Shown here: positions 1 to 64,000 of the stretch, piece after piece
Numbering within the stretch: the stretch's first letter is position 1
How the letters are laid out: the number at the start of each line of letters is the position of its first letter
From: a virus
Length of the DNA: 64,000 nt
Strand: one strand, 5' to 3'
Virus record (IMG/VR): IMGVR_UViG_3300049491_000829
Span: 1-64,000 of that record
Translations under genes and position numbers: made by a program
The notes under the pieces: model-generated
Databases searched by the model: none
The model's input: only the letters and a program-made list of their open reading frames with translations
Told to the model about the DNA's origin: nothing

Positions 1-2
1 AA

Positions 3-92
3 ATAAAAGAAGTAGTCAACAAAAATACAAATACGAATCTTGCAAGCAACATTGAGCTAGAGGCGTTTAGAAGACTCAGCAAACATCATTAA
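3..92 (+). CDS. 3' end of an unidentified gene (partial)
   Basis: An open frame runs from the window edge to a TAA at 90-92 and encodes 29 residues ending in FRRLSKHH. It has no start inside the window, so it can only be the tail of a gene beginning upstream. Composition (Asn, Lys, Thr rich) gives no family. It could also be a chance open frame of this length. Confidence 0.35.
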   Translation: MKEVVNKNTNTNLASNIELEAFRRLSKHH

Positions 93-360
93 ACTATCTG
101 CACGATAGAATCATCGTTCTTTAAAACTTAAGTAGCTTACAGAGCAATATAGAGGAAGATTGCACAGTTAAGCATTTCTCAAACACGATCGCGCTTTGAA
201 ATGTATTTCGCGATCGCAAATAATTCAATCAAGAAGGTCAATGTTCCGCGTCGGGCGCGAATGTGAATTTTGCGACATGCAGAAAAGCTAAGAAGACGTG
301 TCAATGTGCTTGCATGATAGAATAGTCGTTGACGCAAGTTTACAAGCTTTAAAAAAGAAT
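93..360. other. Non-coding stretch with a duplicated 20-bp motif
   Basis: No convincing gene is seen. A motif of the form TGCAYGATAGAAT followed by CGTT occurs twice, at about 101-120 and 313-332, differing at only a few bases. The TAGAAT core resembles a -10 element, so these could be two related promoters or operator sites on the plus strand. Two HIP1-type sites lie near 189 and 210. Confidence 0.35.
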
Positions 361-543
361 ATGGCTATGAAAAAATGGGCGGTTTATTGAATCACCATGA
401 GTCTTGCTCAAATAGAACAAAACAAACTAGCTGACGAGTGCGATCGTGCTGGGCGATTAATGACTGATATTTTACGCGAATTGATTAGAGTACATTTACT
501 TAGTAGTTCTAACTCTTCCGTAGACGGATTAAGCAATAATTAA
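361..543 (+). pseudogene. Ribbon-helix-helix protein broken by an in-frame TGA
   Basis: Reading from ATG 361, nine codons (MAMKKWAVY) are followed by TGA at 388-390; the same frame then continues with ITMSLAQ and runs to TAA at 541-543. Joined, the product looks like a small CopG/Arc-type DNA-binding protein: a beta strand (KKWAVY plus ITMSL), a helix ending in DECDRAGR, then a second helix around LMTDILRELIRVHL. Translation could restart at ATG 397 to give a 48-residue fragment lacking the DNA-contacting strand, probably inactive. The family assignment rests on pattern only. A point mutation to TGA is the simplest explanation. Confidence 0.5.
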
Positions 544-780
544 GAAATGAAAAAAATTTGCACGACAAAAAACCTTGTAGATACTCATCTGCAAGATTTT
601 GAGTTAGCCAATGCTGTATAGCTTTGTTGCTCAGTTGAGCCAAAAGTTCAAATTATCTGTTTTATCCCCATTAAGGATTAAGCGCGATCGCGAATTGACT
701 TAGGGAAACTTTTCTCTAAGTTGTAGTTTCAACCCAGTCTATTGCAAATGCTTTCCCCTTGTCTGTTTCACCCTTGTTTA
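544..780. other. Non-coding stretch between two gene remnants
   Basis: Contains one copy of the dispersed palindrome (698-721) and a duplicated phrase TTAAGGATTRAGCGCGATCGC, seen near 672 and 779, that suggests local duplication or decay. No gene is supported. Confidence 0.4.
698..721. repeat. Dispersed palindrome, copy 1
   Basis: First of about 27 copies in the window. The consensus has arms CACTTAGGGAAA and TTTCCCTAAGTG around a two-base centre, AG or CT; G and A alternate at the middle of the GGG. This copy has centre CT and an imperfect right arm (TCTC). It lies in the degraded left region between gene remnants. Confidence 0.85.
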
Positions 781-784
781 AGGA

Positions 785-1036
785 TTGAGCGCGATCGCCT
801 CTCTACGAGAATTGACTAAGCAAAAAGTAGAACTTCGACAAGGTAAATTTTTCTTTATCGAAGCCAAAAATACTACTCAAACCTGTCATTGCTGCCAGCA
901 GATATTAACGAAACCTATTTCACCGCAAGAGTCTTTCTACTGCGAAAACTCAAAGTGTGACATGTATAACAAAGAACAGCATCCAGATATTAACGCTGCT
1001 AAGTATATTAAATCTTTTGCGATTGACCAAGTTTGA
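785..1036 (+). pseudogene. C-terminal remnant of a TnpB (IS200/IS605 or IS1341-type) nuclease
   Basis: The 83-residue frame contains a zinc-ribbon pattern (CHCC, then CENSKC) followed by PDINAAKYI, which matches the C-terminal ribbon and DxNAA-type catalytic motif of TnpB. The rest of the approximately 370-400 residue protein is missing and the frame opens from a TTG inside a HIP1 site, so this is a fragment of a decayed transposable element rather than a working gene. The known role of the family is RNA-guided DNA nuclease carried by IS elements. Confidence 0.65.
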
Positions 1037-1060
1037 CTTAGGGAAAAGTTTCTCTAAGTC
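1035..1060. repeat. Dispersed palindrome, copy 2
   Basis: Centre AG; overlaps the last codon of the TnpB remnant, directly at its 3' end. Confidence 0.85.
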
Positions 1061-1140
1061 AAAAAGAAAGCGATCGCGGGTTGAGTCGCGATCGCGTGAT
1101 GTGTTTGACTAAGGTTAAAGCGAGATAGGAAGTTAGATAG

Positions 1141-1605
1141 TTAAACTACGTCGATTGAGACAGTACCAGGTAATCCGATGGTATCGGGAGTTGGATTGAT
1201 TTCAATTTCATCAATACTATCAGGGGCAGGAACGGTATCAACTGGCGCAGGTGTAGGAGTTGGTTCCGTAGGCTGTTCTGGTGATGGAACAGTAGGAACA
1301 AGTTGCAATACAGCGTCTTTAGCTTTAGCTACTTGTTCCGTGTTGTTATTGAGAAGCGCGATCGCTTCTTCTATCTGCTGTGTAGAGGCTGCGCCATTTT
1401 TTGCGTCTTCCAGAGCTTTGAGGATTTGGGGCGCGACACTGTTTACCGCGTCGTGAACACCTGCGATCGCGAGTCCATTTTTTTCGATTGCTTGAAGCAA
1501 CTGTTTTTGAGTTGTCATGATTAATTTTTTAAGATTTTCTACTTCGTTTTTCTTTGGTTTCCGAGACATAAAATCTTTGAACCAGGTTAGTAAAAAAGCA
1601 AACAT
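1141..1605 (-). CDS. Hypothetical phage protein with helical core and Pro-rich tail
   Basis: 154 residues, family not recognised. The N-terminus (MFAFLLTWFKDF) is hydrophobic and could be a short membrane anchor. Residues about 15-95 are helix-rich with regular hydrophobic spacing that could form a coiled coil. From about residue 105 it is a Pro/Thr/Glu-rich linker (PEQPTEPTPTPAPV), followed by an acidic end. It is the last minus-strand gene after the tail-fibre block. A structural accessory or tail-tip role is a guess from position only. Confidence 0.55.
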   Translation of the reverse strand: MFAFLLTWFKDFMSRKPKKNEVENLKKLIMTTQKQLLQAIEKNGLAIAGVHDAVNSVAPQILKALEDAKNGAASTQQIEEAIALLNNNTEQVAKAKDAVLQLVPTVPSPEQPTEPTPTPAPVDTVPAPDSIDEIEINPTPDTIGLPGTVSIDVV

Positions 1606-1657
1606 GCGAGTGTTAGTTTTGCTTAAATGGTAGCATCAATAATAAAAGGAATTCAAC

Positions 1658-1840
1658 ATGTATCAAGAATACAAAGGAATATTGATTGAAATTTATCCAG
1701 GACATTGCGACAATGAATCAGAGCAGTATTTCTGGGCTGCTTTTGGAATTAATTATTTAGGCGATCGCTTTATTTCTCCTGAAGCAGCGCTTTTTGCAGC
1801 GATGCAAGACATCGACATTAATCGTCTAGATTGTACGTAA
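1658..1840 (+). CDS. Small hypothetical protein
   Basis: 60 residues starting at an ATG after a spaced purine run. The pattern (YKGILIEIYPG, then YFWAAFGINYLGDRF, then SPEAALFAAMQDID) looks like a compact alpha/beta protein and codon use is coherent, including a HIP1 site in frame. It runs opposite to the neighbouring tail genes and its last 23 bases overlap the 3' end of the large fibre gene. Function unknown. Confidence 0.5.
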   Translation: MYQEYKGILIEIYPGHCDNESEQYFWAAFGINYLGDRFISPEAALFAAMQDIDINRLDCT

Positions 1841-4517
1841 TTGAAGCGCGATCGCTGGCATCATCTGCTGTGCTAATTACCGCGTTTTTGGTATCAAGCA
1901 AATTTCTAAAAGTTGTAGTATTTTCTGTTTGAGAAACTTTTCCACCAAGTACGGAAGAAAAGAGACGAATTAACTTTTTAATTGACCAGTTTGCATCAAT
2001 TTCTGTTAGGAGTAAAGCTGCAATTATTGTTGTAGCAGTAGGAGGATTAACGTAATTTGCAGCTTTCAAAGTATTTTCTAACAAAGTGCGATCGCTTCCA
2101 AGAAATCCACCATTAACATTGACTTGCAAATCACTGGCAACAGCACGTGTGGAAATCTTAACGTCCGCGTTTGTGAGGATAGACGCGATTGCATTGTTGT
2201 TAGGAGCAACATAATCAGATGAGTTAAGCTTTGATTGCAAAGCTGTGCGATCGCTTGTCGTAAATCCTCCAGTAATTTGCACATCGCTAGGAGCCGCACG
2301 GGTAGAAGTTTTAACGTCAACCTTATCAAGAACTGCTGCTAGCCCAGTTAAAACGGGCGTGAGGTCAGAAACCCCACCAGTGCCAGTCACGACAACGACT
2401 TGATTAGTAGGCAAATCGACGAATCTACCATTAAAACTATCTAAAAGTCTTCTAGGTGAGTCGTAGCCTTGATGTACAATTTCACCAACTATATACGGTC
2501 GATTATTTGCAGCATTTGTATCAGCAGCTTTTATTTTTAATAAAGTATTATTTGCAAAAATTATTTGGTTATTTTCAAAGCGAACTGGTACGGAAATATC
2601 GAATGCTTGATTGTCAATATTTCCTGATTGAAACTTTTCTATAGCTGCAATAAGAGCGTTAGCTGAAATATTCGGAGCTATGGGATTATAGGCAATAACA
2701 AATTGTTTTGATGCATAGTCGAAAGTTACGCAATCAATTTCTGTTTGGGGCGCAGTAATAATCAAATCAGTACCGTCAGGATTCTTAATGCGGGGGAGAG
2801 ATATTTCTAAGATTGTATCCCCCGCTTTAATTGTTTGTGGATTCGAGCGAATATACAAATAATCATCGGCAATTACTTGATAATCTTTAGCGGGGTCAAT
2901 CTTCGCGATCGCAATCCCTGTATTTGGCACTGTTATATATACCGATGTTCCACCAACAATATCTGTAAGCTTGATTTTGGCAGTTCCCGTAGTTGGTAAA
3001 CCTGTAAAAACAAACCCTAAACCAGTGCTATCAATAACAGGAATGGCGATCGCGCCCGTCCCAGTTACCGATACAATCCCAGTTGTTTTAATCGATGTAT
3101 ACTTACTCGATTTTGAAATATTTCCACCATTGCCAACAACTATATTGATGTTGCCAAAATTAGCTACCAGTCCATCTTTGGTAACTGGTTTATGATTCCT
3201 GGTGATATGGAAAGCTTGGGCATTGTTCGCGATCGCCTGGGAAAAAAGCCAGTCAACAATCTCAGATAAAGTTCTATTTTCGGTAATTGTTAAAGTGCTG
3301 CTGACAAGATTTAAAGATAATCCTGTGTACGCGATCGCAGTCGCTTCATTTGCAGTAACCTCACTTAATAATTCTGATTCTGCAAGTATCGGTATGCCGT
3401 CAAATCCCTTGTTGTCATTGCGGGGGTTGATGTTCAGTTGTTGGAATAAATACCCATATTTGCAAAGATATAAATCGTATAATCCATAATTAGTCCAATT
3501 TAATTCTAAATCTCCACGTACATTATGAGGCTTTACGGATTGGATTAATTTCAGAGAAAATTTACCAGTCACATCAGTGAAACCGCTTTGCTGTCCGTTC
3601 GAGTTTTTGCGAATTATTAAAACTTTGGTATCTGCGATCGCGCTTCCAGATTTAATCTTATGTTCTATTTTTAAAGTTCTTTGCAGCCACAGAAAACCTC
3701 CATAAACTTGATTGTTGTTATCTTTTGGAGCTACGAAGGGTTGTAGTGAATCTTCAATATATACGTTGTCGTTTGCATCGCCTAAGTAAGTGTCCAGATA
3801 TTGCCCTGCATATCCCGTCACAGTCATATTGATAGCCGTGTTTATTGCTTCCCCATTCACCCTGTATGGTGCTGTGTTGATGTTGTAGATGTTGTGTTTA
3901 CCAAAACTTGGAAGCTGTACAAGCGCTTCTACACCAACTTCAAAGCCATCAATTACAGCATTTTCGTCTAGAAAAATATTAGGTGATGCAAAATGATTGT
4001 ATCCATTTCCACTGATATATGTGCCATATAATCCTATATCTGCATTAACAGATATGTCCATGTCGTGTCTAGTTGCCGACTGGTTTCTAAATCCTCCACC
4101 ATACATTCGCAATTTACCAGCAGTTCCTAAACCGTCGGTATTTCTAGTAGTTGCGTTGCTGTAAGAATCAGAAGATGAGTAAACAGCGCCCTCGCAAGTA
4201 ATGAAAACCTGTCCTGTATATTCGGGCGTTAGATTTTTTATTTCCCGCTTACCTAGTGTCACATCAGCGCTCGTACCAGCTAAAACTATCCACGCTTGGT
4301 TACGCAAAATTATGTATCTAAACCCGGCTCTTTCTTCTTTGAGCGTGCATCGCAGTACCAGGGATATAGCACCAGTTAAAACATAAAAATTACCAGACGA
4401 ACCCGTTGTATTTATACTTGGTAGTTGTGACCAAACCTCATCCAGACTGTTGCCGCTACCTGTAGCCACCAAAGCAGATCGAGAACCAAAAGTTTGTGAT
4501 GTAATTGTGATAGGCAT
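1818..4517 (-). CDS. Large tail fibre / tail tip protein
   Basis: 899 residues, the largest virion protein here. The N-terminus (MPITITSQTFGS) opens a beta-rich region; residues about 100-260 contain Gly/Asn-rich segments suggestive of beta-helix or beta-sandwich folds, about 300-370 a carboxypeptidase-like or Ig-type module (ADTKVLIIRK, FTDVTGKFSLKL), and the C-terminus repeats a motif with KISTRAVASDLQV and DRTAL, seen three times near 740-830, as in fibre stalks. It sits at the end of the minus-strand baseplate/fibre block, where receptor-binding proteins normally lie. Host receptor unknown. A tail adhesin role is likely but the exact family is not identified. Confidence 0.65.
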   Translation of the reverse strand: MPITITSQTFGSRSALVATGSGNSLDEVWSQLPSINTTGSSGNFYVLTGAISLVLRCTLKEERAGFRYIILRNQAWIVLAGTSADVTLGKREIKNLTPEYTGQVFITCEGAVYSSSDSYSNATTRNTDGLGTAGKLRMYGGGFRNQSATRHDMDISVNADIGLYGTYISGNGYNHFASPNIFLDENAVIDGFEVGVEALVQLPSFGKHNIYNINTAPYRVNGEAINTAINMTVTGYAGQYLDTYLGDANDNVYIEDSLQPFVAPKDNNNQVYGGFLWLQRTLKIEHKIKSGSAIADTKVLIIRKNSNGQQSGFTDVTGKFSLKLIQSVKPHNVRGDLELNWTNYGLYDLYLCKYGYLFQQLNINPRNDNKGFDGIPILAESELLSEVTANEATAIAYTGLSLNLVSSTLTITENRTLSEIVDWLFSQAIANNAQAFHITRNHKPVTKDGLVANFGNINIVVGNGGNISKSSKYTSIKTTGIVSVTGTGAIAIPVIDSTGLGFVFTGLPTTGTAKIKLTDIVGGTSVYITVPNTGIAIAKIDPAKDYQVIADDYLYIRSNPQTIKAGDTILEISLPRIKNPDGTDLIITAPQTEIDCVTFDYASKQFVIAYNPIAPNISANALIAAIEKFQSGNIDNQAFDISVPVRFENNQIIFANNTLLKIKAADTNAANNRPYIVGEIVHQGYDSPRRLLDSFNGRFVDLPTNQVVVVTGTGGVSDLTPVLTGLAAVLDKVDVKTSTRAAPSDVQITGGFTTSDRTALQSKLNSSDYVAPNNNAIASILTNADVKISTRAVASDLQVNVNGGFLGSDRTLLENTLKAANYVNPPTATTIIAALLLTEIDANWSIKKLIRLFSSVLGGKVSQTENTTTFRNLLDTKNAVISTADDASDRASITYNLDD

Positions 4518-4518
4518 A

Positions 4519-4791
4519 TCAATAAATTTTAAAAATTCCTCTTGCAGCAGCTTGAATGGAGCCTAGCGACTGAATCGTATAAATGTAATCATCTGGGATT
4601 ACATTTAAAGTTGAAAATTCATACTCAAACTTTTCCTCATTAACAATCCTACTCATCGCCCCAGACGCGATCGCAACTCCTGTACTATTTTTGATAGTTA
4701 TATCAGCACTTGTCGGGAAAACAGAAACTCCCTCAAGCGTATGGAATTTTGCTTGTATAACTATTACATTTCCAGCAACAACACTAATCAT
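4519..4791 (-). CDS. Small beta-sandwich-like fibre accessory protein
   Basis: 90 residues. The pattern of an N-terminal VVAGNVIVIQAKF strand, then ADITIKNSTG, then a YIYTIQSLGS strand resembles small Ig-like or BppU-type baseplate domains that add a periplasmic-style beta sandwich to fibres. The stop lies one base from the start of the large fibre gene (4517), so the two are likely co-translated. Its own start overlaps the end of the next upstream gene by 8 bases. Function inferred from fold impression and position. Confidence 0.5.
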   Translation of the reverse strand: MISVVAGNVIVIQAKFHTLEGVSVFPTSADITIKNSTGVAIASGAMSRIVNEEKFEYEFSTLNVIPDDYIYTIQSLGSIQAAARGIFKIY

Positions 4792-5089
4792 GATTACATG
4801 TTTGAATAACGGCTTTGATTAAATAAGGACTAGCTGCGATCGCAGTAACACTAACTTTTGCTTTAGCTTTGTTGTTTGCATAATAACTTTGATTCTCACT
4901 TGCTTTGATAAAATAGCTTTGTCTTTCTGTGACTTGAGCGAAGCTTGTTTGAGACTCGTTACAACAAACTGAATATTTAATAAAAACAGAATGCTTGATG
5001 CAACCCGCGATCGCAGTTGGATTAGACTTTAGGAAATAACCCCAAGTAAAATATTTGCTGGAAAAATGTTTTAAATTAAACATGAGCAA
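4784..5089 (-). CDS. Hypothetical phage protein
   Basis: 101 residues, unknown family. Rich in Ser, Tyr, Lys and Asn, with loosely repeating segments built on a SxFxxxxERQSYF / SENQSYY pattern and a C-terminal stretch (KAKVSVTAIAASPYLI) that faintly resembles the C-terminal part (KQTVTAVISDRYLTI) of the 165-residue protein at 23885-24382. Overlaps the next gene by 8 bases. A translated leader (MLMFNLKHF) makes the start uncertain. Confidence 0.45.
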   Translation of the reverse strand: MLMFNLKHFSSKYFTWGYFLKSNPTAIAGCIKHSVFIKYSVCCNESQTSFAQVTERQSYFIKASENQSYYANNKAKAKVSVTAIAASPYLIKAVIQTCNHD

Positions 5090-5092
5090 TTG

Positions 5093-5389
5093 TTAACTTG
5101 GCTTTGGTCTATCCGCTAATATTTTCAAAATTGCGGCTTCAACAAGATCGGAGATTTTAACTGCTTGCTGCTTAGGCACAAACTGATGCGCGATCGCGTA
5201 TACATCAATTGGACAATCCCCCAAAGGCAAAGATTCTAGAAAAAGAAAAGCCTCGTCATAAGTAAAAGCGTATAAAAAGCCAGTTTCAACGCTGTGATAG
5301 ATGTGTCCTTGCTGATTTCCAATCGCCCCAATTGTCAGATTGTCTCCTTTTACTAGGATTTCTCCTGTTGCTTTTATTTTGTATCGCAT
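5093..5389 (-). CDS. Hypothetical phage protein
   Basis: 98 residues. An N-terminal beta-rich part (MRYKIKATGEILVKGD) is followed by a helical C-terminus (QQAVKISDLVEAAILKILADR). Starts 26 bases from a dispersed palindrome. It is co-directional with the fibre genes and separated from the next gene by only three bases. No recognised family. Confidence 0.5.
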   Translation of the reverse strand: MRYKIKATGEILVKGDNLTIGAIGNQQGHIYHSVETGFLYAFTYDEAFLFLESLPLGDCPIDVYAIAHQFVPKQQAVKISDLVEAAILKILADRPKPS

Positions 5390-5414
5390 TTCATGTCCTG
5401 CAAATATAGTTACT

Positions 5415-5440
5415 GACTTAGAGAAACTTTTCCCTAAGTC
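5415..5440. repeat. Dispersed palindrome, copy 3
   Basis: Centre CT; two bases beyond the stop of the minus-strand gene 5443-5682. Confidence 0.88.
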
Positions 5441-5442
5441 AA

Positions 5443-5682
5443 TTACATTAAATCGTTGTCAATATCAACTTTATCAATCTGACTATTAGTTATTTGCGAT
5501 CGCCCGCTTGATTGAGTTGCTGCCCCTGCGGCTCCTGTAATCGCTCCTACAGCCATGTTGCTAATTAATCCGAATCTATCTGCTGAAATAGCCTCGCTTT
5601 TTAAAATTGCAACTATTGCGATCGCACCTCCCATGACTCCTAAAAGTAAGGGTGTAATTGCTCTAATAATCTCGCTGTTCAT
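5443..5682 (-). CDS. Small membrane protein, possible holin
   Basis: 79 residues. One strong hydrophobic segment (ITPLLLGVMGGAIAIVAIL, about residues 9-27) and a second weaker, Ala/Gly-rich one (about 40-57) are followed by a polar tail ending in DNDLM. Size, two hydrophobic segments and a charged tail fit a phage holin, which would form pores in the inner membrane for lysis, but many small phage membrane proteins look alike. The lysin candidate lies 10 kb away at 15725. Confidence 0.5.
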   Translation of the reverse strand: MNSEIIRAITPLLLGVMGGAIAIVAILKSEAISADRFGLISNMAVGAITGAAGAATQSSGRSQITNSQIDKVDIDNDLM

Positions 5683-5733
5683 GAGTAAAAACCCGGAATA
5701 ATATAGATAGTAATTGTGAACTAGTATACAAGA

Positions 5734-6531
5734 ATGGATGCTGTTTTTTTGTTAGCGCAAAAGCATTGGCGAATACTTTCAGTTTTAATCCTTTGGTTAA
5801 ACCTTGCATTTTTTCTACATTTAATTGGTAAACGTCTGGAAAAAATCAACAGCGACAAGTTAATTCTATCTTGGTTGTCTGAGATTGGATCGGACATCAG
5901 GCTATACGGAATTGTCACGTCGTTAAGTTTGACTATCGCTTATGCTTCAAGCGTATACAGTAATTATCTTGCTTGGCTGTCCAGACTAAGTTCAGTGCTA
6001 GCAAAAGTCAGCGCATTATTTTGGCTCGTACTCGTCGCGATCGCATTCACTGAAACTGCTGCGCCGCATTTTTCAAGAATTATTACTCGCAGTCAGATGA
6101 ATCAAATTGACAAACGGAACGCACTAACTCTCATTCCTTTATCTGCAAGTAGCGCAAAAGTAATAATTTATATTCTTGCTTTTATATTTGGATTGGGAGC
6201 ATTCGGGGTTGATATATCCCCATTGCTGAATATGAGTACGGTCGCGATCGCAATATTTGGCTTTGCAGGTGCAGAAACTTTTAAAGATATATTAGCCTCG
6301 TTAAAAATTTTTATTGACAGACTTTACTACGTCGGTTCAATTGTAGAAGTTAGTACAGATGGACTATGCAAATACGAGGGACAGTTAAAAGGCACAATTA
6401 CTAAAATTACACTGTTTAATACAACTATTCAATTAGAAAAGTCAGCAACTTTTAGTAAGTCGCTGACAGTAGCAAACGGTGCAATCCGAAGTATTATTGT
6501 ATATCAAGAAAATATCAAGTCACGTGAATAG
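5734..6531 (+). CDS. MscS-type mechanosensitive ion channel
   Basis: 265 residues with hydrophobic segments near 13-32, 58-75, 88-106, 137-157 and 163-185. The last one (VDISPLLNMSTVAIAIFGFAG) followed by ETFKDILASLKIFIDRLYYVGSIVEV and GTITKITLFNTTI is the typical pore helix TM3 and start of the beta domain of the MscS family (compare GxxG pore packing, then GDxVE and TTxR). The family forms tension-gated channels in the inner membrane. The C-terminal alpha/beta domain is short, so this is a small member. It is on the plus strand inside a minus-strand block, with a 12-base tail-to-tail overlap with the methyltransferase, and is probably accessory cargo. Confidence 0.75.
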   Translation: MDAVFLLAQKHWRILSVLILWLNLAFFLHLIGKRLEKINSDKLILSWLSEIGSDIRLYGIVTSLSLTIAYASSVYSNYLAWLSRLSSVLAKVSALFWLVLVAIAFTETAAPHFSRIITRSQMNQIDKRNALTLIPLSASSAKVIIYILAFIFGLGAFGVDISPLLNMSTVAIAIFGFAGAETFKDILASLKIFIDRLYYVGSIVEVSTDGLCKYEGQLKGTITKITLFNTTIQLEKSATFSKSLTVANGAIRSIIVYQENIKSRE

Positions 6532-7509
6532 CATGATGTGTTGCAAGACTGCGCGATACAAATTAACTGGTACTGCATTACCTAGCGCTGCACCATCTAC
6601 TAAGTTTATTCCTGAGAATTGATACCAATTAGGCAAAGTTTGCAACCCTGCAACATCCTGAATCGACAGCGATCGCGTTATGCCATTTACCCAAATATCT
6701 AAGAAATTTTGACGACTAGCACCTTTACCATCACTAAACATAGATTTGGTAATTGTAAAACACGGCTCAAATTGATGCCGAATTTTTATTGTGTCGTTAC
6801 GCTTACCAATTCGTTGAATCAAAAACGCTTGAGTTGTCGGATACATTTGCAATTCAACGTCAATATCTTTTTGCTGAGTCGCAGTCAGCTTAGATAGTTT
6901 CATTTGCGCTATGCGATCGCCTAATACGCTCCACCAGCCCAAACGAGGACGACGCGCAGGCAATCCCAACACTCGTCCCTCTCTGTCCGCAATTACGATC
7001 ATTCTCTCTCTGTCCTGCGGTACATCATAATCATGGGCGTTTGCGATGCCAAATGTCACCCCATAGCCCAGTTCAATCAAGGCAGTTTTAATCATTTCCC
7101 AAGACTGCGATCGCGCATAGCCTGGGACTTGCTCTAGCGTGAAAAACCTTGGACGCTTTAATTGCAAAAATCTGATTGTTGAATACGCCATTGCAAAGTC
7201 CCGTTCTAACTCCATCGCATCAGTTTTTGCAGCAGAATAATTTTGACAAGGCAGCGAGATATGCCCAATCATTGGCTCATTTTCAATAAATCTAAAATCC
7301 AATCTCGCCGCATCTTGAATACTGCCTCGAAATAAATTGCAGCCGTATTGCTTAAAGTTTTTATCGTGCAAGTCCGCGATCGCGCTACTCAACGCTGGAT
7401 TTTCTGGATCGAACTCCACTGCATTTGTATAGTGCAATCCTTCTTCAATAAAGGCTGCACCAATTCCACCACCACCACTGCAAAAATCTATAACACTACT
7501 ATTTTGCAT
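6520..7509 (-). CDS. DNA (cytosine-5) methyltransferase
   Basis: 329 residues. Motif I is DFCSGGGGIG (about 8-17), the catalytic Cys88 lies in LPCQNYS (canonical PPCQ, first Pro replaced by Leu), motif VI is TLEQVPG with Glu126, motif VIII is QDRER (165-169), and motif X is LGNAVPVNL with the usual Asn311. It should transfer a methyl group from SAM to cytosine C5 in DNA; the target is not readable from sequence. It is a single gene with its own promoter of the shared TATGTC-N6-GACATA type just upstream (7533-7561), so it is probably an early or lysogenic gene rather than part of the virion block. Contrast with the second enzyme at 24382, which lacks the motif X Asn. Confidence 0.88.
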   Translation of the reverse strand: MQNSSVIDFCSGGGGIGAAFIEEGLHYTNAVEFDPENPALSSAIADLHDKNFKQYGCNLFRGSIQDAARLDFRFIENEPMIGHISLPCQNYSAAKTDAMELERDFAMAYSTIRFLQLKRPRFFTLEQVPGYARSQSWEMIKTALIELGYGVTFGIANAHDYDVPQDRERMIVIADREGRVLGLPARRPRLGWWSVLGDRIAQMKLSKLTATQQKDIDVELQMYPTTQAFLIQRIGKRNDTIKIRHQFEPCFTITKSMFSDGKGASRQNFLDIWVNGITRSLSIQDVAGLQTLPNWYQFSGINLVDGAALGNAVPVNLYRAVLQHIMLFT

Positions 7510-7532
7510 ATAAGTTACTCATAACTTACTTA

Positions 7533-7561
7533 AGTATGTCGCACCTGACATACTATGTCAA
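7533..7561 (-). promoter_or_regulatory. Promoter with shared operator, upstream of C5 methyltransferase
   Basis: On the minus strand: -35 TTGACA (7556-7561), 17-bp spacer, -10 CATACT (7533-7538). The dyad TATGTC-N6-GACATA (7535-7552) occupies the spacer and the -10, so a bound protein would block polymerase. The methyltransferase start is 24 bases downstream. Confidence 0.75.
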
Positions 7562-7571
7562 TGCATCGCTT

Positions 7572-7597
7572 GACTTAGAGAAAAGTTTCCCTAAGTC
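7572..7597. repeat. Dispersed palindrome, copy 4
   Basis: Centre AG; between the methyltransferase promoter and the end of the alpha/beta hydrolase gene. Confidence 0.85.
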
Positions 7598-7621
7598 AAA
7601 TTCAACGTCAAGTTACTGCCG

Positions 7622-8635
7622 CTACACGGGCAGAACTGTTGCTCGATTGCTATTTCTCAACGGTGGTCTTCCTGTCTCCATGCATCTATACATGTGGTCA
7701 AATGCTGGAGAAATGACAAGCGGGTCAGTTGGCTTTTTAATATTGCTGTTGTCAGTAAAATAGCCATGTCCAAGCTTGTCAAATAGCATACTGAATTCTG
7801 AGCAATCTAAGTCATATACGTTCTTTGGAGTTTGACTTAGATTCTCAGTGCCAGTGTGCCCTAGCCTTCTGCCTGCTATGTCGCGATCGCCTGGGGCGTT
7901 TCTACCAACGTTGATAACTTTAGACCCCCTGAGAGCTAAATCATCCATTGCTGAATAAACACAACAGTTTCTAGTTGAATAAGGTATCAATTCCCCTTCT
8001 TGTCCGCGTTCTAGTATTTGATTTGGTAAGTCAGCAGCAACTAAGAAAATATTGCGGAAAATCATTGGTAATTGCGGTATGTTGTAATGTTTTTTTAAAT
8101 CTAAGTAAGCTTGGCGCAAAACACGATTACCCATTGAATGGGCGAGTAAATTTAGTCGCACTGTACAAGGCTCGTAACCCTGCATCGTAGTTTCTGGGCG
8201 AGTTTGCCAGTCTAGAAACATCATTAACAAGCGAGCAAATGCGACACCTGATGAGTCAGAAGTCACTTGATCTGTAATGTATCTTTCTCCCATGTTTACG
8301 GGAGAAACTTCACTCGCCCAGATAATAGGAATAACCCCGTATGCTCCTGACTTCCTGCTATCTAATAATGATTGAAGTCGTTTAGCACCATTGATTGCAG
8401 CTTCAGGAGCAACGTTAAAGCCATGTATGTAAAACAATAATTGCTGATATCCAGAGATTCGCAAGTTGTTAAATACTGCATCGCTACCTACTTCGTCCAT
8501 TGCAGTTGTCGTATCGCTGCGATCGCAGAAGTGCAACGATTGTTGAGCAGTCGAATTGTTCAAGTCAAATTCAACTGCTCTAGGTAAAGTCCCAGACTTA
8601 CCTTGTTTCATGACTCGATTTGTAATAATTAGCAT
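7622..8635 (-). CDS. Alpha/beta hydrolase, DUF900-like
   Basis: 337 residues. LLFYIHGFNV (about 67-75) supplies the oxyanion-hole HGF motif and LLAHSMGNRV (163-172) the nucleophile elbow with Ser167; a C-terminal LGHGYF is a plausible catalytic His. These are the marks of the DUF900/serine esterase group of alpha/beta hydrolases. No signal peptide, so it should act in the cytoplasm. It lies between the methyltransferase and the fibre genes in the same direction. Substrate unknown; lipase, esterase or a defence-related role are all possible. Confidence 0.75.
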   Translation of the reverse strand: MLIITNRVMKQGKSGTLPRAVEFDLNNSTAQQSLHFCDRSDTTTAMDEVGSDAVFNNLRISGYQQLLFYIHGFNVAPEAAINGAKRLQSLLDSRKSGAYGVIPIIWASEVSPVNMGERYITDQVTSDSSGVAFARLLMMFLDWQTRPETTMQGYEPCTVRLNLLAHSMGNRVLRQAYLDLKKHYNIPQLPMIFRNIFLVAADLPNQILERGQEGELIPYSTRNCCVYSAMDDLALRGSKVINVGRNAPGDRDIAGRRLGHTGTENLSQTPKNVYDLDCSEFSMLFDKLGHGYFTDNSNIKKPTDPLVISPAFDHMYRCMETGRPPLRNSNRATVLPV

Positions 8636-8677
8636 TGCACTTCACGTAGGTTGTTACTAGTAGGATTGTACCATTGC

Positions 8678-9565
8678 TTAAGCAGGTAATCTCCAAACTT
8701 GAACAGCAGTATAGTTTTCACGAACGCGAGACTGAATCCCGCGAGTTAAATAGACTTGAATCGTAGCTGTTTGTCCTTGTGTCATTTGCAACGGCTCAGG
8801 ATTAGAGCCATTTAAAGTTATATCTCCGTATGCACTGTCCGCTTGCTGGATAATTGCAATTTCTTGACTGTTTGAAAAGAGGGATAATTTAACAGCAAGA
8901 GCGCTGCTACTGGGCGCTAACGTGTCAACTCTTGCGGAGACATCAAAAAGATATTGTCCTGTAACTGGTGCTGTAAATACACCTGATGTTGCAAATCCTT
9001 CGCCTTTTAAGGATTCAAATGGTACGACATAATAAGCGGTATTTCCTGGAATAGCGTAAAGCGCAGTTTTTCTTGCAACTGCGACAGAGACACGCGATCG
9101 CGAGTTTGCATAATCGATAGTTGCGTAATTATCTATGTTGATGGCTGCTGGACGCACCTCGAATAGTGGGTAATTCTGAACGGAAATAATAGCGTTATTC
9201 GCGCTGACAACTCTAGCAATTTCAAGTCCTATTGTCGGGCGATTTGCTGAGACAACAATTGTCCCTAAATCGCTAATCCAAATGATACTTGTCGCGTTAT
9301 TGGGGACTGTAATTGTACTTGCTGCGATCGCAACGACAAGTACGCCAATTTTAACGGAACCAGCAGCAACACTTAAATTTAGACCAGCAACGGGCTTAAC
9401 TTGAAAAGCAGTAGACAACTGACTTTTTAAATCTGCGACTTGCTGATTTGCTAACGCAAGCGCTTCGTCCAAGCTGGCAATTTTTTGAGCAACTGCATTA
9501 ATCCATGCCGCGCGAAGATAGTCAGTATCTTGAGCTACTTGTCCGAGATTGATAATATCTGCCAT
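8678..9565 (-). CDS. Tail fibre protein with C1q-like head domain
   Basis: 295 residues. The N-terminus has a short coiled coil (ASLDEALALANQQVADLKSQL, near residues 31-50), the middle is beta-rich, and the C-terminal part has the jelly-roll signature GVFTAPVTGQYLFDVSARV, as in C1q/TNF-like trimer heads on phage fibres. Contiguous with the next fibre gene (stop and start adjoin). It likely contributes to host-surface binding. Confidence 0.65.
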   Translation of the reverse strand: MADIINLGQVAQDTDYLRAAWINAVAQKIASLDEALALANQQVADLKSQLSTAFQVKPVAGLNLSVAAGSVKIGVLVVAIAASTITVPNNATSIIWISDLGTIVVSANRPTIGLEIARVVSANNAIISVQNYPLFEVRPAAINIDNYATIDYANSRSRVSVAVARKTALYAIPGNTAYYVVPFESLKGEGFATSGVFTAPVTGQYLFDVSARVDTLAPSSSALAVKLSLFSNSQEIAIIQQADSAYGDITLNGSNPEPLQMTQGQTATIQVYLTRGIQSRVRENYTAVQVWRLPA

Positions 9566-11044
9566 TTACGCGACTCTCCAGATAATTAAATTGTTTTGAG
9601 AACCCCCGATAATTTCGCTTGGGTCACTATAAGCAGTCGCCCCGTTTGAGTAATAAATGTTTGCGCGAACCTCAATTTGAGTTGCAGCGCTTAACGAACT
9701 CAAATAGACTAGCCCATTACCTTGGAATAATGACGAGACAGTATAAGGCAATCGCTTCTCAGTACGGAAAAATCCTTCAAGTTCGCCTACTGACAATGAA
9801 GATAAATAAGCTCTAGCACCTGATTTTGTTGGCTCTGTTGCTGAATTTGGTTGCAATTGCAGATTTAAATTCACGTAAAAAAGATAATTCCCAGCAGTTG
9901 GTACTGTAAAAATACCACCTGACATATTTGCACTACCAAGCAACGTAGAATCCCAAGCCACGCGAACATTGCCTGATGATGAGCCATTGTTACATACGAT
10001 TTGGTCACTAGTTCTTCTTGTCCAGACAATTGGGCGAGGCAATAGCCCGACACCTAGCGCTGCGATCGCGTCTTCTACATATTGAGCGGTAGATATTTCA
10101 GTAGCTTTTTCAGCAGTCGCGACAGGGAAGCTTAAAGCAGCCCTTTTTGATGTTCCAGTCATCACAGCATTGTTTCTAGGGAGTCCGGCTACAATTGTTA
10201 GATATCCGCTCAAATCCGGAGGCTGCACAGATGCGATCGCATCTCTAACATCTCCTCTTGCTGCTGCTTCTGCGCTGCCTTGCCATGTTATTGGGGAGAA
10301 TCCAACTATTTGCGCTCCTGTCCCTCCGACTGCACCTTTGCTTGCTATCTGGAACCAGTTTGCATTATTTGTTGCTGGTGGTGTTTGTCCTGTTAGCGAT
10401 GCAGAATTTACCCAGACGTAAGAATTGCCATTGTAATTGATTAAATCCCCATATACGTAAGCTGTAGCTGCGCTATAAGCTCCTTTTGGTGTGAACTTAG
10501 AACTAATCCGATCGCGGTAAACTGCAATTGTAGTCAGCAGTTCCGCGATACGATAAAGACTGATATTTAAATAGGGTTGTTCTGCGGGAATCCCGACTAG
10601 AGCAGAAAAATCAATACTTGCAACGTCGGGTACGACAGCATGAATTTTTGCAGATGCGATCGCAAGATTTTCTGTTCTATCAACTTTGTCAAGCCGTTGC
10701 GAATTGGCGACGTGGACGCTACCCGTGTACCAAAGTCCATCAGTTGCCCATAAATGAGTTGCGCCTTTGTACTCAATACCATCTAAAAAGTAAAAAGTAG
10801 AAGTTGTAACTGTTCTAAACTGCTCAAAATACCAAGTAATCCCCTCTGTCGTTACGTTAGGGGTTCCCGCTAGATTCTGAGACTGAGGTACGTTGATTGT
10901 AAATGAACCATTGGCGATCGCTGCCTCAATAGGTAGCATCACTAATGTTTTTGGATTTGTTGAATTGTCAATAAAAATATGGTCAGGAGTTGCCCTGATG
11001 ATTCCGTTGACGCTTCCGTTAATTTTGCCTGTGATTGTAGTCAT
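9566..11044 (-). CDS. Tail fibre protein with carbohydrate-binding and C1q-like domains
   Basis: 492 residues. The N-terminus (TITGKINGSVNGIIRATP) resembles fibre attachment domains. Near residues 190-235 lies a CBM5/12-like module (GAYSAATAYVYGDLINYNG, then WVNSASLTGQTPP), a known sugar-binding unit of phage fibres. The C-terminus repeats the jelly-roll pattern IFTVPTAGNYLFYVNL seen in the neighbouring protein. Probably a receptor-binding fibre recognising a surface glycan; the glycan is unknown. Confidence 0.7.
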   Translation of the reverse strand: MTTITGKINGSVNGIIRATPDHIFIDNSTNPKTLVMLPIEAAIANGSFTINVPQSQNLAGTPNVTTEGITWYFEQFRTVTTSTFYFLDGIEYKGATHLWATDGLWYTGSVHVANSQRLDKVDRTENLAIASAKIHAVVPDVASIDFSALVGIPAEQPYLNISLYRIAELLTTIAVYRDRISSKFTPKGAYSAATAYVYGDLINYNGNSYVWVNSASLTGQTPPATNNANWFQIASKGAVGGTGAQIVGFSPITWQGSAEAAARGDVRDAIASVQPPDLSGYLTIVAGLPRNNAVMTGTSKRAALSFPVATAEKATEISTAQYVEDAIAALGVGLLPRPIVWTRRTSDQIVCNNGSSSGNVRVAWDSTLLGSANMSGGIFTVPTAGNYLFYVNLNLQLQPNSATEPTKSGARAYLSSLSVGELEGFFRTEKRLPYTVSSLFQGNGLVYLSSLSAATQIEVRANIYYSNGATAYSDPSEIIGGSQNNLIIWRVA

Positions 11045-11061
11045 TGTTTTGTAAATTTTTT

Positions 11062-11085
11062 ACTTAGGGAAACTTTTCCCTAAGT
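11062..11085. repeat. Dispersed palindrome, copy 5
   Basis: Centre CT; its last base is the third base of the stop codon (TGA, 11085-11087) of the minus-strand gene that follows. Confidence 0.88.
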
Positions 11086-12020
11086 CAAGGGCGAGCAAAG
11101 CGAAGAAATAATGATATCTGAGCTTGAATAGATGTTGCAGTAGCTCCGTTCTTGGTTGCTTCAAGTCTAAGAAACCAAGAATTACCAGGCAAGAAGATAC
11201 TAGGATTTTGGGTTATTCTTCTATACGTGATTCCTGTAGCTGGTATATTTTGCGTGTTTTCTGGAAAGCTGTACTCTGTTCCTGAAAACGTCCCAGTACC
11301 TAGATAATGTCTGAGTTTAAAGCTGTAGAAGTTAGTGGAATCATGCGCGATCGCGCCTGTGAGAGTGTTTGAAAGTATCCCAAAAGCATGTTCGATTTTA
11401 ATGCGATTCCCTGTGTTATTGAAAAATGGAACAGCTTTGTTTACGCCAGAGCTTGAGCTAAAACTCGACAGAAAATCAAAAAGGATTGTATTGCTTAACC
11501 ATAGTTGATTTGCTGCGTCCCATCTCCAAGGCTGGGGATAGATTGCCCCTGGTTCAAACCAAATAAATCCATTATCAGGATTAACAGGCGCAGAAGCATC
11601 ATAAGCGATCGCACCTTTAATAATTTCTGCAACTTTCCCTTTACTATTAATTGAAATTTTTGCAGGATTTTCAAAAATTCCAGGTTCGACAATATCTTCA
11701 TTTCCTGGGAAAACAATCAAGGGTCGTTCAATCCCCGTGTAATCGTCTTCATCTGGTAAAAATGGAAAAGCTTCTCGCAGGATTTCAACGTAGTCAAGAA
11801 GCTCGGAAAGCTTTAATTCCCTTCCATTCGCTTCAACAAACTTCATCCCATGAATCAAATCAAAGATTAGCTTTGCACCAACTGCGGCGATCGCAAGGTA
11901 TTCGACTGCTGCATCTTCATTTGTTTCAAGTTCGATAAATCTGTAAAAGGCATTCTCCAAATCAATTTGTTTTTCTGTTGCGACGCTTGCATTGACAAGG
12001 GAATTAATTAGATTTTTCAT
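11085..12020 (-). CDS. Baseplate-proximal fibre/structural protein
   Basis: About 311 residues from the start MKNLINSLV at 12020. A longer start at 12107 would run through the small upstream gene, so the short start was chosen; it gives a 17-base overlap with that gene, consistent with translational coupling. The N-terminal half is helical (EYLAIAAVGAKLIFDL), the C-terminal half beta-rich with aromatic segments (FIWFEPGAIYPQPWRWD). Lies directly downstream of baseplate J, where fibre-linking proteins usually are. Family not recognised. Confidence 0.55.
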   Translation of the reverse strand: MKNLINSLVNASVATEKQIDLENAFYRFIELETNEDAAVEYLAIAAVGAKLIFDLIHGMKFVEANGRELKLSELLDYVEILREAFPFLPDEDDYTGIERPLIVFPGNEDIVEPGIFENPAKISINSKGKVAEIIKGAIAYDASAPVNPDNGFIWFEPGAIYPQPWRWDAANQLWLSNTILFDFLSSFSSSSGVNKAVPFFNNTGNRIKIEHAFGILSNTLTGAIAHDSTNFYSFKLRHYLGTGTFSGTEYSFPENTQNIPATGITYRRITQNPSIFLPGNSWFLRLEATKNGATATSIQAQISLFLRFARP

Positions 12021-12198
12021 TTTTAACAACAGGTGCTTTTTTAAATATTGACTCCCCCGTTTGAAACAACAAGTATCTATTAGCAGCTTTGACATCATGT
12101 TGAGCAATACTTAAGCATTGCTTTTTAATCCCAGAATGCTTAGAAGCAAGATGTACTAATAGTTTTTCAATTTCCGATTGAGTCGCTGGTCTACACAT
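12004..12198 (-). CDS. Small hypothetical phage protein
   Basis: 64 residues (MCRPATQSEIEKLLVHLASKHS at the start; charged C-terminus). Begins 4 bases after the J gene ends and overlaps the next gene, so it fits the operon. The helical pattern and size would suit a small adaptor or chaperone, but nothing identifies it. Confidence 0.5.
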   Translation of the reverse strand: MCRPATQSEIEKLLVHLASKHSGIKKQCLSIAQHDVKAANRYLLFQTGESIFKKAPVVKNEKSN

Positions 12199-12202
12199 AT
12201 CT

Positions 12203-13333
12203 TTAGTAGTTGTAAGTTATTTGTCCAATACTGCGATCGCTGAATGTCAAAGTAATCGTAAGCGTGTCAAGTTTGCCAACTGTCCAAAGATTGGGCATAG
12301 TCGCAGGCATAGCAAACTGATTCAACTCAATATTGATAATTCCTGGAAGGACACCAGGGATTGACTGTATTCTTGCTTCAATTGCTTTGTTGTATATTGA
12401 ATCCCCAGGCGGTAAATTACCAGGCTTTAAGTAATTTCTGATGTTCTCTGCGATCGCGCTTGCAATTGATTCAGGGAGTACAGATGTATTAACTCCGACA
12501 ACGACATTGACGTTGACAACAAAATTCTGAATTGACCAGACGTTGATTGTTGCCATTGCAGAAACAGAATTAAGCTCGTTTGTCAGCGCAGATATTTGAG
12601 CATTGCTAAGTGTTGAGCCATCTGCGTTAAGTCCGAATACGCCTACGTAGCCATTTGCAAATGTTGCTTGATCAGCCTTCATTCGTCCAAGCGCGATCGC
12701 TGTCGATCCAATTCCTAAAAAGTTTATTGTTGCTCGGACAAAATCATCTTCACTAATTAGAGTATCTCGACTTCGCAACAATCCGTAAACTCTCTGTTGG
12801 AAATCTGCGTCTGATTCTTCGTTTCGTCCTCCTGTTACTGCATCAGTCAAAGTTATTGTTCCTAGCTTTCGCAAACTGGGGAATGACACTGCTGTTGCAG
12901 ACGAGGCATTCCCGCGATCGCCTTCTACTGTGCAAATGATGTTGACTTCTGCATAGTCCGTATAAGATGAGATCGCAAGGGGTTCAACAGTTTCATAAAT
13001 CAATCCGTTGATTGAAATATTGAATCCCTCTGGCAATACGAAGGATTCTCCATATAATCCATCCAGCCTTACTCCTATTCTGCCTATTGCTTTTGCACCT
13101 GTTTGCTTTTCCAATCCAAATAAAGCAATTCTGTTTTTTTCCAGAGTCGTAGCTAATCCGTTGACTGCGGACAAAACAGTCTCGCCTTGTTTTGCTGTTG
13201 CTTCCAAAATTGCAACAACTGGAGATGCAGGAGAAAAATCATTTAATCTACCTGCGCTAACTGCGATCGCTCTTTCTTTGCCAATGTTTAATAAATCCTG
13301 AACTGTCTTTTTATCAATAGCTGGTGTGTCCAT
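12203..13333 (-). CDS. Baseplate assembly protein J-like
   Basis: 376 residues. The hallmark GGRNEESDADFQQRV (about 166-180) and the LRSRDTLISEDDFVRAT stretch after it identify the baseplate_J family (P2 gpJ, T4 gp6-like), which builds the baseplate wedge of contractile tails. The N-terminus (DLLNIGKERAI) and the C-terminal beta region also fit. Length is near that of typical J proteins. Lies between the hub gene and the fibre genes. Confidence 0.9.
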   Translation of the reverse strand: MDTPAIDKKTVQDLLNIGKERAIAVSAGRLNDFSPASPVVAILEATAKQGETVLSAVNGLATTLEKNRIALFGLEKQTGAKAIGRIGVRLDGLYGESFVLPEGFNISINGLIYETVEPLAISSYTDYAEVNIICTVEGDRGNASSATAVSFPSLRKLGTITLTDAVTGGRNEESDADFQQRVYGLLRSRDTLISEDDFVRATINFLGIGSTAIALGRMKADQATFANGYVGVFGLNADGSTLSNAQISALTNELNSVSAMATINVWSIQNFVVNVNVVVGVNTSVLPESIASAIAENIRNYLKPGNLPPGDSIYNKAIEARIQSIPGVLPGIINIELNQFAMPATMPNLWTVGKLDTLTITLTFSDRSIGQITYNY

Positions 13334-13347
13334 TTCCTCTCACTTTG

Positions 13348-13371
13348 ACTTAGGGAAACTTTTCCCTAAGT
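13348..13371. repeat. Dispersed palindrome, copy 6
   Basis: Centre CT; between hub gene end (13377) and baseplate J start (13333). Confidence 0.88.
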
Positions 13372-13376
13372 GCTTT

Positions 13377-15665
13377 TTAAGTTGGTTGTTTACCTGCGAT
13401 CGCCCAATACACAAACCCTGCTTGGGGTGGAATCGCTGTCCTGTCGAGCTTTCGTTGAGCAAAATGTAAATGCGGTCCCGTTGACGCTCCTGTATTCCCA
13501 GAGCGAGCAATAACATCTCCTGCTTTTGCTTTCCCTGAGAATCCAGAGGATAAATGCATATATTGCCAAATAAAACCCCCGTAGGTAAATTCTACTATGT
13601 TCCCGCCTGCCCCGGAGTTTGGGACGTATTTTACATCGACTGTTTCGCCTGGTTTGACGATTGGATAAAGTGGAGTACCGACAGGCATTGGTACATCTGT
13701 ACCTTGGTGATTTGTTGAACCAATGCCACCGGGAGAGGCGCGGGGTCCAAAAGGAGAGGAAACTGTATAGCCTGCTATTTTGTCGCCCCGTTTAGGTGAC
13801 GCTTGGAGGTTCGCGGGTACAAATAAAGTAGAACCAACGGAGGGAGCGCTACCAGTTGCGGCAGGTGTTGCTACTTGTTTTGCTTTGATTTTGACTGGTA
13901 AATAAAGATTGATGCTTGTCGCGATCGCATTGTCGTTATAGCTGTGGGAGACTTCGCTGATTCTGTAAGCTTGCGCGATCGCGTTTCCTAGATTTACGTC
14001 ATCATCTAGTTTCAGTATTTGTCCGGGTTGTGCGAGTAATATCTCAGGCATCATCATAGTGTTGATGCTGATTGAGGATTCAAATCCTTTTCCGATTTCA
14101 TCGCCTGGTTTTAACTTTAAATCTAAAATACCAGATGGATTAGTCGGAGTTGGAACAACAAAAGGAGGCTTAATTGAGTCTGGAGATTTACTTGCAAGCA
14201 CTCGATCGGAAGAAGCGCGATCGCCCCATGTTGCGCCGGGTCTTAGTGCGATCGCTTTTACAATAATTGTTTTGTCATCGGGTTTTAGCTCTTTGATATT
14301 GAGCTTGGTTGCTTCTCCACGAATAAATAATCCCTGGGATTTTGCAACTTTGAGCAAATACTCATAATCTGATTCAGATTGCAAACTACTTGCAATAATA
14401 TTATTTGCTGCGGGTCCGAATTCTCCCAAGTCGCCACCTGTTTTTTTGACAAACTCTTGCGCGATTTGACGCACAGTTGTATTTTGACGGATTTTGTAAA
14501 TTTTTGAGTTAGCTGATAATTTTGCACTTTTCGCAATCGCGTAAGTAATTTGCTTTCCCATTATCCGCGTAGTGTTTGGGTAATCGTTACTGCCTCTGAC
14601 ATCAGTAAGCAAAAATTGGTAAGTCCCACTTTCGGAAGCTTTGTCATAGAATCCAAGTTCAATATTAATTATTATCCCCTCCTTCACATCAACAGTAGGC
14701 GCGATCGCTGTGGGAGTAGTAGCAGGGGCAATTGTTGGAGTAGTGGTTGGAGTAGCAGTTGTGGGAGTAGCAGGACTTGTCGCAGAAGTTGCTGCTGGGG
14801 TTTTTGATGCGCTTTGAATAAACTTTTGAATGTTTGCAAGAAAAGTAGTACGTTTGCCCCCTGGTGTTCCTTGTCCGTATGGATTGCCTTGAATTGATGC
14901 CCATTCGTATCTAGCGCCTAGTCCTTTGCCTTTACCGTCGATTGCAGCTTCAAAGCGTCCGGCAATTACATCATCAAGTATTTGTCGATAAATCATTCGT
15001 CCGACTGCAAGTATCTCTTGTGAAACTGGCTTAAAGTCAACTAGTCCTAATTTCCGATATCCATAAGCATCATCTTCCCAGACAAAATCCATCGTTTGGT
15101 AACGTCCAGTTGCACTGCTTGTAAATCTTCCTGATGAGATTCTGCGCTTGGGATGGGAGCTTAACGAGCAAGGGCTAAACGTTTCTTTGCCTCCTGTATC
15201 ACCAAATAAATATCCGTATCCTCCTTTTGCTTCTGCGTCTTCGCCTAGTTCCGCGATCGCAATTGCTTTTAAAAAAGCTTGGACGTTTACACTTTTTAAA
15301 GCTTCCAAGCATCTTTTACCAGTAGAAGTTAGCTTTGATAAATCGGAACCGCAGCCAAAGCGTTTTTCAATATTTTTTAAATAGTCAACGCCTAGCAATG
15401 TTGCACCTGATGCTGTGCTGGATGTTGCTTCAGACTGGGGATTTTCCAGTAAATTTGCAGGTATCATAATACCTCCTTTTGATTGGAATTCTGTAAGCAA
15501 TAAATTCAATACTTTTAATCCAGGGTCATAAAACGAGAAAGAGCAACTAGACGATCGCTCTTGTTCTGCAATGCTTACATTGCATTGCTGCAAATAACCA
15601 TCACCTGTTTCGTAGAAAAATTTATCAGCTATTTGAATTTTGCAAAAAGGCGATCGCAGAAACAT
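13377..15665 (-). CDS. Tail hub protein with GH104-like murein glycosidase and M23 endopeptidase domains
   Basis: 762 residues. Residues 1-75 look like the N-terminus of gpD/gp27-type hub proteins (FCKIQIADKFF, SCSFSFYDPG). An inserted domain at about 127-285 resembles the lambda R endolysin (GH104): IAIAELGED with candidate catalytic Glu139, then SSATGRYQTMDFVW, DFKPVSQE and WASIQGNPYGQ. A Pro/Thr linker (about 289-323) follows, then the hub resumes (TYAIAKSAKL, QNTTVRQIAQEFVKKTGG). The C-terminal 140 residues are an M23 metallopeptidase: His653 and Asp657 in NHQGTD, His704, and His732/His734 in GPHLHF. It should sit at the tail tip and open the peptidoglycan by cutting both glycan and peptide. 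The insertion of a glycosidase within the hub N-terminal region is unusual. Confidence 0.85.
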   Translation of the reverse strand: MFLRSPFCKIQIADKFFYETGDGYLQQCNVSIAEQERSSSCSFSFYDPGLKVLNLLLTEFQSKGGIMIPANLLENPQSEATSSTASGATLLGVDYLKNIEKRFGCGSDLSKLTSTGKRCLEALKSVNVQAFLKAIAIAELGEDAEAKGGYGYLFGDTGGKETFSPCSLSSHPKRRISSGRFTSSATGRYQTMDFVWEDDAYGYRKLGLVDFKPVSQEILAVGRMIYRQILDDVIAGRFEAAIDGKGKGLGARYEWASIQGNPYGQGTPGGKRTTFLANIQKFIQSASKTPAATSATSPATPTTATPTTTPTIAPATTPTAIAPTVDVKEGIIINIELGFYDKASESGTYQFLLTDVRGSNDYPNTTRIMGKQITYAIAKSAKLSANSKIYKIRQNTTVRQIAQEFVKKTGGDLGEFGPAANNIIASSLQSESDYEYLLKVAKSQGLFIRGEATKLNIKELKPDDKTIIVKAIALRPGATWGDRASSDRVLASKSPDSIKPPFVVPTPTNPSGILDLKLKPGDEIGKGFESSISINTMMMPEILLAQPGQILKLDDDVNLGNAIAQAYRISEVSHSYNDNAIATSINLYLPVKIKAKQVATPAATGSAPSVGSTLFVPANLQASPKRGDKIAGYTVSSPFGPRASPGGIGSTNHQGTDVPMPVGTPLYPIVKPGETVDVKYVPNSGAGGNIVEFTYGGFIWQYMHLSSGFSGKAKAGDVIARSGNTGASTGPHLHFAQRKLDRTAIPPQAGFVYWAIAGKQPT

Positions 15666-15724
15666 AAACTTTTCACACTCAAGTTTTTATATAATAAATC
15701 AAACACTTCAAGGTAAACACTGAA

Positions 15725-16588
15725 ATGGGCACAATTAGAGCAGCAAAAACAACATTAATCAAAGCAAAAAATGTTGCTGGCGATTTATTGGAAAAATCAC
15801 AATTACTAACAGTCAAAGAAGGACAAGTTTTAGCTGTTCAAAAAGTCACGGACGACAAAAATCAACATGCAAAAATAATGTTAGCTTCCCCCGCGATCGC
15901 AGATGACGGAACTAGTAGTTTACAAGAAGTCTACGGATACGAACCACATTGGATTATTCCTCCTGAGATGATGCCCAGAGAAATAAAGCTAGCTGCAAAA
16001 TATCGCAGTCAATTAGACAACTTCACAGGCGATCATGGAACCCCGTATAGACAATGTGCTTTGACTTCAAGAGCGATCGCACTAGACTGGGCGTTAAAAC
16101 GATTTGGACAAGAAGGTCTAGATGCTCGTGCAGCAAAAGAAGGATTCAGAGAAGGCGAAGGCTGGTACGGCAGAGTTCTCAAAGAATACGGCGACACGAC
16201 AATACACGAATTTCATACAAAAGCATTTAAAGAATTTGCTGTAGAATCTTACTTCACAATGACAGCTTCATTATCAGACTTGATTGAAGCGCTTGAATGT
16301 CAAATGTGTGTCCCTATCTCAGTTAGCTACAAATCAAGCGGTCACGTCATTTGTGTAGTTGGCTACAATCCAGAACAAAAGTTTTTCTGGATTCACGATC
16401 CTTATGGATGTCGAGCAGGCAGCGCTGACTACTATTCAGTCAGAGGAGGTAACGCAGGTGCATTTGATAAATACTCGTTGGACGTAATGCGCGACATCTG
16501 GGGCGATCGCGGCAACAAAGATTCGGGCTGGGCGCATTTTATCACTTCAGTTGCGAATCAACCAACAGGAGTAAAATCGGGAATGTAA
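15725..16588 (+). CDS. Papain-like (C39-type) cysteine peptidase, lysin candidate
   Basis: 287 residues. After an N-terminal beta-rich part (about 10-60) that could be an SH3-like binding domain, the papain-fold triad is readable: Gln110-Cys111 in YRQCALTS, His207 in SGHVICVVGY, and Asp225 in WIHDPYG. The family cleaves peptide bonds; in phages such proteins act as endolysins or tail-associated peptidases. It is alone on the plus strand between the hub and portal genes, with an AAGGT ribosome site upstream. Endolysin is favoured from position; a head maturation or protease role cannot be excluded. Confidence 0.6.
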   Translation: MGTIRAAKTTLIKAKNVAGDLLEKSQLLTVKEGQVLAVQKVTDDKNQHAKIMLASPAIADDGTSSLQEVYGYEPHWIIPPEMMPREIKLAAKYRSQLDNFTGDHGTPYRQCALTSRAIALDWALKRFGQEGLDARAAKEGFREGEGWYGRVLKEYGDTTIHEFHTKAFKEFAVESYFTMTASLSDLIEALECQMCVPISVSYKSSGHVICVVGYNPEQKFFWIHDPYGCRAGSADYYSVRGGNAGAFDKYSLDVMRDIWGDRGNKDSGWAHFITSVANQPTGVKSGM

Positions 16589-16596
16589 TTCAAACT

Positions 16597-16622
16597 CACT
16601 TAGGGAAAAGTTTCCCTAAGTG
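16597..16622. repeat. Dispersed palindrome, copy 7
   Basis: Perfect arms, centre AG; 8 bases after the lysin candidate. Confidence 0.9.
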
Positions 16623-16650
16623 AAAAATCAAAATAACTTGGAATTTTAAA

Positions 16651-17112
16651 ATGGTGACAAATCTTTTTCTAGAATTAGCTGTAATTGATTGGGAAAGCGA
16701 GGTTATTGACTACGAAGATTTGCAAAATATTACTTCCCAAATGTATCCAGGGCGATCGCATGAGGAGAGAGCAAAGCTGATTCGTTCTAGCTACGGACGT
16801 TTGTATAAAATCTGGCGTTTTTTGTACAAACTTTCTCCGAACATAAGTATTATTGAGTGCATACTGACAAAACTTGTTGGTAGAAGCATCACCGTGGGTC
16901 CCGTGACTATCTATGGTTGCAATGCAATGATGTGGTACTGGGAAATTTACGGTAGTTACAAAGGCGATCGCGGGTACTGGCTATTTCGTCCGCCATGCTT
17001 CAAAATCTTTGGACACAGGGGTTTCACTTTGGGTAGATTGTACTGGAGTCCAGACGGTACACCAGGGCATGGAAAAGCAAAAAATTTTTATGGGAAGGAG
17101 TCAGGGTATTGA
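16651..17112 (+). CDS. Hypothetical protein upstream of portal
   Basis: 153 residues, unknown family. Helical first half (about 35-75, LIRSSYGRLYKIWRF), then an aromatic, Gly-rich half (MMWYWEIYGSYKG, GRLYWSPDG). Its TGA overlaps the TTG start of the portal gene, so the two are translationally coupled. A head-assembly accessory role is an inference from position. Confidence 0.6.
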   Translation: MVTNLFLELAVIDWESEVIDYEDLQNITSQMYPGRSHEERAKLIRSSYGRLYKIWRFLYKLSPNISIIECILTKLVGRSITVGPVTIYGCNAMMWYWEIYGSYKGDRGYWLFRPPCFKIFGHRGFTLGRLYWSPDGTPGHGKAKNFYGKESGY

Positions 17113-18584
17113 AAGACGTAGATTTGATTATAAAGAACAAAGGATATCTAACAGGCGATACTTTTTTTGACACCTTTATCGGACCCAAGCTTGAGGAAAG
17201 CGACGAAAGTAATCGAAGAATTATGGATCGAGTTCGTCGGGTTTTCCAATGTGCAAACAAAATTAGCGAAGTCGTAAGAAGACATCGCAACGCTTTAATT
17301 GGTACACCACCTTCTTACAATTTTGGCAATACCTCAGACGCGCAAGCACAAGCGATCGCAGAACAACTAAAATCTTTGATGAAAGAATGGCAACGCTTGA
17401 ATCTTTTCCAAGATGGGGCGCAGTCAAATCCTGTAAATAAAGCAATTGACGATTGCTTGACGACTGGATATGGATATTTAAGATTGTGGAGTCCGTTAAA
17501 GTATGTGCGATCGCAGAATCCGTTTAAACAAGTCGCGATGCATTCGCCCGATCCTTTGAGCGTTGAGATTAAACGAGATGCTGACGGATTTAGCAAGCAA
17601 ATCCGTTACGCTTACTACGACGAAGATGGAAAGCGCTTTTTTGAGGTGCAAGAAATAAGTGCCGAAACGGACTTTACGACAATATGGACAGAAGACGAAA
17701 AGCGCGATCGCGTCAAAATGGTAGACGCGCTGACAGGGCTAGAGTACGACGAAATTAATTTAAATCTTGGAGGTAGATATACAATTCACGAATTCAGGCG
17801 ATCGCCTTTGATCACAGACACAATACGCAGGGCACAAGATGCAATTAATTATGCGTTGACGCTAGTTCCATCACTCAACGAGTACTCAGGATTTCTACTG
17901 CACTTGATTCTTAACGGACAACCACCTGGAGAATGGCAAAAAGATGCAGCAACAGGTAAAGACAAGTTTGTCCCTGATGCTGCTGTAAAAATGTCGCCAG
18001 GGTCTATTAACTATATACAGGGTGTTCCTTTGTACAAGGAAGATAGCGAAAATCCAACAGGCTATACAAATCCTCAAGTTGACACGACACAGCCAGCGAC
18101 GATCGCGCATCTATTCGAGACGTACAAACTGTTCTCCTCAGTAATATATGAGTCAGTCGGTCAAGGGCACATCTTAAATAGTGACATGCAAATTTCAGGA
18201 TTGAGCAGACAGCAACAGCGAAGCGACTTTAAAATTGCATTACTTGAAGATGCAACAACTATTGAGCTAGTTCTTAGCGATGCATACATGGCAGCGTTGT
18301 TAATGCTCAATCGCGATCGCCCTCAAGATTATTTAGATATTAATTTAGATATCGATCTAAAAATCCACACTGGGGAAATGTTACCAGAGGATAGAAATAC
18401 TGTAAGAAATGATTACACTGCTGGGTTACTTTCAAGACAAACCGCGATCGCATCTCAGGGACATGTCGAAGATACTGCGACTGAAATCGAAACAATCGAA
18501 TCAGAACTTGAAACGTATAAAGACTCGCTAACTCCAAGAACTAATAAAGCCACATCGATAAGTAACGAATCTAACAAAATTTAG
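17109..18584 (+). CDS. Portal protein
   Basis: 491 residues from a TTG start that overlaps the previous stop (TTGA) and has an AAGGAG ribosome site 8 bases upstream. The pattern of an N-terminal NRRIMDRVRRVFQ segment, a central beta region with SPDPLSVE and RYAYYDEDGKRFFEV, long helices (LFETYKLFSSVIYESVG, SGLSRQQQRSDF) and an acidic end fits phage portal proteins of the SPP1/gp6 type, the dodecameric DNA channel at the capsid vertex. It is next to terminase but on the opposite strand, and far from the capsid genes. Confidence 0.75.
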   Translation: MKDVDLIIKNKGYLTGDTFFDTFIGPKLEESDESNRRIMDRVRRVFQCANKISEVVRRHRNALIGTPPSYNFGNTSDAQAQAIAEQLKSLMKEWQRLNLFQDGAQSNPVNKAIDDCLTTGYGYLRLWSPLKYVRSQNPFKQVAMHSPDPLSVEIKRDADGFSKQIRYAYYDEDGKRFFEVQEISAETDFTTIWTEDEKRDRVKMVDALTGLEYDEINLNLGGRYTIHEFRRSPLITDTIRRAQDAINYALTLVPSLNEYSGFLLHLILNGQPPGEWQKDAATGKDKFVPDAAVKMSPGSINYIQGVPLYKEDSENPTGYTNPQVDTTQPATIAHLFETYKLFSSVIYESVGQGHILNSDMQISGLSRQQQRSDFKIALLEDATTIELVLSDAYMAALLMLNRDRPQDYLDINLDIDLKIHTGEMLPEDRNTVRNDYTAGLLSRQTAIASQGHVEDTATEIETIESELETYKDSLTPRTNKATSISNESNKI

Positions 18585-18589
18585 GCACA

Positions 18590-18620
18590 AAAAAATGCAG
18601 TAGCACTAACTGCATTTTGT
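18590..18620. terminator. Terminator hairpin after the portal gene
   Basis: AAAAATGCAGT (18591-18601) pairs with ACTGCATTTT (18608-18617). Poly-A on the left and T-rich on the right allow intrinsic termination in either direction, between the convergent portal and terminase genes. Confidence 0.65.
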
Positions 18621-18677
18621 TAAGCAAAAGGGCATCTATCCAAGCTATAAGCATAGTAAAATTATACTATGCAATCG

Positions 18678-18700
18678 CACTTAGGGAAAAGTTTCCCTAA
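18678..18700. repeat. Dispersed palindrome, copy 8
   Basis: Centre AG; the right arm provides the stop codon (TAG) of the terminase gene and is cut short. Confidence 0.85.
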
Positions 18701-20235
18701 CCACCGATACTAAAACTAGTCGCAGGTAATCTCTTCGCACTGCGATTTTTCTTTGCATAATACAAAATCAATTGTCCAGCGCTGTCAACTTGGTCATCAG
18801 TCGATCCATTGGGGAAAGTTATAAATTCCGTTTCAACATCATCTGCAATACTATTATCTGGCAACCAGATATTGCCAGACTCAAAATAAGGCGCGATCGC
18901 CCTTGCTCTAATTTCTTTATCATCTTTGGGAGATATTGCAACTATTCCTGAAAACACTTCTTTCAAATCCTCAATAATGTCTGCACCTGATGCTTTTTTT
19001 TCTATCAATTTTCGACTGATAAAGCCCAGATACGAATACTCTTCAACCATATCTCGAATCATTTGTTTTGTCTCAGAAAAGCCGCAGCGCTTGCGTTTTT
19101 GATGAATCAAGTAAAAATTAGGATATGCGATCGCCCATAGTTGCACAACGACATAAGACGCGGTTTTACTTGTGGAGCCAAACGACGGATCGACTGATAT
19201 TGCTAATTCATATTTACCAGGCAGATTCTGCCATTTTTGCCATTTTGCTAGTGAGAAAATACCCCCTTCCAATGGTGCAGGTTCCTGATCGTGCCTGCCA
19301 GAGTACATATACGCACCTAGCTTTTGTCTGGCTGAGTCGTCTTCTTCCTTCCCAAATCTATCAGGATGTAAATAGGGTCCAAGCATCTCTTTTATCTCGT
19401 TCCCGTCTTTGTCTCGGAAAATTGCACTTTCTGGCGATCGCTCTATTGTTCTACCACTACGAGGAAATACAATTGTTTCTGTTTTCTCACAGCGCGTTGG
19501 TAGTTTGATTAATTTCCACTTTGGAGCGTCAGGACTTGATAGCTCATAACCTGAGATGTCGTCTTGGTGGGTGCGCTGCTGCACTATAATAATTGCTGTC
19601 GTTTTAGGATCGTTCTGTCGGGTTGTGCTGTAATCCTTCCACTTTTTCTTGCAGCCTTCGCGAATTACGTCTGACTCTACTTTCTCCGGATTGTTTAAGT
19701 CATCACCAATAATTCTTAATGCGCCAACCCCCGTGACGCTTCCATCTGCACCACGGGCGTACATCAAGCCTTGGGAATTATTACTAAATTCCTTAACTCG
19801 ATTGCGATCGTCGCTCAATATGCATTGCTTCTGCGACAACTGCTGATACCATGCGGAACCAACTACTTGTCTACGCTTGTAACTGTGTTCTTGTGCCAAG
19901 TCGCTGGAGTAGGACATACAAAGATACGACATACTAGGCGATCGCAACCATTCCCATGCAGGGAAAAACACGCTCACTATCAAAGACTTGAGCGATCGCG
20001 GCATGACGTTAATAATTAATCTCTTATTCCTTCCTTCTGCGATTTCCTCCAATTCTTCGCAAATCAATTCGTGATGCCAATTCCACTTCAACGGCGTAGC
20101 TGGCTCCAAGATTCTCCAAGCTTCAAAACAAAACTCTATCAGCGATCGCTTGCAAAGTTCATTCCGCAAATCTAGCTCTTTCTCAATCTCTTTTTGTCTC
20201 TCATTGGCATCGCGAATCGTTGCTACTGTTACCAT
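18697..20235 (-). CDS. terL: Terminase large subunit
   Basis: 512 residues. The ATPase domain shows an adenine-binding region (LKWNWHHELICEEL), a Walker A-type NVMPRSLKS (76-84), MSYSSDLAQEHS, and a Walker B region near LRIIGDDLNNPE. Nuclease domain motifs start at LAISVDPSFGS. The protein cuts and pumps phage DNA into the prohead through the portal. Its start overlaps the small-subunit gene by 7 bases. Confidence 0.9.
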   Translation of the reverse strand: MVTVATIRDANERQKEIEKELDLRNELCKRSLIEFCFEAWRILEPATPLKWNWHHELICEELEEIAEGRNKRLIINVMPRSLKSLIVSVFFPAWEWLRSPSMSYLCMSYSSDLAQEHSYKRRQVVGSAWYQQLSQKQCILSDDRNRVKEFSNNSQGLMYARGADGSVTGVGALRIIGDDLNNPEKVESDVIREGCKKKWKDYSTTRQNDPKTTAIIIVQQRTHQDDISGYELSSPDAPKWKLIKLPTRCEKTETIVFPRSGRTIERSPESAIFRDKDGNEIKEMLGPYLHPDRFGKEEDDSARQKLGAYMYSGRHDQEPAPLEGGIFSLAKWQKWQNLPGKYELAISVDPSFGSTSKTASYVVVQLWAIAYPNFYLIHQKRKRCGFSETKQMIRDMVEEYSYLGFISRKLIEKKASGADIIEDLKEVFSGIVAISPKDDKEIRARAIAPYFESGNIWLPDNSIADDVETEFITFPNGSTDDQVDSAGQLILYYAKKNRSAKRLPATSFSIGG

Positions 20236-20789
20236 CTACTCTTGTTTCCAACTAGCTTAACTAGCTCATCAGTGGACATATTCGCAGGCTCCAGCAAATC
20301 ATCATCACTAACAGGTACAGGCAAAACGTCAATAATATTTGCTGGTAATTTTGGCTGCAACGCTGCAAGAACTTGGGAGTAAACAGAACCATTTATTTGT
20401 TCGGATAAGTAAACAAAAATCTCAATAATTTTTCTACTAATGATTTCTGCTTCGTGCTGATTCTTGCCCCATGTTTCTGGGAATCTACGCTCTAACATCC
20501 ACGCGGCTGCTCTCCAGTCATCGTCCCCTTTTGAGCGTACCTGCCGGACTAACCCTATTTCAGAATAAGCGATCGCCTCTTCAACTTTCACTGCAAAATC
20601 GTAATACTTCCCGCTTCCTTCCTTTTCCCCTCTTGCTCGCCATTTGTTAAAAGTATCGTAATGAACGCCAGCGTAAGCACACGCTGACTTCATTCCAACA
20701 CACTGACGAATCGCAAGAAGCAGTCTTTGCTTCTTTTCCTCAGTAAATTTAGAAATTGGATATGAATTCTCTCTTTTCCTAGTCGTCAT
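20229..20789 (-). CDS. terS: Terminase small subunit
   Basis: 186 residues from ATG 20789, chosen because GAGGA lies just upstream; a longer frame to 20804 lacks this. The N-terminal helix-turn-helix (about 16-50: RLLLAIRQCVGMKSACAYAG, then HYDTFNKWR) and the WMLERRFPETWG motif are typical of small terminase subunits that recognise the packaging site. The C-terminal part is acidic and helical, suited to contacting TerL, whose gene overlaps. Confidence 0.8.
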   Translation of the reverse strand: MTTRKRENSYPISKFTEEKKQRLLLAIRQCVGMKSACAYAGVHYDTFNKWRARGEKEGSGKYYDFAVKVEEAIAYSEIGLVRQVRSKGDDDWRAAAWMLERRFPETWGKNQHEAEIISRKIIEIFVYLSEQINGSVYSQVLAALQPKLPANIIDVLPVPVSDDDLLEPANMSTDELVKLVGNKSRW

Positions 20790-20801
20790 TTTAATTCCTC
20801 T

Positions 20802-20826
20802 CACTTAGGGAAACTTTTCCCTAAGT
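20802..20826. repeat. Dispersed palindrome, copy 9
   Basis: Centre CT; in the divergent space upstream of terS. Confidence 0.88.
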
Positions 20827-20878
20827 TACCACTAAATATAATATCTCTTATTATCTCAAATAGAATACTTCTCAGCCA

Positions 20879-20907
20879 TTGACAATCTATGTCGTTAATG
20901 ACATACT
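20879..20907 (+). promoter_or_regulatory. Promoter with shared operator, upstream of DUF932 gene
   Basis: -35 TTGACA (20879-20884), 17-bp spacer, -10 CATACT (20902-20907). Dyad TATGTC-GTTAAT-GACATA at 20888-20905. The DUF932 start is 43 bases downstream. Confidence 0.78.
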
Positions 20908-20949
20908 TTATTTAGTTGAGTAAATAAACGTTTGACAAGGAAAGGTAAA

Positions 20950-22086
20950 ATGACAAGATTAGTTTTTGGGAATTCGGTTAATACAGATAGCAGCTTCAAA
21001 AACAATTCTGAGATTGACAAGTTTGGGGAAGCAGAACGATCGCTTGCTGCGTCGGAAATCAGAGAGCGGATTGCAGCGACAGGAGGAGCAAAAAAGCTCT
21101 TAAATCCTGAGAGATTGTATAAAGGAATCGGGGCGTTAGTCTCGAATGATATGAGCATTGACGAGCAACTGTCGAAAGCTAAATTAGATTGGGGCGTAGG
21201 CAAAAGTGCAATTAGATACGGAGAAATGTTTGAATATGCAGATACAGCAGCCCAAGCTATTTACAGAGAAGATAACGGGCAATTGCTGACAACAACAAGC
21301 GGCGATCGCTGGACACCCTTTCAAAACGAAGAAATTGTTACAACATTTAATCAATTCTGTAACGACGGAGGAATTGAAATTGAACGATTGGGCAGCTTAA
21401 AAGGTGGGAAGCTAATTTTTGCAAGCGCGATCGCAAACGAATCCTTTGATGTCCTCAACAGTGGCGACGCACTAGCCGCGAGAGTAATTCTTACTAACTC
21501 GCATGAATACGGCAAAGGTTTAACAGTTAAGCTCAACGCAATTAGACTTGTTTGTTGCAACGGACTTACTCAAACTGTAAAAGTTGGCTTTCAAACAATT
21601 TCTCATAGAGCCGCGTTTTCAGAAATTCAAGTCCGAGAAATTTTAGAAAAGTCTAAAACATCGTTTGCAGAATTTGCACAAACAGCGCAAGACTTAGCCC
21701 AAATTCAAATATCCAACAGCGAAGCACATGATTTACTCATCACCTCGCAAGCTCTAAGAGGCGATCGCGACAAGTCCTTGGAAGACCAGCCTAGAATAAT
21801 CCAAAAAGCTTATAGCAACTTTGTCAACGACACTGCAACAGGCGGCAATCTAGAATCAGCGCATGGTACAGCGTGGGGATTGGTCAACGCAGTCACAGAG
21901 CATGTAAATCACGACTCCAACGTTCGAGGCGGAGTCGAAACCCACATAAATAGCCTTTGGTATGGAACCAAAGCGAATACTCAGCAAAGTTTTGTGACCC
22001 ATGTAATTAGCTCAATCGACTTCGCAAATCAACGCGCTGCACAAAAACACTTACAGCGCGAAGCCCAGGCTGTAAGAGCATTCTAA
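20950..22086 (+). CDS. DUF932-family protein
   Basis: 378 residues from ATG 20950, preceded by AAAGGT; an upstream TTG frame is not needed. Motifs such as TTTSGDRWTPFQNEE and a central VILTNSHEYGKGLTVKLNAIRLVCCNG-type region (written here in part) match DUF932, a common phage and plasmid protein of unknown function with repeats reminiscent of nucleic-acid handling proteins. It is driven by an operator-bearing promoter, which suggests an early gene. A role in DNA metabolism or host take-over is inferred. Confidence 0.75.
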   Translation: MTRLVFGNSVNTDSSFKNNSEIDKFGEAERSLAASEIRERIAATGGAKKLLNPERLYKGIGALVSNDMSIDEQLSKAKLDWGVGKSAIRYGEMFEYADTAAQAIYREDNGQLLTTTSGDRWTPFQNEEIVTTFNQFCNDGGIEIERLGSLKGGKLIFASAIANESFDVLNSGDALAARVILTNSHEYGKGLTVKLNAIRLVCCNGLTQTVKVGFQTISHRAAFSEIQVREILEKSKTSFAEFAQTAQDLAQIQISNSEAHDLLITSQALRGDRDKSLEDQPRIIQKAYSNFVNDTATGGNLESAHGTAWGLVNAVTEHVNHDSNVRGGVETHINSLWYGTKANTQQSFVTHVISSIDFANQRAAQKHLQREAQAVRAF

Positions 22087-22094
22087 CTATTTTT

Positions 22095-22119
22095 CACTTA
22101 GGGAAAAGTTTCTCTAAGC
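22095..22119. repeat. Dispersed palindrome, copy 10
   Basis: Centre AG; 8 bases after the DUF932 stop and just before a normal intrinsic terminator. Confidence 0.85.
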
Positions 22120-22141
22120 TGATTCACAGAAAAATATAGGG

Positions 22142-22172
22142 GAAAGCCGGGTGGTATAATCCGGCTTTTTCT
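22142..22172 (+). terminator. Intrinsic terminator after DUF932 gene
   Basis: GAAAGCCGG pairs with CCGGCTTTTT across a 10-base loop, with a T run. Its presence right next to palindrome copy 10 suggests the palindrome is not simply a terminator. Confidence 0.85.
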
Positions 22173-22206
22173 GTTATCTTTTAATTGTTAATTGTGTTCT
22201 CATGGC

Positions 22207-22235
22207 TTGCACTTTTATGTACAGCCTGACATACT
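22207..22235 (+). promoter_or_regulatory. Promoter with shared operator, upstream of 22265 gene
   Basis: -35 TTGCAC (22207-22212), 17-bp spacer, -10 CATACT (22230-22235). The dyad has one mismatch: TATGTA-CAGCCT-GACATA (22216-22233). Confidence 0.75.
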
Positions 22236-22264
22236 AAGTTAATAACCAAGGCAAAAAAGGCAAA

Positions 22265-23140
22265 ATGGCACGTTCCAAACTATCTTTCTCAGATGTTTCC
22301 AAGGTATTTAAAGCATTAAATTTAAAATTGATGCAAAGTACTAAAGGATATTCCGTAAACGTAAAAAAGAAAATTCACACTTTCCCGACTCTACAAGCAG
22401 CAACAGATTTTATTCTTGCTTATGAGCCTGGTACTAAGTCGTCAAAAATTATCGTTACTGAAATTGCCTGTATTCCTTGCGTAGCTTATGAAATGCAAGC
22501 TTTCCAAGCAATATTAGAAGCAATATTAGAGGAGATTGGAGACTGGATTGAGACGACTGTTGCTGACGCGCCTGAGACAGCGAGAGTTTACACAACAGCG
22601 ACAGAGAAGTATGACATTCCAGAGATTACAGTTTCTAGTTACTGGATTAATTTAATGTCGGGTTCCAAACGCCAATGGAGAGTCATAGAATCGCTGGACG
22701 CAGAAAGACAAATAAAAGCTTGTAAAGACGCAAAGTACAGCGCTGTCAATGAAGATGAATGGCAGACCGTACAGATGTATCAACTTCCTTACGTTAAAGA
22801 ATTAGACAAAGCAATTTCAAGAACAGCAGCAAAAATCAAAGCATTCAAAGAAAAGAAAAAAGCTGAAAAAATTTCTGAGGCAATTGGCAAAAATGGCAAA
22901 CCTAAAGCAGTAAAGGAAAATGGCGAGTACAAGCCTGGGATGACAACGAAAGAAGTAACGCCAGGCTCAAAAATTGACAAAATTATTCAGATGCTTGGAC
23001 AAGGCACAACAATGGAAGAATTAAGCTCTGCTATTGGCAAAGATATGACAGCATCCTACGTTGCTCAACGTCTTGCATTACGTGGCTATGGATTAAAAAA
23101 AGAAGTAGGCAGCGATCGCTACCTACTTGTTAAGCCCTAA
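22265..23140 (+). CDS. Hypothetical protein with C-terminal winged-helix-like domain
   Basis: 291 residues. The N-terminus (about 10-75) contains a region, SVNVKKKIHTFPTLQAATDF, that could be a small beta-alpha DNA-binding unit. The middle (about 85-190) is helical. A Lys-rich segment (about 195-235) leads into a C-terminal helix-turn-helix (KIDKIIQMLGQGTTMEELSS, then YVAQRLALRGYGLKK), similar in pattern to DUF3489-type domains. Driven by an operator-bearing promoter. Likely a DNA-binding protein; a candidate regulator but not shown. Confidence 0.6.
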   Translation: MARSKLSFSDVSKVFKALNLKLMQSTKGYSVNVKKKIHTFPTLQAATDFILAYEPGTKSSKIIVTEIACIPCVAYEMQAFQAILEAILEEIGDWIETTVADAPETARVYTTATEKYDIPEITVSSYWINLMSGSKRQWRVIESLDAERQIKACKDAKYSAVNEDEWQTVQMYQLPYVKELDKAISRTAAKIKAFKEKKKAEKISEAIGKNGKPKAVKENGEYKPGMTTKEVTPGSKIDKIIQMLGQGTTMEELSSAIGKDMTASYVAQRLALRGYGLKKEVGSDRYLLVKP

Positions 23141-23157
23141 TTATTTGCGCTAACGGG

Positions 23158-23907
23158 TCATTTGATAGCAATCCACGCAGCAAATTGACCCCAACGCCAG
23201 ATGCATTCACTTTGCACAAATCCTGTATATCTTAAACTTTCTTCATTTTGAAAAGCAGTCCAAGGCACTAGAACCCCTTCTAAGCTTAAGCGTTTGCGCT
23301 GTATCTCATATTCTGTGTAGCCATTTTCAAATTTTAAAGAATAATAAACCTTTGTCAAAATATCATCAATATCAGCCGTTTTTGCTAAAGTTTTCTCTAC
23401 AAGGATAAAAGCGCCGCCACGATTCAAGCTTCGATAAATCCGGCGCAATAATTGCAAGCGATACTCCACAGGGATGAATTGCAGCGTCAGGACAGACATT
23501 ACAACGCTATTCTGCCCTTGGGGAAAATCAACCCGCAAATCTAAATTATCAATGCTAACGCGATCGCGTACATCTTTGAATCGCTCCTGACATACTTTTA
23601 TCATTGCGTCGCTACGATCTATCATCTTATATCTAATATCGGGTTGCAATCGCGACAGCAATCTAGCGATTGTCTCACCCCTGCTACAACCTAAGTCTAA
23701 AATTGCACCCTTGTTTGTCGCAAAATTAACAGCGAATTCTACGACAAGCGATCGCATCACATCATAATCAGGGATCGAACGCTGTAACATCTCTTCAAAT
23801 ACATCCGCTACTTGCTCGTTAAACTCCCAATTACTTGGCATCGCGATCGCTTCAGGAGTATTTTGCAGTTGGGGAAACGTTTCCCTAAGTGGATTCTCGT
23901 TTTGCAT
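23158..23907 (-). CDS. CmoA-like carboxy-SAM synthase
   Basis: 249 residues, the same length as E. coli CmoA (247), and similar along the whole chain: FNEQVADVFEEMLQRSIPDY (29-48) against CmoA [20 protein letters not shown], SAM motif I LDLGCSRG (70-77), LTLQFIPVEYRLQLL, NRGGAFILVEK, and ENGYTEYEIQRKR against ANGYSELEISQKR. The Arg of that last motif (Arg206, CmoA Arg199) binds the carboxylate of carboxy-SAM in CmoA, as I recall. CmoA turns SAM and prephenate into carboxy-SAM, normally for CmoB to modify tRNA U34. No CmoB is seen here; instead the gene closes an operon with a C5 DNA methyltransferase. Overlaps the previous gene by 23 bases. It could also be a plain methyltransferase or act on tRNA. 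Confidence 0.78.
   Translation of the reverse strand: MQNENPLRETFPQLQNTPEAIAMPSNWEFNEQVADVFEEMLQRSIPDYDVMRSLVVEFAVNFATNKGAILDLGCSRGETIARLLSRLQPDIRYKMIDRSDAMIKVCQERFKDVRDRVSIDNLDLRVDFPQGQNSVVMSVLTLQFIPVEYRLQLLRRIYRSLNRGGAFILVEKTLAKTADIDDILTKVYYSLKFENGYTEYEIQRKRLSLEGVLVPWTAFQNEESLRYTGFVQSECIWRWGQFAAWIAIK
23868..23891. repeat. Dispersed palindrome, copy 11 (coding, degenerate)
   Basis: A diverged copy with centre ACGT. It lies across the overlap of two genes and encodes the PLRETFPQL segment near the N-terminus of the CmoA-like protein. Confidence 0.7.
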
Positions 23908-24382
23908 GATTTAAAATTAGCTTTGGCTTAGGAACAATTGTTAGATAGCGATCGCTGATTACAGCAGTGACAGTTTGCTTTGATTTGAGCTTTGCACGAA
24001 AATAACCTTTGATAAATAAAGCAAAAGGCTTAACATTCTTTGTTTGCGAAACAATCTTTATAGTGACTTGGTTTCGCAACTTACTTTTAGCAACAAGTTC
24101 GCCAGCTATTAAAAATGTATTTACTTTAATACTAGGATGCGGACTGTCTGCGTCTGCAATAGTCCTGCAAACAAACAATGTTAGCTCTCCTGTCTGTGGA
24201 TTTGTACGAGGATAGACTGTAAGTCTTAGTAGTTTTGTACTATCTACTTTTAAAAAGGCGCGTTTTGCAGATTGAACGAAAATAATAGGGATTGAATAAG
24301 TGTCAGTTATAGCAGCGTACCCAGTTTCAAAAGGAATAATGTTAGCAAGGATAACGCCTACAGCTTGAGAGTAAAATTCCAT
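23885..24382 (-). CDS. Hypothetical protein between methyltransferase and CmoA-like gene
   Basis: 165 residues, no known family. Predicted beta-rich: LLRLTVYPRTNPQTGELTLF, KVNTFLIAGELVAKS, VTIKIVSQ and KQTVTAVISDRYLTI. The start codon shares a base with the methyltransferase stop (TAATG) and its end overlaps the CmoA-like gene by 23 bases, so all three are made from one message. The conserved position suggests a functional partner of the modification system (for example an adaptor or nucleic-acid-binding subunit), but this is a guess. Confidence 0.65.
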   Translation of the reverse strand: MEFYSQAVGVILANIIPFETGYAAITDTYSIPIIFVQSAKRAFLKVDSTKLLRLTVYPRTNPQTGELTLFVCRTIADADSPHPSIKVNTFLIAGELVAKSKLRNQVTIKIVSQTKNVKPFALFIKGYFRAKLKSKQTVTAVISDRYLTIVPKPKLILNHAKREST

Positions 24383-25383
24383 TAGTTAGTTTGTTGTAAC
24401 AGTCTTTTACACAAGCTACCAGCGATCGCGGACATTGCCAACGGTGGGACAGCGCGTCCTAGACGTTCCCAATTCTCTGCATCTGTTCCACCTAGATAAA
24501 AATCGTCAGGGAAGGAACATATTTTTTTGAGTTCGGGAATTGTGAACTGCCTTGTTTCTCCTGTATCTGATTTAATCCAACCACCACCAGAAAAATATGC
24601 GGATTCAAAGCGACCGTAATCATGTGCCATTATTGTAGGAGAAGGGCGATCGCTCGATTTATAATTAAATGCAGAACCACTGTGTTTTACGTAGCGGATA
24701 TGAGGTAATACGTCTTTCACGCTGTAAGTATAAGGAAGAGGACGCGGGAAAACAGGCTGTATCTTCAAATCCTTGCGGATACCCATGAAGAAAACACGAT
24801 CGCGCATCTGCGGTACTCTCAAATACTGACAATCAATCTTGCTACAAATAACACTGTATCCACAATCTTTCAAAGCTTGGACAATCTCAACAAAATAGCC
24901 TTTTGCTTTCCCTTTTACTAGACCTGCAACATTTTCAGCAATGAACCCCTTTGGCTGTAACTCTTTGAGTATTCGCGAGTATTCAAAAAATAAATCATCT
25001 GACTTTTGAGATTTTTTGCCTGAGTAATGTCTTTTTTTGCCCCAACCTTTATCACCTGAACCTGCGCTAGAGAAACTAGTACAAGGTGGAGAGCCATCTA
25101 AAATATCGATTTTGCCCACTGCTGCAACAATATCTTTTGCTGCAATATCTCGCACATCTCGCGTATCTAGTTTTGTTGTTGAATGATTTGCTTGGTAACA
25201 TGCGATCGCTTCTTCAACAAATTCAGCAGCATACACAACTTCACATCCAGCCAATTTGTAACCCAAACTGCTACCACCGCAGCCTGAGAACAAAGAAGCT
25301 ACTTTAATCCCATTTTTAGGAATTAATGCAATTTCCGCCATGCTTGGCATATAGTAATCAGGTTTATCTTTTTTATAGTTCAT
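24382..25383 (-). CDS. C5-cytosine DNA methyltransferase with Asn-to-Arg change in motif X (possible carboxymethyltransferase)
   Basis: 333 residues with a complete catalytic set: motif I SLFSGCGGSSLG (30-41), catalytic Cys101 in GSPPCTSF, motif VI AENVAG (149-154), QMRDR (192-196), a target-recognition region, then RPSPTIMAH and a CSFPDDF segment. Motif X reads WERLGRAVPPLAM: Arg310 replaces the near-universal Asn of the GN(S/A)V motif, which touches the methionine part of SAM (Asn304 in M.HhaI). In engineered M.MpeI, Lys or Arg at the corresponding Asn allows use of carboxy-SAM, as I recall. A CmoA-like gene lies two genes downstream in the same operon. The likely product is 5-carboxymethylcytosine or, conservatively, 5-methylcytosine. 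Confidence 0.88.
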   Translation of the reverse strand: MNYKKDKPDYYMPSMAEIALIPKNGIKVASLFSGCGGSSLGYKLAGCEVVYAAEFVEEAIACYQANHSTTKLDTRDVRDIAAKDIVAAVGKIDILDGSPPCTSFSSAGSGDKGWGKKRHYSGKKSQKSDDLFFEYSRILKELQPKGFIAENVAGLVKGKAKGYFVEIVQALKDCGYSVICSKIDCQYLRVPQMRDRVFFMGIRKDLKIQPVFPRPLPYTYSVKDVLPHIRYVKHSGSAFNYKSSDRPSPTIMAHDYGRFESAYFSGGGWIKSDTGETRQFTIPELKKICSFPDDFYLGGTDAENWERLGRAVPPLAMSAIAGSLCKRLLQQTN

Positions 25384-25705
25384 TGTTAAACCCCAGATAA
25401 GTCATCGCTTCAAAACCTTTTACACGTTCGTTCGTAATAATAAATTGCTCTTCATATTCGTAGTATCCTTCTTCTAATTCAAATTCTGTCGGGTATCTAA
25501 CCCAGACGTGCTTGATGTCTAAAGGGGAAAAAGGGACTGAGTTATCCTCTTCGTCCTCCTCCTCGCAATAGTCCGAATAATCCGCGATCGCGTAACGGAA
25601 AAACTTATCAATATCTACGTGTCCTTTTGCGTAATAACCCATCAGACTATTACAATCACATTCTCGGACTTCGCACATCTCAAATTCACGCTGCAAATTT
25701 ACCAT
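25373..25705 (-). CDS. Hypothetical acidic protein in the modification operon
   Basis: 110 residues, strongly acidic in the middle (YCEEEDEEDN) and near the C-terminus (ELEEGYYEYEEQF). An N-terminal CEVRECDC cluster could bind metal. Overlaps the methyltransferase start by 11 bases. The charge pattern is like that of DNA-mimic proteins, but no family is recognised and that idea is speculative. Confidence 0.55.
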   Translation of the reverse strand: MVNLQREFEMCEVRECDCNSLMGYYAKGHVDIDKFFRYAIADYSDYCEEEDEEDNSVPFSPLDIKHVWVRYPTEFELEEGYYEYEEQFIITNERVKGFEAMTYLGFNNEL

Positions 25706-25722
25706 TTTTCAATATCCTTGTT

Positions 25723-26229
25723 TTACTTCTTTGGAGTCGTAAATTGATATTTGCACTTGGGACAAGTCACATCAAGCTCAGACGCGATCGCATCCGGGTC
25801 AATTTCTGTGAAGTCTTGCGGGAATTCTTCACTCATCAATGCATCAATCTCATCTTGAGAAAATCCAGTCAATTCTAAATCAGCTTCCAAATCAATCAAA
25901 GATTGAAGCTCAAATTTTAGCGCTTCATCATCCCAAGGCGATTGCGCTAACTTATTGTCAGAGATTCGCAATTGTGTTTTTTGCGCGTCCGATAATCCTG
26001 TACGGACAATTACAGCAACTTCTTCCAACTCAGCAACGATCGCAGCTTCTCTCCTGCAATGCCCTTTTAAAATGTTGTTGTTCTCATCAACAACAATCGG
26101 TACATCAAAACCAAGCGTTTTCATCACTTCCGCTAACTTCTCAATCTGCTGTCTGCTATGGATTTTAGCGTTTTGCTCGTAAGGGATTAGAGCGTTTGGC
26201 GATCGCATCTCAATATTTAAATTACTCAA
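25723..26229 (-). CDS. ParB-like (Sulfiredoxin/ParB-fold) protein with zinc knuckle
   Basis: 168 residues. The N-terminal ParB/Srx fold is shown by a LIPYEQNAKIHS region, VPIVVDENNNILKGHCRREA with the GHCRR motif (56-60) and ISDNKLAQSPWDDE. Such domains usually precede or accompany phage DNA methylases. The C-terminus ends with Cys156-x2-Cys159, half a zinc site. It starts two bases after the winged-helix gene ends. Role probably DNA binding or NTP hydrolysis in the modification system; not a partition protein in this context. Confidence 0.72.
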   Translation of the reverse strand: MSNLNIEMRSPNALIPYEQNAKIHSRQQIEKLAEVMKTLGFDVPIVVDENNNILKGHCRREAAIVAELEEVAVIVRTGLSDAQKTQLRISDNKLAQSPWDDEALKFELQSLIDLEADLELTGFSQDEIDALMSEEFPQDFTEIDPDAIASELDVTCPKCKYQFTTPKK

Positions 26230-26230
26230 A

Positions 26231-26893
26231 TTACTCAGTCCTTGTTGGTAAACTGTAATATTTTGTATGATACCTTTTCTGCTCGATCCAAGCGTTGATT
26301 AAACCTTGTTGATGCATTTTTGAACATATCTTACGAATTGTTGTTTTATTTAACTTTGCTTCATTCGCTAATTCTTCAGTCGTCAAAGGTCTTTTGTACT
26401 CAGACAGCAAATTTAATATTATTTTTTCAGTTTCTAAACCAAATTTATCTATTAACTTTTCTTTTTCTCCCGCAAGACAATAATACAATTTTGAACCCCT
26501 GTCACGTCGATAACTCTCAATTTTACCTGCTGCAATCAACGCATCACAATGAAATAAAGCTGTTTGGGGCGATCGCTCAATAGCAGGAGCAATATCATAA
26601 ACACTCAAAGGTTCTTTAGCAAGTAATCCTAATATTATTGCGCGATGTTTCTCGTTAACAAAAGGTCTAACAGCTTCGCGCTTTTGCTTGACTTTCCTGC
26701 GTTTAATCACTTCTGGCTTTTCACGCTGTTCCTGGACAAGCTTAGTTTTGTCAATGCCTCGACTAATGATTAAAAAATTTCCACAGGCAGAGCAAAAGTT
26801 ATTACTTTCTTCCTCGCAAATACAGTAAATTTGGCGAAATTTTAAGCATCGACCGCAGTATTTAAAAATAGATTTTTCCCAAACAAGTTGCAT
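26231..26893 (-). CDS. Zinc-ribbon and winged-helix regulator, first gene of the modification operon
   Basis: 220 residues. Six cysteines (13, 16, 24, 26, 34, 37) form an N-terminal zinc site. A basic linker (about 60-75, IKRRKVKQKR) leads to two winged helices: residues about 83-140 (IILGLLAKEPLSVYDIAPAI) and about 148-215 (LTTEELANEAKLNKTTIRKI). It has an AAGGGAAG ribosome site and heads a minus-strand operon ending with the CmoA-like gene. It may regulate the operon or the element. Confidence 0.68.
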   Translation of the reverse strand: MQLVWEKSIFKYCGRCLKFRQIYCICEEESNNFCSACGNFLIISRGIDKTKLVQEQREKPEVIKRRKVKQKREAVRPFVNEKHRAIILGLLAKEPLSVYDIAPAIERSPQTALFHCDALIAAGKIESYRRDRGSKLYYCLAGEKEKLIDKFGLETEKIILNLLSEYKRPLTTEELANEAKLNKTTIRKICSKMHQQGLINAWIEQKRYHTKYYSLPTRTE

Positions 26894-26928
26894 TTTATTC
26901 TTCCCTTGAACTTGTCTTAATTTAAAAG

Positions 26929-26953
26929 CACTTAGGGAAACGTTTCTCTAAGT
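26929..26953. repeat. Dispersed palindrome, copy 12
   Basis: Centre ACGT in place of AG/CT (AAACGTTT). Upstream of the modification operon, with a normal terminator 12 bases to its right. Confidence 0.82.
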
Positions 26954-26964
26954 CCAAAAACAGT

Positions 26965-26992
26965 AAAAGCCATCTTAGTTAGATGGCTTTTA
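26965..26992. terminator. Bidirectional intrinsic terminator
   Basis: AAAAGCCATCT (26965-26975) pairs with AGATGGCTTTT (26981-26991). On the minus strand it follows the ParB-Dam gene and ends its transcript before the modification operon. Confidence 0.82.
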
Positions 26993-27012
26993 ATTTCCGA
27001 TGCAATCAACTT

Positions 27013-29502
27013 TTAAACAAGGGCGATCGCTTGTTCTTTAGCTAGTGCTAATGTATCAATTCCTTCTTTAATAATTTCATTATCGATTGTGATTCTAAAT
27101 TTGCCTCCTTTAATCTTAGTAAGTATAATTTCTTTCTTTCTAAAGATTGACACTGCACCTGATTTAGTTGGTAGCCATTCGATTTCTTCTTCCTCTTCCT
27201 GTTCCTCTATTCCATCAATCGCCCAAACGGCTAAACGACAATCCCCATATTCATCAAATTTCTCGTAAAAATTGCGCCAGTTGTTGCCAATGTACAGCAA
27301 CACTACGTCAAAGTTTGGATTGTCAAGATTATCATTGTTTTTCTTAAGCTCTTCGCGATATTTACGATGCTCAGGAGGACAGGAAAACGCGACACGTCCT
27401 GTCATGTCGCACGTTATTTCAAACAAACGTTTTGCGATCGCGCCTGAGCCTTTGTTTGACTTTAATCCTTGTTTTGCAAGGACTACACCCTCTTTGATGT
27501 TATTTTTACCAACTTGCTCTTCAATCTTTTTGAGCCAAGCTTCCGGGTCCGAGTAAGGAATATTAGCAAAAAATGTGATAGGACGATTGTCATCTGGGAT
27601 TTGCCAGTCTTGGGTTAAACCATTTAATTCTTCAGTTAATCCTGTGAAATGATGCTTTGCAGCTATGCGTTTACCAGGGTCAGCACAAGGATCAATGTCA
27701 ATCTCTCCTAATACTTCGGCAATTGTTTCAACTAACCAATCAGGGGTGTACCATTGATCCGACATCAACGGTATATGCTTTTCTATATCTAGTCTTTGCT
27801 GTTCCGGATAAATAAGCGATCGCCCGGTTTGAATAGTCTCCGCGAGTGCGACTGTTTTGCCATCAACAGGCTGACTAAGTTGTTGAGTTTGTTGCTGAGT
27901 AGCTTGTTGTTGGGGAATACTTGCAGCTTTCCCAATTGCGCCTTGTTTAGATGGCGTACTTTGTTTCTCAGAAAATAATTTGCTTAATGCTTTTTCTACG
28001 CTTGTAGCTTCACCACGTAGAATCAAATCTGCAACTTGCATTGCAACTTTAGCGCCGTAGTTTGGATTTTGGTAAACTTCTTCGCGCAACTTGCGAACTG
28101 TCGCGACCATTTTGTCATTTTTATTAAATAGTTCGCGCAATTTAATCCGATTAGCGTCAGGAAGTGTGTCAATCCAATCAAGCAGCTTGCTAGCTTCATA
28201 AGCTGTTTTCCCAGAGAGTCCGGAACCGCGTGCGGCTTCATCCCACGCTTTGCCAGATTGGGACGCATCTTTTTTTGACACTCTTGCTTGACGATCGCGA
28301 GCTAAAGTCGCGCAATATTGCTTACGCGCAGCAATTTCCCGGATTTTCATCTCTTGATTGCGATCGCGTGTCTTGTCATTTGTATCAAGCAGCGCTTCCA
28401 CTACTTCCGCTATCGAACCAAACGGACGAACTTCAACAGGTATTGTAGAAATATTTTCAATTACAGCAGCTTGAGTACGTCTGTTCCCTGCAACTACTTC
28501 TAAATCGTAAACATTCTCATCATTTTTGACTAAGCCAACAAGAACTCGTTGCAGAATAACACCCCCGTTATTTTGAAGACTTTCTTGAATATTTGTAATA
28601 TCCTCGCCATCTCGACCAGGGTGGTAAACTTCTCTATTAACATCCAGAAATGGCAACAAATGCGGCGGATAATCCCCAATAAATCCTGACTCTAGCTCTT
28701 TTGTGCGTGCATGATACTCGCGACACACAGCGCTACGCACCGAATGAAAATATTGTCCGCGTTCTGTTGCGTACAGAATTTCAGTACCACCATCTTTCAT
28801 TGTCGCTTCTTGTCCAGCTATTAACAAAGCTGGTATTTCTTGCTCCAAAAAACCAACAAAGCCGCCTTGATAGAACTGATCGACGCGAACAATATAGCCT
28901 TTACGTGAATAACTAAAAATTGTCCGAAATTCTTCATCCTCGTCGCTTGCCTTCCATAAAGCTTCTCCTAACTCTGTTTTATCTTCTTCAATACTTTCTG
29001 CAACTTTTGCAGATTCACTACTTGTATCAACAATCTCAGACATTTCATCATCCTTAATAACTTGAAATTCTTCTATAACTGACTCTAAACCATTTTCAAT
29101 AATTGCAATTTTCCCAGGGAAAATCAGTCTTTCAACCGTAAAAATCCCTTTTTCTGTCTGGACGCGATCGCCCAATTCAACATTTAGTATGTTCAGTTTA
29201 TCATCATATTGTAAATCCAACAGCTTAACAGCCTGCTCGTTGCCACTCTGACTACGGACTATAACAGACCCGTCGTTGGATATATCGACAATTCGGACAA
29301 TTTCAGCATCGCCTTGTTTTGCTACGCAAGCGCCAAACAAATCAAAACCCGCATCTGTCAAACGGAAGAAGTTAGCAAGGTTAGATTCACGCTTTTCTAT
29401 GATTACCTGTTGTTTTGTGTGTACCTTTGAGCCTAGCTTCATATCCTTAAGTTTGTCGCGATCGCTCTCTAGTTCCCTTAACGCGCTTTTTAGTGTTTCC
29501 AT
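27013..29502 (-). CDS. ParB-like / N6-adenine DNA methyltransferase (Dam-type) fusion
   Basis: 829 residues. Residues about 50-150 and 195-260 are beta-rich, unknown. A ParB-like domain spans about 285-510, with the AGNRRTQAA motif (338-346) and a helix-turn-helix part around 425-445. After a Gln-rich linker (525-545) comes a phage Dam-like (pfam05869-type) methyltransferase: DQWYTPDW (582-589), IDIDPCADPG (601-610) and ANIPYSDP (646-653), the last being an NPPY motif with Pro to Ile. Predicted to methylate adenine N6 and bind DNA through ParB. It is driven by an operator-bearing promoter. The Ile change may lower or alter activity. Confidence 0.82.
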   Translation of the reverse strand: METLKSALRELESDRDKLKDMKLGSKVHTKQQVIIEKRESNLANFFRLTDAGFDLFGACVAKQGDAEIVRIVDISNDGSVIVRSQSGNEQAVKLLDLQYDDKLNILNVELGDRVQTEKGIFTVERLIFPGKIAIIENGLESVIEEFQVIKDDEMSEIVDTSSESAKVAESIEEDKTELGEALWKASDEDEEFRTIFSYSRKGYIVRVDQFYQGGFVGFLEQEIPALLIAGQEATMKDGGTEILYATERGQYFHSVRSAVCREYHARTKELESGFIGDYPPHLLPFLDVNREVYHPGRDGEDITNIQESLQNNGGVILQRVLVGLVKNDENVYDLEVVAGNRRTQAAVIENISTIPVEVRPFGSIAEVVEALLDTNDKTRDRNQEMKIREIAARKQYCATLARDRQARVSKKDASQSGKAWDEAARGSGLSGKTAYEASKLLDWIDTLPDANRIKLRELFNKNDKMVATVRKLREEVYQNPNYGAKVAMQVADLILRGEATSVEKALSKLFSEKQSTPSKQGAIGKAASIPQQQATQQQTQQLSQPVDGKTVALAETIQTGRSLIYPEQQRLDIEKHIPLMSDQWYTPDWLVETIAEVLGEIDIDPCADPGKRIAAKHHFTGLTEELNGLTQDWQIPDDNRPITFFANIPYSDPEAWLKKIEEQVGKNNIKEGVVLAKQGLKSNKGSGAIAKRLFEITCDMTGRVAFSCPPEHRKYREELKKNNDNLDNPNFDVVLLYIGNNWRNFYEKFDEYGDCRLAVWAIDGIEEQEEEEEIEWLPTKSGAVSIFRKKEIILTKIKGGKFRITIDNEIIKEGIDTLALAKEQAIALV

Positions 29503-29541
29503 CTTACTTTTTTCTGATTTTTGCTTTGAGTACTTCTATAT

Positions 29542-29567
29542 TGTATGCTAAATGCGACATATTGCAA
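29542..29567 (-). promoter_or_regulatory. Promoter with degenerate shared operator, upstream of ParB-Dam gene
   Basis: On the minus strand CCCTTGCAA is followed by TATGTC-GCATTT-AGCATA and an ACAATATAGA stretch. The right half-site differs from consensus at two positions and the -10 spacing is less clear than in other copies. Gene start is 40 bases downstream. Confidence 0.55.
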
Positions 29568-29605
29568 GGGCATAAGCATCAGAATATTCAATACAAAGGA
29601 AAAAT

Positions 29606-29631
29606 GACTTAGAGAAACTTTTCCCTAAGTC
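29606..29631. repeat. Dispersed palindrome, copy 13
   Basis: Centre CT; 30 bases beyond the stop of the minus-strand gene at 29662. Confidence 0.88.
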
Positions 29632-29661
29632 ATTTAAGCGGAGATTTATTGTATGCAAGCT

Positions 29662-29931
29662 TTAATCGATTGAGTCCAGCAATGTATAAGGTATCCCCAT
29701 GCGCTCAAACCATTTCTGAGGATAAGTTCTGCTTATGTATTGGTCGATAACGTTTAACGCCCCCGTTGGGGTCCAGCACCCGCAGGATATGCCGTTGATA
29801 ATTAATTCGAGATATTCACAGTCGTAGTCAATTTCAATGTCTTTATTTTGGCGTTGCAATCGTTGTAATTTAGTCAAAAACGCTTGTAGATGGAATTCTT
29901 CAGTGTTTGCTGGTGACAATAGTGCTTGCAT
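29662..29931 (-). CDS. Hypothetical early protein
   Basis: 89 residues from ATG 29931, which shares a base with the upstream stop (TAATG); an upstream in-frame start is not needed. The N-terminal helical part (FHLQAFLTKLQRLQR) is followed by DIEIDYDCEYLELIINGISC and a helical end. Part of the replication-region minus-strand run. Function unknown. Confidence 0.6.
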   Translation of the reverse strand: MQALLSPANTEEFHLQAFLTKLQRLQRQNKDIEIDYDCEYLELIINGISCGCWTPTGALNVIDQYISRTYPQKWFERMGIPYTLLDSID

Positions 29932-30581
29932 TACGGGATTACCCCCACAGGACAAGCAGTAAACACTGCGTCAATCTTGTCGCGATCGCCAAGTAGCAAA
30001 GAAACTTCAAAGGAAATTTTATCAGGATCGAGAGTACGTGCAGGGGTTTTTCCAATCTCCGCTAAATCGTACAACGCTGATAAACAGTAAATTTCATCGG
30101 CTGATACTATCCAAGAAGCTGATGCTACAGAATCGTTGTAACCCTGCAAACACCAAGCATCGACAGATGCATTGTTTTCTCTTAACCAATTGCAATATGC
30201 ATGTACAATCAAGGGTTTATATTCCTTGATTAACTTTTCATCTTCTTTGAGCAAATTAAGTCCAAAGGAACACGCAGGGAACTGAATCAAACGATCGCCT
30301 AGAGGGATGCTGCGCCATTCAATCCCAGAGATATTAAATTCTCTTTGGAATTCGCGCACCCATGCATGAATTACATGTGACGCAAACATAGCTAGCGCAT
30401 TTTTTTCTTTGATAAAGCACTGGATTTGTTCGGAATTGCAAGTCGCGATCGCTGCTTTGACAAGATTTGACGCTGTAATTTGTAAACATTCTAAATCTGG
30501 GATGTCGCGTCCAAGCGCGATCGCGCAATTGACACTATGTAAGTATTCAGCTAATTGTTTCGTTTCCATTGTTGCTTGCAC
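29931..30581 (-). CDS. Hypothetical early protein
   Basis: 216 residues (or 212 from METKQL at 30569). All-helical look with several Cys and Trp residues; no known family. A segment with RSIPLGDRLIQFPACSFG is a candidate core strand. Coupled to the downstream gene by TAATG. Its place behind the initiator and loader-like genes suggests a part in replication or its control. Confidence 0.58.
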   Translation of the reverse strand: MQATMETKQLAEYLHSVNCAIALGRDIPDLECLQITASNLVKAAIATCNSEQIQCFIKEKNALAMFASHVIHAWVREFQREFNISGIEWRSIPLGDRLIQFPACSFGLNLLKEDEKLIKEYKPLIVHAYCNWLRENNASVDAWCLQGYNDSVASASWIVSADEIYCLSALYDLAEIGKTPARTLDPDKISFEVSLLLGDRDKIDAVFTACPVGVIP

Positions 30582-30600
30582 TGTAGTTTTTACTTAGTTG

Positions 30601-30625
30601 CACTTAGGGAAAAGTTTCCCTAAGT
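30601..30625. repeat. Dispersed palindrome, copy 14
   Basis: Centre AG; abuts the stop codon of the loader-like gene (30627). Confidence 0.88.
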
Positions 30626-30626
30626 C

Positions 30627-31265
30627 CTAAAACGCTTTTGACAATCCCTGCTTTTTGCTTGCGTACAAAGCTGCGATCGCGCTTACTGCTTTATCTCTAG
30701 CTTGTTGCTCTGCTTCGATGTCGATTTCAGGAGCAATCGCAGGCGACAAAGCTAAGACGTTATGAGCAGTTGGCTTAATCAAGTCCTGCATAGTCTTGTC
30801 TTTTTTCCAGTTAGTGGATTTTTTAAAAGATTTCCAAGCCGTGATAAACTGATTTTTGAGCGTACTGTGTAAACTCTCAACCCTTGCTTCTGCTAGCAAG
30901 GATAAACCACCTAGAGTTTGCAAAGCTAGCTTGGCGTGACCTGATAAAGTGTCTACAATCGCAGGACGATCCGTTGGCGCAAGTCGCAGCGCTTGCAAGA
31001 TTTTGAGCCATTCTTGCAGCGCTTCTGCTTCTTCGTCACCTGTAATCAACTGGGTAAACTCTTGGGGACTAGGCATCCATTTAAGTGTCGCGATCGCCTT
31101 TTTCTTTGCAATCTCGATTTCGTCGTCATCAAGAACGCCAAAAACTTCATTTTTCCAAACTTGCATTACTACTTTGGGAATTTCTTTCTCGTCAGGGCTT
31201 TTCCCGTGTAACCAAGAAAAATAACTAGTTAGCTCTCCTAGAAGTTCTTTAATGGGTTCTTCCAT
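30627..31265 (-). CDS. Putative replication helicase loader-like protein
   Basis: 212 residues. The layout of an N-terminal helical domain, a central LKWMPSPQEFTQLI motif, then HAKLALQTLGGLSLLAE and FITAWKSFKK resembles lambda P/DUF6475-type proteins that deliver the host helicase to the phage origin. It lies directly downstream of the initiator gene, the same order as lambda O and P. The similarity is by pattern, not a strict match, so the name is provisional. Has its own operator-bearing promoter. Confidence 0.5.
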   Translation of the reverse strand: MEEPIKELLGELTSYFSWLHGKSPDEKEIPKVVMQVWKNEVFGVLDDDEIEIAKKKAIATLKWMPSPQEFTQLITGDEEAEALQEWLKILQALRLAPTDRPAIVDTLSGHAKLALQTLGGLSLLAEARVESLHSTLKNQFITAWKSFKKSTNWKKDKTMQDLIKPTAHNVLALSPAIAPEIDIEAEQQARDKAVSAIAALYASKKQGLSKAF

Positions 31266-31293
31266 TGCTTTTGCTCGATAAGTGATGTTTTAT

Positions 31294-31321
31294 TGTATGT
31301 CGCATGTGACACACTTGTCAA
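31294..31321 (-). promoter_or_regulatory. Promoter with shared operator, upstream of loader-like gene
   Basis: On the minus strand: TTGACA (31316-31321), 16-bp spacer, CATACA (31294-31299). On the plus strand the dyad reads TATGTC-GCATGT-GACACA at 31296-31313, one mismatch. Confidence 0.68.
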
Positions 31322-31371
31322 CCATCTTATTTAGTAGCCTGAATCTAGGCTTTTGCAATTTTGTGACTTGA

Positions 31372-33000
31372 CTAAACGAATGCTTTTATTTCGTGTCGAT
31401 ATTCCGCAAACTCCGGGCGATCGCTTATTATCAAATCTCTCAATTCTTCAACCCAGTTAGGTCGTCGATCGAAGACTTGCGTCATCGGAAGGTGTTTGAG
31501 ATTGTTGTCTATGAAGAACTGTTTTTTATACGCTCTAAAAATATCGCTTCTCTCTAGCTCCGAAAACATTACTTTGTCCGCTTGTTGATTTAAAGCGTCT
31601 GCAACTTTCATCGTCGCAACTTCTTTAGGTAGTGCGTCTCGACTAGTCGCGCTGACTAATGCTGGATTGCTTTCTATCATTGCATTCCACTCAATAAACA
31701 ACTCGTCGCGTCGTTGGTTATTGTATTTTGCAATTGAAATATGCTTCCGTATCTGAGTTAGCGCAGAACCAACTGTCAAAGACTTGTAAAACTTTGTTGC
31801 AGAAAGTCTTTGACACATCCAGTCTTCAAACCCAGCGTGAAAATGATAGCGATCGCCTTCTATATCCCAAGGAAATTGTTCGCTCCCGTCTAAATTGCGT
31901 TTTACGCCCGGTTCATTTACGCGGATGTACTTTGCAGCATTCTCGACAGTTAAAGTCGCTTGCACGCGATTTTGAACGGGCTGCGCGGCGACTGCGGAAG
32001 ATTGACCCTCTAGGCAAATATTGTGGTCAACATAAGAATTCTCAATCTTAGTAACAGGCGTAGTCGCGCAGTCTATGACTTCTTCTTTTATTTCTATATT
32101 CTGCTGTACCTCCCATTCCTGGAGTTCGTTCTGTATTTTATCCCAATCAACATTTTCAAAATTGAAAGATTCCTCATCCCCCCCCAAGGCTGTTTCTTTT
32201 ATTTCCAAATCCACGGCTGTTAATTCAAAATTCCTGAACACGACAAATCCAGCAGTTGAAGCAACCCCCCCAAGGCTGTTCTCTTCGTTTTTTCCAGCCT
32301 TCGCGTTTAATAAAGATTGGGGGGGTATAGATAATATATTTTTTGTATTATCTTTTAAATCTTTTACATATATAGTCAGTTTGGTCACGTTCTGCAAACT
32401 AGTTTGGTCACGTTCTGCAAACTCAGTTTGGTCACGTTCTGCAAACTCAGTTTGGTCACGTTCTGCAAACTCAGTTTGGTCACGTTCTGCAAACTCAGTT
32501 TGGTCACGTTCTGCAAACTCAGCGCTGTCTGGCATCTCTACAACAAAACGAGCGCGAGGGCTTTTACGTTTTGAACGAGGACGATCGCTCTTAAAAGTTC
32601 CGCCTAGAATCGCGTCAATCTTCTCGTCTAGCGCTTCATAATTAACTTTGTAATGCAAAGTAGCAGGCGAACCCCTTAATACTGTCTCAATCACTCCTAG
32701 TTCAATCAAATGATTTCTATTTTTTTCAATTTCGTAGCGACTCAAAGATGTTTTTTCTTCCCACTCACGAACTGATTTGCTAAACCAGCCATTTTTACCA
32801 GCTTCGAGCGATCGCTGACTCCAGTAATCCGCTTGGGAAAGCAGTAAACCCCCACATGCACAACCCGCGATCGTTGCAAATATCCGAGAAAAAGCAATTA
32901 CCCCTGTTAGTTTTTGATATTTGCTCTTCCCTTTTTTCTCGTTTCCAGCTACACTAGGTTCAACTTGACTAGACGATTCGACTTGAGTTGAATATTTCAC
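31372..33000 (-). CDS. Replication initiator (O-like) with internal iterons
   Basis: 542 residues. The N-terminal winged helix (about 45-122: GLLLSQADYWSQR, GWFSKSVREWEEKTSLSRYE, LIELGVIETV) is the type found in phage and plasmid replication initiators and DnaD/O-like proteins. Residues 161-200 are five copies of the octapeptide EFAERDQT, followed by SLQNVTKL, which is a sixth DNA copy read in another frame. The rest is a variable linker and a C-terminal helical domain with WMCQRLSATKFYKSL. In lambda the origin iterons lie inside gene O; here the DNA repeats and an adjacent AT-rich tract point to the same design. No promoter of the shared type is clear; a possible TTGCAC/TATAAC promoter lies near 33207-33240. 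Confidence 0.72.
   Translation of the reverse strand: MKYSTQVESSSQVEPSVAGNEKKGKSKYQKLTGVIAFSRIFATIAGCACGGLLLSQADYWSQRSLEAGKNGWFSKSVREWEEKTSLSRYEIEKNRNHLIELGVIETVLRGSPATLHYKVNYEALDEKIDAILGGTFKSDRPRSKRKSPRARFVVEMPDSAEFAERDQTEFAERDQTEFAERDQTEFAERDQTEFAERDQTSLQNVTKLTIYVKDLKDNTKNILSIPPQSLLNAKAGKNEENSLGGVASTAGFVVFRNFELTAVDLEIKETALGGDEESFNFENVDWDKIQNELQEWEVQQNIEIKEEVIDCATTPVTKIENSYVDHNICLEGQSSAVAAQPVQNRVQATLTVENAAKYIRVNEPGVKRNLDGSEQFPWDIEGDRYHFHAGFEDWMCQRLSATKFYKSLTVGSALTQIRKHISIAKYNNQRRDELFIEWNAMIESNPALVSATSRDALPKEVATMKVADALNQQADKVMFSELERSDIFRAYKKQFFIDNNLKHLPMTQVFDRRPNWVEELRDLIISDRPEFAEYRHEIKAFV
32325..32377. other. AT-rich tract, candidate DNA-unwinding element
   Basis: About 50 bases of almost pure A/T (from TATAGATAATATATTTT through CTTTTACATATATAG) directly beside the iteron block inside the initiator gene. 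This is the usual arrangement of an origin's unwinding element. Confidence 0.55.
32378..32519. repeat. Iteron array inside the initiator gene (candidate origin)
   Basis: Six copies of a 23-bp core AGTTTG-N11-CAAACT (itself with inverted ends), five at 24-bp spacing and the leftmost at 23 bp. The one-base offset puts that copy in another reading frame, so its coding differs (SLQNVTKL instead of EFAERDQT). That the DNA is conserved while the reading frame changes suggests the DNA is the functional repeat. Confidence 0.85.
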
Positions 33001-33328
33001 TCGATTACTCCTGTTTTGGTTGACGGGTTCTGTTGATTAGTCTGTCTTGTTCAAAAAAATTCATTTAATTACTACGGGAGGTCGGAACGCGATCGCCCGT
33101 TTTGTCTTTTTAGAAAGCTTTCCACAAGATACAGCATTTTGCAAGTAACCCTTTTTTCTACTTAGGGAAAAGTTTCTCTAAGTCCGTATCGTGGATTATC
33201 TCACATATCTATGTTATACAGCAAATTAAATTATGTGCAACTTTTGACATACAAAATTGATTTCCAAACAAACGTAGCGGTGGACATTTAAGGTATCCAC
33301 CGCTAGCAAAATAAGGATGCATTTTTAA
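33001..33328. other. Upstream region of the initiator gene
   Basis: 328 bases without a gene. Contains a HIP1 site, palindrome copy 15, a possible minus-strand promoter (TTGCAC, 16 bp, TATAAC around 33207-33240), and a half-operator TTTTGACATACA near 33243. Confidence 0.4.
33160..33183. repeat. Dispersed palindrome, copy 15
   Basis: Centre AG; upstream of the initiator gene. Confidence 0.85.
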
Positions 33329-33577
33329 TTACAGGTTGTTAACGATTTTTTCCAGTTGATAGACTTGTCGTTCTAGCATCGCGATCGCTTGCTGCATCTG
33401 ACTCGCTTCGCTGTTGTCTTGAATCGTTAACTGAGATTTGATGATTTTGTTGAGTGCTTGCGCTGCTCCTAAGTTGTTTTTTCTGCAATACTCCTGAAAT
33501 AAACTTAGTGTTTCACCATTTGGATACGCAGCAAGTCTCAAGGATTTGGGTGTTCTGTTTGCTGTTGCTGTTTTCAT
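33329..33577 (-). CDS. Small hypothetical protein with C-terminal coiled coil
   Basis: 82 residues. The N-terminal part (PKSLRLAAYPNGETLSLFQEYCRK) resembles a ribbon-helix-helix strand and helix; the end (QMQQAIAMLERQVYQLEKIV) is a short coiled coil. Its start overlaps the stop of the upstream gene (ATGA), forming a two-gene unit. Could be a regulatory pair or antidote-like; not identified. Confidence 0.55.
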   Translation of the reverse strand: MKTATANRTPKSLRLAAYPNGETLSLFQEYCRKNNLGAAQALNKIIKSQLTIQDNSEASQMQQAIAMLERQVYQLEKIVNNL

Positions 33578-33804
33578 GCGATCGCCCCTATCTTGCTCTC
33601 TAAAACGTTTAACTTTGCTTGCAGCCTTTCTAATTTTGCTTGTGGGGATTCTACTATCCCACCCTCAAAAAAATTCTGCATCAGAAAAATAACAAAGCTA
33701 CTCTCGCTAATATCGCCTTCTTTACGTCTAGCAGCCTCGAACGCTCTATACTCCTCATTGCTGATTCGCGTAGCAATCTGCTTTGTTTTAGTTAATTCCT
33801 TCAT
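33574..33804 (-). CDS. Ribbon-helix-helix DNA-binding protein
   Basis: 76 residues from ATG 33804 (MKELTKTK); an upstream TTG frame adds nine residues and is less likely. KQIATRISNEEYRAFEAARR, then SESSFVIFLMQNFF, is a typical Arc/CopG ribbon-helix-helix. The C-terminal KLERLQAKLNVLESK is a coiled coil similar to the downstream partner. A candidate regulator of copy number or of the operator network. Confidence 0.65.
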   Translation of the reverse strand: MKELTKTKQIATRISNEEYRAFEAARRKEGDISESSFVIFLMQNFFEGGIVESPQAKLERLQAKLNVLESKIGAIA

Positions 33805-33906
33805 AGCTAGTTTGTTTATTTGATGGCTCAATCATGTCATATCAATCATATCATTATTTAAAAAAATCGCAAGGAGACAAAACGCTGCATCCCGGTCTGG
33901 TTGCTT

Positions 33907-33935
33907 GATAAAGCGTATGTCGCTATTGACATACT
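33907..33935 (+). promoter_or_regulatory. Promoter with shared operator, upstream of RDF-like gene
   Basis: The dyad TATGTC-GCTATT-GACATA is perfect (33916-33933) and -10 is CATACT (33930-33935). The -35 is weak (GATAAA at 17 bp). Confidence 0.68.
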
Positions 33936-34005
33936 TCTTGTTTAAGATTACAAGTATAGATACACAGTGTTTGCAACACTTACAAAAAAGACATTAAGGA
34001 CAATC

Positions 34006-35163
34006 ATGGCTATTAAAGGGCTTACAGACAAAAGTGATAGAAACGACAGAAGCATCTTAGGTAGGATTGAAATAAAGGTATTTAAAGGCGATCGCATGAC
34101 TGGCAGCAAAGGGCAAAGTAATACCCGTGCGGGTGTGACCCTTCAAAAGGATTATCGTATAACCACTGCTAACACAAGGCTGCGAAAGCTACTCGAAGCA
34201 GCGTATGGGAAAGCAAACGAGCAAGGGGATATTCTCACAGATGTACTAAATGTGTATTTTCCTTTTGAAGAGAGCGATCGCACGTTCGCGACAAGTATGA
34301 AAAGTTTCTCAGCTTCAGGACTTGAAATTGTTTGCGATCGCGAGACAATCTCGAAAGAAGTGCAGCAGATGAAAGACGATAAAGGGAATATACATCGTCC
34401 AATTATTGAATGCAGCAAGCCCTGCTTTGTCGCTGGACAGCCTGTTAGCGTTCAATGTCCCAAGGGTTGCAAAGCAGGTGGTGAGTTTTATTTCTATATC
34501 AGAGAGTTATTTGATGCGGATATTATGACCCCATGTTTGATGACAGTACATGGCTATTCAGACATTGATTACATTGGAAATCGTTTAGAGACGCTGCAAG
34601 CTGAGATTGGGAGCATAACAAATAGTCCATTTCCTAGCTTCCAGACCCGACATAAAATACCGTTTACCCTGACACGTGCGAAAATTGGCATAAAACGTCC
34701 AGTTGTTAGCGGACGAGATGACGGATACAAGCGGACTGGGAAAAAAGCAGACGGAGAAACCTGGGCAGTCGAGATAAATCCAGATACTAGATACATGGAG
34801 TTATTGCGAGCTTGGAGGCTCGCAGACGAACTTAAGCGCATGAACATAGCTTTACCCTCTAAAGCGCTCGCAGGGCTACTGCAAGGTGATGCAGCAGCAA
34901 TACAATATATAGATGTCGATGTAGTGGAATCCGTTGCTGTTAAAGCACTACCTGTTGCAATTCAAGAAAGACAAATAACAAGCGAAGAATGGGCGATCGC
35001 AAAGCATCTCTTTGAAGAAAACAATTGGACAAAAAACGCAACAATCCGACTTTTGCAAGAATGCTTTGCAGTCGAAAAAGCGTCTTTGCTCACTATTGAA
35101 CAATTGCGAAGACTAGAAGCGATCGCAGTCGATCCCGATGAGCGCGAATACTGGCAAACTTAA
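34006..35163 (+). CDS. Gp3-like / recombination directionality factor-like protein
   Basis: 385 residues from ATG 34006 (MAIKGLTDKS); a longer frame to 33967 starts at an unlikely codon. The N-terminal AIKGLTDKS / ILGRIEIKV pattern, a Cys-rich zinc region (ECSKPC, VQCPKGC), FYFYIRELF and the SDIDYIGNRLETLQAEIGS / FTLTRAKI part match the Gp3-like (pfam18897-type) family, known as recombination directionality factors and relatives of ssDNA handling proteins. Without an integrase here, a replication or recombination role is more likely than excision. The C-terminal 70 residues are extra. Confidence 0.5.
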   Translation: MAIKGLTDKSDRNDRSILGRIEIKVFKGDRMTGSKGQSNTRAGVTLQKDYRITTANTRLRKLLEAAYGKANEQGDILTDVLNVYFPFEESDRTFATSMKSFSASGLEIVCDRETISKEVQQMKDDKGNIHRPIIECSKPCFVAGQPVSVQCPKGCKAGGEFYFYIRELFDADIMTPCLMTVHGYSDIDYIGNRLETLQAEIGSITNSPFPSFQTRHKIPFTLTRAKIGIKRPVVSGRDDGYKRTGKKADGETWAVEINPDTRYMELLRAWRLADELKRMNIALPSKALAGLLQGDAAAIQYIDVDVVESVAVKALPVAIQERQITSEEWAIAKHLFEENNWTKNATIRLLQECFAVEKASLLTIEQLRRLEAIAVDPDEREYWQT

Positions 35164-35189
35164 AACTGACAATACTATTTTTTACCTGC

Positions 35190-35215
35190 GACTTAGAGAA
35201 ACTTTTCTCTAAGTC
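35190..35215. repeat. Dispersed palindrome, copy 16
   Basis: Centre CT; between converging genes, sharing bases with the stop of 35214-35366. Confidence 0.85.
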
Positions 35216-35366
35216 ATTTTTGTGTGTTTTTACTCTCCAAAAATTTGTCAATAAGCGTGACTATTAAATTATTGACGCTTCTGTTGTCCGCGATCGCGCA
35301 ACGTTTCAACTGTTCTAATTTCTCAGGTTCGACGTAAACAACAACTTTAGGCTTTTTACTAGGCAT
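35214..35366 (-). CDS. Ribbon-helix-helix (Arc/CopG-like) protein
   Basis: 50 residues from MPSKKP at 35366; longer starts to 35384 or 35411 are possible. KVVVYVEPEKLEQLKRCA, then RSVNNLIVTLIDKFLE, is a clear ribbon-helix-helix. Small repressors of this type often control plasmid copy number or partition. Its stop lies within palindrome copy 16. Confidence 0.65.
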   Translation of the reverse strand: MPSKKPKVVVYVEPEKLEQLKRCAIADNRSVNNLIVTLIDKFLESKNTQK

Positions 35367-35522
35367 ACTTGTATACTCTTTCATTCCCCTTTTAGTTTTA
35401 TACAGAAACAAAAAAATATAAAGGGGTTGACACCTTCACACCCCTTGCGCTAATTTAGATGTTAACAGGGTGTTAACAGACTGTTTACACGTTGAGAACA
35501 AGTTGTTTACAGGAGGAGTTTT

Positions 35523-35702
35523 ATGAGTAGATGGACCGTGCAGACAGATAAAAGCTGCAAGGCGATCGCAGAAAGAGTCATGCAAGAGACAGGGATTGAA
35601 TCAATTGGAAAAGTGATTGAGATTTTGTTAATTCGTCATAGCGACGATTTGATAAAGGGCTACAACACTTTTATGTCAAACGTGGCACAGGGGGAGAGAT
35701 GA
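35523..35702 (+). CDS. Small hypothetical protein ahead of membrane genes
   Basis: 59 residues, MSRWTVQTDKSCKAIAERVM at the start, ending MSNVAQGER. An AGGAGGAG ribosome site 6 bases upstream and an ATGA overlap with the next gene show it is real. The pattern suggests a short helical DNA- or protein-binding unit. Function unknown. Confidence 0.7.
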   Translation: MSRWTVQTDKSCKAIAERVMQETGIESIGKVIEILLIRHSDDLIKGYNTFMSNVAQGER

Positions 35703-36139
35703 CGCGAGGTACTAAATATCTCAAACAAGCTTCTCTTGGTGGATTTGGATTGATTTTAATAGCAGCCCCTTGGATTCTGACTGTACCTGGTAGTTTTAAA
35801 GTTTATTCGACAGCAAACAGCTTGCAGACAGAAGCAGGAATCAAAGGAGCGGAGATTGAGCAAGACGAATTAGTTCGTAGACGCAGGGACGTAGAGAGGA
35901 AGGAAACGTCAAAAGCCTTAAAGGCAAATGGTGACTTTCTTCCAAGCCATGACAGATTACGCATGAGCCGTTATTTATACGATGAAAAACGCGATCCTCG
36001 CCCGGATACATCAGGATACCAGAAAGGTGAAACTGTATATGTTTTTGACTCTTCCTGGCAGTGCATAGGGAGAATCAAGGACGGGGAATGGCAATTTAAG
36101 CCACGCTATCAAGGAAACATTTGTAAAGATTTTAACTAA
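35699..36139 (+). CDS. Membrane-anchored hypothetical protein
   Basis: 146 residues. A hydrophobic segment (FGLILIAAPWILTV, about 16-30) anchors the protein, followed by a charged helical region with EIEQDELVRRRRDVERKE and a small beta-rich end (GETVYVFDSSWQ). Coupled to the preceding gene. It may form a complex with the next membrane protein and the P-loop ATPase. Confidence 0.62.
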   Translation: MTRGTKYLKQASLGGFGLILIAAPWILTVPGSFKVYSTANSLQTEAGIKGAEIEQDELVRRRRDVERKETSKALKANGDFLPSHDRLRMSRYLYDEKRDPRPDTSGYQKGETVYVFDSSWQCIGRIKDGEWQFKPRYQGNICKDFN

Positions 36140-36157
36140 TTAAGGAGTATGCCTAAA

Positions 36158-36934
36158 ATGACACAAGCTAGAAGAAGAGGAAGACCACCCCGTAGTGTTG
36201 CAGAAAGCGATAATTTGCCAATGAATCAAACAGAGCAAGACGCATCTACACCTGTGGAAGTATTTGAGCAAGAGCAAAAAGCTAAAGGCATTGGCGGTTG
36301 GATTGAGATTATTGCAGGATGGGTAGTTTTTGTAGTTTCTTTGCCTATTCGTTTTTTTGGCGCGATCGCCGAGCAGTTTGTAAAGCGAGGTGGTCACGGC
36401 ACAAAGATTTTAGGATTTGTCGCGTTTGCAATTGGCATGTTCTTGAGTGCAGATGGAATCTGGCAAACATTCTTTCAAGGAATTCCGTTATTCCCGTGGT
36501 TTGAAGATTCTTGGATTGGCTGGCAAGGCTGGCTCACAATCTGGATTAACCCTGCGTTTTGGGCTTCTTTGGTAATCTCGACGACAATTCAAGTAATCGA
36601 AGCTGGTGCAATTCGAGGAAAAACACCAGGTAAAGCAAGAGCGGAATACGAGAACGTTAAGCATCACACTTTGCCAACGCAACCTAGTCAGGGGATTGAT
36701 TTAGTTCGCGCAGCTTGGAAGGACTATAAAAAGGCTGGGATGACTCAACGCAATCAAAATAGCTTGTTTAGGCTAGTTGTTTGGGGTACTGACGTTGTTA
36801 CTTGTTTTGTAGGGCGTAACCCGTTTGCTTTTACAAGTCCAGGAATGATACTTGCTTGTTTTGCTTACAACATTTTTACAATCCTTGCTGCTGAACACGG
36901 CTACAACATTTGGAAGGAAATGAAAGAAGACTAA
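36158..36934 (+). CDS. Polytopic membrane protein
   Basis: 258 residues from ATG 36158, chosen since AAGGAG lies 10 bases upstream (ATG 36149 is too close). A basic N-terminus (RRRGRPPRS, AT-hook-like) is followed by about four hydrophobic segments (IIAGWVVFVVSLPIRFF, ILGFVAFAIGMFLS, INPAFWASLVISTTI, and one near the C-terminus). The AT-hook-like start could touch DNA at the membrane. Not recognised; linked to the ATPase by position. Confidence 0.65.
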   Translation: MTQARRRGRPPRSVAESDNLPMNQTEQDASTPVEVFEQEQKAKGIGGWIEIIAGWVVFVVSLPIRFFGAIAEQFVKRGGHGTKILGFVAFAIGMFLSADGIWQTFFQGIPLFPWFEDSWIGWQGWLTIWINPAFWASLVISTTIQVIEAGAIRGKTPGKARAEYENVKHHTLPTQPSQGIDLVRAAWKDYKKAGMTQRNQNSLFRLVVWGTDVVTCFVGRNPFAFTSPGMILACFAYNIFTILAAEHGYNIWKEMKED

Positions 36935-37042
36935 GACTACGCGATCGTTGTAAAGCGGTGTTTTTAACACATCGCTGATAGGACAGCAACCAAGTTCGAT
37001 GCTTGGGCGATCGCTTTAGCGGCATCCTTGATGTATCGCTTT

Positions 37043-37067
37043 CACTTAGAGAAACTTTTCCCTAAGT
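37043..37067. repeat. Dispersed palindrome, copy 17
   Basis: Centre CT; in the leader of the P-loop ATPase gene. Confidence 0.85.
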
Positions 37068-37085
37068 CACTATACGAGATTTTAT

Positions 37086-37097
37086 AAATACAGGTCA
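37086..37097 (+). promoter_or_regulatory. Leader motif AAATACAGGTCA, copy 1
   Basis: Same 12-base leader occurs at 41683, 44897 and 46321. It lies 9 bases before the ATG and includes an AGG that could bind the ribosome. Confidence 0.5.
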
Positions 37098-37105
37098 TCA
37101 TTATT

Positions 37106-39148
37106 ATGGATAACAATCTACCAAAACTTGATTCTCGCGAAATGACGCGATTAAAGAGTGAGTATCCAAGTCTTGCTCATTTGGAAGCTGGAGATACAGC
37201 GCGATGGCTAACAATTCGACGCGAGGATTTATTAAGTAAAGCACGAGACGACAGAACAGGGATGAACTTGAGTAAGACTATTACGATGGCAGGCGCGATC
37301 GCAGGTGGTCTTTGTTACGCTGTAAGTCCGCTTGGTGTAGCAGGTGCGATCGTCTCTGGCATTGGTTATGCTTGGGCTGTTGCTCAAGACATGAATGATA
37401 GCCATATATTTGCGCCTTTGCCTTTTGTTCGTGGCGATTTTTTTGAATTTCTCCAAGCAATGGGCGATGCTGAGATGCGGGAAGAATATTTCAGCCATCA
37501 AAACGAGCAAGCTGACTTGATGGGGCATTTAGAGCCATTTGAGCGTAAGGAATACGCAATGCTCGCTGTCCATACTCACACGTTATCGGATTATTTGGAG
37601 CAGATTGAAGAAGGTAAGCGATTTTACGCTTATAGATGGCTGCTGCAATGGTTTGTCCAACTCCAAGGGAATGTACCTGGTGTTGAGGAATTACACAGTC
37701 ATATGAGAAGCGTCAAAGTCGATTCAGCAATTAACTATCAGCACGTCAAAGCATTGCGATCTCAACAAGAGCAAATCGCGCAAATAACTGGCATTCCAGG
37801 ATTGTCTAGTCCGTTGCAAACTGTAAGTTTACCTCAAGCTCAAACTGTGAGTTTACCGACTGCTCAAGCTGCTAGCATTCCTGGTTTATCAAAAGTAGAA
37901 TCTTCCACAGCACAATCTGCAAATTCTCAACAGTCTAACGAAACAATCAAGCAAACGCAAGCAAAAGCTCAGAAGATTATTGAGAAACTGGAAACAGACG
38001 GATTTGAGATTAGAGAAATAATGGCAGGGCAGATTATTGGCATAGCTGGTACTCAACGCGGAGGTAAAGGGACGCTTGCTGGACTTTGTGCAGTGTTAAA
38101 TCTTGCAATTGACTCAACACAGACTGTTGAGTATTTCACATCAGGGGTTGACGTTTATCCTTTTAAATGTCGTTTGCACTGCGCTTTGAGTTATCCCAAT
38201 CTAGATATTCAAGACGCTGACAAGCAAGTTGCTCGTGATTTGCTTGCATTCCTCAAAAAGCTTGCAAATAGCGAACCATATTCGCAAACTGGTTTAATCC
38301 TTGTCATTGACGAATGTTTGACTTTGCTCGGACAACTCGAAGCAAAGGACAGAGCATGGGCTATCAAATATCTTCTTTCCAATTCTGCAAAAACAGGTGC
38401 TTGCATCATCATGGTGCTTCACGCGAATAACTTGACTGCGATCGCTGGCGAAGAAACGTCAGGCATGGCTGCAACATTTCAAGAGTCAGTTCACTTTATT
38501 GGTTGTAAAGCTCAAAGTGTTCCAATGCCTAACAATCCTATGCGTTCAATGAACGTTGCATCAGGCGAATACTTTATAGCGGATGTGAAAAATTTTGGCA
38601 AAGCGATCGCAGATGGTGAACTTGGACAAGTACCTGGCTGGCTCAAAAAAGAAATCCACCCCGGTAGCAAACAACCCGATCCTGTGCGATCGCTTCTCAA
38701 GTTTTTCCCAGAACTTGAAGACTGCGATCGCTCTTCAGTCATCCTTGGTGGAAACGTTGCTCTAAGTAGTGAAAGTGATGATTGGGACATGGACTATACA
38801 GACGAAGTAGTTTTGCAGCGCGATCGTACCCCTGTTCAAGTAGTAGAAGAAGTCAAAGACAAAGTAAAGAATGAAACACAATTCGACAAAGACGAATCTT
38901 ACGAGGATGACGAAAGATTTATCTCTAAAGCTACGTCAATTATAGTTGCATACATGAATGAGAAAAAAATGTCTAACTTTGAGCGAAAAGACACAAGGAA
39001 ACTCAGAGAAATTTATAAATTTCGCTCAAAGCTTGTAGGTAGGCATTTGAACATTAGTGAGATGGACAGAGTTATAAATAAGCTTATTCTTGACGGCTAT
39101 ATGGAAAAGAATGGAGATAACTTTATTTTTACCCTTGATGAAGATTAA
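37106..39148 (+). CDS. Membrane-associated P-loop ATPase (HerA/coupling-protein-like)
   Basis: 680 residues. Hydrophobic segments at about 60-95 could cross the membrane. Residues about 310-500 form a P-loop ATPase: Walker A AGTQRGGKGTLAG (near 315) and Walker B LILVIDECL (near 396-404), followed by NSAKTGACIIMVLHANN. The C-terminus has a winged-helix-like region. Motifs suggest a DNA-translocating or coupling ATPase of the HerA/FtsK/VirD4 class; such genes are common on cyanobacterial plasmids. Could serve DNA transfer, segregation or packaging of the plasmid form. No relaxase is seen, so conjugation is only a possibility. Confidence 0.62.
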   Translation: MDNNLPKLDSREMTRLKSEYPSLAHLEAGDTARWLTIRREDLLSKARDDRTGMNLSKTITMAGAIAGGLCYAVSPLGVAGAIVSGIGYAWAVAQDMNDSHIFAPLPFVRGDFFEFLQAMGDAEMREEYFSHQNEQADLMGHLEPFERKEYAMLAVHTHTLSDYLEQIEEGKRFYAYRWLLQWFVQLQGNVPGVEELHSHMRSVKVDSAINYQHVKALRSQQEQIAQITGIPGLSSPLQTVSLPQAQTVSLPTAQAASIPGLSKVESSTAQSANSQQSNETIKQTQAKAQKIIEKLETDGFEIREIMAGQIIGIAGTQRGGKGTLAGLCAVLNLAIDSTQTVEYFTSGVDVYPFKCRLHCALSYPNLDIQDADKQVARDLLAFLKKLANSEPYSQTGLILVIDECLTLLGQLEAKDRAWAIKYLLSNSAKTGACIIMVLHANNLTAIAGEETSGMAATFQESVHFIGCKAQSVPMPNNPMRSMNVASGEYFIADVKNFGKAIADGELGQVPGWLKKEIHPGSKQPDPVRSLLKFFPELEDCDRSSVILGGNVALSSESDDWDMDYTDEVVLQRDRTPVQVVEEVKDKVKNETQFDKDESYEDDERFISKATSIIVAYMNEKKMSNFERKDTRKLREIYKFRSKLVGRHLNISEMDRVINKLILDGYMEKNGDNFIFTLDED

Positions 39149-39177
39149 CTAACATTAATTCCTTTTAGGGTTAATAA

Positions 39178-39434
39178 ATGGGACGAGTGGGACGGATGGG
39201 ACGACACCCCAAAAACCCCTTGTTTTTACCCTCGTCCCACTCGTCCCACGTCCCACGTCCCAACCGTCCCAAGTGACGCAAATCCTTACACAGCAAGTCG
39301 TCCCACCTCGTCCCATTATTATTTTTTGATTTATAACCAGACGACGATATAAGTCATGAGTCGTCCCACTCGTCCCAAGTCGCCGTCCCAACCGTCCCAA
39401 GTGACGCAATCCCTTACACAGCAAGTCGTCCCAC
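39178..39434. repeat. GTCCCA iteron array with a 51-bp direct repeat (candidate centromere)
   Basis: Fifteen copies of GTCCCA: three inverted (39179, 39188, 39197) and twelve direct (from 39234 to 39428). A 51-bp block is repeated nearly perfectly at 39256-39306 and 39384-39434. It lies upstream of parM. No gene is credible within. Likely binding sites for a partition or replication protein. Confidence 0.72.
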
Positions 39435-39491
39435 TCCGTTAAGCTAACTTTTTAAAGTTTTTACACAAATCATCATCAGGAGTTCAATAAA

Positions 39492-39836
39492 ATGGATAGT
39501 TTCTATCAATTAATACCCGCTACAAATCCAGTAGCAATTAGACAACAAAGAATATGGTGTAATTGCTTGTTGCTGTTGCCAGATGATGTTAGAAATAGCA
39601 CTCCATTACTAACAGTTGAAAGATGTCACGGTAACTTTGTTTTAGGCTTTTCTCAGATGCCAATACTAGGCGAGAAATTTCCTTTTGAGGGTCAAATTTG
39701 GGAAGTAGTCAAACACCCGATACAGTTTCCAAGTAGATACAAAACCAGGTCAAAAAAGAAACCCGCGATCGTAATTACTAAGTGGGCTTGTAGCTATAAC
39801 AATGATGAAGAGATGATGCAATTTTTGCTTGATTGA
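39492..39836 (+). CDS. Hypothetical protein upstream of parM
   Basis: 114 residues. Beta-rich N-terminus with RIWCNCLLLLPDDVRNS, a FPFEGQIWEVVKHPIQFPS stretch, and a basic RYKTRSKKKPAIV segment. Lies between two repeat arrays and before the partition genes. Family unknown. Confidence 0.55.
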   Translation: MDSFYQLIPATNPVAIRQQRIWCNCLLLLPDDVRNSTPLLTVERCHGNFVLGFSQMPILGEKFPFEGQIWEVVKHPIQFPSRYKTRSKKKPAIVITKWACSYNNDEEMMQFLLD

Positions 39837-39862
39837 ATTGTTATTTAGTCAAAAATAGCTAG

Positions 39863-39890
39863 CCAAACACAGCCAAATATAGCCAAAGGT
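39863..39890. repeat. Short AGCCAAA repeats upstream of parM
   Basis: Three AGCCAAA copies at about 10-bp spacing lie upstream of the parM start, as helically phased sites. They could be the operator or centromere for the ParR-like protein. Confidence 0.5.
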
Positions 39891-39968
39891 AAGTATTAAT
39901 GCTCATGGCAATTTTGCCATATTTAGCCTAAAGTTGTCTGTACAACGCCAAAAGGAGGCAAAACAAAA

Positions 39969-41057
39969 GTGAACCAAAAAACAGCTAATTCTACTGCTCC
40001 ACCGACTATTTATATTAGTGCGGACTTTGGAAACCATTTTACAAAAATGATGATTACCCGCCCTCAAGAATCTACATCTACAGTGGTCGTGAATAGTGGA
40101 TTAATGTTCGATCAACCGGAAAAAGGTGTTATTTACGATCCCAAAGACTCGGACGTATTTTATTGTAAGTACGGATCGAAAGCATGGAGAGAAAAGTCTT
40201 GGTTTCCTCATCCCAAAGGTGTACGTCCGTTCAATCTTAACGGCACAGAGTTTTGTCAAGGGGACAACGCAAAAGGTATGCTTGCTTTTCCTTTGTTGAT
40301 TGGTAACGCTTGGGATTATTTACAAGACGGCGACACGATCGCACTCAACGCAACTACTCAGAACATCCATACGACGAGAGATGTAATGATTGCTCAATTA
40401 GAAGGAATTCACACGATTACTTATAACGGTGAGCCTAAAAAGCTGACAATCTTAAAGCCTGAAGTGTTAGCAGAAGGAATTGGGGCTTTACTCCACCAAG
40501 GCAGCAAAAAAACAGACGTAACCACACTACTAGATATTGGAGGAGATACTGTAATTGTCAGCATATTTGCTGGGTTAAGGCTAAAAGGTGACGTGATACC
40601 AATGCCAGGACTAGGCACAAACTTTTTTGTATCGGAAATGATGGGTAATGGGGAAGTTTCTAAAATCTTAAGCAGACAGCCTCATAATCATGATGAGTGC
40701 TTGGAAATTGTTCGCGGAAAGACATTTGTAAACGCGGACGGGATAGAGCTAGATTTTAAACCCGCTATTAGGAAAATGTCGGAAGCGTGGCTACATGAAA
40801 TCTTTACCCGTGTTATTGACCCTTACAAATTACGGATTAACGAGTCAAATATCAGACTTGCAACTGGCGGAGCCGTGCATATTCACGGTATTAGTGATTG
40901 TCTCAAAGCAAAAGGTTACACAACTCTTAAGGACGGGCAAAAGGCAAACGTAAAAGGCATACACGCTAGATTGCTAAGTAGTCACAATATTGCGCCTGTA
41001 GAAGTTAAAAAGGCAAAAAAACCAGCAAAGGCAGTCAAGGATGCAACAAATGACTAA
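39969..41057 (+). CDS. parM: ParM-like actin-type partition ATPase
   Basis: 362 residues from GTG, with an AAGGAGG ribosome site. The actin-fold motifs are YISADFGNHFTK (phosphate 1, about 15-26), LLDIGGDTVIVSI (phosphate 2, about 187-199) and LATGGAVH (adenosine, near 297-304). ParM-type proteins form filaments that push plasmid copies apart. The parR-like gene follows with an 8-base overlap. This supports stable inheritance as a plasmid. Confidence 0.8.
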   Translation: MNQKTANSTAPPTIYISADFGNHFTKMMITRPQESTSTVVVNSGLMFDQPEKGVIYDPKDSDVFYCKYGSKAWREKSWFPHPKGVRPFNLNGTEFCQGDNAKGMLAFPLLIGNAWDYLQDGDTIALNATTQNIHTTRDVMIAQLEGIHTITYNGEPKKLTILKPEVLAEGIGALLHQGSKKTDVTTLLDIGGDTVIVSIFAGLRLKGDVIPMPGLGTNFFVSEMMGNGEVSKILSRQPHNHDECLEIVRGKTFVNADGIELDFKPAIRKMSEAWLHEIFTRVIDPYKLRINESNIRLATGGAVHIHGISDCLKAKGYTTLKDGQKANVKGIHARLLSSHNIAPVEVKKAKKPAKAVKDATND

Positions 41058-41295
41058 ACGCAAGGAGGTAGAAAAAACTAGAATTTATATCAAAAAATAC
41101 CTCGTAGACATGGTGCGCGATCGCTTTCCTACTCTTGTTGGATATTCAGACTCAGAAGTTGTAGAGTATGCGCTGTCTTTTCAGCTTAACTCTACACCTC
41201 AGCCAAAGATTTTGCAGCCTGTGACTTCTGCGATATCACAACCAAACGAAACAGAAGAAGATGAGTACGTTGATATTAACGATGAGCTTGATTAA
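41050..41295 (+). CDS. ParR-like DNA-binding protein
   Basis: 81 residues from ATG 41050, the ATG with better spacing to AAGG; an alternative starts at 41041. The N-terminal part (EKTRIYIKKYLVDMVRD, then YSDSEVVEYALSF) is a ribbon-helix-helix; the C-terminus is acidic and unstructured, suited to contact ParM. Order and overlap with parM fit a ParMR pair. Symbol not assigned as identity is by context. Confidence 0.62.
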   Translation: MTKRKEVEKTRIYIKKYLVDMVRDRFPTLVGYSDSEVVEYALSFQLNSTPQPKILQPVTSAISQPNETEEDEYVDINDELD

Positions 41296-41308
41296 ACAAA
41301 GGATTTTT

Positions 41309-41551
41309 ATGATTACGGCTGCACAATGGCTTAAAAATAATGCGTATGAGTTAACTGCTTACCAAAAACATCGCTTTTCTGCGATCGCATCTGCGCTGTA
41401 TACTGTTGAGTTCAAGCAAGAGCCTTACACGACGGGCGAATTAGTTAGCAGCAAGCGAAGCGGAGTTAACGTATACGATCCCAGAAATAAAATAGTTGAG
41501 AAATGCTTGCTTACTGCTTTTAAGACCGCCCAAGGTCTTGCAGACCAATAA
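41309..41551 (+). CDS. Small hypothetical protein after parMR
   Basis: 80 residues from ATG 41309 (MITAAQWLKNN), preceded by AAAGG. Helical N-terminus and a basic loop (SSKRSGVNVYDPRNK). Probably the last gene of the par unit, ended by palindrome copy 18. Unknown. Confidence 0.58.
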   Translation: MITAAQWLKNNAYELTAYQKHRFSAIASALYTVEFKQEPYTTGELVSSKRSGVNVYDPRNKIVEKCLLTAFKTAQGLADQ

Positions 41552-41591
41552 CAAAAAAAAAACAAGCGATCGCTCAAAATCCCCAATAAAT

Positions 41592-41623
41592 AAGCACTTA
41601 GAGAAACTTTTCCCTAAGTGCTT
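41592..41623. repeat. Dispersed palindrome, copy 18, extended stem with T run
   Basis: Centre CT; arms extended to 15 bases by AAG/CTT and followed by eight T on the plus strand. This copy should work as an intrinsic terminator. Confidence 0.85.
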
Positions 41624-41643
41624 ATTTTTTTTCTTCTCACTCC

Positions 41644-41672
41644 TTGCGCTTTTATGTCGTGTGTGACATACT
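41644..41672 (+). promoter_or_regulatory. Promoter with shared operator, upstream of 41702 gene
   Basis: -35 TTGCGC (41644), 17-bp spacer, -10 CATACT (41667-41672). Perfect dyad TATGTC-GTGTGT-GACATA. Leader motif AAATACAGGTCA follows at 41683. Confidence 0.78.
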
Positions 41673-41701
41673 TTAAGAATAGAAATACAGGTCACGAATT
41701 T

Positions 41702-42331
41702 ATGAAGCTTAACAACGAATACAAACGCCAGGTTTACAAAATGATGGATAGCGCTGGAATAGCGCGATCGAACGCTTCGAGCTTTGGCAATTTAACAAAG
41801 TTTGAGACTTGGCAAAGAATTGAAGTGCATTGCAGAATTAAAAATGAAGACTGGGTTGTATGTCCAATTCCAGCTTTAATCGCGGAGGATTCCTGGACAG
41901 TGAAATCTGAAGAAGTTTTGGAAACCCAGGAACAACCAACATCAATCCAGTTGTTTGAGCCAATCTCGAAGCCAGCGATTAAGCAGTTTGATGTTAATGA
42001 GTATTTCCCAGAAACGGACTACAGCCTTGATGATTTATTAGCAGAACTAGAAAATAAAGGACAAGCGCCCAAACTCATCAAGGGACAATCTGAAACAATC
42101 GACTTTGCCCAGTTTGAGGGAGCGTCTTCTACTCCAGCGTCAATTTCAAAGCAAGCGGAAAACTTGGGAGACGAAGAGGAAGAAGTACAGCGCTGGTATG
42201 AGAAACCTGTTGCGATCGCGGGAATCATTGCAGCTTTATTTTTTGCAAGTATGGGATTAACAATAGGATATAGAGCAATCAACGGTGTGCCATCAAGGGG
42301 GGAGATTGGGGAAGTTCGAGCAATTAACTGA
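41702..42331 (+). CDS. Hypothetical protein with C-terminal membrane segment
   Basis: 209 residues from ATG 41702. N-terminal helical and basic part, an acidic middle (SLDDLLAELENKG), and a C-terminal hydrophobic segment (about 178-196, VAIAGIIAALFFASMGLTIG) that would anchor it in the membrane with the long N-terminal part in the cytoplasm. Driven by an operator-bearing promoter. Function unknown. Confidence 0.62.
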   Translation: MKLNNEYKRQVYKMMDSAGIARSNASSFGNLTKFETWQRIEVHCRIKNEDWVVCPIPALIAEDSWTVKSEEVLETQEQPTSIQLFEPISKPAIKQFDVNEYFPETDYSLDDLLAELENKGQAPKLIKGQSETIDFAQFEGASSTPASISKQAENLGDEEEEVQRWYEKPVAIAGIIAALFFASMGLTIGYRAINGVPSRGEIGEVRAIN

Positions 42332-42512
42332 ATTAGCTGATTTTTACGGTTTTGACTTGCGGGATATCTCAAACAATTTGGGGTACAAAGACCGGAAACG
42401 AGCTACATACGGACTGTACGATCGCAGGGACAATACTCTTGCTTGCAGCTACAGCACTTTTACGCAGATTAAAAATTATTTAAGGAGATTTCAAAGTGCA
42501 AAATCAAATTGA
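42285..42512 (+). CDS. Small putative DNA-binding protein
   Basis: 75 residues from GTG 42285, overlapping the preceding gene; a TTG at 42306 is an alternative. ELADFYGFDLRDISNNLGYK and RATYGLYDRRDNT look like a helix-turn-helix unit. Function unknown; start uncertain. Confidence 0.5.
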   Translation: MCHQGGRLGKFEQLTELADFYGFDLRDISNNLGYKDRKRATYGLYDRRDNTLACSYSTFTQIKNYLRRFQSAKSN

Positions 42513-42933
42513 GACAGTTTTACCAGACTTAGGCGAACGCCCGTACTACCTCTACAATTTTAAGGATTTGAAACACTGGGCGACAGAAAAGCAAGGGGAA
42601 ATGTATTGGTATCAAGGTAAATGGATGACTTTGACAGACTTGCAGTTATGGGGAATTGATGAAGCGACAGAATACGAGCTTGAGAATTACCCTATTGAGG
42701 ATGTCGAGCAATCTGAAGGCACACTCAGCTTTGTTAACGATTTAAGTCGCGATCGCGCTCGTGCGATCGCTGAGTACAACTATTTGCTTTCGCGAATTGA
42801 CGATCCAGAAAACGAAGATTTTGACGATTTTGAAAGCGAGGAAGACTTCTACGATTACATTTGCGTTGAGTTAAGAAGATGGGCGATTTACATTCAAAGC
42901 AAAGATGAAGTATTTAAAACGTTGATTCGCTAG
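42496..42933 (+). CDS. Hypothetical acidic protein
   Basis: 145 residues from GTG with AAGGAG 9 bases upstream. Aromatic N-terminus (YWYQGKWMTLTDLQLWGI) and an acidic helical C-terminus (DPENEDFDDFESEEDF). Ends at a strong terminator. Unknown family. Confidence 0.58.
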   Translation: MQNQIETVLPDLGERPYYLYNFKDLKHWATEKQGEMYWYQGKWMTLTDLQLWGIDEATEYELENYPIEDVEQSEGTLSFVNDLSRDRARAIAEYNYLLSRIDDPENEDFDDFESEEDFYDYICVELRRWAIYIQSKDEVFKTLIR

Positions 42934-42950
42934 ACTTGGACAAATCAAGC

Positions 42951-42986
42951 AAAAAGACGAGTAAGTTGATTACTCGTCTTTTTTTT
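42951..42986. terminator. Strong intrinsic terminator
   Basis: AAAAAGACGAGTAA pairs with TTACTCGTCTTTTT and continues as a T run; serves both converging genes. Confidence 0.9.
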
Positions 42987-42990
42987 GTTG

Positions 42991-43761
42991 CTAAGGTGCT
43001 AATCTAGCTTTCCCGTAACGCTTTGCTTTGTACCACGCTGCAAGCTCTGGTGCAACCTTCTCGAATTCAGAAAACAACAAAGACGCGAGTATTTGGATTT
43101 CTCGCTCTGAGTCTGTTTTTGTTCTCTGATCGAGCAAATGCCATAAACCCTCTACAGTAGTAAAAATATCAAAAGGTTGCCTGTAACAAAATGGCAAAAA
43201 CTCTCGTGCCATTTCAAAGGGCATGTTCAAAATCTCGATATCGTGCTTGTATTGCAAACAAGCATCGCGACACTGAGCGTATCTTCTCCTTTGCATTGCT
43301 TGCGTCCAATTACATTTTTTACCAGCGCGATCGCTGTATATCCCTTCAGGACGCACGTAAAAAGCTTTTGCAACTTCTAAATCACCGTTTGCAACATCAA
43401 CAAACTTTTTCCCCGTGTATCGCATCGAAGTAACTAGAAATGCGCTGTCACGATGTCTTGTCGCTTGCTGCATAACGCTGTGAGGGAAACCATAGCATTT
43501 AAAGCTGATGAAAGCTGCATTTAAAACACTGAAATGTTCAACATTCAATTGATGTTTAACAATTGCGTCACCGCAGCTTTCATTGCTTAAACCCGCAGTA
43601 TTTGGATCGAACTCATCGCTAAAATACGAATCGGGTTTGTCACAAACACAAGTATGCTGCCCCTTCCAAATAGCAGACTGAATCTGCGGGGATGTTCCAT
43701 CAATATCCACAAATACCTTAAACTGCAAGTCGTTGTCTTCAAAATAGTCTGAGCCTGACAT
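42991..43761 (-). CDS. thyX: FAD-dependent thymidylate synthase ThyX
   Basis: 256 residues. The ThyX signature is TRHRDSAFLVTSMRYTG (101-117), with RHR 102-104, Ser112 and Arg114-Tyr115. C-terminal FLPFCYRQPFDIFTTVEGLW and EREIQILA segments fit the dUMP-binding part. It makes dTMP from dUMP using FAD, NADPH and methylene-tetrahydrofolate, supplying thymidine for phage DNA. Single minus-strand gene in a plus-strand region, with a shared terminator. Confidence 0.85.
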   Translation of the reverse strand: MSGSDYFEDNDLQFKVFVDIDGTSPQIQSAIWKGQHTCVCDKPDSYFSDEFDPNTAGLSNESCGDAIVKHQLNVEHFSVLNAAFISFKCYGFPHSVMQQATRHRDSAFLVTSMRYTGKKFVDVANGDLEVAKAFYVRPEGIYSDRAGKKCNWTQAMQRRRYAQCRDACLQYKHDIEILNMPFEMAREFLPFCYRQPFDIFTTVEGLWHLLDQRTKTDSEREIQILASLLFSEFEKVAPELAAWYKAKRYGKARLAP

Positions 43762-43793
43762 ATTGTTACCAGATTGTTTTTGCCATTTTAAAG

Positions 43794-43819
43794 CACTTAG
43801 AGAAACTTTTCCCTAAGTG
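43794..43819. repeat. Dispersed palindrome, copy 19
   Basis: Centre CT; in the divergent region upstream of thyX. Confidence 0.88.
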
Positions 43820-43893
43820 AGATAAACTCTCATCCATAGATAACCCCATCAAAAAACCAAGAAAAGCATTTGCAGATTCGCAGTTCTCAACCC

Positions 43894-43922
43894 TTGCGCT
43901 TTTATGTCGTGTGTGACATACT
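43894..43922 (+). promoter_or_regulatory. Promoter with shared operator, upstream of 43995 gene
   Basis: Almost identical to the copy at 41644: TTGCGC, 17 bp, CATACT, with TATGTC-GTGTGT-GACATA at 43903-43920. Confidence 0.78.
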
Positions 43923-43994
43923 TTAGAAGTGAGACGGAGGGAACCGCAAGAACAAACGCCACAAACAAAACTACAAACCTTATAGGACAAAGAC

Positions 43995-44801
43995 ATGCAG
44001 ACACTCAAGCAACAAATAGAAGCAAAGTTAATCGAAACAAAAGAAGCTACAGACGACAAGGCGATCGCGGAATTCATCAAGTCCCGATTCGGCAAACTTT
44101 CTAGCAAAGAAGGCAAAGCAAGCGCGATCGCATGGTTGGAACAGTGTCAGGTCGAAGATTGTAGAGAGCAAGTGTTTATCGAAGCAAGCGAACACTTTGA
44201 CGAGGTTGAATGCTTGCAAGCGCCTGAAAGCTGCGACGTGCTTGACGCTCAATCTCCTTGGTACGGTGCAACTTGCTCAATCCTTGAACCACTTAACAAT
44301 AACGTTTTGGAAAGCAGACTGTATATCGACTGGGCTACAAATCGCATTGAATGTCTTGCGTCAACTTACGACAACAACGCATACTATCCGCAGGGTGTTT
44401 TAATTTTTGACATGCTGTCTGAAAAAGTCTGGTCAATGCCCGATATCTCAGCAACTCAACAATTTATCAGCGATCGCCGTTACTGGCTAATCTGGAAAGC
44501 GAAATATACTGAAGCAATTGCAAGCATTGAACCCAAGCAAAAAGTAACCCCTGTCAGCAAAGAAGTTACCTCAAATCCTGCAATCATTGGAATCGCGATC
44601 GCGTTACTCGTTGTCGAAGCTTACAGATTTGCAGTTGCCGCGATGCTGCCAGTTATTGCGATCGCCTTTAGCAAGCTGCAAACAATGCTGACGGCTCAAA
44701 GACTCGCAGATAAAGGCTTTGCAGCCGCAGCAAAATTCTCTAAGTTTGCTGCATCGCTCCAAATTCCGCACTTAGGGAAAAGTTTCTCTAAGTTCGTATA
44801 G
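43995..44801 (+). CDS. Hypothetical membrane protein
   Basis: 268 residues. A helical charged N-terminal domain (about 1-60), a middle beta-rich part (SRLYIDWATNRIECLA) and a hydrophobic region at about 195-232 (AIIGIAIALLVVEAYRFAV, AAMLPVIAIAF) that probably spans the membrane. The last 12 residues (PHLGKSFSKFV) are coded by palindrome copy 20, so the palindrome supplied a new C-terminus and stop. Function unknown. Confidence 0.6.
   Translation: MQTLKQQIEAKLIETKEATDDKAIAEFIKSRFGKLSSKEGKASAIAWLEQCQVEDCREQVFIEASEHFDEVECLQAPESCDVLDAQSPWYGATCSILEPLNNNVLESRLYIDWATNRIECLASTYDNNAYYPQGVLIFDMLSEKVWSMPDISATQQFISDRRYWLIWKAKYTEAIASIEPKQKVTPVSKEVTSNPAIIGIAIALLVVEAYRFAVAAMLPVIAIAFSKLQTMLTAQRLADKGFAAAAKFSKFAASLQIPHLGKSFSKFV
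44769..44793. repeat. Dispersed palindrome, copy 20 (coding)
   Basis: Centre AG; lies inside the 3' end of the 43995 gene and codes for HLGKSFSK. Confidence 0.85.
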
Positions 44802-44854
44802 ACAGTCCCATGACAAACCGCAAGAAAATTCTATATATTTTGTCTTCTCTGCCC

Positions 44855-44883
44855 TTGCGGTCTTATGTCGCGCCTGACATACT
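44855..44883 (+). promoter_or_regulatory. Promoter with shared operator, upstream of 44916 gene
   Basis: TTGCGG (44855), 17 bp, CATACT (44878-44883), with dyad TATGTC-GCGCCT-GACATA. The leader motif follows at 44897. Confidence 0.78.
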
Positions 44884-44915
44884 ATAGAAGTTAAACAAAT
44901 ACAGGTCAACAGTCA

Positions 44916-45398
44916 ATGCAAACACTACAAGCTACAGTTACAGTTACAAAATTAGACAATCCCTGGACATTAGAGCAACGCAGTCTTATTGCATCAGCAA
45001 TTAACGAAGCGCTTGAGACAAAGCTAGAAGCTAGCAGCATTATCGGTGTAGTAATCGTAGACAATCGCGCTTATGTCGTTTGGAACGGTGATGGAGTTCG
45101 CCAGAGTTTTTACTTTGATAAAGCTGATTTCCGCGCAATGCTCGACGCGCAGCGCTTAAAAATTGTACAAAGCGTATTTGCAAGACGATCGCTGACAGTG
45201 CGAATCCTTGCAAGCGAGTCTGATAAGCAAACTTTTGTTATCCGCGATCGCTCTGGTGCATTTTTAGGAATTGTGACAGCGCGAGACAATAGCTGGTCAG
45301 TAACAAGAGCGTCAGGAAATGGCTATCCATTGCCAGTTAGCAGCCTTGACGATGCAGCATTAAGTATATGGATGCTTGAAGTAGGAGCGATCGCATAA
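44916..45398 (+). CDS. Hypothetical early protein
   Basis: 160 residues. Alternating beta strands and helices (NNVIIV-like strand SSIIGVVIVDNRAYVVWNG, then SLTVRILASESDKQTFVI). Unknown family. First gene of an operon; its stop shares a base with the next ATG (TAATG). Confidence 0.6.
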   Translation: MQTLQATVTVTKLDNPWTLEQRSLIASAINEALETKLEASSIIGVVIVDNRAYVVWNGDGVRQSFYFDKADFRAMLDAQRLKIVQSVFARRSLTVRILASESDKQTFVIRDRSGAFLGIVTARDNSWSVTRASGNGYPLPVSSLDDAALSIWMLEVGAIA

Positions 45399-45505
45399 TG
45401 GATTTTTTAGACTTAGGACAATACGAGCCAATTCCAGATGATGCTCCTGCACCTACTGCTCACGATTTGCTGGACGCGCTAGACGACGCAGACAACGACG
45501 ATTAA
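45398..45505 (+). CDS. Very small acidic protein
   Basis: 35 residues, MDFLDLGQYEPIPDDAPAP then HDLLDALDDADNDD. Coupled to the previous gene by TAATG. Strongly acidic; possible DNA mimic or adaptor, but only the layout supports it. Confidence 0.5.
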   Translation: MDFLDLGQYEPIPDDAPAPTAHDLLDALDDADNDD

Positions 45506-45584
45506 ACAACTTAGGGGCGGTGTAAAATCGCCCTGCTAAACAAACAAAAAAGGTGATACAAGCAAAAGTTAAGGAGTTAAAAAA

Positions 45585-45860
45585 ATGCGATTCAAAATCA
45601 TTCAACTATTAAATAAAACAGTTCAGCACATAGCAATTACAGCAATAAGCGTTTCCGCTTGCTGCGCGATCGCCGCCCTTGGTTCTAAAGGAATGGTAGA
45701 TGTAAGAATGTCACAAGACAATGAATCAGCAGCATATAGATACGAACAATCCTTCTTGTACAATCGAGGTGCATCAATGTTTTCAGCCGCTATTGGGCTA
45801 GGTAGTATTGCTGCTAGTATGGCTTTAACATCTGTTGAAAATAATCAGGAAGAAGACTAA
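45585..45860 (+). CDS. Small membrane protein
   Basis: 91 residues with two hydrophobic segments (about 14-32, HIAITAISVSACCAIAALG; and 63-80, MFSAAIGLGSIAASMAL). An AAGGAG site lies upstream. Coupled to the next gene by TAATG. Unknown function; could be a holin-like or host-modulating protein. Confidence 0.6.
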   Translation: MRFKIIQLLNKTVQHIAITAISVSACCAIAALGSKGMVDVRMSQDNESAAYRYEQSFLYNRGASMFSAAIGLGSIAASMALTSVENNQEED

Positions 45861-46045
45861 TGGAAGAGCATATTGAATATGTCACAGCAATTTACGACAA
45901 GTATTTTAAACATTTGCGTTTAAAAGGTATTCCACCAGAAGCGGCGACAATAGCTGCTGCAAATCTTACAAACGCTGTAATGCTTTCAAAATTAACAACT
46001 GATGGCATGGACATCACAACTACTCAAGCACCCTCTAAGTATTAA
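45860..46045 (+). CDS. Small hypothetical protein
   Basis: 61 residues. Helical (EYVTAIYDKYFKHLRLKG, then EAATIAAANLTNAVML). Overlaps the previous gene by one base. Confidence 0.52.
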   Translation: MEEHIEYVTAIYDKYFKHLRLKGIPPEAATIAAANLTNAVMLSKLTTDGMDITTTQAPSKY

Positions 46046-46047
46046 TT

Positions 46048-46281
46048 ATGCAGACTAGTCAAACTGTTGAAATTGAAAACTTAACTTTTGCAGACTGGCA
46101 AGCGATCGCAATCGCTTGCGGTAACTCCGAAAAGTACGGATTGTACAAATGGCTGGAAAACGCAAGCTCTAGCAGCCTTAAGCAAATAGCTATTGAGGAA
46201 TGGATTGAATTAGCGCAACTAGTTGGCTACTCTCAAGCCTGGGCAGCTAAAAAGTTTGTAGAGAACAAATTAGCTGCGTAG
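46048..46281 (+). CDS. Small hypothetical protein
   Basis: 77 residues, all-helical, with DWQAIAIACGNSEKYG and QLVGYSQAWAAKKFV motifs. Two bases after the preceding stop, so in the same unit. Followed by a hairpin. Confidence 0.55.
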   Translation: MQTSQTVEIENLTFADWQAIAIACGNSEKYGLYKWLENASSSSLKQIAIEEWIELAQLVGYSQAWAAKKFVENKLAA

Positions 46282-46287
46282 TTAAAG

Positions 46288-46319
46288 GAAAGCTTCTAAC
46301 GTCTCTGTTAGAAGCTTTC
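46288..46319. other. Perfect 13-bp hairpin
   Basis: GAAAGCTTCTAAC and GTTAGAAGCTTTC with a six-base loop. There is no T run, so it may be an RNA structure or partial terminator. It lies right after the small-protein operon and just before leader motif copy 4. Confidence 0.65.
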
Positions 46320-46363
46320 AAAATACAGGTCAACAATCAATTTACCACAATTACAAAAATAAA

Positions 46364-46382
46364 GCGCGTCAGATAGACGCGC
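46364..46382. other. Short GC hairpin
   Basis: GCGCGTC and GACGCGC with a five-base loop, in the leader of the ASCH-like gene. Confidence 0.5.
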
Positions 46383-46421
46383 CATCAAAAAACAAACTAT
46401 GTTCATTATTGCAGATAAAGC

Positions 46422-46799
46422 ATGATTATTTCTTTCTCTCTGACTACAAAAATTGCCAAAGAAAAAGGTGTTCCCGATCCAATCCTCGCAGGCGTTAAAA
46501 CTTGCACGAGACGTAATTGGTCAGAAAAACAAGCTGAAAAATGGCTCAACGCTTATCACAAAGGCGATCGCATTCATCAAGCATGGTCTAACAATCCTTA
46601 CGTCAAAGGAGCTTACAAGCTTGCAGACATTGAAGTAACAGCAGAACCTTATCAAGAACCGCTTAACTTGATGTCTGAGCAAGATTTATTTTGTGAAGGG
46701 AATCTATGGGAGTCCAAAAGCGATTTTATGCAACTGTTTGAATCTCCAAACTGTTTAGTCTGGGTTCTACGTTTTTCACTTAGGGAAAAGTTTCTCTAA
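46422..46799 (+). CDS. ASCH-domain-like protein
   Basis: 125 residues. MIISFSLTT, ILAGVKTCTRRNW and the later ADIEVTAEPYQEP segment fit ASCH-type proteins (a PUA-like fold that binds RNA or nucleotides). The last residues (FSLREKFL) and stop come from palindrome copy 21, so the original C-terminus may be altered. Role unknown. Confidence 0.62.
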   Translation: MIISFSLTTKIAKEKGVPDPILAGVKTCTRRNWSEKQAEKWLNAYHKGDRIHQAWSNNPYVKGAYKLADIEVTAEPYQEPLNLMSEQDLFCEGNLWESKSDFMQLFESPNCLVWVLRFSLREKFL

Positions 46800-46802
46800 G
46801 TG
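46777..46802. repeat. Dispersed palindrome, copy 21 (coding)
   Basis: Centre AG; encodes the C-terminus of the ASCH-like protein and supplies its TAA. Confidence 0.88.
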
Positions 46803-46854
46803 ATTGTGCGTAATGTCGCTTGATTTTGCAGATAGTTAAGAAAAATAAACAAAA

Positions 46855-47160
46855 ATGGAAAGCAAAAAAGAAGAAGTTATTAAGTTCTGGAAAAGCGGCA
46901 AAACCAGGCAAGAGATAAAGGAAATGTTGGGTATCTCTCTAAAAACAATTTCAATTTATCTCAATAGCGATCGCGAGTACAGGCAAATTAAGGATAGAGA
47001 GAGAATTGCAAGGGAATGTTTGTACGAGGAAATATTTGAGATTTGGCGATCGCAGTCGAAGAAAAATATTTCCAAAATAGCTCGCATATTTAATTTATCA
47101 AGGCAACGAACCCAGCAAATCTTAGGAAGATACAAGGAGTACAGAGATTATGGAGATTAA
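46855..47160 (+). CDS. Helix-turn-helix protein
   Basis: 101 residues with two helix-turn-helix units: SGKTRQEIKEMLGISLKTIS (14-33) and KNISKIARIFNLSRQRTQQI (68-87), as in resolvase or sigma region 4 folds. Overlaps the AlkB-like gene by 11 bases. Likely regulates the local unit. Confidence 0.65.
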   Translation: MESKKEEVIKFWKSGKTRQEIKEMLGISLKTISIYLNSDREYRQIKDRERIARECLYEEIFEIWRSQSKKNISKIARIFNLSRQRTQQILGRYKEYRDYGD

Positions 47161-47809
47161 CTTATTTCCTCAAACGCGAAGTCACGTAGAAATTTATCCA
47201 GGGTGCTGGCATCTAGTTGACTTGCTTAGTCCTAATTGCCAACAGTTTCTAGTCGAAAGCTGTAGGGTTTGGGGAAAAGGAAGAATGAAGACTTGGGAGA
47301 CTTCACCTGGTAAGTTGATGAATCATCCCTTTTTCTGTGTTGGGCACAATTGGAAGCCGTATGAGTATTACAAAGGAGATGTACAATTTCCTGGACAATT
47401 GCAGATGATGTGGAGCGCGTTGTTGAGGCAATGTCCCGACTTGGAAGTAAGAAAATACTTGATTGATGCACATAATCCCGATACTGCGATCGTTAATTGG
47501 TATCCACCTGATTCTTCGCTTGCAATGCACGTCGATAAAAGCGAAGATTTGGAGTTACAACAGCAAGGTAGCCCAATTGTGACGATCGCTCTAGGGGCAA
47601 ACGCAACAGTCAAAATAGGCGGATTTAACAAGTTGGAAAATGTAAAATCAAAATCAGTAATCATGCGATCGGGCGACGTTCTTCTAATGTATGGCGAATC
47701 TCGCACACGGTTGCACAGTGTCGCAAAAATTCACGAGAATAGCGAACCTGTTGATTTGCTGCAAACATCTGGCAGAATATCAGTAACAATGAGAAGGGCA
47801 AAACTATGA
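47150..47809 (+). CDS. AlkB-like Fe(II)/2-oxoglutarate dioxygenase
   Basis: 219 residues with AAGGAG upstream. Iron ligands His127 and Asp129 in NWYPPDSSLAMHVDKSED, His189 in TRLHSV, and 2-oxoglutarate ligands Arg209 and Arg215 in GRISVTMRR (AlkB RxNxTxR with N to S). AlkB enzymes oxidise and remove alkyl groups from DNA or RNA bases. In a genome with several DNA methyltransferases it could repair alkylation or edit the modification. Followed by two coupled small genes. Confidence 0.8.
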   Translation: MEINLFPQTRSHVEIYPGCWHLVDLLSPNCQQFLVESCRVWGKGRMKTWETSPGKLMNHPFFCVGHNWKPYEYYKGDVQFPGQLQMMWSALLRQCPDLEVRKYLIDAHNPDTAIVNWYPPDSSLAMHVDKSEDLELQQQGSPIVTIALGANATVKIGGFNKLENVKSKSVIMRSGDVLLMYGESRTRLHSVAKIHENSEPVDLLQTSGRISVTMRRAKL

Positions 47810-48036
47810 TTGAATCAATCATCGAAGCGAAAGTATTGAGCTACTACGCACTAAGTCCAAAAGGCGAATACTACGCAAACGGCGGTCAAGGAGCTATTAC
47901 AAAGGACTTCCGAGAAGCATTATTATTTGACTCAAAAAAAGGCGCGATCGCGTATAGAGAAGTTTACGACAAGCAGCATAGAATCACGAGATCGCTGCTA
48001 TTGAGCGTACAAATTATGATAGGGGATGCAGAATGA
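47806..48036 (+). CDS. Small hypothetical protein coupled to AlkB-like gene
   Basis: 76 residues; ATGA overlaps at both ends. Alpha/beta pattern (KVLSYYALSPKGEYYANGG). Unknown. Confidence 0.58.
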   Translation: MIESIIEAKVLSYYALSPKGEYYANGGQGAITKDFREALLFDSKKGAIAYREVYDKQHRITRSLLLSVQIMIGDAE

Positions 48037-48488
48037 TTTCCGATTTTGATTCAATCCAATTCCTGCTAATCTCCTGGGCTAAAGCAGAATCAGATATCTG
48101 TACAGCAAGAAATGAAAGCAACACAATTTTTGATATAGTAATCGATATTGGCAAAGAACCAAGATTTTTTACATTTTACCTTGCTGGAATTGGAACGAGT
48201 AGCGAAAGTGCAAATCTTGATGGATTGTTTTTAGCAGCAACGTTCGCGATCGCAAAGAAAAGCCTAACCCTTGCAATTTTTCCTGGATACAGTGCTACTT
48301 TGACCAGGGACAGTAATGTTTATGGAGTTGGACGACAAAGCAAGCATCCTGGTTTATCAGTTTTAGATGCTTATGTCGCTTATCTCGACAAAGCAAGCAT
48401 CCTGGTTTATCAGTTTTAGAGCTTATGTTGCTTATCTGTGGATGTCGCAGCGCAATCTAAGTTACGATCCGTTGCCGCGTTTAGCTTA
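48033..48488 (+). pseudogene. Hypothetical gene disrupted by a 53-bp tandem duplication
   Basis: The open frame ends at 48419 (128 residues), but a 53-bp unit starting at 48333 is repeated at 48386, shifting the frame. Reading the second copy in the other frame continues as AYVAYLWMSQRNLSYDPLP to TAA 48486-48488, the likely original C-terminus. The duplicated unit ends the protein early as DKASILVYQF. The N-terminal part could still be made. Function unknown. Confidence 0.6.
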
Positions 48489-48981
48489 AACAGAAGAAGC
48501 CTCACATCTGTACTGTAATCAGTCAGTGTGAGATGAATTCGAGGCAAAATCGAAACATTGTCTTTATTGATTTTCTGCACAGCAGGAACAGAGAAAGATA
48601 ATAGTTGAGATTTTGCCAAAATATTTCATGATTTGCTATAATCATCTTGGTTAACTTCGCCCGTATTGGTGTCTGATAAGCCTCTACCCAGTAGCATTGC
48701 GACTATTGGTAAGCGACTCCGTTGCACAGCATAAAAGAAGTAGGCACATCTTGATTAATATGAATTACCTTTGGGTTTGTCCTATAGTGCGAACAAGCCA
48801 GCATCTCATCCAGGACAGTAAAATTCGTAGGGTACAAGGTAAGAATTACATAGTCTGCGGAGGGGCTTCTCGTGGACTTAAAACAAAGCTCAGTCAATGT
48901 CTTCATAGAAGAGTCGCTGAGAAGCCTACACTGTATGCTTGCATCAGTGTAGGAGTATGTCACTCTAATTCCCAAAATTAA
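48489..48981. mobile_element. Degraded IS200/IS605-type remnant
   Basis: About 490 bases with two hairpins near the ends, CTCACA/TGTGAG (48501-48532) and CCTACACT/AGTGTAGG (48925-48953), and a frame whose end (RVAEKPTLYACISVGV) resembles TnpB C-termini. No intact transposase remains. The duplication at 48333 lies next to it. Family call is tentative. Confidence 0.4.
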
Positions 48982-48994
48982 ATATTCTCGCTTT

Positions 48995-49020
48995 GACTTA
49001 GGGAAAAGTTTCTCTAAGTC
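48995..49020. repeat. Dispersed palindrome, copy 22
   Basis: Centre AG; just beyond the stop of 49026-49811. Confidence 0.86.
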
Positions 49021-49025
49021 CTTTT

Positions 49026-49811
49026 TTATCTTCCTAACGCTGTTTGAATAGCATTCCATCTAGTAGTGAAACCCGCGATCGCAGCAGAGGGGATTGATTT
49101 GCCAGTTCCAAAGCCACCGATGTTCCTTGCAGTTACTACATCTGCTGCATTTCTGCCCATTGCGGCGATCGCAGCAGCAGGGAAGGATAAACCCGACGTT
49201 GATGCTGTAGTGGATTGAGCAATTTGCACCCCTCGCTGATAAATTGTCTGGGTTGCGTTGCTCTTAGTCCCGACAATCAAACCTGAAGAATTTGCGCTAT
49301 TTGCAACGCTGATTCTTCCCGTGCTTGGGTTGCCTACGTCGAAGTAAAGATTGTCATCCCCATTCCAGCGAGGATGTATCAGAAGTCTTGGGGTATTTGT
49401 TGCATCCGATACTCCAAAAAAATCTCTGTTTGCTGCGGTTGATAAGTTATGGAAGAAAATTGAAAAATCGTTTATGTTCAGCAGATTAGCATTATGGGTT
49501 CTAAGTTCATTAGTTCCCGCAGTTACAGTAACGCCTGTTGTGTTGTTGTAACTGGGCGTTCCCAAAAGCGTTAACCCTGCACTTTCCCCACTCCGAAACC
49601 ATAGTTTTGTTAAGACTGTTGTAGAAGCAATCCAGCAACTTTCAACAATGTGATTTTGCCCGGCAGTATCTCGCAATCCGTTTGCGTAGCACCAAGTTAC
49701 AAACTCATTAATAGCTGCGATCGCGGCTGGGAGAATGACTGCGCTTCCTGTTATTCTGCTTAGAAATGCGATTGTATCAGGATGCAATTGCATTATTAAT
49801 GGTAATGGCAT
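49026..49811 (-). CDS. Tail fibre protein, possible lectin-like domain
   Basis: 261 residues. The N-terminus (MPLPLIMQLHPDTIAFLSRI) is helical; residues about 70-200 look like a concanavalin/LamG-type beta-sandwich (INDFSIFFHNLSTAANRDFFG, NLYFDVGNPSTG). Last gene of the right-hand fibre block. Likely sugar-binding fibre tip. Confidence 0.58.
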   Translation of the reverse strand: MPLPLIMQLHPDTIAFLSRITGSAVILPAAIAAINEFVTWCYANGLRDTAGQNHIVESCWIASTTVLTKLWFRSGESAGLTLLGTPSYNNTTGVTVTAGTNELRTHNANLLNINDFSIFFHNLSTAANRDFFGVSDATNTPRLLIHPRWNGDDNLYFDVGNPSTGRISVANSANSSGLIVGTKSNATQTIYQRGVQIAQSTTASTSGLSFPAAAIAAMGRNAADVVTARNIGGFGTGKSIPSAAIAGFTTRWNAIQTALGR

Positions 49812-50153
49812 CTACGCGATCGCTCCAAAAATTCGCCATTCGTTTGCTGCAATTTTCCGTAAATAACAAGTTGTGTACTGCCCTACGATTTGATGTCCAG
49901 TAGTTGCTGTACTGCCCAATCTACGAATTACTACCCCGGCTGCTGCTGTAAAAGTGACAGTTCCCGCTCCGTCGCGCTGGACTTCGATTGTTGTCCAAAC
50001 TGGTAAATTAAAGGTTGCGTCTGCGGGCACAGTGATTGCGATCGCGGATGCATTTGTACAGTACTGGAGAGAGAAAGCATCGTCATCAGCAAGTGTTTTA
50101 TTTGCTGTAACAGTAAAAGGTGTTGGAAAGTTATAAGGACGGCTGTAAACCAT
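49812..50153 (-). CDS. Small fibre-associated protein
   Basis: 113 residues; beta-rich (PFTVTANKTLADDDAFSL, AIAITVPADATFNLPV, GAGTVTFTAAAG). Similar domains form fibre collars or knobs. Between two fibre genes, two bases from the SGNH gene. Confidence 0.55.
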   Translation of the reverse strand: MVYSRPYNFPTPFTVTANKTLADDDAFSLQYCTNASAIAITVPADATFNLPVWTTIEVQRDGAGTVTFTAAAGVVIRRLGSTATTGHQIVGQYTTCYLRKIAANEWRIFGAIA

Positions 50154-50155
50154 TT

Positions 50156-51325
50156 TTAAATAGGAATAATAGCGTTGAGGAATGCTGTTTGTATTTGGAC
50201 GTGCCCTGATGCGTTCATGTGGATACCATCGCTTTGTAGCAAAGTGTCTCCTCCGTTGTTTAGCATTTGAGTATAAATATCAGCAAATCTGCATTGATAC
50301 TTACGTGCTACTTCTTGAATTACTGCATTGTATTGAAGATGCAGCGCGTTATTTGCTCCAGTCCAGGGAGCGCCAGGACTGTAAGCATCTGGTCGAATAT
50401 AAGGAATATTCCCTAAATATATTCTTGTCGGGCAAATTCTTTTTCTGATTAAATCTGCTGTAAAACTGTCAAGCTGATTTGTAAAATTTGTTAGGCTATT
50501 GCCATTCCATCGCAAGTCGTTCAAGCCATACATGAAAAACAAGTAATCAGGATATTCGCTGATTACTCGAATCCCATAAGAATCAAATCCATTTACTAAC
50601 TGAGTTGTCGGAAATGGTTGAGTTGCCGCGTTTGTGTTTTGGAAAAGTGATGCACAAATTCCTTGATTATCCTCTGTTATCCCTAGTGATTGGGACAGCA
50701 GATAGCTAAATCTTTGAATTGCAGTAACAGTTGAGCCTAAAAAAATGGCGTAAGTATTGCTATCTCCAAGGAATACAGCAGTTGCTTTATCAACAGCAAA
50801 TGTCGCTGTTGGGAGGGACAGAAATTCCATCGTCCCCGTCCGGAAAGCCACGTTTCCGGACGACAGTACAAAAATAGTCGCAGGCGCTTCATTCCCTAAT
50901 GCTGAAGCCATTGCTACAAACATTAATGATTCAGAAGGACGACAAGAAGGAGGCAAAAGCGCGATCGCTTGCAAAAAAGAGGCTTGACCGCTTGATTTTG
51001 CAAGTATTCCTTTTAGTTCGACTAATCCACCTGGATGCTTCCTATAAGAAGGGGTTGCAAATCCAGCCGCACCAGTCCACTTTCCCCAACCATTTAAATA
51101 GACAAATTGTGTCCAGGGTATAGAACCTGATAGCGCGATCGCTTTGTCAATATCCAATGTTAGAGGAATTAATCCATCACTATCAGGTAAATCAATTTTT
51201 CTTGCTGCTTTTGGATTCCAGTTTAACGAACCGCGATCGCCAAACTTAAGGCATTTTTGACCAACCCCTAGACCAATTTGAAAAGCATTATTTACGGAAC
51301 CAATTAAATCTTTCCAAATGCTCAT
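50156..51325 (-). CDS. Tail fibre with SGNH/GDSL esterase domain
   Basis: 389 residues. The N-terminus MSIWKDLIGSV is shared with the next protein and is probably a particle-attachment segment. Residues about 183-389 are an SGNH hydrolase: VFLGDSNT (Ser189), YGLNDL (block III) and SDGIHMNASGH (block V, Asp/His). Such tail esterases remove acetyl groups from host surface polysaccharide to reach the receptor. Shares a base with the upstream gene (TAATG). Confidence 0.78.
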   Translation of the reverse strand: MSIWKDLIGSVNNAFQIGLGVGQKCLKFGDRGSLNWNPKAARKIDLPDSDGLIPLTLDIDKAIALSGSIPWTQFVYLNGWGKWTGAAGFATPSYRKHPGGLVELKGILAKSSGQASFLQAIALLPPSCRPSESLMFVAMASALGNEAPATIFVLSSGNVAFRTGTMEFLSLPTATFAVDKATAVFLGDSNTYAIFLGSTVTAIQRFSYLLSQSLGITEDNQGICASLFQNTNAATQPFPTTQLVNGFDSYGIRVISEYPDYLFFMYGLNDLRWNGNSLTNFTNQLDSFTADLIRKRICPTRIYLGNIPYIRPDAYSPGAPWTGANNALHLQYNAVIQEVARKYQCRFADIYTQMLNNGGDTLLQSDGIHMNASGHVQIQTAFLNAIIPI

Positions 51326-51993
51326 TAGTTAGGATTGCAATAAAATAATTCGACTCGCGCACTACCTGCTGTTGCTCCTCCTGCGGCGTATGTAATTTGC
51401 AAAGCTTCTGTTGATGCGTTCGCCGCGATCGCTGGATATATCTCAAATTGAGTCAAAGCAGGCTGCTTTAAATCGACTTGAGTAGAAGCAACATATTTAC
51501 TAGGCGTTCCAGAAGTCCCCACACTTAAAGTAGGAGTTCCGTTAAACGTGGTATCAATCGTAACTCTGACGCAGTTTACTACTGCGTTTGCTGGAAGCGT
51601 AAACATTGCTTTGGGGGAAGTATCACCAAAAGCTAATGTGGTAGTGTCGCATCCAACGCGATCGGCTGTTGAACCTGCACTAATAAAGGATAAGATGCCA
51701 GCACCATTTGTTGACAAAACTTGCCCAGCGCTTCCAGCAGTTGCAGGAAATTCGAGTGCAAGAGGAGCTACTTGAGAACTCGGACGACGTAATGTATAAG
51801 TATTTGCAGATTCACTGTTGAGAATAACTGTATCGCCTGATATGTCCGCTCGAAGTACTGCGATCGCAGCAAATGCAGCGTTTGCTGCATCGCGAATTCT
51901 AATCCTACCTGCGCTTGTTTCGATTGTATTGCCTGTCAAGCCAATTTTAAAAGTTGACAGCAAAGTTCCGACTAAATCTTTCCAAATACTCAT
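51325..51993 (-). CDS. Tail fibre protein with MSIWKDL anchor
   Basis: 222 residues. Begins with the same MSIWKDL(V/I)G segment as its neighbour, then beta-rich stalk (AGQVLSTNGAGILSFIS, DTVILNSESANTYTL). Probably a fibre that shares an attachment point with the esterase. Confidence 0.62.
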   Translation of the reverse strand: MSIWKDLVGTLLSTFKIGLTGNTIETSAGRIRIRDAANAAFAAIAVLRADISGDTVILNSESANTYTLRRPSSQVAPLALEFPATAGSAGQVLSTNGAGILSFISAGSTADRVGCDTTTLAFGDTSPKAMFTLPANAVVNCVRVTIDTTFNGTPTLSVGTSGTPSKYVASTQVDLKQPALTQFEIYPAIAANASTEALQITYAAGGATAGSARVELFYCNPN

Positions 51994-52039
51994 TCTATTA
52001 GACCTCTAAAATTACAAATCCGTTACCTACCTGACTTGA

Positions 52040-52330
52040 CTATTCCTCACCCAAAACAACAGATGCGTTAAGCATCATGTTAAGTTTATGAGTCTCAATA
52101 ATTACGTCTGACTCTTCCCCTGGCTCTAAATTCCAAAGCATTGATAATCCAATATCTTTATGCTCGTTCTCTGGCAAGCGACTGCGTACAAGCTCTTCTA
52201 GCTTTTCTTTTGCTTGGTTAAAGTCAAGAAGAATATTACAAAGCTGTTTGCAGTTTTCTCGAACATCCTCAATTATTTTTACTTGCTCTTCATCTGGCTG
52301 CTGATAACTAAAAATCTTGTCTACATTCAT
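52040..52330 (-). CDS. Acb2/Tad1-like candidate (cyclic-nucleotide sponge), tentative
   Basis: 96 residues, helical. FSYQQPDEEQVKIIEDVREN (7-27) followed by CKQLCNILLDF resembles the first helix of the Acb2/Tad1 hairpin (DUF7681), and the end (THKLNMMLNASVVLGE) the paired helix (family TKLEEAxMWANAAIAR), with about 40 extra residues between. Acb2 and Tad1 bind cyclic nucleotides or gcADPR to block CBASS or Thoeris defence. Lies in the fibre block like known acb2 genes. The match is partial; an unrelated small helical protein is possible. Confidence 0.38.
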   Translation of the reverse strand: MNVDKIFSYQQPDEEQVKIIEDVRENCKQLCNILLDFNQAKEKLEELVRSRLPENEHKDIGLSMLWNLEPGEESDVIIETHKLNMMLNASVVLGEE

Positions 52331-52334
52331 TAGT

Positions 52335-52742
52335 CTAGACCTCTAGAATTACAAATCCATTACCTTGATTGCACCCCTCGCCTGGTGCGATTGTAAGCTT
52401 AATCGAAGTTGACGAAATATATTGAACCATTGGCGAAGTCTCATACTCCGCGATCGCACTAGGATTATTTACATATTTGCTAATCAAGCGATCGCTATTC
52501 AAGTCATCCCCAAGCGACAAAAGCGAAGGTACGTTAAAAGGATTTAAAATAACAATTGACGCTCTCTTAATAAATCCTTGAATAGAAGTAATAGTTTTTG
52601 GCGTTGCGTCCCCCCAAGAAAAAGGAACTTTAATTCTATTTTGACTATGATTTACACTTGCATTTGGGAATACCGCGATCGCAACTCGCTCTTTGACAAC
52701 ACGTACAACCGCATCTTTTGCAATAACAGTAACTAGCGTCAT
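52335..52742 (-). CDS. Hypothetical tail/baseplate protein
   Basis: 135 residues, beta-rich (VVRVVKERVAIAVFPNASV, TSIKLTIAPGEGCNQGNG). ATGA overlap with the upstream gene. Co-directional with tail genes. Not identified. Confidence 0.55.
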   Translation of the reverse strand: MTLVTVIAKDAVVRVVKERVAIAVFPNASVNHSQNRIKVPFSWGDATPKTITSIQGFIKRASIVILNPFNVPSLLSLGDDLNSDRLISKYVNNPSAIAEYETSPMVQYISSTSIKLTIAPGEGCNQGNGFVILEV

Positions 52743-53188
52743 CTTGTCACCTCTGGCGATACTTCAACCCAACCTTCAAGAATCCGCAACACGTTACCTT
52801 CTGGCGATTCAAGCTCTAGATCGTAAACCCAAATATTTCTGCCTGGGATTGCTTGTTCTCTTTCACTTGTGCGAACTTTCATTTTAGCTGCTAGCCAGTT
52901 TAATACCTTTGTTTGCGCTTGCGATAGAAAGGGTTTGACTATTGTTCCTGTTGCGTTGCCTCCAGTTGATAAAGCAGCACTACCCAAAATTAAAGGAGCA
53001 AAAGAAAACGTTGCTTTCACTATTCCCCCTTCTTCTGCATAGCGATCGCGTATTTGTCCGCGTGGTGTCCATCTTGTAAAATCTCCCTCAATTACAATTG
53101 TCAACCAGTCAAATGTTATGCCTTGTTCGATTGCATAACGATTTGGATAATTATCAATATTTGTTAGATGGAAAATTGCCGAACTCAT
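52739..53188 (-). CDS. Hypothetical tail/baseplate protein
   Basis: 149 residues. FDWLTIVIEGDFTRWTPRGQ, then DRYAEEGGIVKATFSF and NIWVYDLELESPEGNVLRIL look like a beta-sandwich of phage tail proteins. Coupled to the next gene. Confidence 0.58.
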   Translation of the reverse strand: MSSAIFHLTNIDNYPNRYAIEQGITFDWLTIVIEGDFTRWTPRGQIRDRYAEEGGIVKATFSFAPLILGSAALSTGGNATGTIVKPFLSQAQTKVLNWLAAKMKVRTSEREQAIPGRNIWVYDLELESPEGNVLRILEGWVEVSPEVTR

Positions 53189-53202
53189 AAAACCTCAGAG
53201 TT

Positions 53203-53228
53203 GACTTAGAGAAAAGTTTCCCTAAGTC
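53203..53228. repeat. Dispersed palindrome, copy 23
   Basis: Centre AG; overlaps the stop of the CIS-tube-like gene. Confidence 0.88.
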
Positions 53229-53748
53229 ATTGGATTAGTTGATCGAGGGGTACTCTTAAAAGCGTAAAACTAATTAAACATCCTGCAAGACTGCCATCAG
53301 GATACCAGTCTTGCTCTGTTCTTTGAAAGCGAGTCATGACGCATGGAGAATGCGATCGCGCACCCCAGACAAAAGCGAGTACAGGCGGTGCTTTTCCTTT
53401 TTCCACAGGCTTAAGGAATGCTGCAAGCTCATCAATATACTTTTCAATAAGCCTTGCTTGTCGTCTAGCAGGCTCGTCATTTTTGTTTGCTGGACTAATT
53501 ATACTCCTTCCAGATATAGGTAAGTTGTTAATTGATAAAGTAAGATTCTCATTATTTCGCCATTGAACAAATTGCATTTCTGTAGCTGGAGAATTTGCAG
53601 TTGCATAGTTTGCAGCCGTTTCGTAGTTGATTTCAGTTGGCTGCAATAGAAACTTCCAGGAGCCTTTGCCATCTAAGCGCGAAATACCCGCGTAAGTTGC
53701 TTTGACTCGCTGAATAGTTGGCAATGTTTTAATGACTTCTGGATTCAT
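53227..53748 (-). CDS. Tail tube/spindle protein (CIS tube or LysM-linker type)
   Basis: 173 residues. FLLQPTEINYETAANYA, LTLSINNLPISG, and a C-terminal PPVLAFVWGARSHSPCV region followed by YPDGSLAGCLISF match the CIS_tube domain of contractile injection tails (Afp7, gp53-like), which links tube to hub. No LysM seen. Good position between tape measure and baseplate parts. Confidence 0.7.
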   Translation of the reverse strand: MNPEVIKTLPTIQRVKATYAGISRLDGKGSWKFLLQPTEINYETAANYATANSPATEMQFVQWRNNENLTLSINNLPISGRSIISPANKNDEPARRQARLIEKYIDELAAFLKPVEKGKAPPVLAFVWGARSHSPCVMTRFQRTEQDWYPDGSLAGCLISFTLLRVPLDQLIQ

Positions 53749-53755
53749 GTAAATC

Positions 53756-55657
53756 TCAAGCTAATCTAACGTCTAACTCATTGGTAAGAGCATTTTCTAT
53801 AATTGCGATCGCAGCCATTGCAATCTCCTGGGGCGTGCCAGATGGAAGATTCATTACAATCGATCCGGAATTAAAGTTTACAGTTGAGCCTGATGTTTTG
53901 CTTCCCCGAACTAAATTTGACATTTGTTGAGGATTTAAAATGAACTCGCTAGAATTCGCAATCACAGGTTTTGCACCTGCGGGGGCATTTCTCATCTCTT
54001 TGCTGATAGCTGGGAAATAGCCATCAGCAGCAGTAGGAATATTCCCTGCATATTTTGGCAGCAATCCAAGCAAGAATTTAGCCACTCCTAGATTACCGTT
54101 AATTGGAGCAAGAGGAGTAACGCCAGGCGCAGAGCCTAAACCGCGAGTTGTTGATTTTGCACTACCATCAACGCTTGAGTCGTCAATCAAACCAGTCGCA
54201 GATGCAATTGGTCTAAGTAAATTTTTGACTGCGTTGACTGCGCTACCGATTAAATTAAAAATGAATTTTGCACCGGATACAAGAGTGTTTAAAACGGGTG
54301 CAACAAATAAAGCATTGATTCCCTCAACAACCGCGATCGCTGGTGCTGCAAGTCTTCCAAGAACGGGTGCAATAAATAAATCGTAAACAAATTTAGGAAT
54401 ACTTGACACCAAATCAACAACTAAAAAAGCTGCATTTTTTAGAGATGAGATTAAAAAAGATAGCAAAAATTCGCCAGCGAACAAAATAAGCCCTGGTAAA
54501 TTCCCAATTATTCCTTTAGAAATTGAGCCAATAATCCCAAACAGGAAATCGCTAGCCCACATCCCTGCCTTTTGCCCTAATCCCTCAATATCTCCTGTAT
54601 TCAAGCCTTTTAGCGATTCTGCAACACCTTTTAGCCAATTATTAAAGGATTCAACGCGATCGCGAACTGGAATCATCACATCTCCAGTAATCCCCAGTAT
54701 TCGCGCAAGTTCCCAGAAAATACCGTCGTCCCCAATCACTAAATTAATTGTGTCATTAAGCGAAGTGAGTACGCTTTGATATCCCTCAACGTTAGGATTT
54801 AAATCGCGCTGAATGCTAAAAATTCCCACGTTTGGATCGAACAATCGATCTGTAAACGAAGATAACGTAGACTTACTTAGTTTTTGCAGCCTTGCTATAT
54901 CATCGTCAGAGATTGCGGATTCTAGGGATTTAATTAAAATATTGATGCGATCGCTCAACGATACATCAGCAAAGCTTTTTGCACTAGAATTAATCGCTTT
55001 AAGATTGTCAACAAGTGCAGATTTTAACAGCGTGTTATCAGCAAAGAATTTATACTGATTCAATCCACGGGGTCCGATAGAGCCTGCAACATAAGCTGCG
55101 AGTGCTGCCCGTGTGTCGCGAATTCTAGTGTTGCTCAATTCTCCAAGCAATGCAGCTTTAGTGCTTGCATTTAACAATGCATCGCCTATCTCGTTTGCTG
55201 TTTTGCCAACTGTTTTCAGTCCTAGCGCAAAGTCATCCTGAATTGTTCTACTGATAACAGAGATATTCTCTGCGCTTGTTGGCAAATCCCGACCAAGAAT
55301 ACTTACTTGTTCGTAAAAGTTCTTGACGTATTTTGCTGCATCGTTGTACCCCAGTCCTAGCGTTTTTGTAGCTGTTGTGATTGCGTTCAATTCCTCCGCT
55401 TGTCTATCCAGCCCCGCGCTTAAAGTGTCATTTAAAGCAGATATCCCTGCTCGCGCTGTATTGATTGCACCAGCGATCGCAGCAGTTTGTAAATTTGCAT
55501 ACCCCAGCGCGTTTGCAAGACTATTTCCTAGTCCTCCTATTCCTCCGTTTGCTCCTGCCGCTGCGGCTTGTAATCCGCGCAAATTCTCACCAACGCTCTT
55601 AAATGCAGCTTGGGTTAAATCCCTTGCGATTAATAAAATTTCTGCAACTTCTGACAT
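53756..55657 (-). CDS. Tail tape measure protein
   Basis: 633 residues. Ala/Gly-rich N-terminus with coiled-coil helices, several hydrophobic segments in the middle (LPGLILFAGEFLLSFLI, KFVYDLFIAPVL, and others at about 370-470) and a Ser/Gly-rich end. It fixes tail length and probably enters the membrane during DNA entry. Upstream gene overlap is absent. Typical tape-measure layout, short for the class. Confidence 0.8.
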   Translation of the reverse strand: MSEVAEILLIARDLTQAAFKSVGENLRGLQAAAAGANGGIGGLGNSLANALGYANLQTAAIAGAINTARAGISALNDTLSAGLDRQAEELNAITTATKTLGLGYNDAAKYVKNFYEQVSILGRDLPTSAENISVISRTIQDDFALGLKTVGKTANEIGDALLNASTKAALLGELSNTRIRDTRAALAAYVAGSIGPRGLNQYKFFADNTLLKSALVDNLKAINSSAKSFADVSLSDRINILIKSLESAISDDDIARLQKLSKSTLSSFTDRLFDPNVGIFSIQRDLNPNVEGYQSVLTSLNDTINLVIGDDGIFWELARILGITGDVMIPVRDRVESFNNWLKGVAESLKGLNTGDIEGLGQKAGMWASDFLFGIIGSISKGIIGNLPGLILFAGEFLLSFLISSLKNAAFLVVDLVSSIPKFVYDLFIAPVLGRLAAPAIAVVEGINALFVAPVLNTLVSGAKFIFNLIGSAVNAVKNLLRPIASATGLIDDSSVDGSAKSTTRGLGSAPGVTPLAPINGNLGVAKFLLGLLPKYAGNIPTAADGYFPAISKEMRNAPAGAKPVIANSSEFILNPQQMSNLVRGSKTSGSTVNFNSGSIVMNLPSGTPQEIAMAAIAIIENALTNELDVRLA

Positions 55658-55664
55658 AACTAAT

Positions 55665-55690
55665 CACTTAGAGAAACTTTTCCCTAAGTC
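55665..55690. repeat. Dispersed palindrome, copy 24
   Basis: Centre CT; contains the stop (TAG) of the gpI-like gene. Confidence 0.88.
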
Positions 55691-56217
55691 GTGAATTGGA
55701 TTTGCAAGTAACACCAACAGGGTAAAAAGTTTTTTGCGAGTTTTTCTACCAAAGAGCGATCGCTCGTATTGGGTGCGTAGCTAGGCGGGACTTGGATTAT
55801 CCAAGAAAAAGGGTCACTCCCCAAAGGATTATTAAGCCTTGTTACGCCCAAAATAAATCCGCTACTAGGAACTAAAGACGCATTTAAATTAAAAAGTTGA
55901 AACAGAAAAGGTAATATTTTTTTGTTGCCTCGATTTCTCCAGATGTAATCAGTGTTTGCCAAAAGCGATCGCTTGACATCTACTTGCCAGGATGCGTCCC
56001 ATAAATCGCCCCAACCACCCCAACGCGCAAGCATGTCGAGCCATTCAGGAAAACAAGTCTCAGGCTCTAATCTATCTGTTTCGTAGTAAGCAAGAAGAAC
56101 GCTCCAAAATTGGAATCCTTCATCAATCCCTGCTGTTAGGGCATTTGCAATTTCTTCCATCTCGCTGCGATCGCGATAACATTTAGGTAAACTATTAACG
56201 ATCAAGTTTTCACTCAT
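55684..56217 (-). CDS. Tail protein I (P2 gpI-like) baseplate component
   Basis: 177 residues. PEWLDMLARWGGWGDLWDAS followed by KRSLLANTDYIWRNRGNKK fits the gpI family, which joins baseplate J and fibres. Its ATG overlaps the ATG of the gp25-like gene on the other strand (CATG), so the two genes start back-to-back with no space for promoters. Confidence 0.7.
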   Translation of the reverse strand: MSENLIVNSLPKCYRDRSEMEEIANALTAGIDEGFQFWSVLLAYYETDRLEPETCFPEWLDMLARWGGWGDLWDASWQVDVKRSLLANTDYIWRNRGNKKILPFLFQLFNLNASLVPSSGFILGVTRLNNPLGSDPFSWIIQVPPSYAPNTSDRSLVEKLAKNFLPCWCYLQIQFTT

Positions 56218-56551
56218 GGATGTTTCATTTCCCCTGTCTTACAATAACTACGGCTCTTTACAACTTGTTGACGGCAGTAGCAAATACACTTCGCAGATTA
56301 AACATCTACTAAACACCGTTGTTACTGAGCGCTTACTTTCTCCTAACTTTGGATTTCCAATCGACTTGCTTTACAATCTGCCATTGCCTGATTTAGTTGC
56401 AGAAAGAATTAGACTTGCGATCGCTCCTTATCTTCCAATTCCTTTTGCTGTTAAAATCAATGCCCCTGTCAACGGAAAATTAGGGATAGAAGTAGCAATC
56501 GGAGAAGAAGAACCAGAGGTGATAATTTACGACTTGCGATTATTCGCTTGA
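56216..56551 (+). CDS. Baseplate wedge protein, gpW/gp25-like
   Basis: 111 residues. FPLSYNNYGSLQLVDGSSKY, then LNTVVTERLLSPNFGFPIDL fits the gpW/gp25 family (T4 gp25), a sheath-baseplate trigger element. The only virion gene of this block on the plus strand; its start overlaps the gpI-like gene start. Confidence 0.75.
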   Translation: MDVSFPLSYNNYGSLQLVDGSSKYTSQIKHLLNTVVTERLLSPNFGFPIDLLYNLPLPDLVAERIRLAIAPYLPIPFAVKINAPVNGKLGIEVAIGEEEPEVIIYDLRLFA

Positions 56552-56743
56552 TTCGTATCTGTCCTTCATTTCTTCGTTATACCAATTTAGAGTGTTTAGC
56601 ATAAGCTGGATTATTGGAATTGGAATATCATTCCATTGCTCGTAATTCGTGAAACTCTTATTGTTTAGAAGAAATACCATTTTTAACCATTCATCATTGC
56701 TCGCGTTGAGCAAAGCGAAAGTTGGCAGAGAAGAATTTATCAT
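56540..56743 (-). CDS. Tail assembly chaperone 2 (G/T-like overlap partner)
   Basis: 67 residues, MINSSLPTFALLNASND at the start. Overlaps the upstream gene by 50 bases in the +1 (or -2) frame. Position, size and overlap match the second half of a lambda G/GT-type chaperone pair, made by ribosome frameshift or separate start. Its 3' end also overlaps the gp25-like gene by 12 bases. Confidence 0.58.
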   Translation of the reverse strand: MINSSLPTFALLNASNDEWLKMVFLLNNKSFTNYEQWNDIPIPIIQLMLNTLNWYNEEMKDRYESSE

Positions 56744-57029
56744 AAGCAGCTTGCAAAACCATGCAAGCTTTGTCCCTACTAGGTTCTAGCAATTCCAACG
56801 AAGTTATACCATTGCGATCGCCCCATTTAGTTATTACTAAAGCTAAAGTTTTTTCTAATCCATTTTCGTCACCTTGGAATTCGCGAAGGGTAGAACGATC
56901 GCGTCTTGTCACAGCGCGTATATGCACTTCGACGCTTTCTTTGCCATAATTGTCAGGGATATTATGAATAATCAACTTCCCTTCTTCTTCGTCAAAATCG
57001 TAAATAATTTCCGCAGTTGCCATGTTCAA
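56694..57029 (-). CDS. Tail assembly chaperone 1 (G-like)
   Basis: 111 residues; acidic N-terminus with IIYDFDEEEGKLIIHN, then LALVITKWGDRNG and AAYDKFFSANFRF. Lies between tube and tape-measure region, as tail chaperones do; adjoins the tube gene. Binds tape measure during assembly in the known cases. Confidence 0.65.
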   Translation of the reverse strand: MNMATAEIIYDFDEEEGKLIIHNIPDNYGKESVEVHIRAVTRRDRSTLREFQGDENGLEKTLALVITKWGDRNGITSLELLEPSRDKACMVLQAAYDKFFSANFRFAQREQ

Positions 57030-57488
57030 TTATGCAGTTACAACAACTCCTTCACCACCTTGGACGCGCTGAACATCTTCAGTTGAACCAATGCCATTGA
57101 AGGATATTTGCAGTTTAACATCTGCTGCACTATTACTTGCTTTATCAAATTCCCCGTATTCTAATCTCAACAGTCGTACACCCGTTAGGATTGTTACTAA
57201 TTCACCAATTTGATGAGTTGCAACAAGGCTACCGTCTTTGCCCTTTGCACTGTTGTAGAGCGATCGCAAAGTAATAAACTGCGGCTTGCTCAATATCCCT
57301 GTCAAAGTGATATTTTCATACTCTGTTTGACCAATTAAAAAAGACATCCTGTCAGTGTTTGGATCGTAATATTTATCGCCAACAACGGGAGCTTCAACAA
57401 TTGCGCTTCCTGACGAGAAAATATATTGCAAAGACTGAATTTCAACTTTTCCTTTTGATTTAGGTGCTGGGAAGTATTTTTCTGCCAT
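57030..57488 (-). CDS. Tail tube protein
   Basis: 152 residues directly after the sheath gene. FPAPKSKGKVEIQSLQYIF, ITLTGILSKPQFITLRSLY and VKLQISFNGIGSTEDV are consistent with a contractile-tail tube subunit (Gp19-like). Confidence 0.78.
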   Translation of the reverse strand: MAEKYFPAPKSKGKVEIQSLQYIFSSGSAIVEAPVVGDKYYDPNTDRMSFLIGQTEYENITLTGILSKPQFITLRSLYNSAKGKDGSLVATHQIGELVTILTGVRLLRLEYGEFDKASNSAADVKLQISFNGIGSTEDVQRVQGGEGVVVTA

Positions 57489-57507
57489 TTTTTTATTCCT
57501 ACTTTAG

Positions 57508-57532
57508 GACTTAGGGAAACTTTTCCCTAAGT
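57508..57532. repeat. Dispersed palindrome, copy 25
   Basis: Centre CT; 3 bases beyond the sheath gene stop. Confidence 0.88.
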
Positions 57533-57535
57533 TGT

Positions 57536-58750
57536 TTAGACATTGCCTGTGGGGATTAAATCAACGTTGATAAGCTCGATTTCAATCATCTCTAAAGTTT
57601 CGACAAATCGACAATATGCAGATATCTTGATTCTGCGAAGATTCCTTGGTAAAGCTGTCGTCACAGGTGTCGTAGGCGTGGGATTCGTGGTTGCAGGAGG
57701 TGCAACCGGATCGACAGCAGGCGTAACAGGTACATCACGCTCGACAATTCGATAAGCATCCTGCGGCGTGGAACCTGATAAGCCACCATCTGCGTAAGCT
57801 TGTTCCAGCAAACTCGTAATTAATCGCAGAACTTCGCCTCTGGTATATCCCTGTGGGTCCGATGGCTCGAATAGCTGAGGAAGTAAAGCGATCGTCAACT
57901 GACGAGAGACAATACTCATGGCAACGCGAGTATTGATATTGCTAAATCTTGCTTCCTTTGCAAGCGTCCGCGCACCCCATAGACATTTCCCGTAAGTAGG
58001 AATATCTTGACAGCAATTAATACCTTTACCGCGTAACTCATCGTAATCAGCAGGAAGAACGATCGCGTAAGGTTCTGCTTTAGTCCCTTTAACTGGATAA
58101 CGCACACCAGCCGGAGGATTATAGGGATTATCTCTAAACCTTTGTAGAGCGATCGCAGTTGCAATGACGGAAAGAGGAACAGCTTTATCTTCCAAATCTG
58201 TCAACATTCCATAATACAAAGAAGAATGCCCCAAAGGTGAAGAGTATAATTGCGATTCTGTAACCGCTTTAGCAGGACTGTCAGTAGTTGTAGCTGTATT
58301 AAAAAAATGTAGCCATCCAAGTTTTACGCATAACGCTTCTGCTTCTGCGTATACAGTTGTTCTGTCGTTTTGAAGCGCAATTGCGCTAAATTCTGGAATA
58401 CAAACTAGATGCATTTCCAAATCGGATTTATTACCAATTTGTTTGAGCGCATAAACTAAATGTCCTTTGTCTCCAGCAATTGCGATCGCAGGGTCTTTCG
58501 CTGCAATAAAGGATAATCTAGCTGCTGGGTAATTACGGAAAACAGCCCGAATTGAAGCAATCAATAAGTCAGATGCCCCTGTGAACTTTAATGCAAAATC
58601 CGCACTGTCCGCGATCGCAACTAACTGATTTGCATTAGCTGCAAGCACTGGTACTGCAAAGCCAACGAGACAAATTCGATTGATAGAAGTTGCACTATTG
58701 CTAATACTTGGCTGGACTCTTTCAATTATTGATAAACCTTGAATTGCCAT
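57536..58750 (-). CDS. Tail sheath protein
   Basis: 404 residues. MAIQGLSIIERVQPSI, then SVIATAIALQRFRDNPYNPP (194-213), PADYDELRGKGINC, GKCLWGARTLAKEA and NTRVAMSIVSRQL are typical of contractile-tail sheath proteins. A Pro/Thr linker near 342-365 interrupts the C-terminal domain, somewhat unusual. Sheath contraction drives the tube into the cell. Confidence 0.85.
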   Translation of the reverse strand: MAIQGLSIIERVQPSISNSATSINRICLVGFAVPVLAANANQLVAIADSADFALKFTGASDLLIASIRAVFRNYPAARLSFIAAKDPAIAIAGDKGHLVYALKQIGNKSDLEMHLVCIPEFSAIALQNDRTTVYAEAEALCVKLGWLHFFNTATTTDSPAKAVTESQLYSSPLGHSSLYYGMLTDLEDKAVPLSVIATAIALQRFRDNPYNPPAGVRYPVKGTKAEPYAIVLPADYDELRGKGINCCQDIPTYGKCLWGARTLAKEARFSNINTRVAMSIVSRQLTIALLPQLFEPSDPQGYTRGEVLRLITSLLEQAYADGGLSGSTPQDAYRIVERDVPVTPAVDPVAPPATTNPTPTTPVTTALPRNLRRIKISAYCRFVETLEMIEIELINVDLIPTGNV

Positions 58751-58751
58751 A

Positions 58752-59297
58752 TTAAGGTACTTTTGTTACTAATAAAGCGTCTAACTCGCTTAACGTTGTA
58801 GACGTGAATATCTCTACACTGTCAACTTTGTCGTCTTCATCTCCTAACTCAATATCAACTCTTAATAATTTTGTTGACTGAAATCTTAGCTCGCATTCCC
58901 AAGTCCCATCATCGGGCTTCATCAAGTCGTAGCCATCGAACCAAAGCGATCGCCTTGAATCCGTTTTGTCAGCAAAAGGAATGAACCCAATTAAATAACC
59001 AAGGATTTGGTCAATTACCCAGTAAAGCGCGTCAATTTCTTCCCCTTCTGGAAATAAGTTTTGCACTGAGATTTTGACATAAGTTAAATAATTTACTTCT
59101 TGAATTCCATTTTGTTCGTCAGGTTGTTGTCCTTTGCATTGAGGTGTAACAACGCTGATGTAATAAGGCTGCGATCGCGCATTTCTTCTTGCTTCCTTTG
59201 GCAAAATATTGCTTTTTATTCCATAGGAGATAAGCGCATCGCTAACAGGTTTAATGCGCTCAAGAATGCTTGCATCTATCAGTCTCAGTTCTAGCAT
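58752..59297 (-). CDS. Tail completion/terminator protein (Gp37-like)
   Basis: 181 residues. MLELRLIDASILERIKPVSD, then NYLTYVKISVQNLFPEGEE and a WVIDQILGYLIGF helix match the Gp37 tail terminator family. Overlaps the next gene by one base. Sits at the tail end facing the head. Confidence 0.65.
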   Translation of the reverse strand: MLELRLIDASILERIKPVSDALISYGIKSNILPKEARRNARSQPYYISVVTPQCKGQQPDEQNGIQEVNYLTYVKISVQNLFPEGEEIDALYWVIDQILGYLIGFIPFADKTDSRRSLWFDGYDLMKPDDGTWECELRFQSTKLLRVDIELGDEDDKVDSVEIFTSTTLSELDALLVTKVP

Positions 59298-59722
59298 CAG
59301 CGCTTTTTAGTAAGGATGAATTGGGCGTATCGCTCAAAGATTTTAACAATCTCGCGCAAGTCTTTCTTGGAAAATCCTAAGAATTTTCTTTGGGGAATAA
59401 ACTTAGTTCCAAATTGATGAAAGCTTGACTTTTCATCATCGCTGACAATTTCCAATTCATTGCCAACTATGCGGACACGAATTTTATTCATCATGTCCTT
59501 AGACTCTTGCAACTTCTTAGGGTTTGTTTTTTTAGCCCATGTTGCAGGCTTTAAATCAACCCAGGGAACACCCGACGGGCTAACCTCGCGTTCAAGTCTG
59601 TCTAAAGTTGCACTCAATTGATAATCGCGAGCATTTTTAATTGGTGTTTGTAAATTACCGCGTCTAGCAATTTTTAAAGCTCGCTCTAAATCTGTTGCGA
59701 TAACTTTAACTTGAACGTCCAT
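59297..59722 (-). CDS. Virion morphogenesis protein (Mu gpG / P2 gpS-like)
   Basis: 141 residues. SPSGVPWVDLKPATWAKK, SSFHQFGTKFIPQRKFLGF and KDLREIVKIFERY match the phage virion morphogenesis family that completes tails. Coupled to both neighbours by overlaps of 1 and 17 bases. Confidence 0.72.
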   Translation of the reverse strand: MDVQVKVIATDLERALKIARRGNLQTPIKNARDYQLSATLDRLEREVSPSGVPWVDLKPATWAKKTNPKKLQESKDMMNKIRVRIVGNELEIVSDDEKSSFHQFGTKFIPQRKFLGFSKKDLREIVKIFERYAQFILTKKR

Positions 59723-60056
59723 AAGTCACCTTTTCTATTATGCTGATACGGATATTTGCACCAAAGATTTTGGATGCGATCGCGATGCTATCTCTTGAGA
59801 TTTCGTCTAGTCGAATCCTGTAAACTTGCCCGTTTACAGTACCTTCACCAGTTAATCCAGAGTACAAATCCTCCAAACATCCTGCGGAGATTGCAGTTAC
59901 AAACCCCTCATAAGCTTGCTGATAAGTTGCGCGATCGTAATCTGTTTCTGCGGATTTTACAGAAACAGGGTCTAGAACTGCTGTTAATTCTGTTTCGCGA
60001 TCGCTTTCTAACTTAAATCTCAAATGAGATTTACTAATCAGACTTCCTTTAAACAT
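59706..60056 (-). CDS. Head-tail connector-like protein
   Basis: 116 residues, beta-rich then helical (YDRATYQQAYEGFVTAIS). Position between capsid and tail genes fits a head completion or connector protein. Not recognised by family. Confidence 0.55.
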   Translation of the reverse strand: MFKGSLISKSHLRFKLESDRETELTAVLDPVSVKSAETDYDRATYQQAYEGFVTAISAGCLEDLYSGLTGEGTVNGQVYRIRLDEISRDSIAIASKIFGANIRISIIEKVTYGRSS

Positions 60057-60064
60057 AGTTTGGG

Positions 60065-60090
60065 GACTTAGAGAAACTTTTCCCTAAGTC
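60065..60090. repeat. Dispersed palindrome, copy 26
   Basis: Centre CT; overlaps the stop of 60089-60484. Confidence 0.88.
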
Positions 60091-60484
60091 AAGGTGGTGA
60101 AACATTTTTGATTAAAGTCATAGACCCCATTACGTATTTAGTTGTTTTGGGTGTGTATGATTCCTGACCAAGTGGGGCAATTAAATTAAACGCTAAGTCC
60201 TGCGATCGCTGCATCTCTTGAAGCATTGCGATCGCAGGAGAAAAATCATTTAACTCAGTTTTGTGATGCTTTTTGATGCGGAAGCTATCAGGATTTTGCT
60301 GAATATATCGCATTGCAGCAATGTAAACACGATAAACTTTTATTCCCGATTTGAAACTTCCCGCAGTTGCTTCTAGAAGCTCGTTGATAAAGTCAAGATG
60401 TGCAGGATTAAAAACTTCCTGTACACAAGGAATCTGCTCAAACTTCCGCAAAGCATCATCAATGTCCAAAGGAAGCTCAATCAT
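60089..60484 (-). CDS. Head-tail adaptor-like protein
   Basis: 131 residues, helical (DIDDALRKFEQIPCVQEVF, LDFINELLEATAGSF). Next to the capsid genes, so probably an adaptor under the portal. ATGA overlap with its upstream gene. Confidence 0.55.
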   Translation of the reverse strand: MIELPLDIDDALRKFEQIPCVQEVFNPAHLDFINELLEATAGSFKSGIKVYRVYIAAMRYIQQNPDSFRIKKHHKTELNDFSPAIAMLQEMQRSQDLAFNLIAPLGQESYTPKTTKYVMGSMTLIKNVSPP

Positions 60485-60798
60485 TTACGTTTGCGCGTTG
60501 GCGTAGGTGCTTCGTCTTCTTCAATCTCAATTAAATCGTCGTCCTCAGTAGAAGGATTTAATTCAGTAGAAGGATTTAATTCAGTAGAAGGATTTAAATT
60601 AGCTCCCTCAACAGTAAGCGCGTTTTGAGCTTGTTCTACTTGCTCTTGAAATTCGTCAGACTGCGATCGCGCTTGTTCCGCAGCTTCCAAGAGTTCCGCA
60701 AGCTCTCTAGGGATTAATGCAAATCCTTGAGAATCAGGATTATAGATTGTCCCGTTGTACATTTGAGATTCGTTAATTTTGTACTTTACATTAGCCAT
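60481..60798 (-). CDS. Hypothetical head protein with 18-bp tandem repeats
   Basis: 105 residues from MANVKYKIN at 60798; an upstream start at 60849 would overlap the capsid gene. The middle is a coiled coil (LAELLEAAEQARSQSDEF), followed by three tandem LNPSTE units (18 bp each), then acidic and basic tails. Directly after the capsid gene; role unknown. Confidence 0.6.
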   Translation of the reverse strand: MANVKYKINESQMYNGTIYNPDSQGFALIPRELAELLEAAEQARSQSDEFQEQVEQAQNALTVEGANLNPSTELNPSTELNPSTEDDDLIEIEEDEAPTPTRKRK

Positions 60799-60811
60799 TG
60801 ATTTACCTTGT

Positions 60812-62005
60812 TTACGCTGGTCTATAAACTTTAAGAACAAAGAATGCATCAGGAGCAGTTAAAACAGGCAAACACATCTCGAACGCTTCTGCATACAAAC
60901 TTTCAGGATAGCGATCGGCTGCAACTACAGCATTCATAAATCGACCGATGCGAGTTTGACCAAGCACTCGTCCAACTCCCATGTAACCAAGGGTATTTGC
61001 AAGATTGACTTTTCCTAAAGAAAGAGGGATATCAATCTGTAAACTTTGTTTGGTCTTGCAAGTAATAATAACAGGGTCATAACCAGGTCTATCTAAATAG
61101 CCAGTTCGCTGAATATTTCTACTTGCATCGCGATAGTTGTAACCCTTGTTGTATTGCTTCCAACCCGGCAGCCCTTGACGTGCTAGCAATCCTTGGATAG
61201 CAGTTTCGTCAACGTTGGAAGACAAAGAAGAAATCTGACTATTTTGCAGAATTACTGCATTATTGAATCGCGTTTTGATTGATGCATTATCCATAAATGC
61301 AGCAAACGCAATGTAATTTGAATAAATGCCCTGTAAGTCGTATCCTTTATCTGCTGCAAGCTTTTTAACAGTTCTAAAATCTGTGATTGGATCGTAACTG
61401 CCGTCTTGCTTGTACCATCCAGCAGGAGATGCGATCGTACCTCCTGAAATATTTAAGCGCTGTCCAGCATTTGCGTAAACAACAGTTTCAGCGTAGCCGT
61501 TTACACCTTTTCTTTGTACTTGCCCATCAATTAGAGATTGAGCGCGATACAGTTCCTTTAAGTCATCCAAAGGGCTAAGAATGCGTTGGTCAATCCAACG
61601 TATAACTTCAGCAGCAGCGCGGATATCGCGCAAATTGCTTCCATCTGTGGACAATTGCAAAATGTCCATAATATTTTCATACGTAGCCGCGTCGATTTCG
61701 TCAGCTTGGTTAATTACGCCAAAGTTGACATCAAAGAACCCCATGATTTGTCCACCAGGGTTGATAATAGCGGGTGAGTAATTTGTGCCCGCGTTACCAA
61801 TTACCCGACGATAGGTAATTTGTCCCTCAGTGTACATATTCTTGGGCTTCTGCTGGTCAGGTATTAACTCCGCAAGCATGTAAGGAGAATCATCGGGTCC
61901 GAATTGACTCATGGGATTTAGAACCATTTTGTCAATGTCGGAATAACCGTCTTTGCCAGGAGTTTTCAGGGATTTTACGACATCCCCTAATGTTGCCATT
62001 GCCAT
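60812..62005 (-). CDS. Major capsid protein (lambda E-like)
   Basis: 397 residues. NMYTEGQITYRRVIGNAG, then RAAAEVIRWIDQRILSPLDD and RAQSLIDGQV match the HK97-fold capsid group of phage_cap_E. IFSN-like and KVNLANTLGYMGVGRV segments lie in the C-terminal A-domain region. Forms the icosahedral shell. Upstream of it is the decoration protein gene. Confidence 0.82.
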   Translation of the reverse strand: MAMATLGDVVKSLKTPGKDGYSDIDKMVLNPMSQFGPDDSPYMLAELIPDQQKPKNMYTEGQITYRRVIGNAGTNYSPAIINPGGQIMGFFDVNFGVINQADEIDAATYENIMDILQLSTDGSNLRDIRAAAEVIRWIDQRILSPLDDLKELYRAQSLIDGQVQRKGVNGYAETVVYANAGQRLNISGGTIASPAGWYKQDGSYDPITDFRTVKKLAADKGYDLQGIYSNYIAFAAFMDNASIKTRFNNAVILQNSQISSLSSNVDETAIQGLLARQGLPGWKQYNKGYNYRDASRNIQRTGYLDRPGYDPVIITCKTKQSLQIDIPLSLGKVNLANTLGYMGVGRVLGQTRIGRFMNAVVAADRYPESLYAEAFEMCLPVLTAPDAFFVLKVYRPA

Positions 62006-62041
62006 AAAATTATTTACCTATTAAGGATGCAAACTAATTTA

Positions 62042-62662
62042 TTAGTCGATGAATTGATACCAGTTTTCGAGTTTGGCTTTAGTTGCAGCGTTCAAAGCTG
62101 CATAGTTTCGCAAACCAGCCCGAAAGACCATTGCACCATGTCTTAAGAGGGTAATTTCTGGAATTGTGCCAACATCAAAGTTATCAAAAGCATTGATGTA
62201 ATAATCATCCATTGCATCGTTAGCAAGTTTAAATGGTAAATTTGCTACTCTGTCAGCACCCGTCCTGCCTATTAAAGTGCCACTGTACAAAGATTTATAT
62301 CCGACTCCTGCATACGTAGCTACGTCATTTGCAGCCAACGCAGCCGCGATCGCGCTTACAGTCAAAGCTGTATCGCCTTCTTTTGCTTCTGCTGTAAGGG
62401 TTGCAAATTTAGCACCTCCGAAAGTAAGAATTGTCCCAGAGGGGATTTTGTCACCTTTTGCGATCGCACTCAGCAAAGGAATTGAAGTTGCTGCAACTGC
62501 TGCGCCTGCTGCGCCAACTGTAATTTTTACACCATCGACAGCTATTAACGTGCTTGCATCAAAGTTAACACCACCTGGAATAGTGTTTCTGTAATCAATT
62601 GGCTCTGCTGCCCAGTTAGCATCATTAACTGTTGTAATCGGGCTATATCGTTGTCTTGCCAT
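62042..62662 (-). CDS. Head decoration / head fibre protein
   Basis: 206 residues. GDKIPSGTILTFGGAKFATL and TAEAKEGDTALTVSAIA match the repeating domain of phage head decoration or head fibre proteins, which stabilise the shell. The C-terminal helical part is extra. In line with capsid and scaffold genes. Confidence 0.7.
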   Translation of the reverse strand: MARQRYSPITTVNDANWAAEPIDYRNTIPGGVNFDASTLIAVDGVKITVGAAGAAVAATSIPLLSAIAKGDKIPSGTILTFGGAKFATLTAEAKEGDTALTVSAIAAALAANDVATYAGVGYKSLYSGTLIGRTGADRVANLPFKLANDAMDDYYINAFDNFDVGTIPEITLLRHGAMVFRAGLRNYAALNAATKAKLENWYQFID

Positions 62663-62733
62663 TTAAAAACCCTCGCGGTTGACTGTTAAATCTCACCACC
62701 AGGGTTATCGATTATTTGTTTTTAGCTCACCAT

Positions 62734-63393
62734 CTAGGTTGTTGCTTTGTTGAACCTTCCATAGTTTGCAGCAATGTAACTGCTAGCTTGCGAAGTCGGA
62801 GAAGTCGGAGAATTACTACTGCTCCCAGTTGGTAAAGGCGATCGCGTTTCCTGTTGTTGAGTACCTGACTCTGAGGGAAATAACGCTCGTCGTTTCCAGC
62901 CCTCTATCCGTTCCAAAAACTCGCTAAAGGCAACTTCTTTGTTGTCTTTGTCCTTAATCGTAACATTATCATCTTTAATAATTACGTTCTCTACTGCAAT
63001 ATCACTAAAAATACTTGCGAACGCTTCATAGTCAGCACCCGTTTTTGCTGCAACATCTCGGAAATGGCGATCGCGTTCATACTTCACAGACAATGCTTTC
63101 AAATCGTCCAATTCCTTAATTGTCGCGTCACTATTTGTTTTTAATTCGTCTCGCTCCTTTGTTAATGCTTCGACTTGCGATCGCAGTTCTTTCAACAACT
63201 TATCAACGTCTTCGTCACTTCCCGCAGCATCCTTAAACCTTTGCAAAGTTGCTTCAGCTTCTCGCAACTTCCTTCTATACTCCTTCTCTCCATTTCCAAT
63301 ACTTGCAGAGTGAGCCTGGACAGCTTCAAAAGCGTCTGTCCCATTTTCTTGCTTTTTTATCCATTCCAACGCTTCTGCGTAACTCATTGGCAT
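62734..63393 (-). CDS. Capsid scaffolding protein
   Basis: 219 residues from MPMSYAE at 63393, with AGGAG upstream; an upstream GTG lies inside a palindrome and was rejected. A long central coiled coil (about 40-115, with LRSQVEALTKERDELKTN) and Ser/Pro/Thr-rich tail with YGRFNK end are typical of scaffolds that guide capsid assembly. Just upstream of the decoration and capsid genes. Confidence 0.7.
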   Translation of the reverse strand: MPMSYAEALEWIKKQENGTDAFEAVQAHSASIGNGEKEYRRKLREAEATLQRFKDAAGSDEDVDKLLKELRSQVEALTKERDELKTNSDATIKELDDLKALSVKYERDRHFRDVAAKTGADYEAFASIFSDIAVENVIIKDDNVTIKDKDNKEVAFSEFLERIEGWKRRALFPSESGTQQQETRSPLPTGSSSNSPTSPTSQASSYIAANYGRFNKATT

Positions 63394-63411
63394 ATAATTT
63401 TCTCCTAGTTT

Positions 63412-63437
63412 CACTTAGAGAAACTTTTCCCTAAGTG
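63412..63437. repeat. Dispersed palindrome, copy 27
   Basis: Centre CT; just upstream of the scaffold gene, in a divergent region. Confidence 0.88.
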
Positions 63438-63476
63438 GCATGATTTAAATAACACGTTTCTCCAAGCTCTTTAATT

Positions 63477-63854
63477 ATGCACGATTCAATATTTTTAAAC
63501 ACCCAGCAAGCTACTAATTACGAGTTAATCAAAGAAGACGGACTAATCGTTGGCAGCGCGATCGCGATTGAATTTGTAATTCATCCAGAAGAATTTGACT
63601 ACTTTGTCGTTATCCAAAATCTTCACATCAATCCGCAGTTTACAAGACAAGGGTATGCAAGCGCACTTGTCAAGAAAATAATTCGAGACAATCAATCAGC
63701 AATAATTTGTCTCGAATGCAAAGCTGATAAGCAGTGCAAAAATCATCTTGACGACGAGCAATTATATCAATGGTATTTGCGATCGGGGTTCGTAAATAGC
63801 AGTCCATTCCATGAAGGCGATCGCTGGATGCATCGTCCTGCTAAATCGTTTTAA
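63477..63854 (+). CDS. GNAT-family N-acetyltransferase
   Basis: 125 residues. FVVIQNLHINPQFTRQGYAS, with the acetyl-CoA-binding Q/RxxGxA pattern RQGYAS, followed by ALVKKII and a C-terminal QLYQWYLRSGF segment. Acetylates an unknown amine substrate. Single plus-strand gene next to the head block. Confidence 0.72.
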   Translation: MHDSIFLNTQQATNYELIKEDGLIVGSAIAIEFVIHPEEFDYFVVIQNLHINPQFTRQGYASALVKKIIRDNQSAIICLECKADKQCKNHLDDEQLYQWYLRSGFVNSSPFHEGDRWMHRPAKSF

Positions 63855-63892
63855 GTTTTGCAAAGTCCTTGCAATGCAAACTTTTAAGGACT

Positions 63893-64000
63893 CAGTTTGG
63901 TCACGTTCTGCAAACTGAGTTTGGTCACGTTCTGCAAACTCAGTTTGGTCACGTTCTGCAAACTCAGTTTGGTCACGTTCTGCAAACTCAGTTTGGTCAC
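63893..64000. repeat. Second iteron block, identical unit to the initiator-gene array
   Basis: Four and a half copies of the same AGTTTG-N11-CAAACT core at 24-bp spacing, running off the window. On the minus strand it can be read in FAERDQT or SLQNVTKLS frames, so it may be the end of a gene beyond the edge, or an intergenic incompatibility/handcuffing block. Confidence 0.85.

Follow-up and report, generated by a model that had tools for sequence, protein, structure and literature searches.

Within a 64,000-nucleotide stretch of viral DNA (hereafter the window; positions 1-64000 of the 64125-base viral contig IMGVR_UViG_3300049491_000829), an intact single reading frame with an ATG start (13377-15665, minus strand) encodes a protein of 762 aa that combines two different putative cell wall hydrolases. 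This raises the question of whether the protein is a structural part of the phage tail or a lysis enzyme, and whether both enzymes would contribute to its function. The reading that best accommodates the results below, with a probability of roughly 0.85, is that of a baseplate hub of a contractile-tailed phage, whose GH104 and M23 domains would open the peptidoglycan locally during entry.

Domain organization and the two predicted wall enzymes

From its N-terminus, the protein, encoded throughout on the minus strand, comprises a first set of hub strands (residues 1-78; 15432-15665) that align to the N-terminus of the hub of Anabaena phage A-1(L), an inserted GH104 domain recognized by phmmer, AlphaFold2 and VIA-align (residues 114-288; 14802-15326), a Thr/Pro/Ala-rich linker delimited by alignment with A-1(L)-type hubs (residues 289-324; 14694-14801), the main hub fold, identified by HMM and hhalign comparisons and a weak Phage_GPD match (residues 325-598; 13872-14693), and an M23 metallopeptidase (residues about 630-745; 13431-13778). 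A sequence-only reading of this DNA had proposed a hub with a GH104-like domain inside the hub fold and M23 at its end, an architecture that is borne out by sequence, structure prediction and hub homology; the motifs it listed were all located at the residues named, namely E139, SSATGRYQ (183), WASIQG (255), H653-Q-G-T-D657 and PHLHF (H732, H734). The insertion does interrupt the hub fold behind its initial strands, but slightly later than the proposed residues 75-100, with the strands ending near residue 78 and the lysozyme fold beginning near residue 114.

A phmmer search of the whole PDB matched lambda lysozyme (1AM7/3D3D) over residues 129-266 (E about 4e-7) and paired E139 (codon at 15249-15251, minus strand) with Glu19 of the lambda lysozyme chain. 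E139, GRYQ and WA were invariant among 31 aligned GH104 sequences, and alignment showed E139 to be kept in five A-1(L)-type hubs as well. When residues 112-292 were folded alone with AlphaFold2, a model with a mean pLDDT of 78.5 and a pTM of 0.80 was obtained, which was superimposed by VIA-align on 3D3D (Z 15.3, 144 residues, 2.4 Å), 8KEA (Z 15.1, 157 residues) and 1AM7 (Z 15.0), compared with Z values under 7 for other lysozyme-superfamily folds (GH19 chitinases and lytic transglycosylases). The sequence-only reading had depended on a lysozyme-like fold at residues 127-285, and, with Z values of about 15 for GH104 alone, a lambda lysozyme-like fold is predicted with confidence for residues 114-288. 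The full-length AlphaFold2 model had a mean pLDDT of 49.6 and was poor outside GH104, the best helices of GH104 itself reaching 80-95; its GH104 part matched 3D3D over residues 116-283 and 8KEA over residues 95-292 (VIA-align Z 13.7 in both cases). RNA polymerase rows in the structure comparison of the full-length model were disregarded, as they align to low-confidence residues 472-594.

The C-terminal enzyme was recognized by Pfam as Peptidase_M23 (PF01551) at residues 652-740 (E 3.4e-12; 46.8 bits versus a cut-off of 28.7), and the ShyA, LytM and lysostaphin chains match this part with E values from 2e-10 to 9e-8. The H(x)nD and HxH zinc motifs that form the signature of the M23 family (PMC9662197) are complete (H653-x3-D657 and H732-x-H734), with the third His, H704, located 28 residues ahead of HxH. 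M23 fragments were poorly placed in the joint alignment and were left out of the fold. Gp16 of PDB entry 9M7N is an M23-bearing chain, and the best plasmid matches were single-domain M23 or GH104 proteins only.

The functional contribution of the GH104 domain can be judged against A-1(L), whose tail was solved by cryo-EM (Yu et al. 2024) and whose hub consists of a barrel domain with three extra domains, i.e. lysozyme (56-265), endoglucanase (266-430) and peptidase (736-899) (PMC10966104). By Pfam, the A-1(L) 'endoglucanase' corresponds to a DPBB_1 lytic transglycosylase domain. Lysis of Anabaena cells was reported for two domains, endoglucanase and peptidase; the GH104-like domain was also cloned, but the main text of the study does not report lysis by this domain (PMC10966104). 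This lends some weight to an alternative in which the hub is structural and only M23 works, GH104 being folded but weakly active or merely a wall-binding relic. We regard this as unlikely: the domain retains E139, GRYQ and WA along with further columns that do not vary among free-standing lysozymes, and the 762-aa hub has no DPBB domain that could take over glycan cleavage, since Pfam did not find DPBB_1 in it, though it did so in the A-1(L) and N1 hubs. Under the preferred reading of a hub with two working enzymes, GH104 would be the only glycosidase of the 762-aa hub, with a predicted activity.

Hub identity and neighbouring genes

Chain A of 8KEA, the A-1(L) hub gp15, was the only PDB chain matching across both the hub and the GH104 parts. 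With M23 left out, phmmer aligned the protein to 8KEA (E 2.4e-6) in three collinear stretches, covering residues 6-284 to 4-248 (hub strands and lysozyme), 330-461 to 431-552 and 560-595 to 681-716, the second and third of which are each weak on their own. In hhalign comparisons, residues 3-265 matched the A-1(L) hub N-terminus (96%, E 1.5e-9), and a match was also obtained for the hub core at residues 325-598 (92%, E 6e-7). An HMM built from the hub cores of A-1(L), N1, an 892-residue A-1(L)-type hub on an IMG/VR contig (L009) and the Leptolyngbya phage Lbo402-yong5 scored 33.5 bits (E 3e-9) on the hub ORF, the best of 2000 shuffles reaching 6.2 bits; no second ORF of the window was present among the best matches of this search.

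The gene directly downstream of the hub gene (12203-13333, minus strand; 12206-13339 in the comparison with A-1(L)) encodes a J-like baseplate wedge homologous to A-1(L) gp31, as supported by PF04865 (E 6.5e-19), phrog_6 and a phmmer match to gp31, and the hub gene heads a set of wedge and fibre genes. Homologues of the A-1(L) sheath (57539-58765), tape measure (53759-55663) and tube initiator (53230-53760) were identified elsewhere in the window, and among the matches listed from a single-sequence search of the window there was no homologue of the A-1(L) plug or spike. Taken together, the hub-core matches, each of them remote, and the homologues of A-1(L) tail genes in the window mean that the hub assignment can be considered safe.

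The possibility that the 762-aa protein is instead an endolysin for lysis from within draws on its best PHROG match, phrog_90 'endolysin', and on the common occurrence of GH104 and M23 in endolysins. It is nevertheless very improbable: the sequence flanking the enzymes is hub core homologous to A-1(L) gp15, the gene adjoins that of the baseplate wedge, and phrog_90 also matches the N-terminal part of the A-1(L) hub. Furthermore, a divergent gene next to the hub gene (15725-16588, plus strand) encodes a C39-like peptidase assigned to PHROG 'endolysin', and with this separate endolysin-like gene next door the hub need not serve lysis from within. Assignment to some other tail-tip or fibre component, as might be argued from a Phage_GPD (PF05954) match that alone is below the gathering cut-off (14.7 versus 30.1 bits) and from an identity with the A-1(L) hub of about 25% overall, is equally hard to reconcile with a top Foldseek match of the model to the 8KEA_A hub (E 1.7e-4), the presence of the Mu gp44 hub in the same list (probability 0.87, though E 1.2) and a core HMM score far above shuffles.

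Relationship to A-1(L)-type hubs and other enzyme pairings

The sequence-only reading had considered two wall hydrolases on one hub chain to be rare. This view does not hold, as a hub of this layout, with one additional domain, has already been solved and assayed in A-1(L) (PDB 8KEA; PMC10966104) and has relatives in other cyanophages; the 762-aa hub with its two wall enzymes is a distant relative of the solved A-1(L) hub and not a new kind. By tblastn, A-1(L)-type hubs were also found in A1, YongM, YongM2, Elbi, N1 and Dfl-JY23. A lysozyme-plus-RlpA gene had been noted in 2016 in A-1 and N-1, together with a similar gene in a prophage-like element of Nostoc PCC 7524 (PMC4916379).

In both the 762-aa hub and the A-1(L) type, the hub fold is split at the same point by a GH104-like insert, and M23 is C-terminal. 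In A-1(L)-type hubs, however, GH104 is followed by an RlpA-like DPBB domain, whereas the 762-aa hub has its Thr/Pro/Ala linker at this position. Because it lacks the DPBB domain, the 762-aa hub is not of the exact A-1(L) type and belongs with a broader set of split cyanophage hubs that bear wall-cutting domains. A second difference concerns the first M23 zinc-ligand His, which is H653 in the 762-aa hub and Gln or Lys in all five aligned A-1(L)-type hubs, in a region of low-identity alignment; the M23 Asp, the third His and HxH are retained in these five. The A-1(L) hub design is hereby extended to a distant phage, and, to judge from the 762-aa hub, such hubs can probably do without the RlpA domain and may have a canonical M23 zinc site. 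As a simpler two-enzyme version, it may be useful for asking which cut the crossing of the cyanobacterial wall needs.

Hub C-termini with Gln or Lys at this position are encoded at L004:3001-5700, L005:3501-6194, L006:3501-6200, L003:5616-8315 and L008:3501-6203, and the A-1(L) peptidase is reported to be active (PMC10966104) despite the Gln/Lys at its first zinc-ligand position. The A1 record KU234533 splits the hub (L002:12978-15676) into two genes, 'peptidase' and 'lysozyme'; the A-1(L) record OR360731 holds one 899-residue hub, and its frame differs from that of KU234533 in the hub gene.

Searches of IMG/VR with the single protein or a mixed alignment revealed no close hub relatives, and an alignment of the A-1(L) family matched two contigs. 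A set of diverse GH104 domains proved too heterogeneous, once aligned, to serve as a query. Bacterial genomes yielded no match to the hub alignment; a terminase search of these genomes returned only distant relatives with non-cyanobacterial hosts, and no hub homologue could be recognised in the DNA examined from any of these relatives. At the DNA level, no phage record matched the window.

Just ahead of the insertion, residues 64-69 form a GGI-x-(I/L)P hinge, of which G64, G65, I66 and P69 are identical in all six hubs compared. The tail protein of Lbo402-yong5 (709 aa), which matches the A-1(L) family by hhalign at 98.8%, likewise has a hub fold, a glycosidase-like insert at the corresponding position, preceded by the similar hinge GGIVGLP, and a C-terminal M23. 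Its insert gives weak matches to GH19, SLT and phage-lysozyme2 models, as opposed to GH104 in the 762-aa hub. With about even odds, the hubs of freshwater cyanobacterial myophages may share one conserved, hinge-marked slot that holds varied glycan-cleaving cassettes (GH104, GH104 plus DPBB, or GH19/SLT-like), always with a terminal M23. If so, hubs with two wall enzymes would be the rule for these hosts and not an exception among Gram-negative phages. The hinge motif together with the slot also provides a testable signature for finding such hubs.

Related arrangements occur in other structural settings. In Bacillus phage phi29, gp13 is likewise a single virion protein with lysozyme-like and M23 domains (PMC9863714, PMC9662197), but it is the tail knob protein of a podovirus and not a hub, and has an H(x)7D motif. 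In T4, a wall-cutting lysozyme is likewise placed at the central tail tip formed by gp27/gp5 (PMC9863714), but as a single enzyme on the spike gp5 and without M23. On cyanophage-like contigs, proteins of about 630 residues (L013:3753-5636 and L015:3693-5594) carry hydrophobic N-terminal helices followed by a lysozyme-like domain and M23, and a similar protein with M23 is encoded at L011:3657-5600; those of L013 and L015 represent a second, apparently unrelated way to pair a lysozyme-like domain with M23.

Proposed role in entry and the probable cyanobacterial host

By analogy with A-1(L), for which this has been shown, three copies of the hub most likely assemble into a ring above the spike that closes off the tail tube. 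Each copy would carry a GH104 domain for the glycan strands, tethered by the Thr/Pro linker, and a C-terminal zinc-dependent M23 domain for the peptide cross-links. Sheath contraction would drive the spike through the outer membrane and place the hub in the periplasm; there, GH104 and M23 would make a local hole in the peptidoglycan through which the tube could reach the inner membrane. In this scheme, activity, trimeric state and timing are modelled on A-1(L) and T4, and the host is a deduction from the data below.

A single catalytic domain is typical of the wall enzymes of Gram-negative phages, whereas the enzymes of Gram-positive phages frequently have two, probably owing to the thicker peptidoglycan (PMC9863714). 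Two enzymes on cyanophage hubs would fit this generalization, because the cyanobacterial wall is thick by Gram-negative standards. The link to thick cyanobacterial peptidoglycan raised by the sequence-only reading is thus a plausible explanation, at the level of a correlation.

The HIP1 palindrome GCGATCGC was found in 180 evenly spread copies in window positions 1-64000 (2.8 per kb), 147 of them inside listed ORFs, whereas base composition predicts 0.4 copies in total and a third-order Markov model about 6. Its density is about 0.5-0.8 per kb in A-1(L)-type phages, and no copy was present in the stretch of Lbo402-yong5 examined. The HIP1 density and the hub relationship together make a cyanobacterial host, as implied by the sequence-only reading, very likely. 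The abundance of HIP1 may stem from adaptation to such a host or from methylation in it. Two C5-cytosine-type DNA methyltransferases (6520-7509 and 24382-25383) and a fusion of ParB-N with a Dam methyltransferase (27013-29502) are encoded in the window, all on the minus strand, and a link between these genes and HIP1 methylation is possible.

Follow-up and report, generated by a model that had tools for sequence, protein, structure and literature searches.

Probable DNA carboxymethylation genes in a cyanobacterial phage element

Does a mobile element of cyanobacteria place carboxymethyl groups on the cytosines of its DNA and, if so, in what form is the finished base left? The question is raised by a cluster of genes in the window, the 64,000-nucleotide stretch analysed here (positions 1 to 64,000 of IMG/VR virus record IMGVR_UViG_3300049491_000829), in which a homologue of the carboxy-SAM synthase CmoA accompanies a cytosine C5 enzyme that has Arg in motif X. 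The first-pass annotation, made from the sequence alone, had taken the two as a natural carboxymethylation pair. Its likeness to a characterized pair, set out below, bears this idea out, although the idea is no longer new. Yang et al. (Nat Commun, December 2025; PMC12783734) described the CmoA-CmoX-CmoY system of Synechococcus phage S-B43, in which CmoA produces carboxy-SAM, CmoX produces 5-carboxymethylcytosine at GC (as established by biochemistry and structure) and CmoY then amidates this base with glycine. SpCmoX Arg350 stands at the position of M.HhaI Asn304 and contacts the carboxymethyl group; the wild-type enzyme accepts carboxy-SAM only, and its product shields DNA against HhaI (PMC12783734). 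The same study listed 5,615 CmoX, 4,257 CmoA, 2,251 ligase and 1,660 ParBc candidates, ParBc being a frequent but not universal CmoX neighbour, and predicted other amines for several of the ligase clusters; the specificities of further CmoX candidates are still to be determined (PMC12783734). All the main features are thus published (PMC12783734), namely this type of system, its Arg, the links to CmoA and to ParB and the frequent absence of a recognised ligase, and a claim to an undescribed kind of system was rejected on these grounds. No further report of natural DNA carboxymethylation was found among the papers listed in a search of mainly open-access literature.

The operon lies on the minus strand between 23158 and 26229. 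Read in the direction of transcription, it begins with a ParB-like gene and continues with a 110-aa open reading frame (ORF), CmoX, a 165-aa ORF and CmoA. The ParB-like (ParBc) gene (25723-26229, 168 aa, TTG start as listed) matches PF02195 at 9.3e-5, below the family cut-off, and PHROG ParB-like families down to 9e-46. The 110-aa ORF (25373-25705) overlaps the start of CmoX and is found at none of the three sister loci introduced below. CmoX, a putative DNA cytosine C5-carboxymethyltransferase of 333 aa (24382-25383), shares one base of its stop codon with the ATG of the 165-aa ORF (23885-24382), within which the 249-aa CmoA (23158-23907) has its start. The coordinates and frames first given for CmoA and the C5 enzyme proved right; the 165-aa ORF and the upstream ParB-like gene were absent from that annotation. 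Adjoining the ParB-like gene on the same strand is a gene for a 220-aa winged-helix protein (26231-26893). Loci L085 and L086 hold similar-sized genes at the matching position; no sequence match was found between their products and the winged-helix protein. Further upstream, a syntenic neighbour (27013-29502, minus strand) encodes a protein of 829 aa in which a ParB-like domain is combined with a phage Dam domain (PF05869).

The C5 enzyme shares the cofactor contacts of CmoX

Sequence comparison with proteins of solved structure gave 8YF3, CmoX with carboxy-SAM, as the best match of the C5 enzyme. The E-value of 1.4e-55 rules out a chance match; the next-best solved sequence, M.HaeIII, scored 1.2e-25. 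When a model predicted from an alignment of 40 sequences (pLDDT 92) was compared with solved folds, 8YF3 again ranked first (E 1.3e-26). The HaeIII and HhaI methylases reach similar TM-scores against this model, so that fold alone separates them little from CmoX. In an alignment in which the window protein and S-B43 CmoX are 40% identical, F32, E54, F55 and D76 are identical to the SpCmoX adenosine contacts F25, E47, F48 and D69; S98-C101 falls on the SPPC motif S95-C98, C101 corresponding to the catalytic C98; and Arg310, in the motif X sequence ERLGRAVPP, falls on R350. Since the latter has been equated with M.HhaI Asn304 (PMC12783734), the position first assigned to the Arg holds. Taken together, these residues make it very likely that the C5 enzyme uses carboxy-SAM and puts a carboxymethyl group on DNA cytosines. 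The engineered M.MpeI N374K, likened to CmoX by description rather than by sequence, offers a parallel: there too, replacing the Asn of motif X by a basic residue permits use of carboxy-SAM (PMC12783734), the differences being that this enzyme is man-made and has a CG target.

A second C5 cytosine methyltransferase, encoded outside the operon (6520-7509, minus strand), has LGNAVP with the ordinary Asn in motif X, as first annotated, and shares 40% identity with the sister plasmid's own second C5 enzyme (the plasmid is described below). We considered it as a host-type methyltransferase of CGATCG, the core of the HIP1 repeat. This assignment was dropped because, in a set of 148 genomes from the order, only 7 had a match at 1e-30, whereas CGATCG enzymes are reported to be widespread.

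CmoA and its carboxylate-binding Arg

Residues 21-249 of the window CmoA match the solved CmoA-type structures 1im8 (E 9e-33) and 4gek (1.1e-31), which are its best structural-sequence matches, and TIGR00740 is its best NCBIfam family. The TIGR00740 score of 166.2 bits lies below the curated cut-off of 193.3, which may not fit phage CmoAs. Arg206 aligns with E. coli CmoA Arg199, which was placed by way of a presumed 14-residue offset in the 4gek chain. The window CmoA thus does carry the Arg to which carboxy-SAM binding had been ascribed at first pass. According to the E. coli study, Arg199 forms a salt bridge with the carboxylate (PMC3663124). Among 91 CmoX-linked CmoAs, 22 have Arg at this position and 51 have Glu, as does, by alignment, the active SpCmoA. 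The Arg is therefore not diagnostic of CmoX-linked CmoAs and, judging from these alignments, is probably dispensable for the activity of the phage enzymes.

Within the cyanobacterial phylum CmoA is seldom found: of 386 genomes, 20 have a match at E<=1e-10, and among the 12 that reach E<1e-26 is G001, whose match is the sister plasmid's own copy. An element living in these hosts must therefore usually bring its own enzyme, and the rarity fits a mobile element that carries its own cofactor synthase.

No ligase gene found with the operon

Neither the asparagine-synthase domain (PF00733) nor the glutaminase domain (PF13537) was found in the 64,125-base record, and a CmoY profile built from 40 trimmed CmoY matches found nothing, up to E 1, in the window or in the sister plasmid. 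The virus record may be incomplete, in which case a ligase gene could lie in the missing part. Lack of CmoY is common: among 36 loci that combine the motif X Arg with CmoA and have 4 kb or more of sequence on either side, the gene is present at 16 and absent from 20, including the window; searching with the CmoY profile added no loci. Where the gap between CmoX and CmoA was inspected at ligase-free loci (eight cases), two (L055 and L084) held genes of the UDG superfamily.

The closest relatives, among the best 80 of 242 genome loci, are in Scytonema sp. NIES-4073 plasmid2 (AP018265), Brasilonema UFV-L1 and Scytonema RU_4_4. The window CmoX is 64% identical to its closest cyanobacterial relatives, with a clade support of 99. 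Close CmoX relatives were not found in a search of viral contigs, nor were there DNA-level matches to window positions 15001-40000 in phages or plasmids. Plasmid2 is circular, complete and 76,644 bases long, with tail sheath and partition genes. It matches 20 of 69 window ORFs (selected from a list of 95); its CmoA is 56% identical to that of the window, and its counterpart of the 829-aa protein 32%. The sister loci have the ParB-CmoX-CmoA order of the window, and plasmid2 also lacks CmoY. They differ in that CmoX and CmoA overlap directly, with neither the 165-aa nor the 110-aa insert, and in that the CmoX frame is broken in Scytonema RU_4_4 (L087) but intact in the window.

Two phage clusters help to place the operon. 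S-B43 has the same features in its CmoX (SPPC, motif X Arg), an adjacent CmoA and the same cofactor contacts; it differs by its CmoY and its CmoA-CmoY-CmoX order and by being a 214 kb phage where the window element is a probable phage-plasmid, and the ParB-like gene and 165-aa ORF further set the window operon apart from it. Pseudomonas phage PaBG has the order ParB-CmoX-CmoA-150 aa-asparagine synthase. Its CmoX is 48% identical to the window's and the ParB-CmoX-CmoA order is the same, but PaBG has kept the asparagine-synthase-like ligase; BLASTP finds no similarity between its 150-aa protein and the window 165-aa protein. Elsewhere, natural CmoA-CmoX and CmoY-CmoX fusions were found. From its gene content, the window operon is a ligase-free variant of the CmoA/CmoX system and, because no CmoY is encoded, it most likely leaves 5-carboxymethylcytosine bare.

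The 165-aa gene and the fate of the carboxyl group

The chief alternative accepts the carboxymethylation and holds that the carboxyl group is then tailored by an agent that is not CmoY, be it an amide ligase of the host, a gene elsewhere on the element that escaped recognition or the 165-aa protein. In its favour, the 165-aa gene overlaps its neighbours on either side, CmoX and CmoA, and belongs to no known family; PF00733 proteins are encoded in the genomes of the sister hosts (in NIES-4073 all eight matches are on contig C1, plasmid2 being C3); and other predicted amines have been assigned to ligase clusters (PMC12783734).

The 165-aa protein matches neither a Pfam nor a PHROGs family, and its NCBIfam matches are not convincing. 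Among phages its matches are no better than E 6, and a plasmid search gave none; close relatives were not found in the searches of viral contigs or genomes. PDB matches are at chance level (best 0.22), and a single-sequence model was uninformative (pLDDT 34). Weak matches occur in cyanobacteria, the best at 5.7e-6 and 8.2e-6 (E-values per single genome, 386 searched); at E<=0.01 per genome, 10 of the 386 genomes match, several probably by chance. The protein appears to be a divergent member of a cyanobacterial family, as its relative L168 has matches at 1e-8 in 64 of 146 sampled cyanobacterial genomes. The L168 family has no Pfam model, and L168 matches the PDB weakly, with menin as the target and 0.042 as the best value. 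As a replacement ligase, the 165-aa protein was rejected for want of a family, its chance-level PDB matches and its absence from the sisters. The gene is missing at all three sister loci and has weak relatives across cyanobacterial genomes at large, which argues against a tie to the pathway; by these comparisons its product is probably of host type, acquired by capture, and the pathway probably does not require it. These points, and the 20 of 36 loci that do without CmoY, leave tailoring by another agent as a possible but distinctly less probable outcome than the bare base.

Motif X Arg tends to go with CmoA

A second alternative makes the C5 enzyme a conventional 5-methylcytosine methyltransferase that depends on SAM, with CmoA serving the cmo5U modification of tRNA. 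The C5-methyltransferase fold, with the HaeIII and HhaI methylases close behind 8YF3, would allow the former. As to the latter, the three sister host genomes contain partial matches to PF08003, the CmoB family (best 4.9e-9, some above the cut-off). These matches span about 85-175 of 315 positions, however, and resemble general methyltransferases, and PF08003 is not matched in the record. Against an ordinary methyltransferase stand the Arg in motif X, given that wild-type SpCmoX takes carboxy-SAM only (PMC12783734), and the co-occurrence of Arg and CmoA across loci.

Co-occurrence was assessed in two samples, the best 80 of at least 558 related stretches in IMG/VR and the best 80 of 242 loci in genomes. 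Both were retrieved with an alignment of five Arg-type enzymes, which biases the frequency of Arg among the loci. CmoA was scored as present when phmmer detected it at E<=0.01 within the fetched DNA. In the IMG/VR sample CmoA is present at 67 of 69 Arg loci and at 0 of 11 non-Arg loci; in the genome sample the figures are 19/22 and 1/58 (Fisher p 7e-12 and 3e-14, respectively, with relatedness ignored). The one exception among non-Arg loci (L116) has a broken CmoX frame in which motif X is unreadable. Five Arg loci have no CmoA: three end within 1.3 kb downstream, and one (L127) lacks the gene despite about 6 kb on each side. The CmoA of another locus (L058) is detected at the looser cut-off only, so that a stricter one adds one Arg locus without CmoA. 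The notion that enzymes with Arg in motif X are common where no CmoA is nearby, which the first-pass annotation had named as fatal to its proposal, was rejected on these counts.

To take descent into account, the residue was followed on a tree of 162 of the 165 CmoX rows, three being omitted as motif X could not be aligned; 11 of the 162 are unscored for CmoA, their contigs ending too soon. Motif X Arg requires 4 changes on this tree. Well-supported branches yield three independent Arg/non-Arg pairs; in 2.9 of the 3 on average CmoA changes in the same direction as Arg, and in none does it change in the opposite one (sign test, median p 0.25, three pairs being unable to reach 0.05). A clade of 13 Asn rows is nested among Arg rows (support 80), making a joint loss of Arg and CmoA likely in this clade. 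The ParB-like neighbour does not follow these switches: on the same three pairs it goes the same way in 0.5, the other way in 1.1 and shows no difference in 1.4. Plain counts, obtained with one phmmer query, are 60/69 Arg and 7/11 non-Arg loci in IMG/VR and 10/22 and 45/58 in genomes. From its behaviour on the pairs, it seems that the role of ParB lies with the enzyme lineage and not with the use of carboxy-SAM. In all, an ordinary 5-methylcytosine enzyme with a tRNA-directed CmoA is very improbable. That the operon is degenerating or no longer expressed, as the broken CmoX frames of sister L087 and of L116 might suggest, is more improbable still, the CmoX, 165-aa and CmoA frames of the window being intact with overlapping starts and the mapped active-site residues retained.

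The element and its host

The record encodes a terminase, a partition protein and a tail sheath and contains two arrays of a 24-nt repeat. The partition protein, tail sheath and repeat arrays, along with the circular sister plasmid, make it likely that the element is a phage-plasmid. The HIP1 sequence GCGATCGC, a cyanobacterial mark (PMC4390886), occurs 180 times against 0.97 expected and accounts for 9% of the element's GC dinucleotides; sister plasmid2 has merely 36 HIP1 sites in 76.6 kb.

Proposed pathway and implications

All things considered, we are confident in reading the locus as a CmoA/CmoX DNA cytosine carboxymethylation operon of a cyanobacterial phage, probably a phage-plasmid, whose product is most likely bare 5-carboxymethylcytosine. 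By homology, CmoA would convert SAM and prephenate to carboxy-SAM. Going by the residues identical to those of SpCmoX, Cys101 of CmoX would attack C6 of the cytosine and the carboxymethyl group would be moved from carboxy-SAM to C5, with Arg310 pairing with the carboxylate so that carboxy-SAM is chosen over SAM, as shown for SpCmoX. With no CmoY to act on it, the base would most likely be left as such, and it may protect the DNA from restriction, as the SpCmoX product does against HhaI. That the target is GC, as it is for SpCmoX, is no more than a guess. The ParB-like protein probably aids the C5-enzyme lineage generally, and the 165-aa protein would be a local accessory of host-type ancestry.

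What the locus contributes to the published pathway is a branch without a ligase, carried by elements of filamentous cyanobacteria that are probably phage-plasmids. The tree also offers an easy way of checking the published idea: CmoA and the residue in motif X switch together in three countable, well-supported cases. The cultured Scytonema sp. NIES-4073 carries a complete sister, making the base searchable in its DNA without a plaque system. Tentatively, one may go further and suppose that bare 5-carboxymethylcytosine is the finished base of the whole clade, not a handle for further chemistry, and that CmoX may in the plasmid (lysogenic) state also mark the host chromosome. If true, this would be a bacterium with 5-carboxymethylcytosine in its chromosome. 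The first cytosine of CGATCG within HIP1 is reported to be methylated in Synechocystis (PMC6604393), and it has a G before it; a GC-directed CmoX would therefore compete for this cytosine with the CGATCG methyltransferases of the host.

Relatives and neighbours of CmoX

The tree of C5 enzymes contains a clade of 40 members, many of them from Clostridia, in which the motif X Asn is replaced by Met (GMSVPP). The corresponding 40 loci fall among L118-L164 and lie on genome contigs. Within the DNA fetched, a ParB-like gene accompanies 30 of these loci and CmoA, the carboxy-SAM synthase type protein, was found in none.

Loci that carry CmoA and CmoX (the predicted DNA cytosine carboxymethyltransferase, with Arg in motif X) without the amide ligase CmoY include two with a gene of the uracil-DNA-glycosylase superfamily in, or overlapping, the CmoX/CmoA gap (L055:4085-4906 and L084:7370-7864).

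Natural fusions of CmoX occur on bacterial contigs, to CmoA in Reichenbachiella faecimaris (L139:5062-7386) and to CmoY in Bradyrhizobium jicamae (L140:4987-7125).

Other features of the window and its sister plasmid

The window encodes a 2OG-Fe(II) oxygenase (47150-47809, plus strand; PF13532, 6.9e-27) of a family that we take to be AlkB-like; this enzyme may act in DNA repair or base modification. A ThyX-type thymidylate synthase (PF02511) is encoded at 42991-43761 on the minus strand, and a 125-aa ORF (63477-63854, plus strand) resembles GNAT acetyltransferases as judged by eye only. One 24-nt repeat unit is common to two arrays, possibly replication iterons: the first (32376-32522) lies within a gene for a 542-aa protein (31372-33000), and the second (63890-64000) reaches the end of the window, beyond which the record continues for another 125 bases.

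The sister element, Scytonema plasmid2, carries an HNH endonuclease annotated as mcrA (L165:47644-48393), a possible modification-dependent nuclease. The plasmid bearing it probably modifies its own DNA.

Follow-up and report, generated by a model that had tools for sequence, protein, structure and literature searches.

In lambdoid phages the replication origin consists of iterons and an AT-rich tract in the middle of gene O, the AT tract coming after the iterons (PMC7466680). The O protein attaches to the iterons as dimers, and a pair of iterons together with the AT tract forms the smallest unit for unwinding (PMC7466680; PMC3985674). Bacillus phage SPP1 has two such regions: gene 38 itself contains oriL, and oriR is located close to the moron genes of the late region (PMC6316719). 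Both are composed of direct repeats and an AT-rich unwinding element, and both are bound by gp38 (PMC6316719; PMC3485210). At oriR, gp38 has been proposed to stall forks and thereby to start the switch to concatemers (PMC6316719; PMC3485210).

The DNA analysed here (the window) comprises bases 1-64000 of a 64,125-bp virus record. It is highly probable, in our assessment, that the tandem repeats within its lambda-O/DnaD-like gene are putative initiator-binding iterons of an in-gene phage origin, and that this module is present a second time in the genome. The coordinates of the relevant features are collected in Table 1.

Table 1. Features of the two repeat-bearing sites and of neighbouring genes
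Feature	Position	Strand	Basis
Gene directly after initiator	30627..31265	(-)	pairwise protein comparison
Initiator gene, lambda-O/DnaD-like replication initiation protein, 542 aa (P0001)	31372..33000	(-)	PHROG profiles and tblastn
G7 run closing site 1 (C7 read outward from array)	32319..32325	(.)	
AT-rich tract of site 1, putative DNA unwinding element	32326..32377	(.)	nearest-neighbour energy
Iteron array 1, six exact 23-mers, 24-bp period	32378..32519	(.)	repeat search
Winged-helix DNA-binding region, about residues 29-128	32617..32916	(-)	tblastn; alignments cover query residues 22-134 only
Actin-like partition protein gene	39969..41057		phrog_691
Head scaffolding protein gene	62734..63414	(-)	phrog_206, E 1.3e-5
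Acetyltransferase-like gene, small, moron-like	63477..63854	(+)	
Iteron array 2, seven exact copies, 24-bp period, apparently non-coding	63894..64060 of record (window holds to 64000)	(.)	23-mer search
AT-rich tract of site 2	64063..64112 of record, outside window		nearest-neighbour energy
C6 run of site 2	64114..64119 of record, outside window		

The repeat array within the initiator gene

The initiator matches phrog_9773, 'replication initiation O-like' (E 1.2e-23), and phrog_6493, 'DnaD-like helicase loader' (7e-12); Pfam gives no match, and the AlphaFold model is too poor to use (pLDDT 35). By tblastn the winged helix is the only part of the protein common to its relatives, which include annotated initiators of Vibrio, Pseudomonas, Staphylococcus, Acinetobacter and Salmonella phages as well as those of two Synechococcus phages and two Calothrix plasmids. 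The product of the next gene resembles a protein that a Marinobacter plasmid encodes immediately behind replication protein O (pairwise E 2e-8, with 27% identity across 88 aa) and shows no resemblance to the Synechococcus phage P protein; it is possibly a partner in the lambda P position.

Exact copies of AGTTTGGTCACGTTCTGCAAACT (n=6) begin at positions 32378, 32401, 32425, 32449, 32473 and 32497. The first two are spaced by 23 bp, one C being absent at their junction, and the other spacings are 24 bp. Read on the coding (-) strand, the array encodes EFAERDQT five times and then SLQNVTKL, the leftmost, AT-proximal copy being one base out of frame. The array reaches a tandem score of 98, and shuffled versions of the initiator gene never exceed 12; the repetition is not due to chance. 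The AT tract and the G7 run adjoin the array on its left, that is, downstream within the initiator gene. No contig in IMG/VR or GTDB contains the exact 23-mer, and on that ground a dispersed cyanobacterial repeat was rejected. The preliminary description had reported six copies of a 23-bp core beside an AT-rich tract in the coding region, and a one-base shift of the leftmost copy that alters its peptide; the first is confirmed by the exact copies and the second is visible in the coding-strand translation. Just past the G7 run, C7-C8 runs occur at 32178-32185 and 32265-32271, each inside a repeated CCCCCCCAAGGCTGTT. The record has six G/C runs of at least 6, and three of them fall within 150 bp near site 1.

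Arrays of this kind recur among related initiators. The 300 bp around and after the winged helix were surveyed in 20 relatives, with 868 other 300-bp segments of the same loci as controls. A tandem array with a 22-23-bp period follows the winged helix in 16 of the 20 relatives and is found in 10 of the 868 control segments. The Synechococcus phage array lies under the survey threshold yet is detected by Tandem Repeats Finder, and a Burkholderia plasmid carries an array further downstream. Adjacent units in the relatives mostly share 70-84% identity as DNA as against 7-21% as peptide, the exceptions being two loci whose unit register is unreliable (L013, L074) and two whose peptide value is not computable (L065, L077). 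Since neither 22 nor 23 is divisible by three, each copy is shifted in frame relative to the one before it. Units that are alike as DNA and unlike as peptide argue that DNA has been kept at this position across the family; DNA rather than peptide is conserved at the array position of the O-like initiators, as judged from the aligned units.

Array 1 itself is the family outlier, with its 24-bp period and mostly in-frame copies, and its single 23-bp spacing is the family norm. Size and place of the arrays are alike, and the iteron sequences differ. Between the array 1 iteron and the family iterons there is modest similarity, mainly in the outer half-sites; a pooled similarity score as high arose in 2 of 1000 full shuffles, and in 85 of 500 in which shuffling was confined to the core. 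Iteron similarity across the family is thus suggestive, but not significant once only the core is shuffled.

These comparisons bear on what had been claimed from the repeats of the one gene. Reading them as origin-like iterons is upheld by the phrog_9773 match and by the same-size arrays at the same place in relatives. The further claim that the DNA and not the peptide is selected gains from the relatives, but the frame slip from which it was argued is weak evidence alone, because six identical copies with a one-base slip could be a recent neutral duplication. The case for the origin reading is carried by the relatives and the second array, not by the frame slip. Related initiators keeping EFAERDQT peptides with synonymous DNA changes, the pattern that had been named as contrary to that claim, were looked for and not found, and no relative among those examined keeps the EFAERDQT repeat.

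The second array and the surrounding genome

The same iteron recurs near the end of the contig, 31.5 kb or about half a genome away from array 1. In array 2 the first junction has a G in place of C. On its right side the array meets an AT-rich tract, followed by a C6 run. No convincing gene covers array 2, and the nearest upstream gene ends at 63854; an open minus-strand frame of 79 codons crosses the array and runs off the contig end, so coding is still possible. Array 2 is situated in the late gene region, upstream of the genes for the scaffold and the major head protein and separated from them by the acetyltransferase-like gene. The scaffolding gene also matches phrog_95 at a similar score, a match judged spurious. 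The contig stops 65 bp past array 2, and the record has no terminal repeats marking a complete circular or redundant genome.

When the flanks of the two sites are read outward from the arrays, GACTATATA, then TTTAAAAGA, ATACAAA and the C-run align. The alignment of the AT flanks scores 56 versus 26.6 +/- 4.9 in shuffles, none of 2000 shuffles scoring as high; without the first 12 bp, 3 of 2000 do. The far-side flanks of arrays 1 and 2 give no comparable match. By nearest-neighbour energy, no other 50-bp windows of the record are as unstable as these two tracts, at -47.9 kcal/mol for site 1 (32326-32375) and -48.8 kcal/mol for site 2; the third least stable is at -51.3 kcal/mol. Paired AT flanks together with identical iterons indicate that a module of iterons, unwinding tract and C-run occurs twice. 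The iterons are oppositely directed relative to the AT tract at the two sites, and the iteron-AT junction nevertheless reads alike at both because the iteron ends, AGTTTG and CAAACT, are inverted repeats.

Cumulative GC skew, proposed in the preliminary description as a check, falls to minima near 33 kb and at the end of the contig; the former agrees with an origin at site 1, as a weak signal. Taken strand by strand at third positions, G on the plus strand is scarce at 20-33 kb in genes of either orientation, and its level is higher at 33-42 kb in plus-strand genes. This change is in keeping with an origin near 33 kb, with small counts and a weak signal. At site 2 the skew is confounded by gene direction, and nothing clear is seen after correction.

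The wider genome bears on the host. Relatives of an ATPase-like protein (37106-39148) occur on 53 plasmids from Nostoc, Tolypothrix, Calothrix and others, the best of them reaching 43-45% identity; a module is thus common to the phage and Nostocales plasmids. The 829-aa product of 27013-29502 combines a ParB N-terminal-like region (narrowly below the cut-off, with a Pfam E of 1.5e-5) with a Dam-type DNA adenine methyltransferase domain. The Calothrix and other Nostocales plasmid relatives, the actin-like partition protein and this ParB-Dam fusion suggest a phage-plasmid of a filamentous cyanobacterium. A cyanobacterial host had already been presumed, and it fits the relatives found in Calothrix plasmids, a Synechococcus phage and Nostocales plasmids. 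The intergenic region that precedes the actin-like partition gene contains a cluster of CGTCCCA heptamers (39179-39439), including a near-perfect duplication spaced by 128 bp; the cluster is a candidate centromere or cyanobacterial heptamer repeat.

Queries with the initiator, major head protein, ParB-Dam protein and ATPase found no close phage relatives in viral contigs, and the terminase query found distant relatives only (at most 37% identity). Head and tail genes are divided between both ends of the contig, a gene order unusual for a tailed phage. A likely portal gene (17109-18584, weak phrog_145 match) and, by eye, a probable gp25-like baseplate gene (56216-56551) lie on the plus strand among minus-strand virion genes. 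Other features include a 53-bp direct tandem duplication (48333-48437) whose copies are 96% identical and which spans the 3' end of a small ORF, and an apparent remnant of a TnpB/IS605-type zinc-ribbon end without an intact ORF (780-1040, by eye).

Proposed role of the two sites and alternative explanations

The repeats in the initiator gene are very probably the site at which the phage's own initiator starts DNA copying. For site 1 (32319-32519) the family resemblance gives high confidence in candidate initiator binding and opening. The O-like protein would bind the 23-bp iterons through its winged-helix domain and, once bound, would open the adjoining AT-rich tract, leading to helicase loading; site 1 would in this way start theta replication, as do lambda ori or SPP1 oriL. 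At site 2 (63894-64119 of the record) the same initiator would have a second target, which would act either as a late origin or, as proposed for SPP1 oriR, as a fork barrier formed by the bound protein that sets off the concatemer switch. Site 2 may thus function as a late origin, a fork barrier or, alternatively, a titration site.

Other accounts of the arrays themselves can be weighed against an origin. That the in-gene array is a neutral expansion, or one acting on the EFAERDQT peptide, with the DNA playing no role, would suit the five of six copies that are in frame and their perfect identity, which fits recent duplication. It is hardly credible given that the frame-rotating arrays of relatives stand at the same place without a conserved peptide, that the same 23-mer appears again in apparently non-coding DNA, and that both arrays have homologous putative unwinding tracts; peptide-level selection on array 1 was rejected from those frame-rotating arrays. 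Actin-like partition systems use tandem repeats as centromeres, and since the phage encodes an actin-like partition protein its arrays might serve as the centromere of that system. This too is very improbable: the actin-like gene is 7.5 kb away from one array and 23 kb away from the other, the separate CGTCCCA cluster sits just upstream of that gene, and array 1 is placed where related initiators carry arrays. A partition centromere was rejected on the array positions and on the partition gene having a repeat cluster of its own.

The remaining alternatives concern site 2. It could be an assembly artefact, the array having been joined to the wrong flanks at the contig end, for it includes an exact repeat of about 168 bp and the contig stops 65 bp later without end repeats. 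This is improbable, as the AT flank of site 2 has clearly diverged from that of site 1 and is no copy of it, there are seven iterons rather than six, and the first junction has G instead of C. Diverged flank, copy number and junction base mean that a second AT-array unit exists even if its far side is mis-joined. More serious, though still unlikely, is the possibility that only site 1 is an origin and that site 2 is a control locus which binds and titrates the initiator and does not start replication. The incA locus of P1 is an initiator-titrating control locus of this type. Where a replicon carries identical binding sites, these can pair or act in trans, copy control matters in a plasmid-like phage with an actin-like partition protein and a ParB-Dam fusion, and the skew change is clear at site 1 only. 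Against titration, site 2 keeps a homologous AT tract, among the two least stable of the record, which pure titration does not need.

Because site 2 has a place in the late region beside a moron-like gene, as SPP1 oriR does, the pair is interpreted as a two-site system like that of SPP1, and a single initiator serving two origin-like sites is the best reading of sites 1 and 2. A more far-reaching version, which we regard as speculative and rather doubtful, is a cyanobacterial phage-plasmid in which a single initiator fires two origins about half a genome apart and of opposite iteron polarity, one for plasmid-like maintenance and the other for the lytic switch. Recombination between the identical direct-repeat arrays could split the genome into two half-size replicons, each with an origin.

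If the two-site reading is true, the SPP1 layout extends to another phylum, and the role of the second initiator-bound site, as late origin or fork barrier, becomes testable in a second system. A short, testable origin and the initiator belonging to it would also become available for a Nostocales-associated element, and would be useful in replicon building for such hosts. Frame-rotating in-gene arrays after the winged helix, being common in O-like initiators (16 of the 20 examined), offer a simple origin finder that is applicable to unannotated phages and plasmids.

Comparison with known origins

A sampled search of the literature found no paper on cyanophage origins of this kind. The closest counterparts by sequence are plasmids p2 and p3 of Calothrix sp. 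PCC 7716 and the Synechococcus phage Yong-L1-251, which encode the same winged helix (35-43% identity) followed by a 22-23-bp in-gene array. They differ from the present phage in that the period is not a multiple of three, the copies are imperfect, the iteron is another one and there is no second array. A second array was not seen in any of 14 initiator relatives, the iterons clustering in the initiator gene only.

Site 1 resembles the lambdoid origins in having iterons and then an AT tract, in the same order, within an O-like initiator gene. It differs in being built of identical 23-mers with a 24-bp period, mostly in frame, whereas lambdoid phages have 4-6 imperfect iterons. Unlike lambda, the phage has a much longer initiator and a second array elsewhere. 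In lambda the pair of iterons nearest the AT tract is enough for unwinding and for replication in vitro. As with the published description of SPP1, there are two distant sites of repeats and AT tract, one in the initiator gene and one in the late region. The sites are 31.5 kb apart on a 64-kb record, however, compared with 12-13 kb on 44 kb in SPP1; the iterons point opposite ways relative to the AT tract at the two sites; and both the host and the virion type are others, a tail sheath being present here. Site 1 is a new example of the already known in-gene origin, and the two-site layout is new among the O-like relatives examined.
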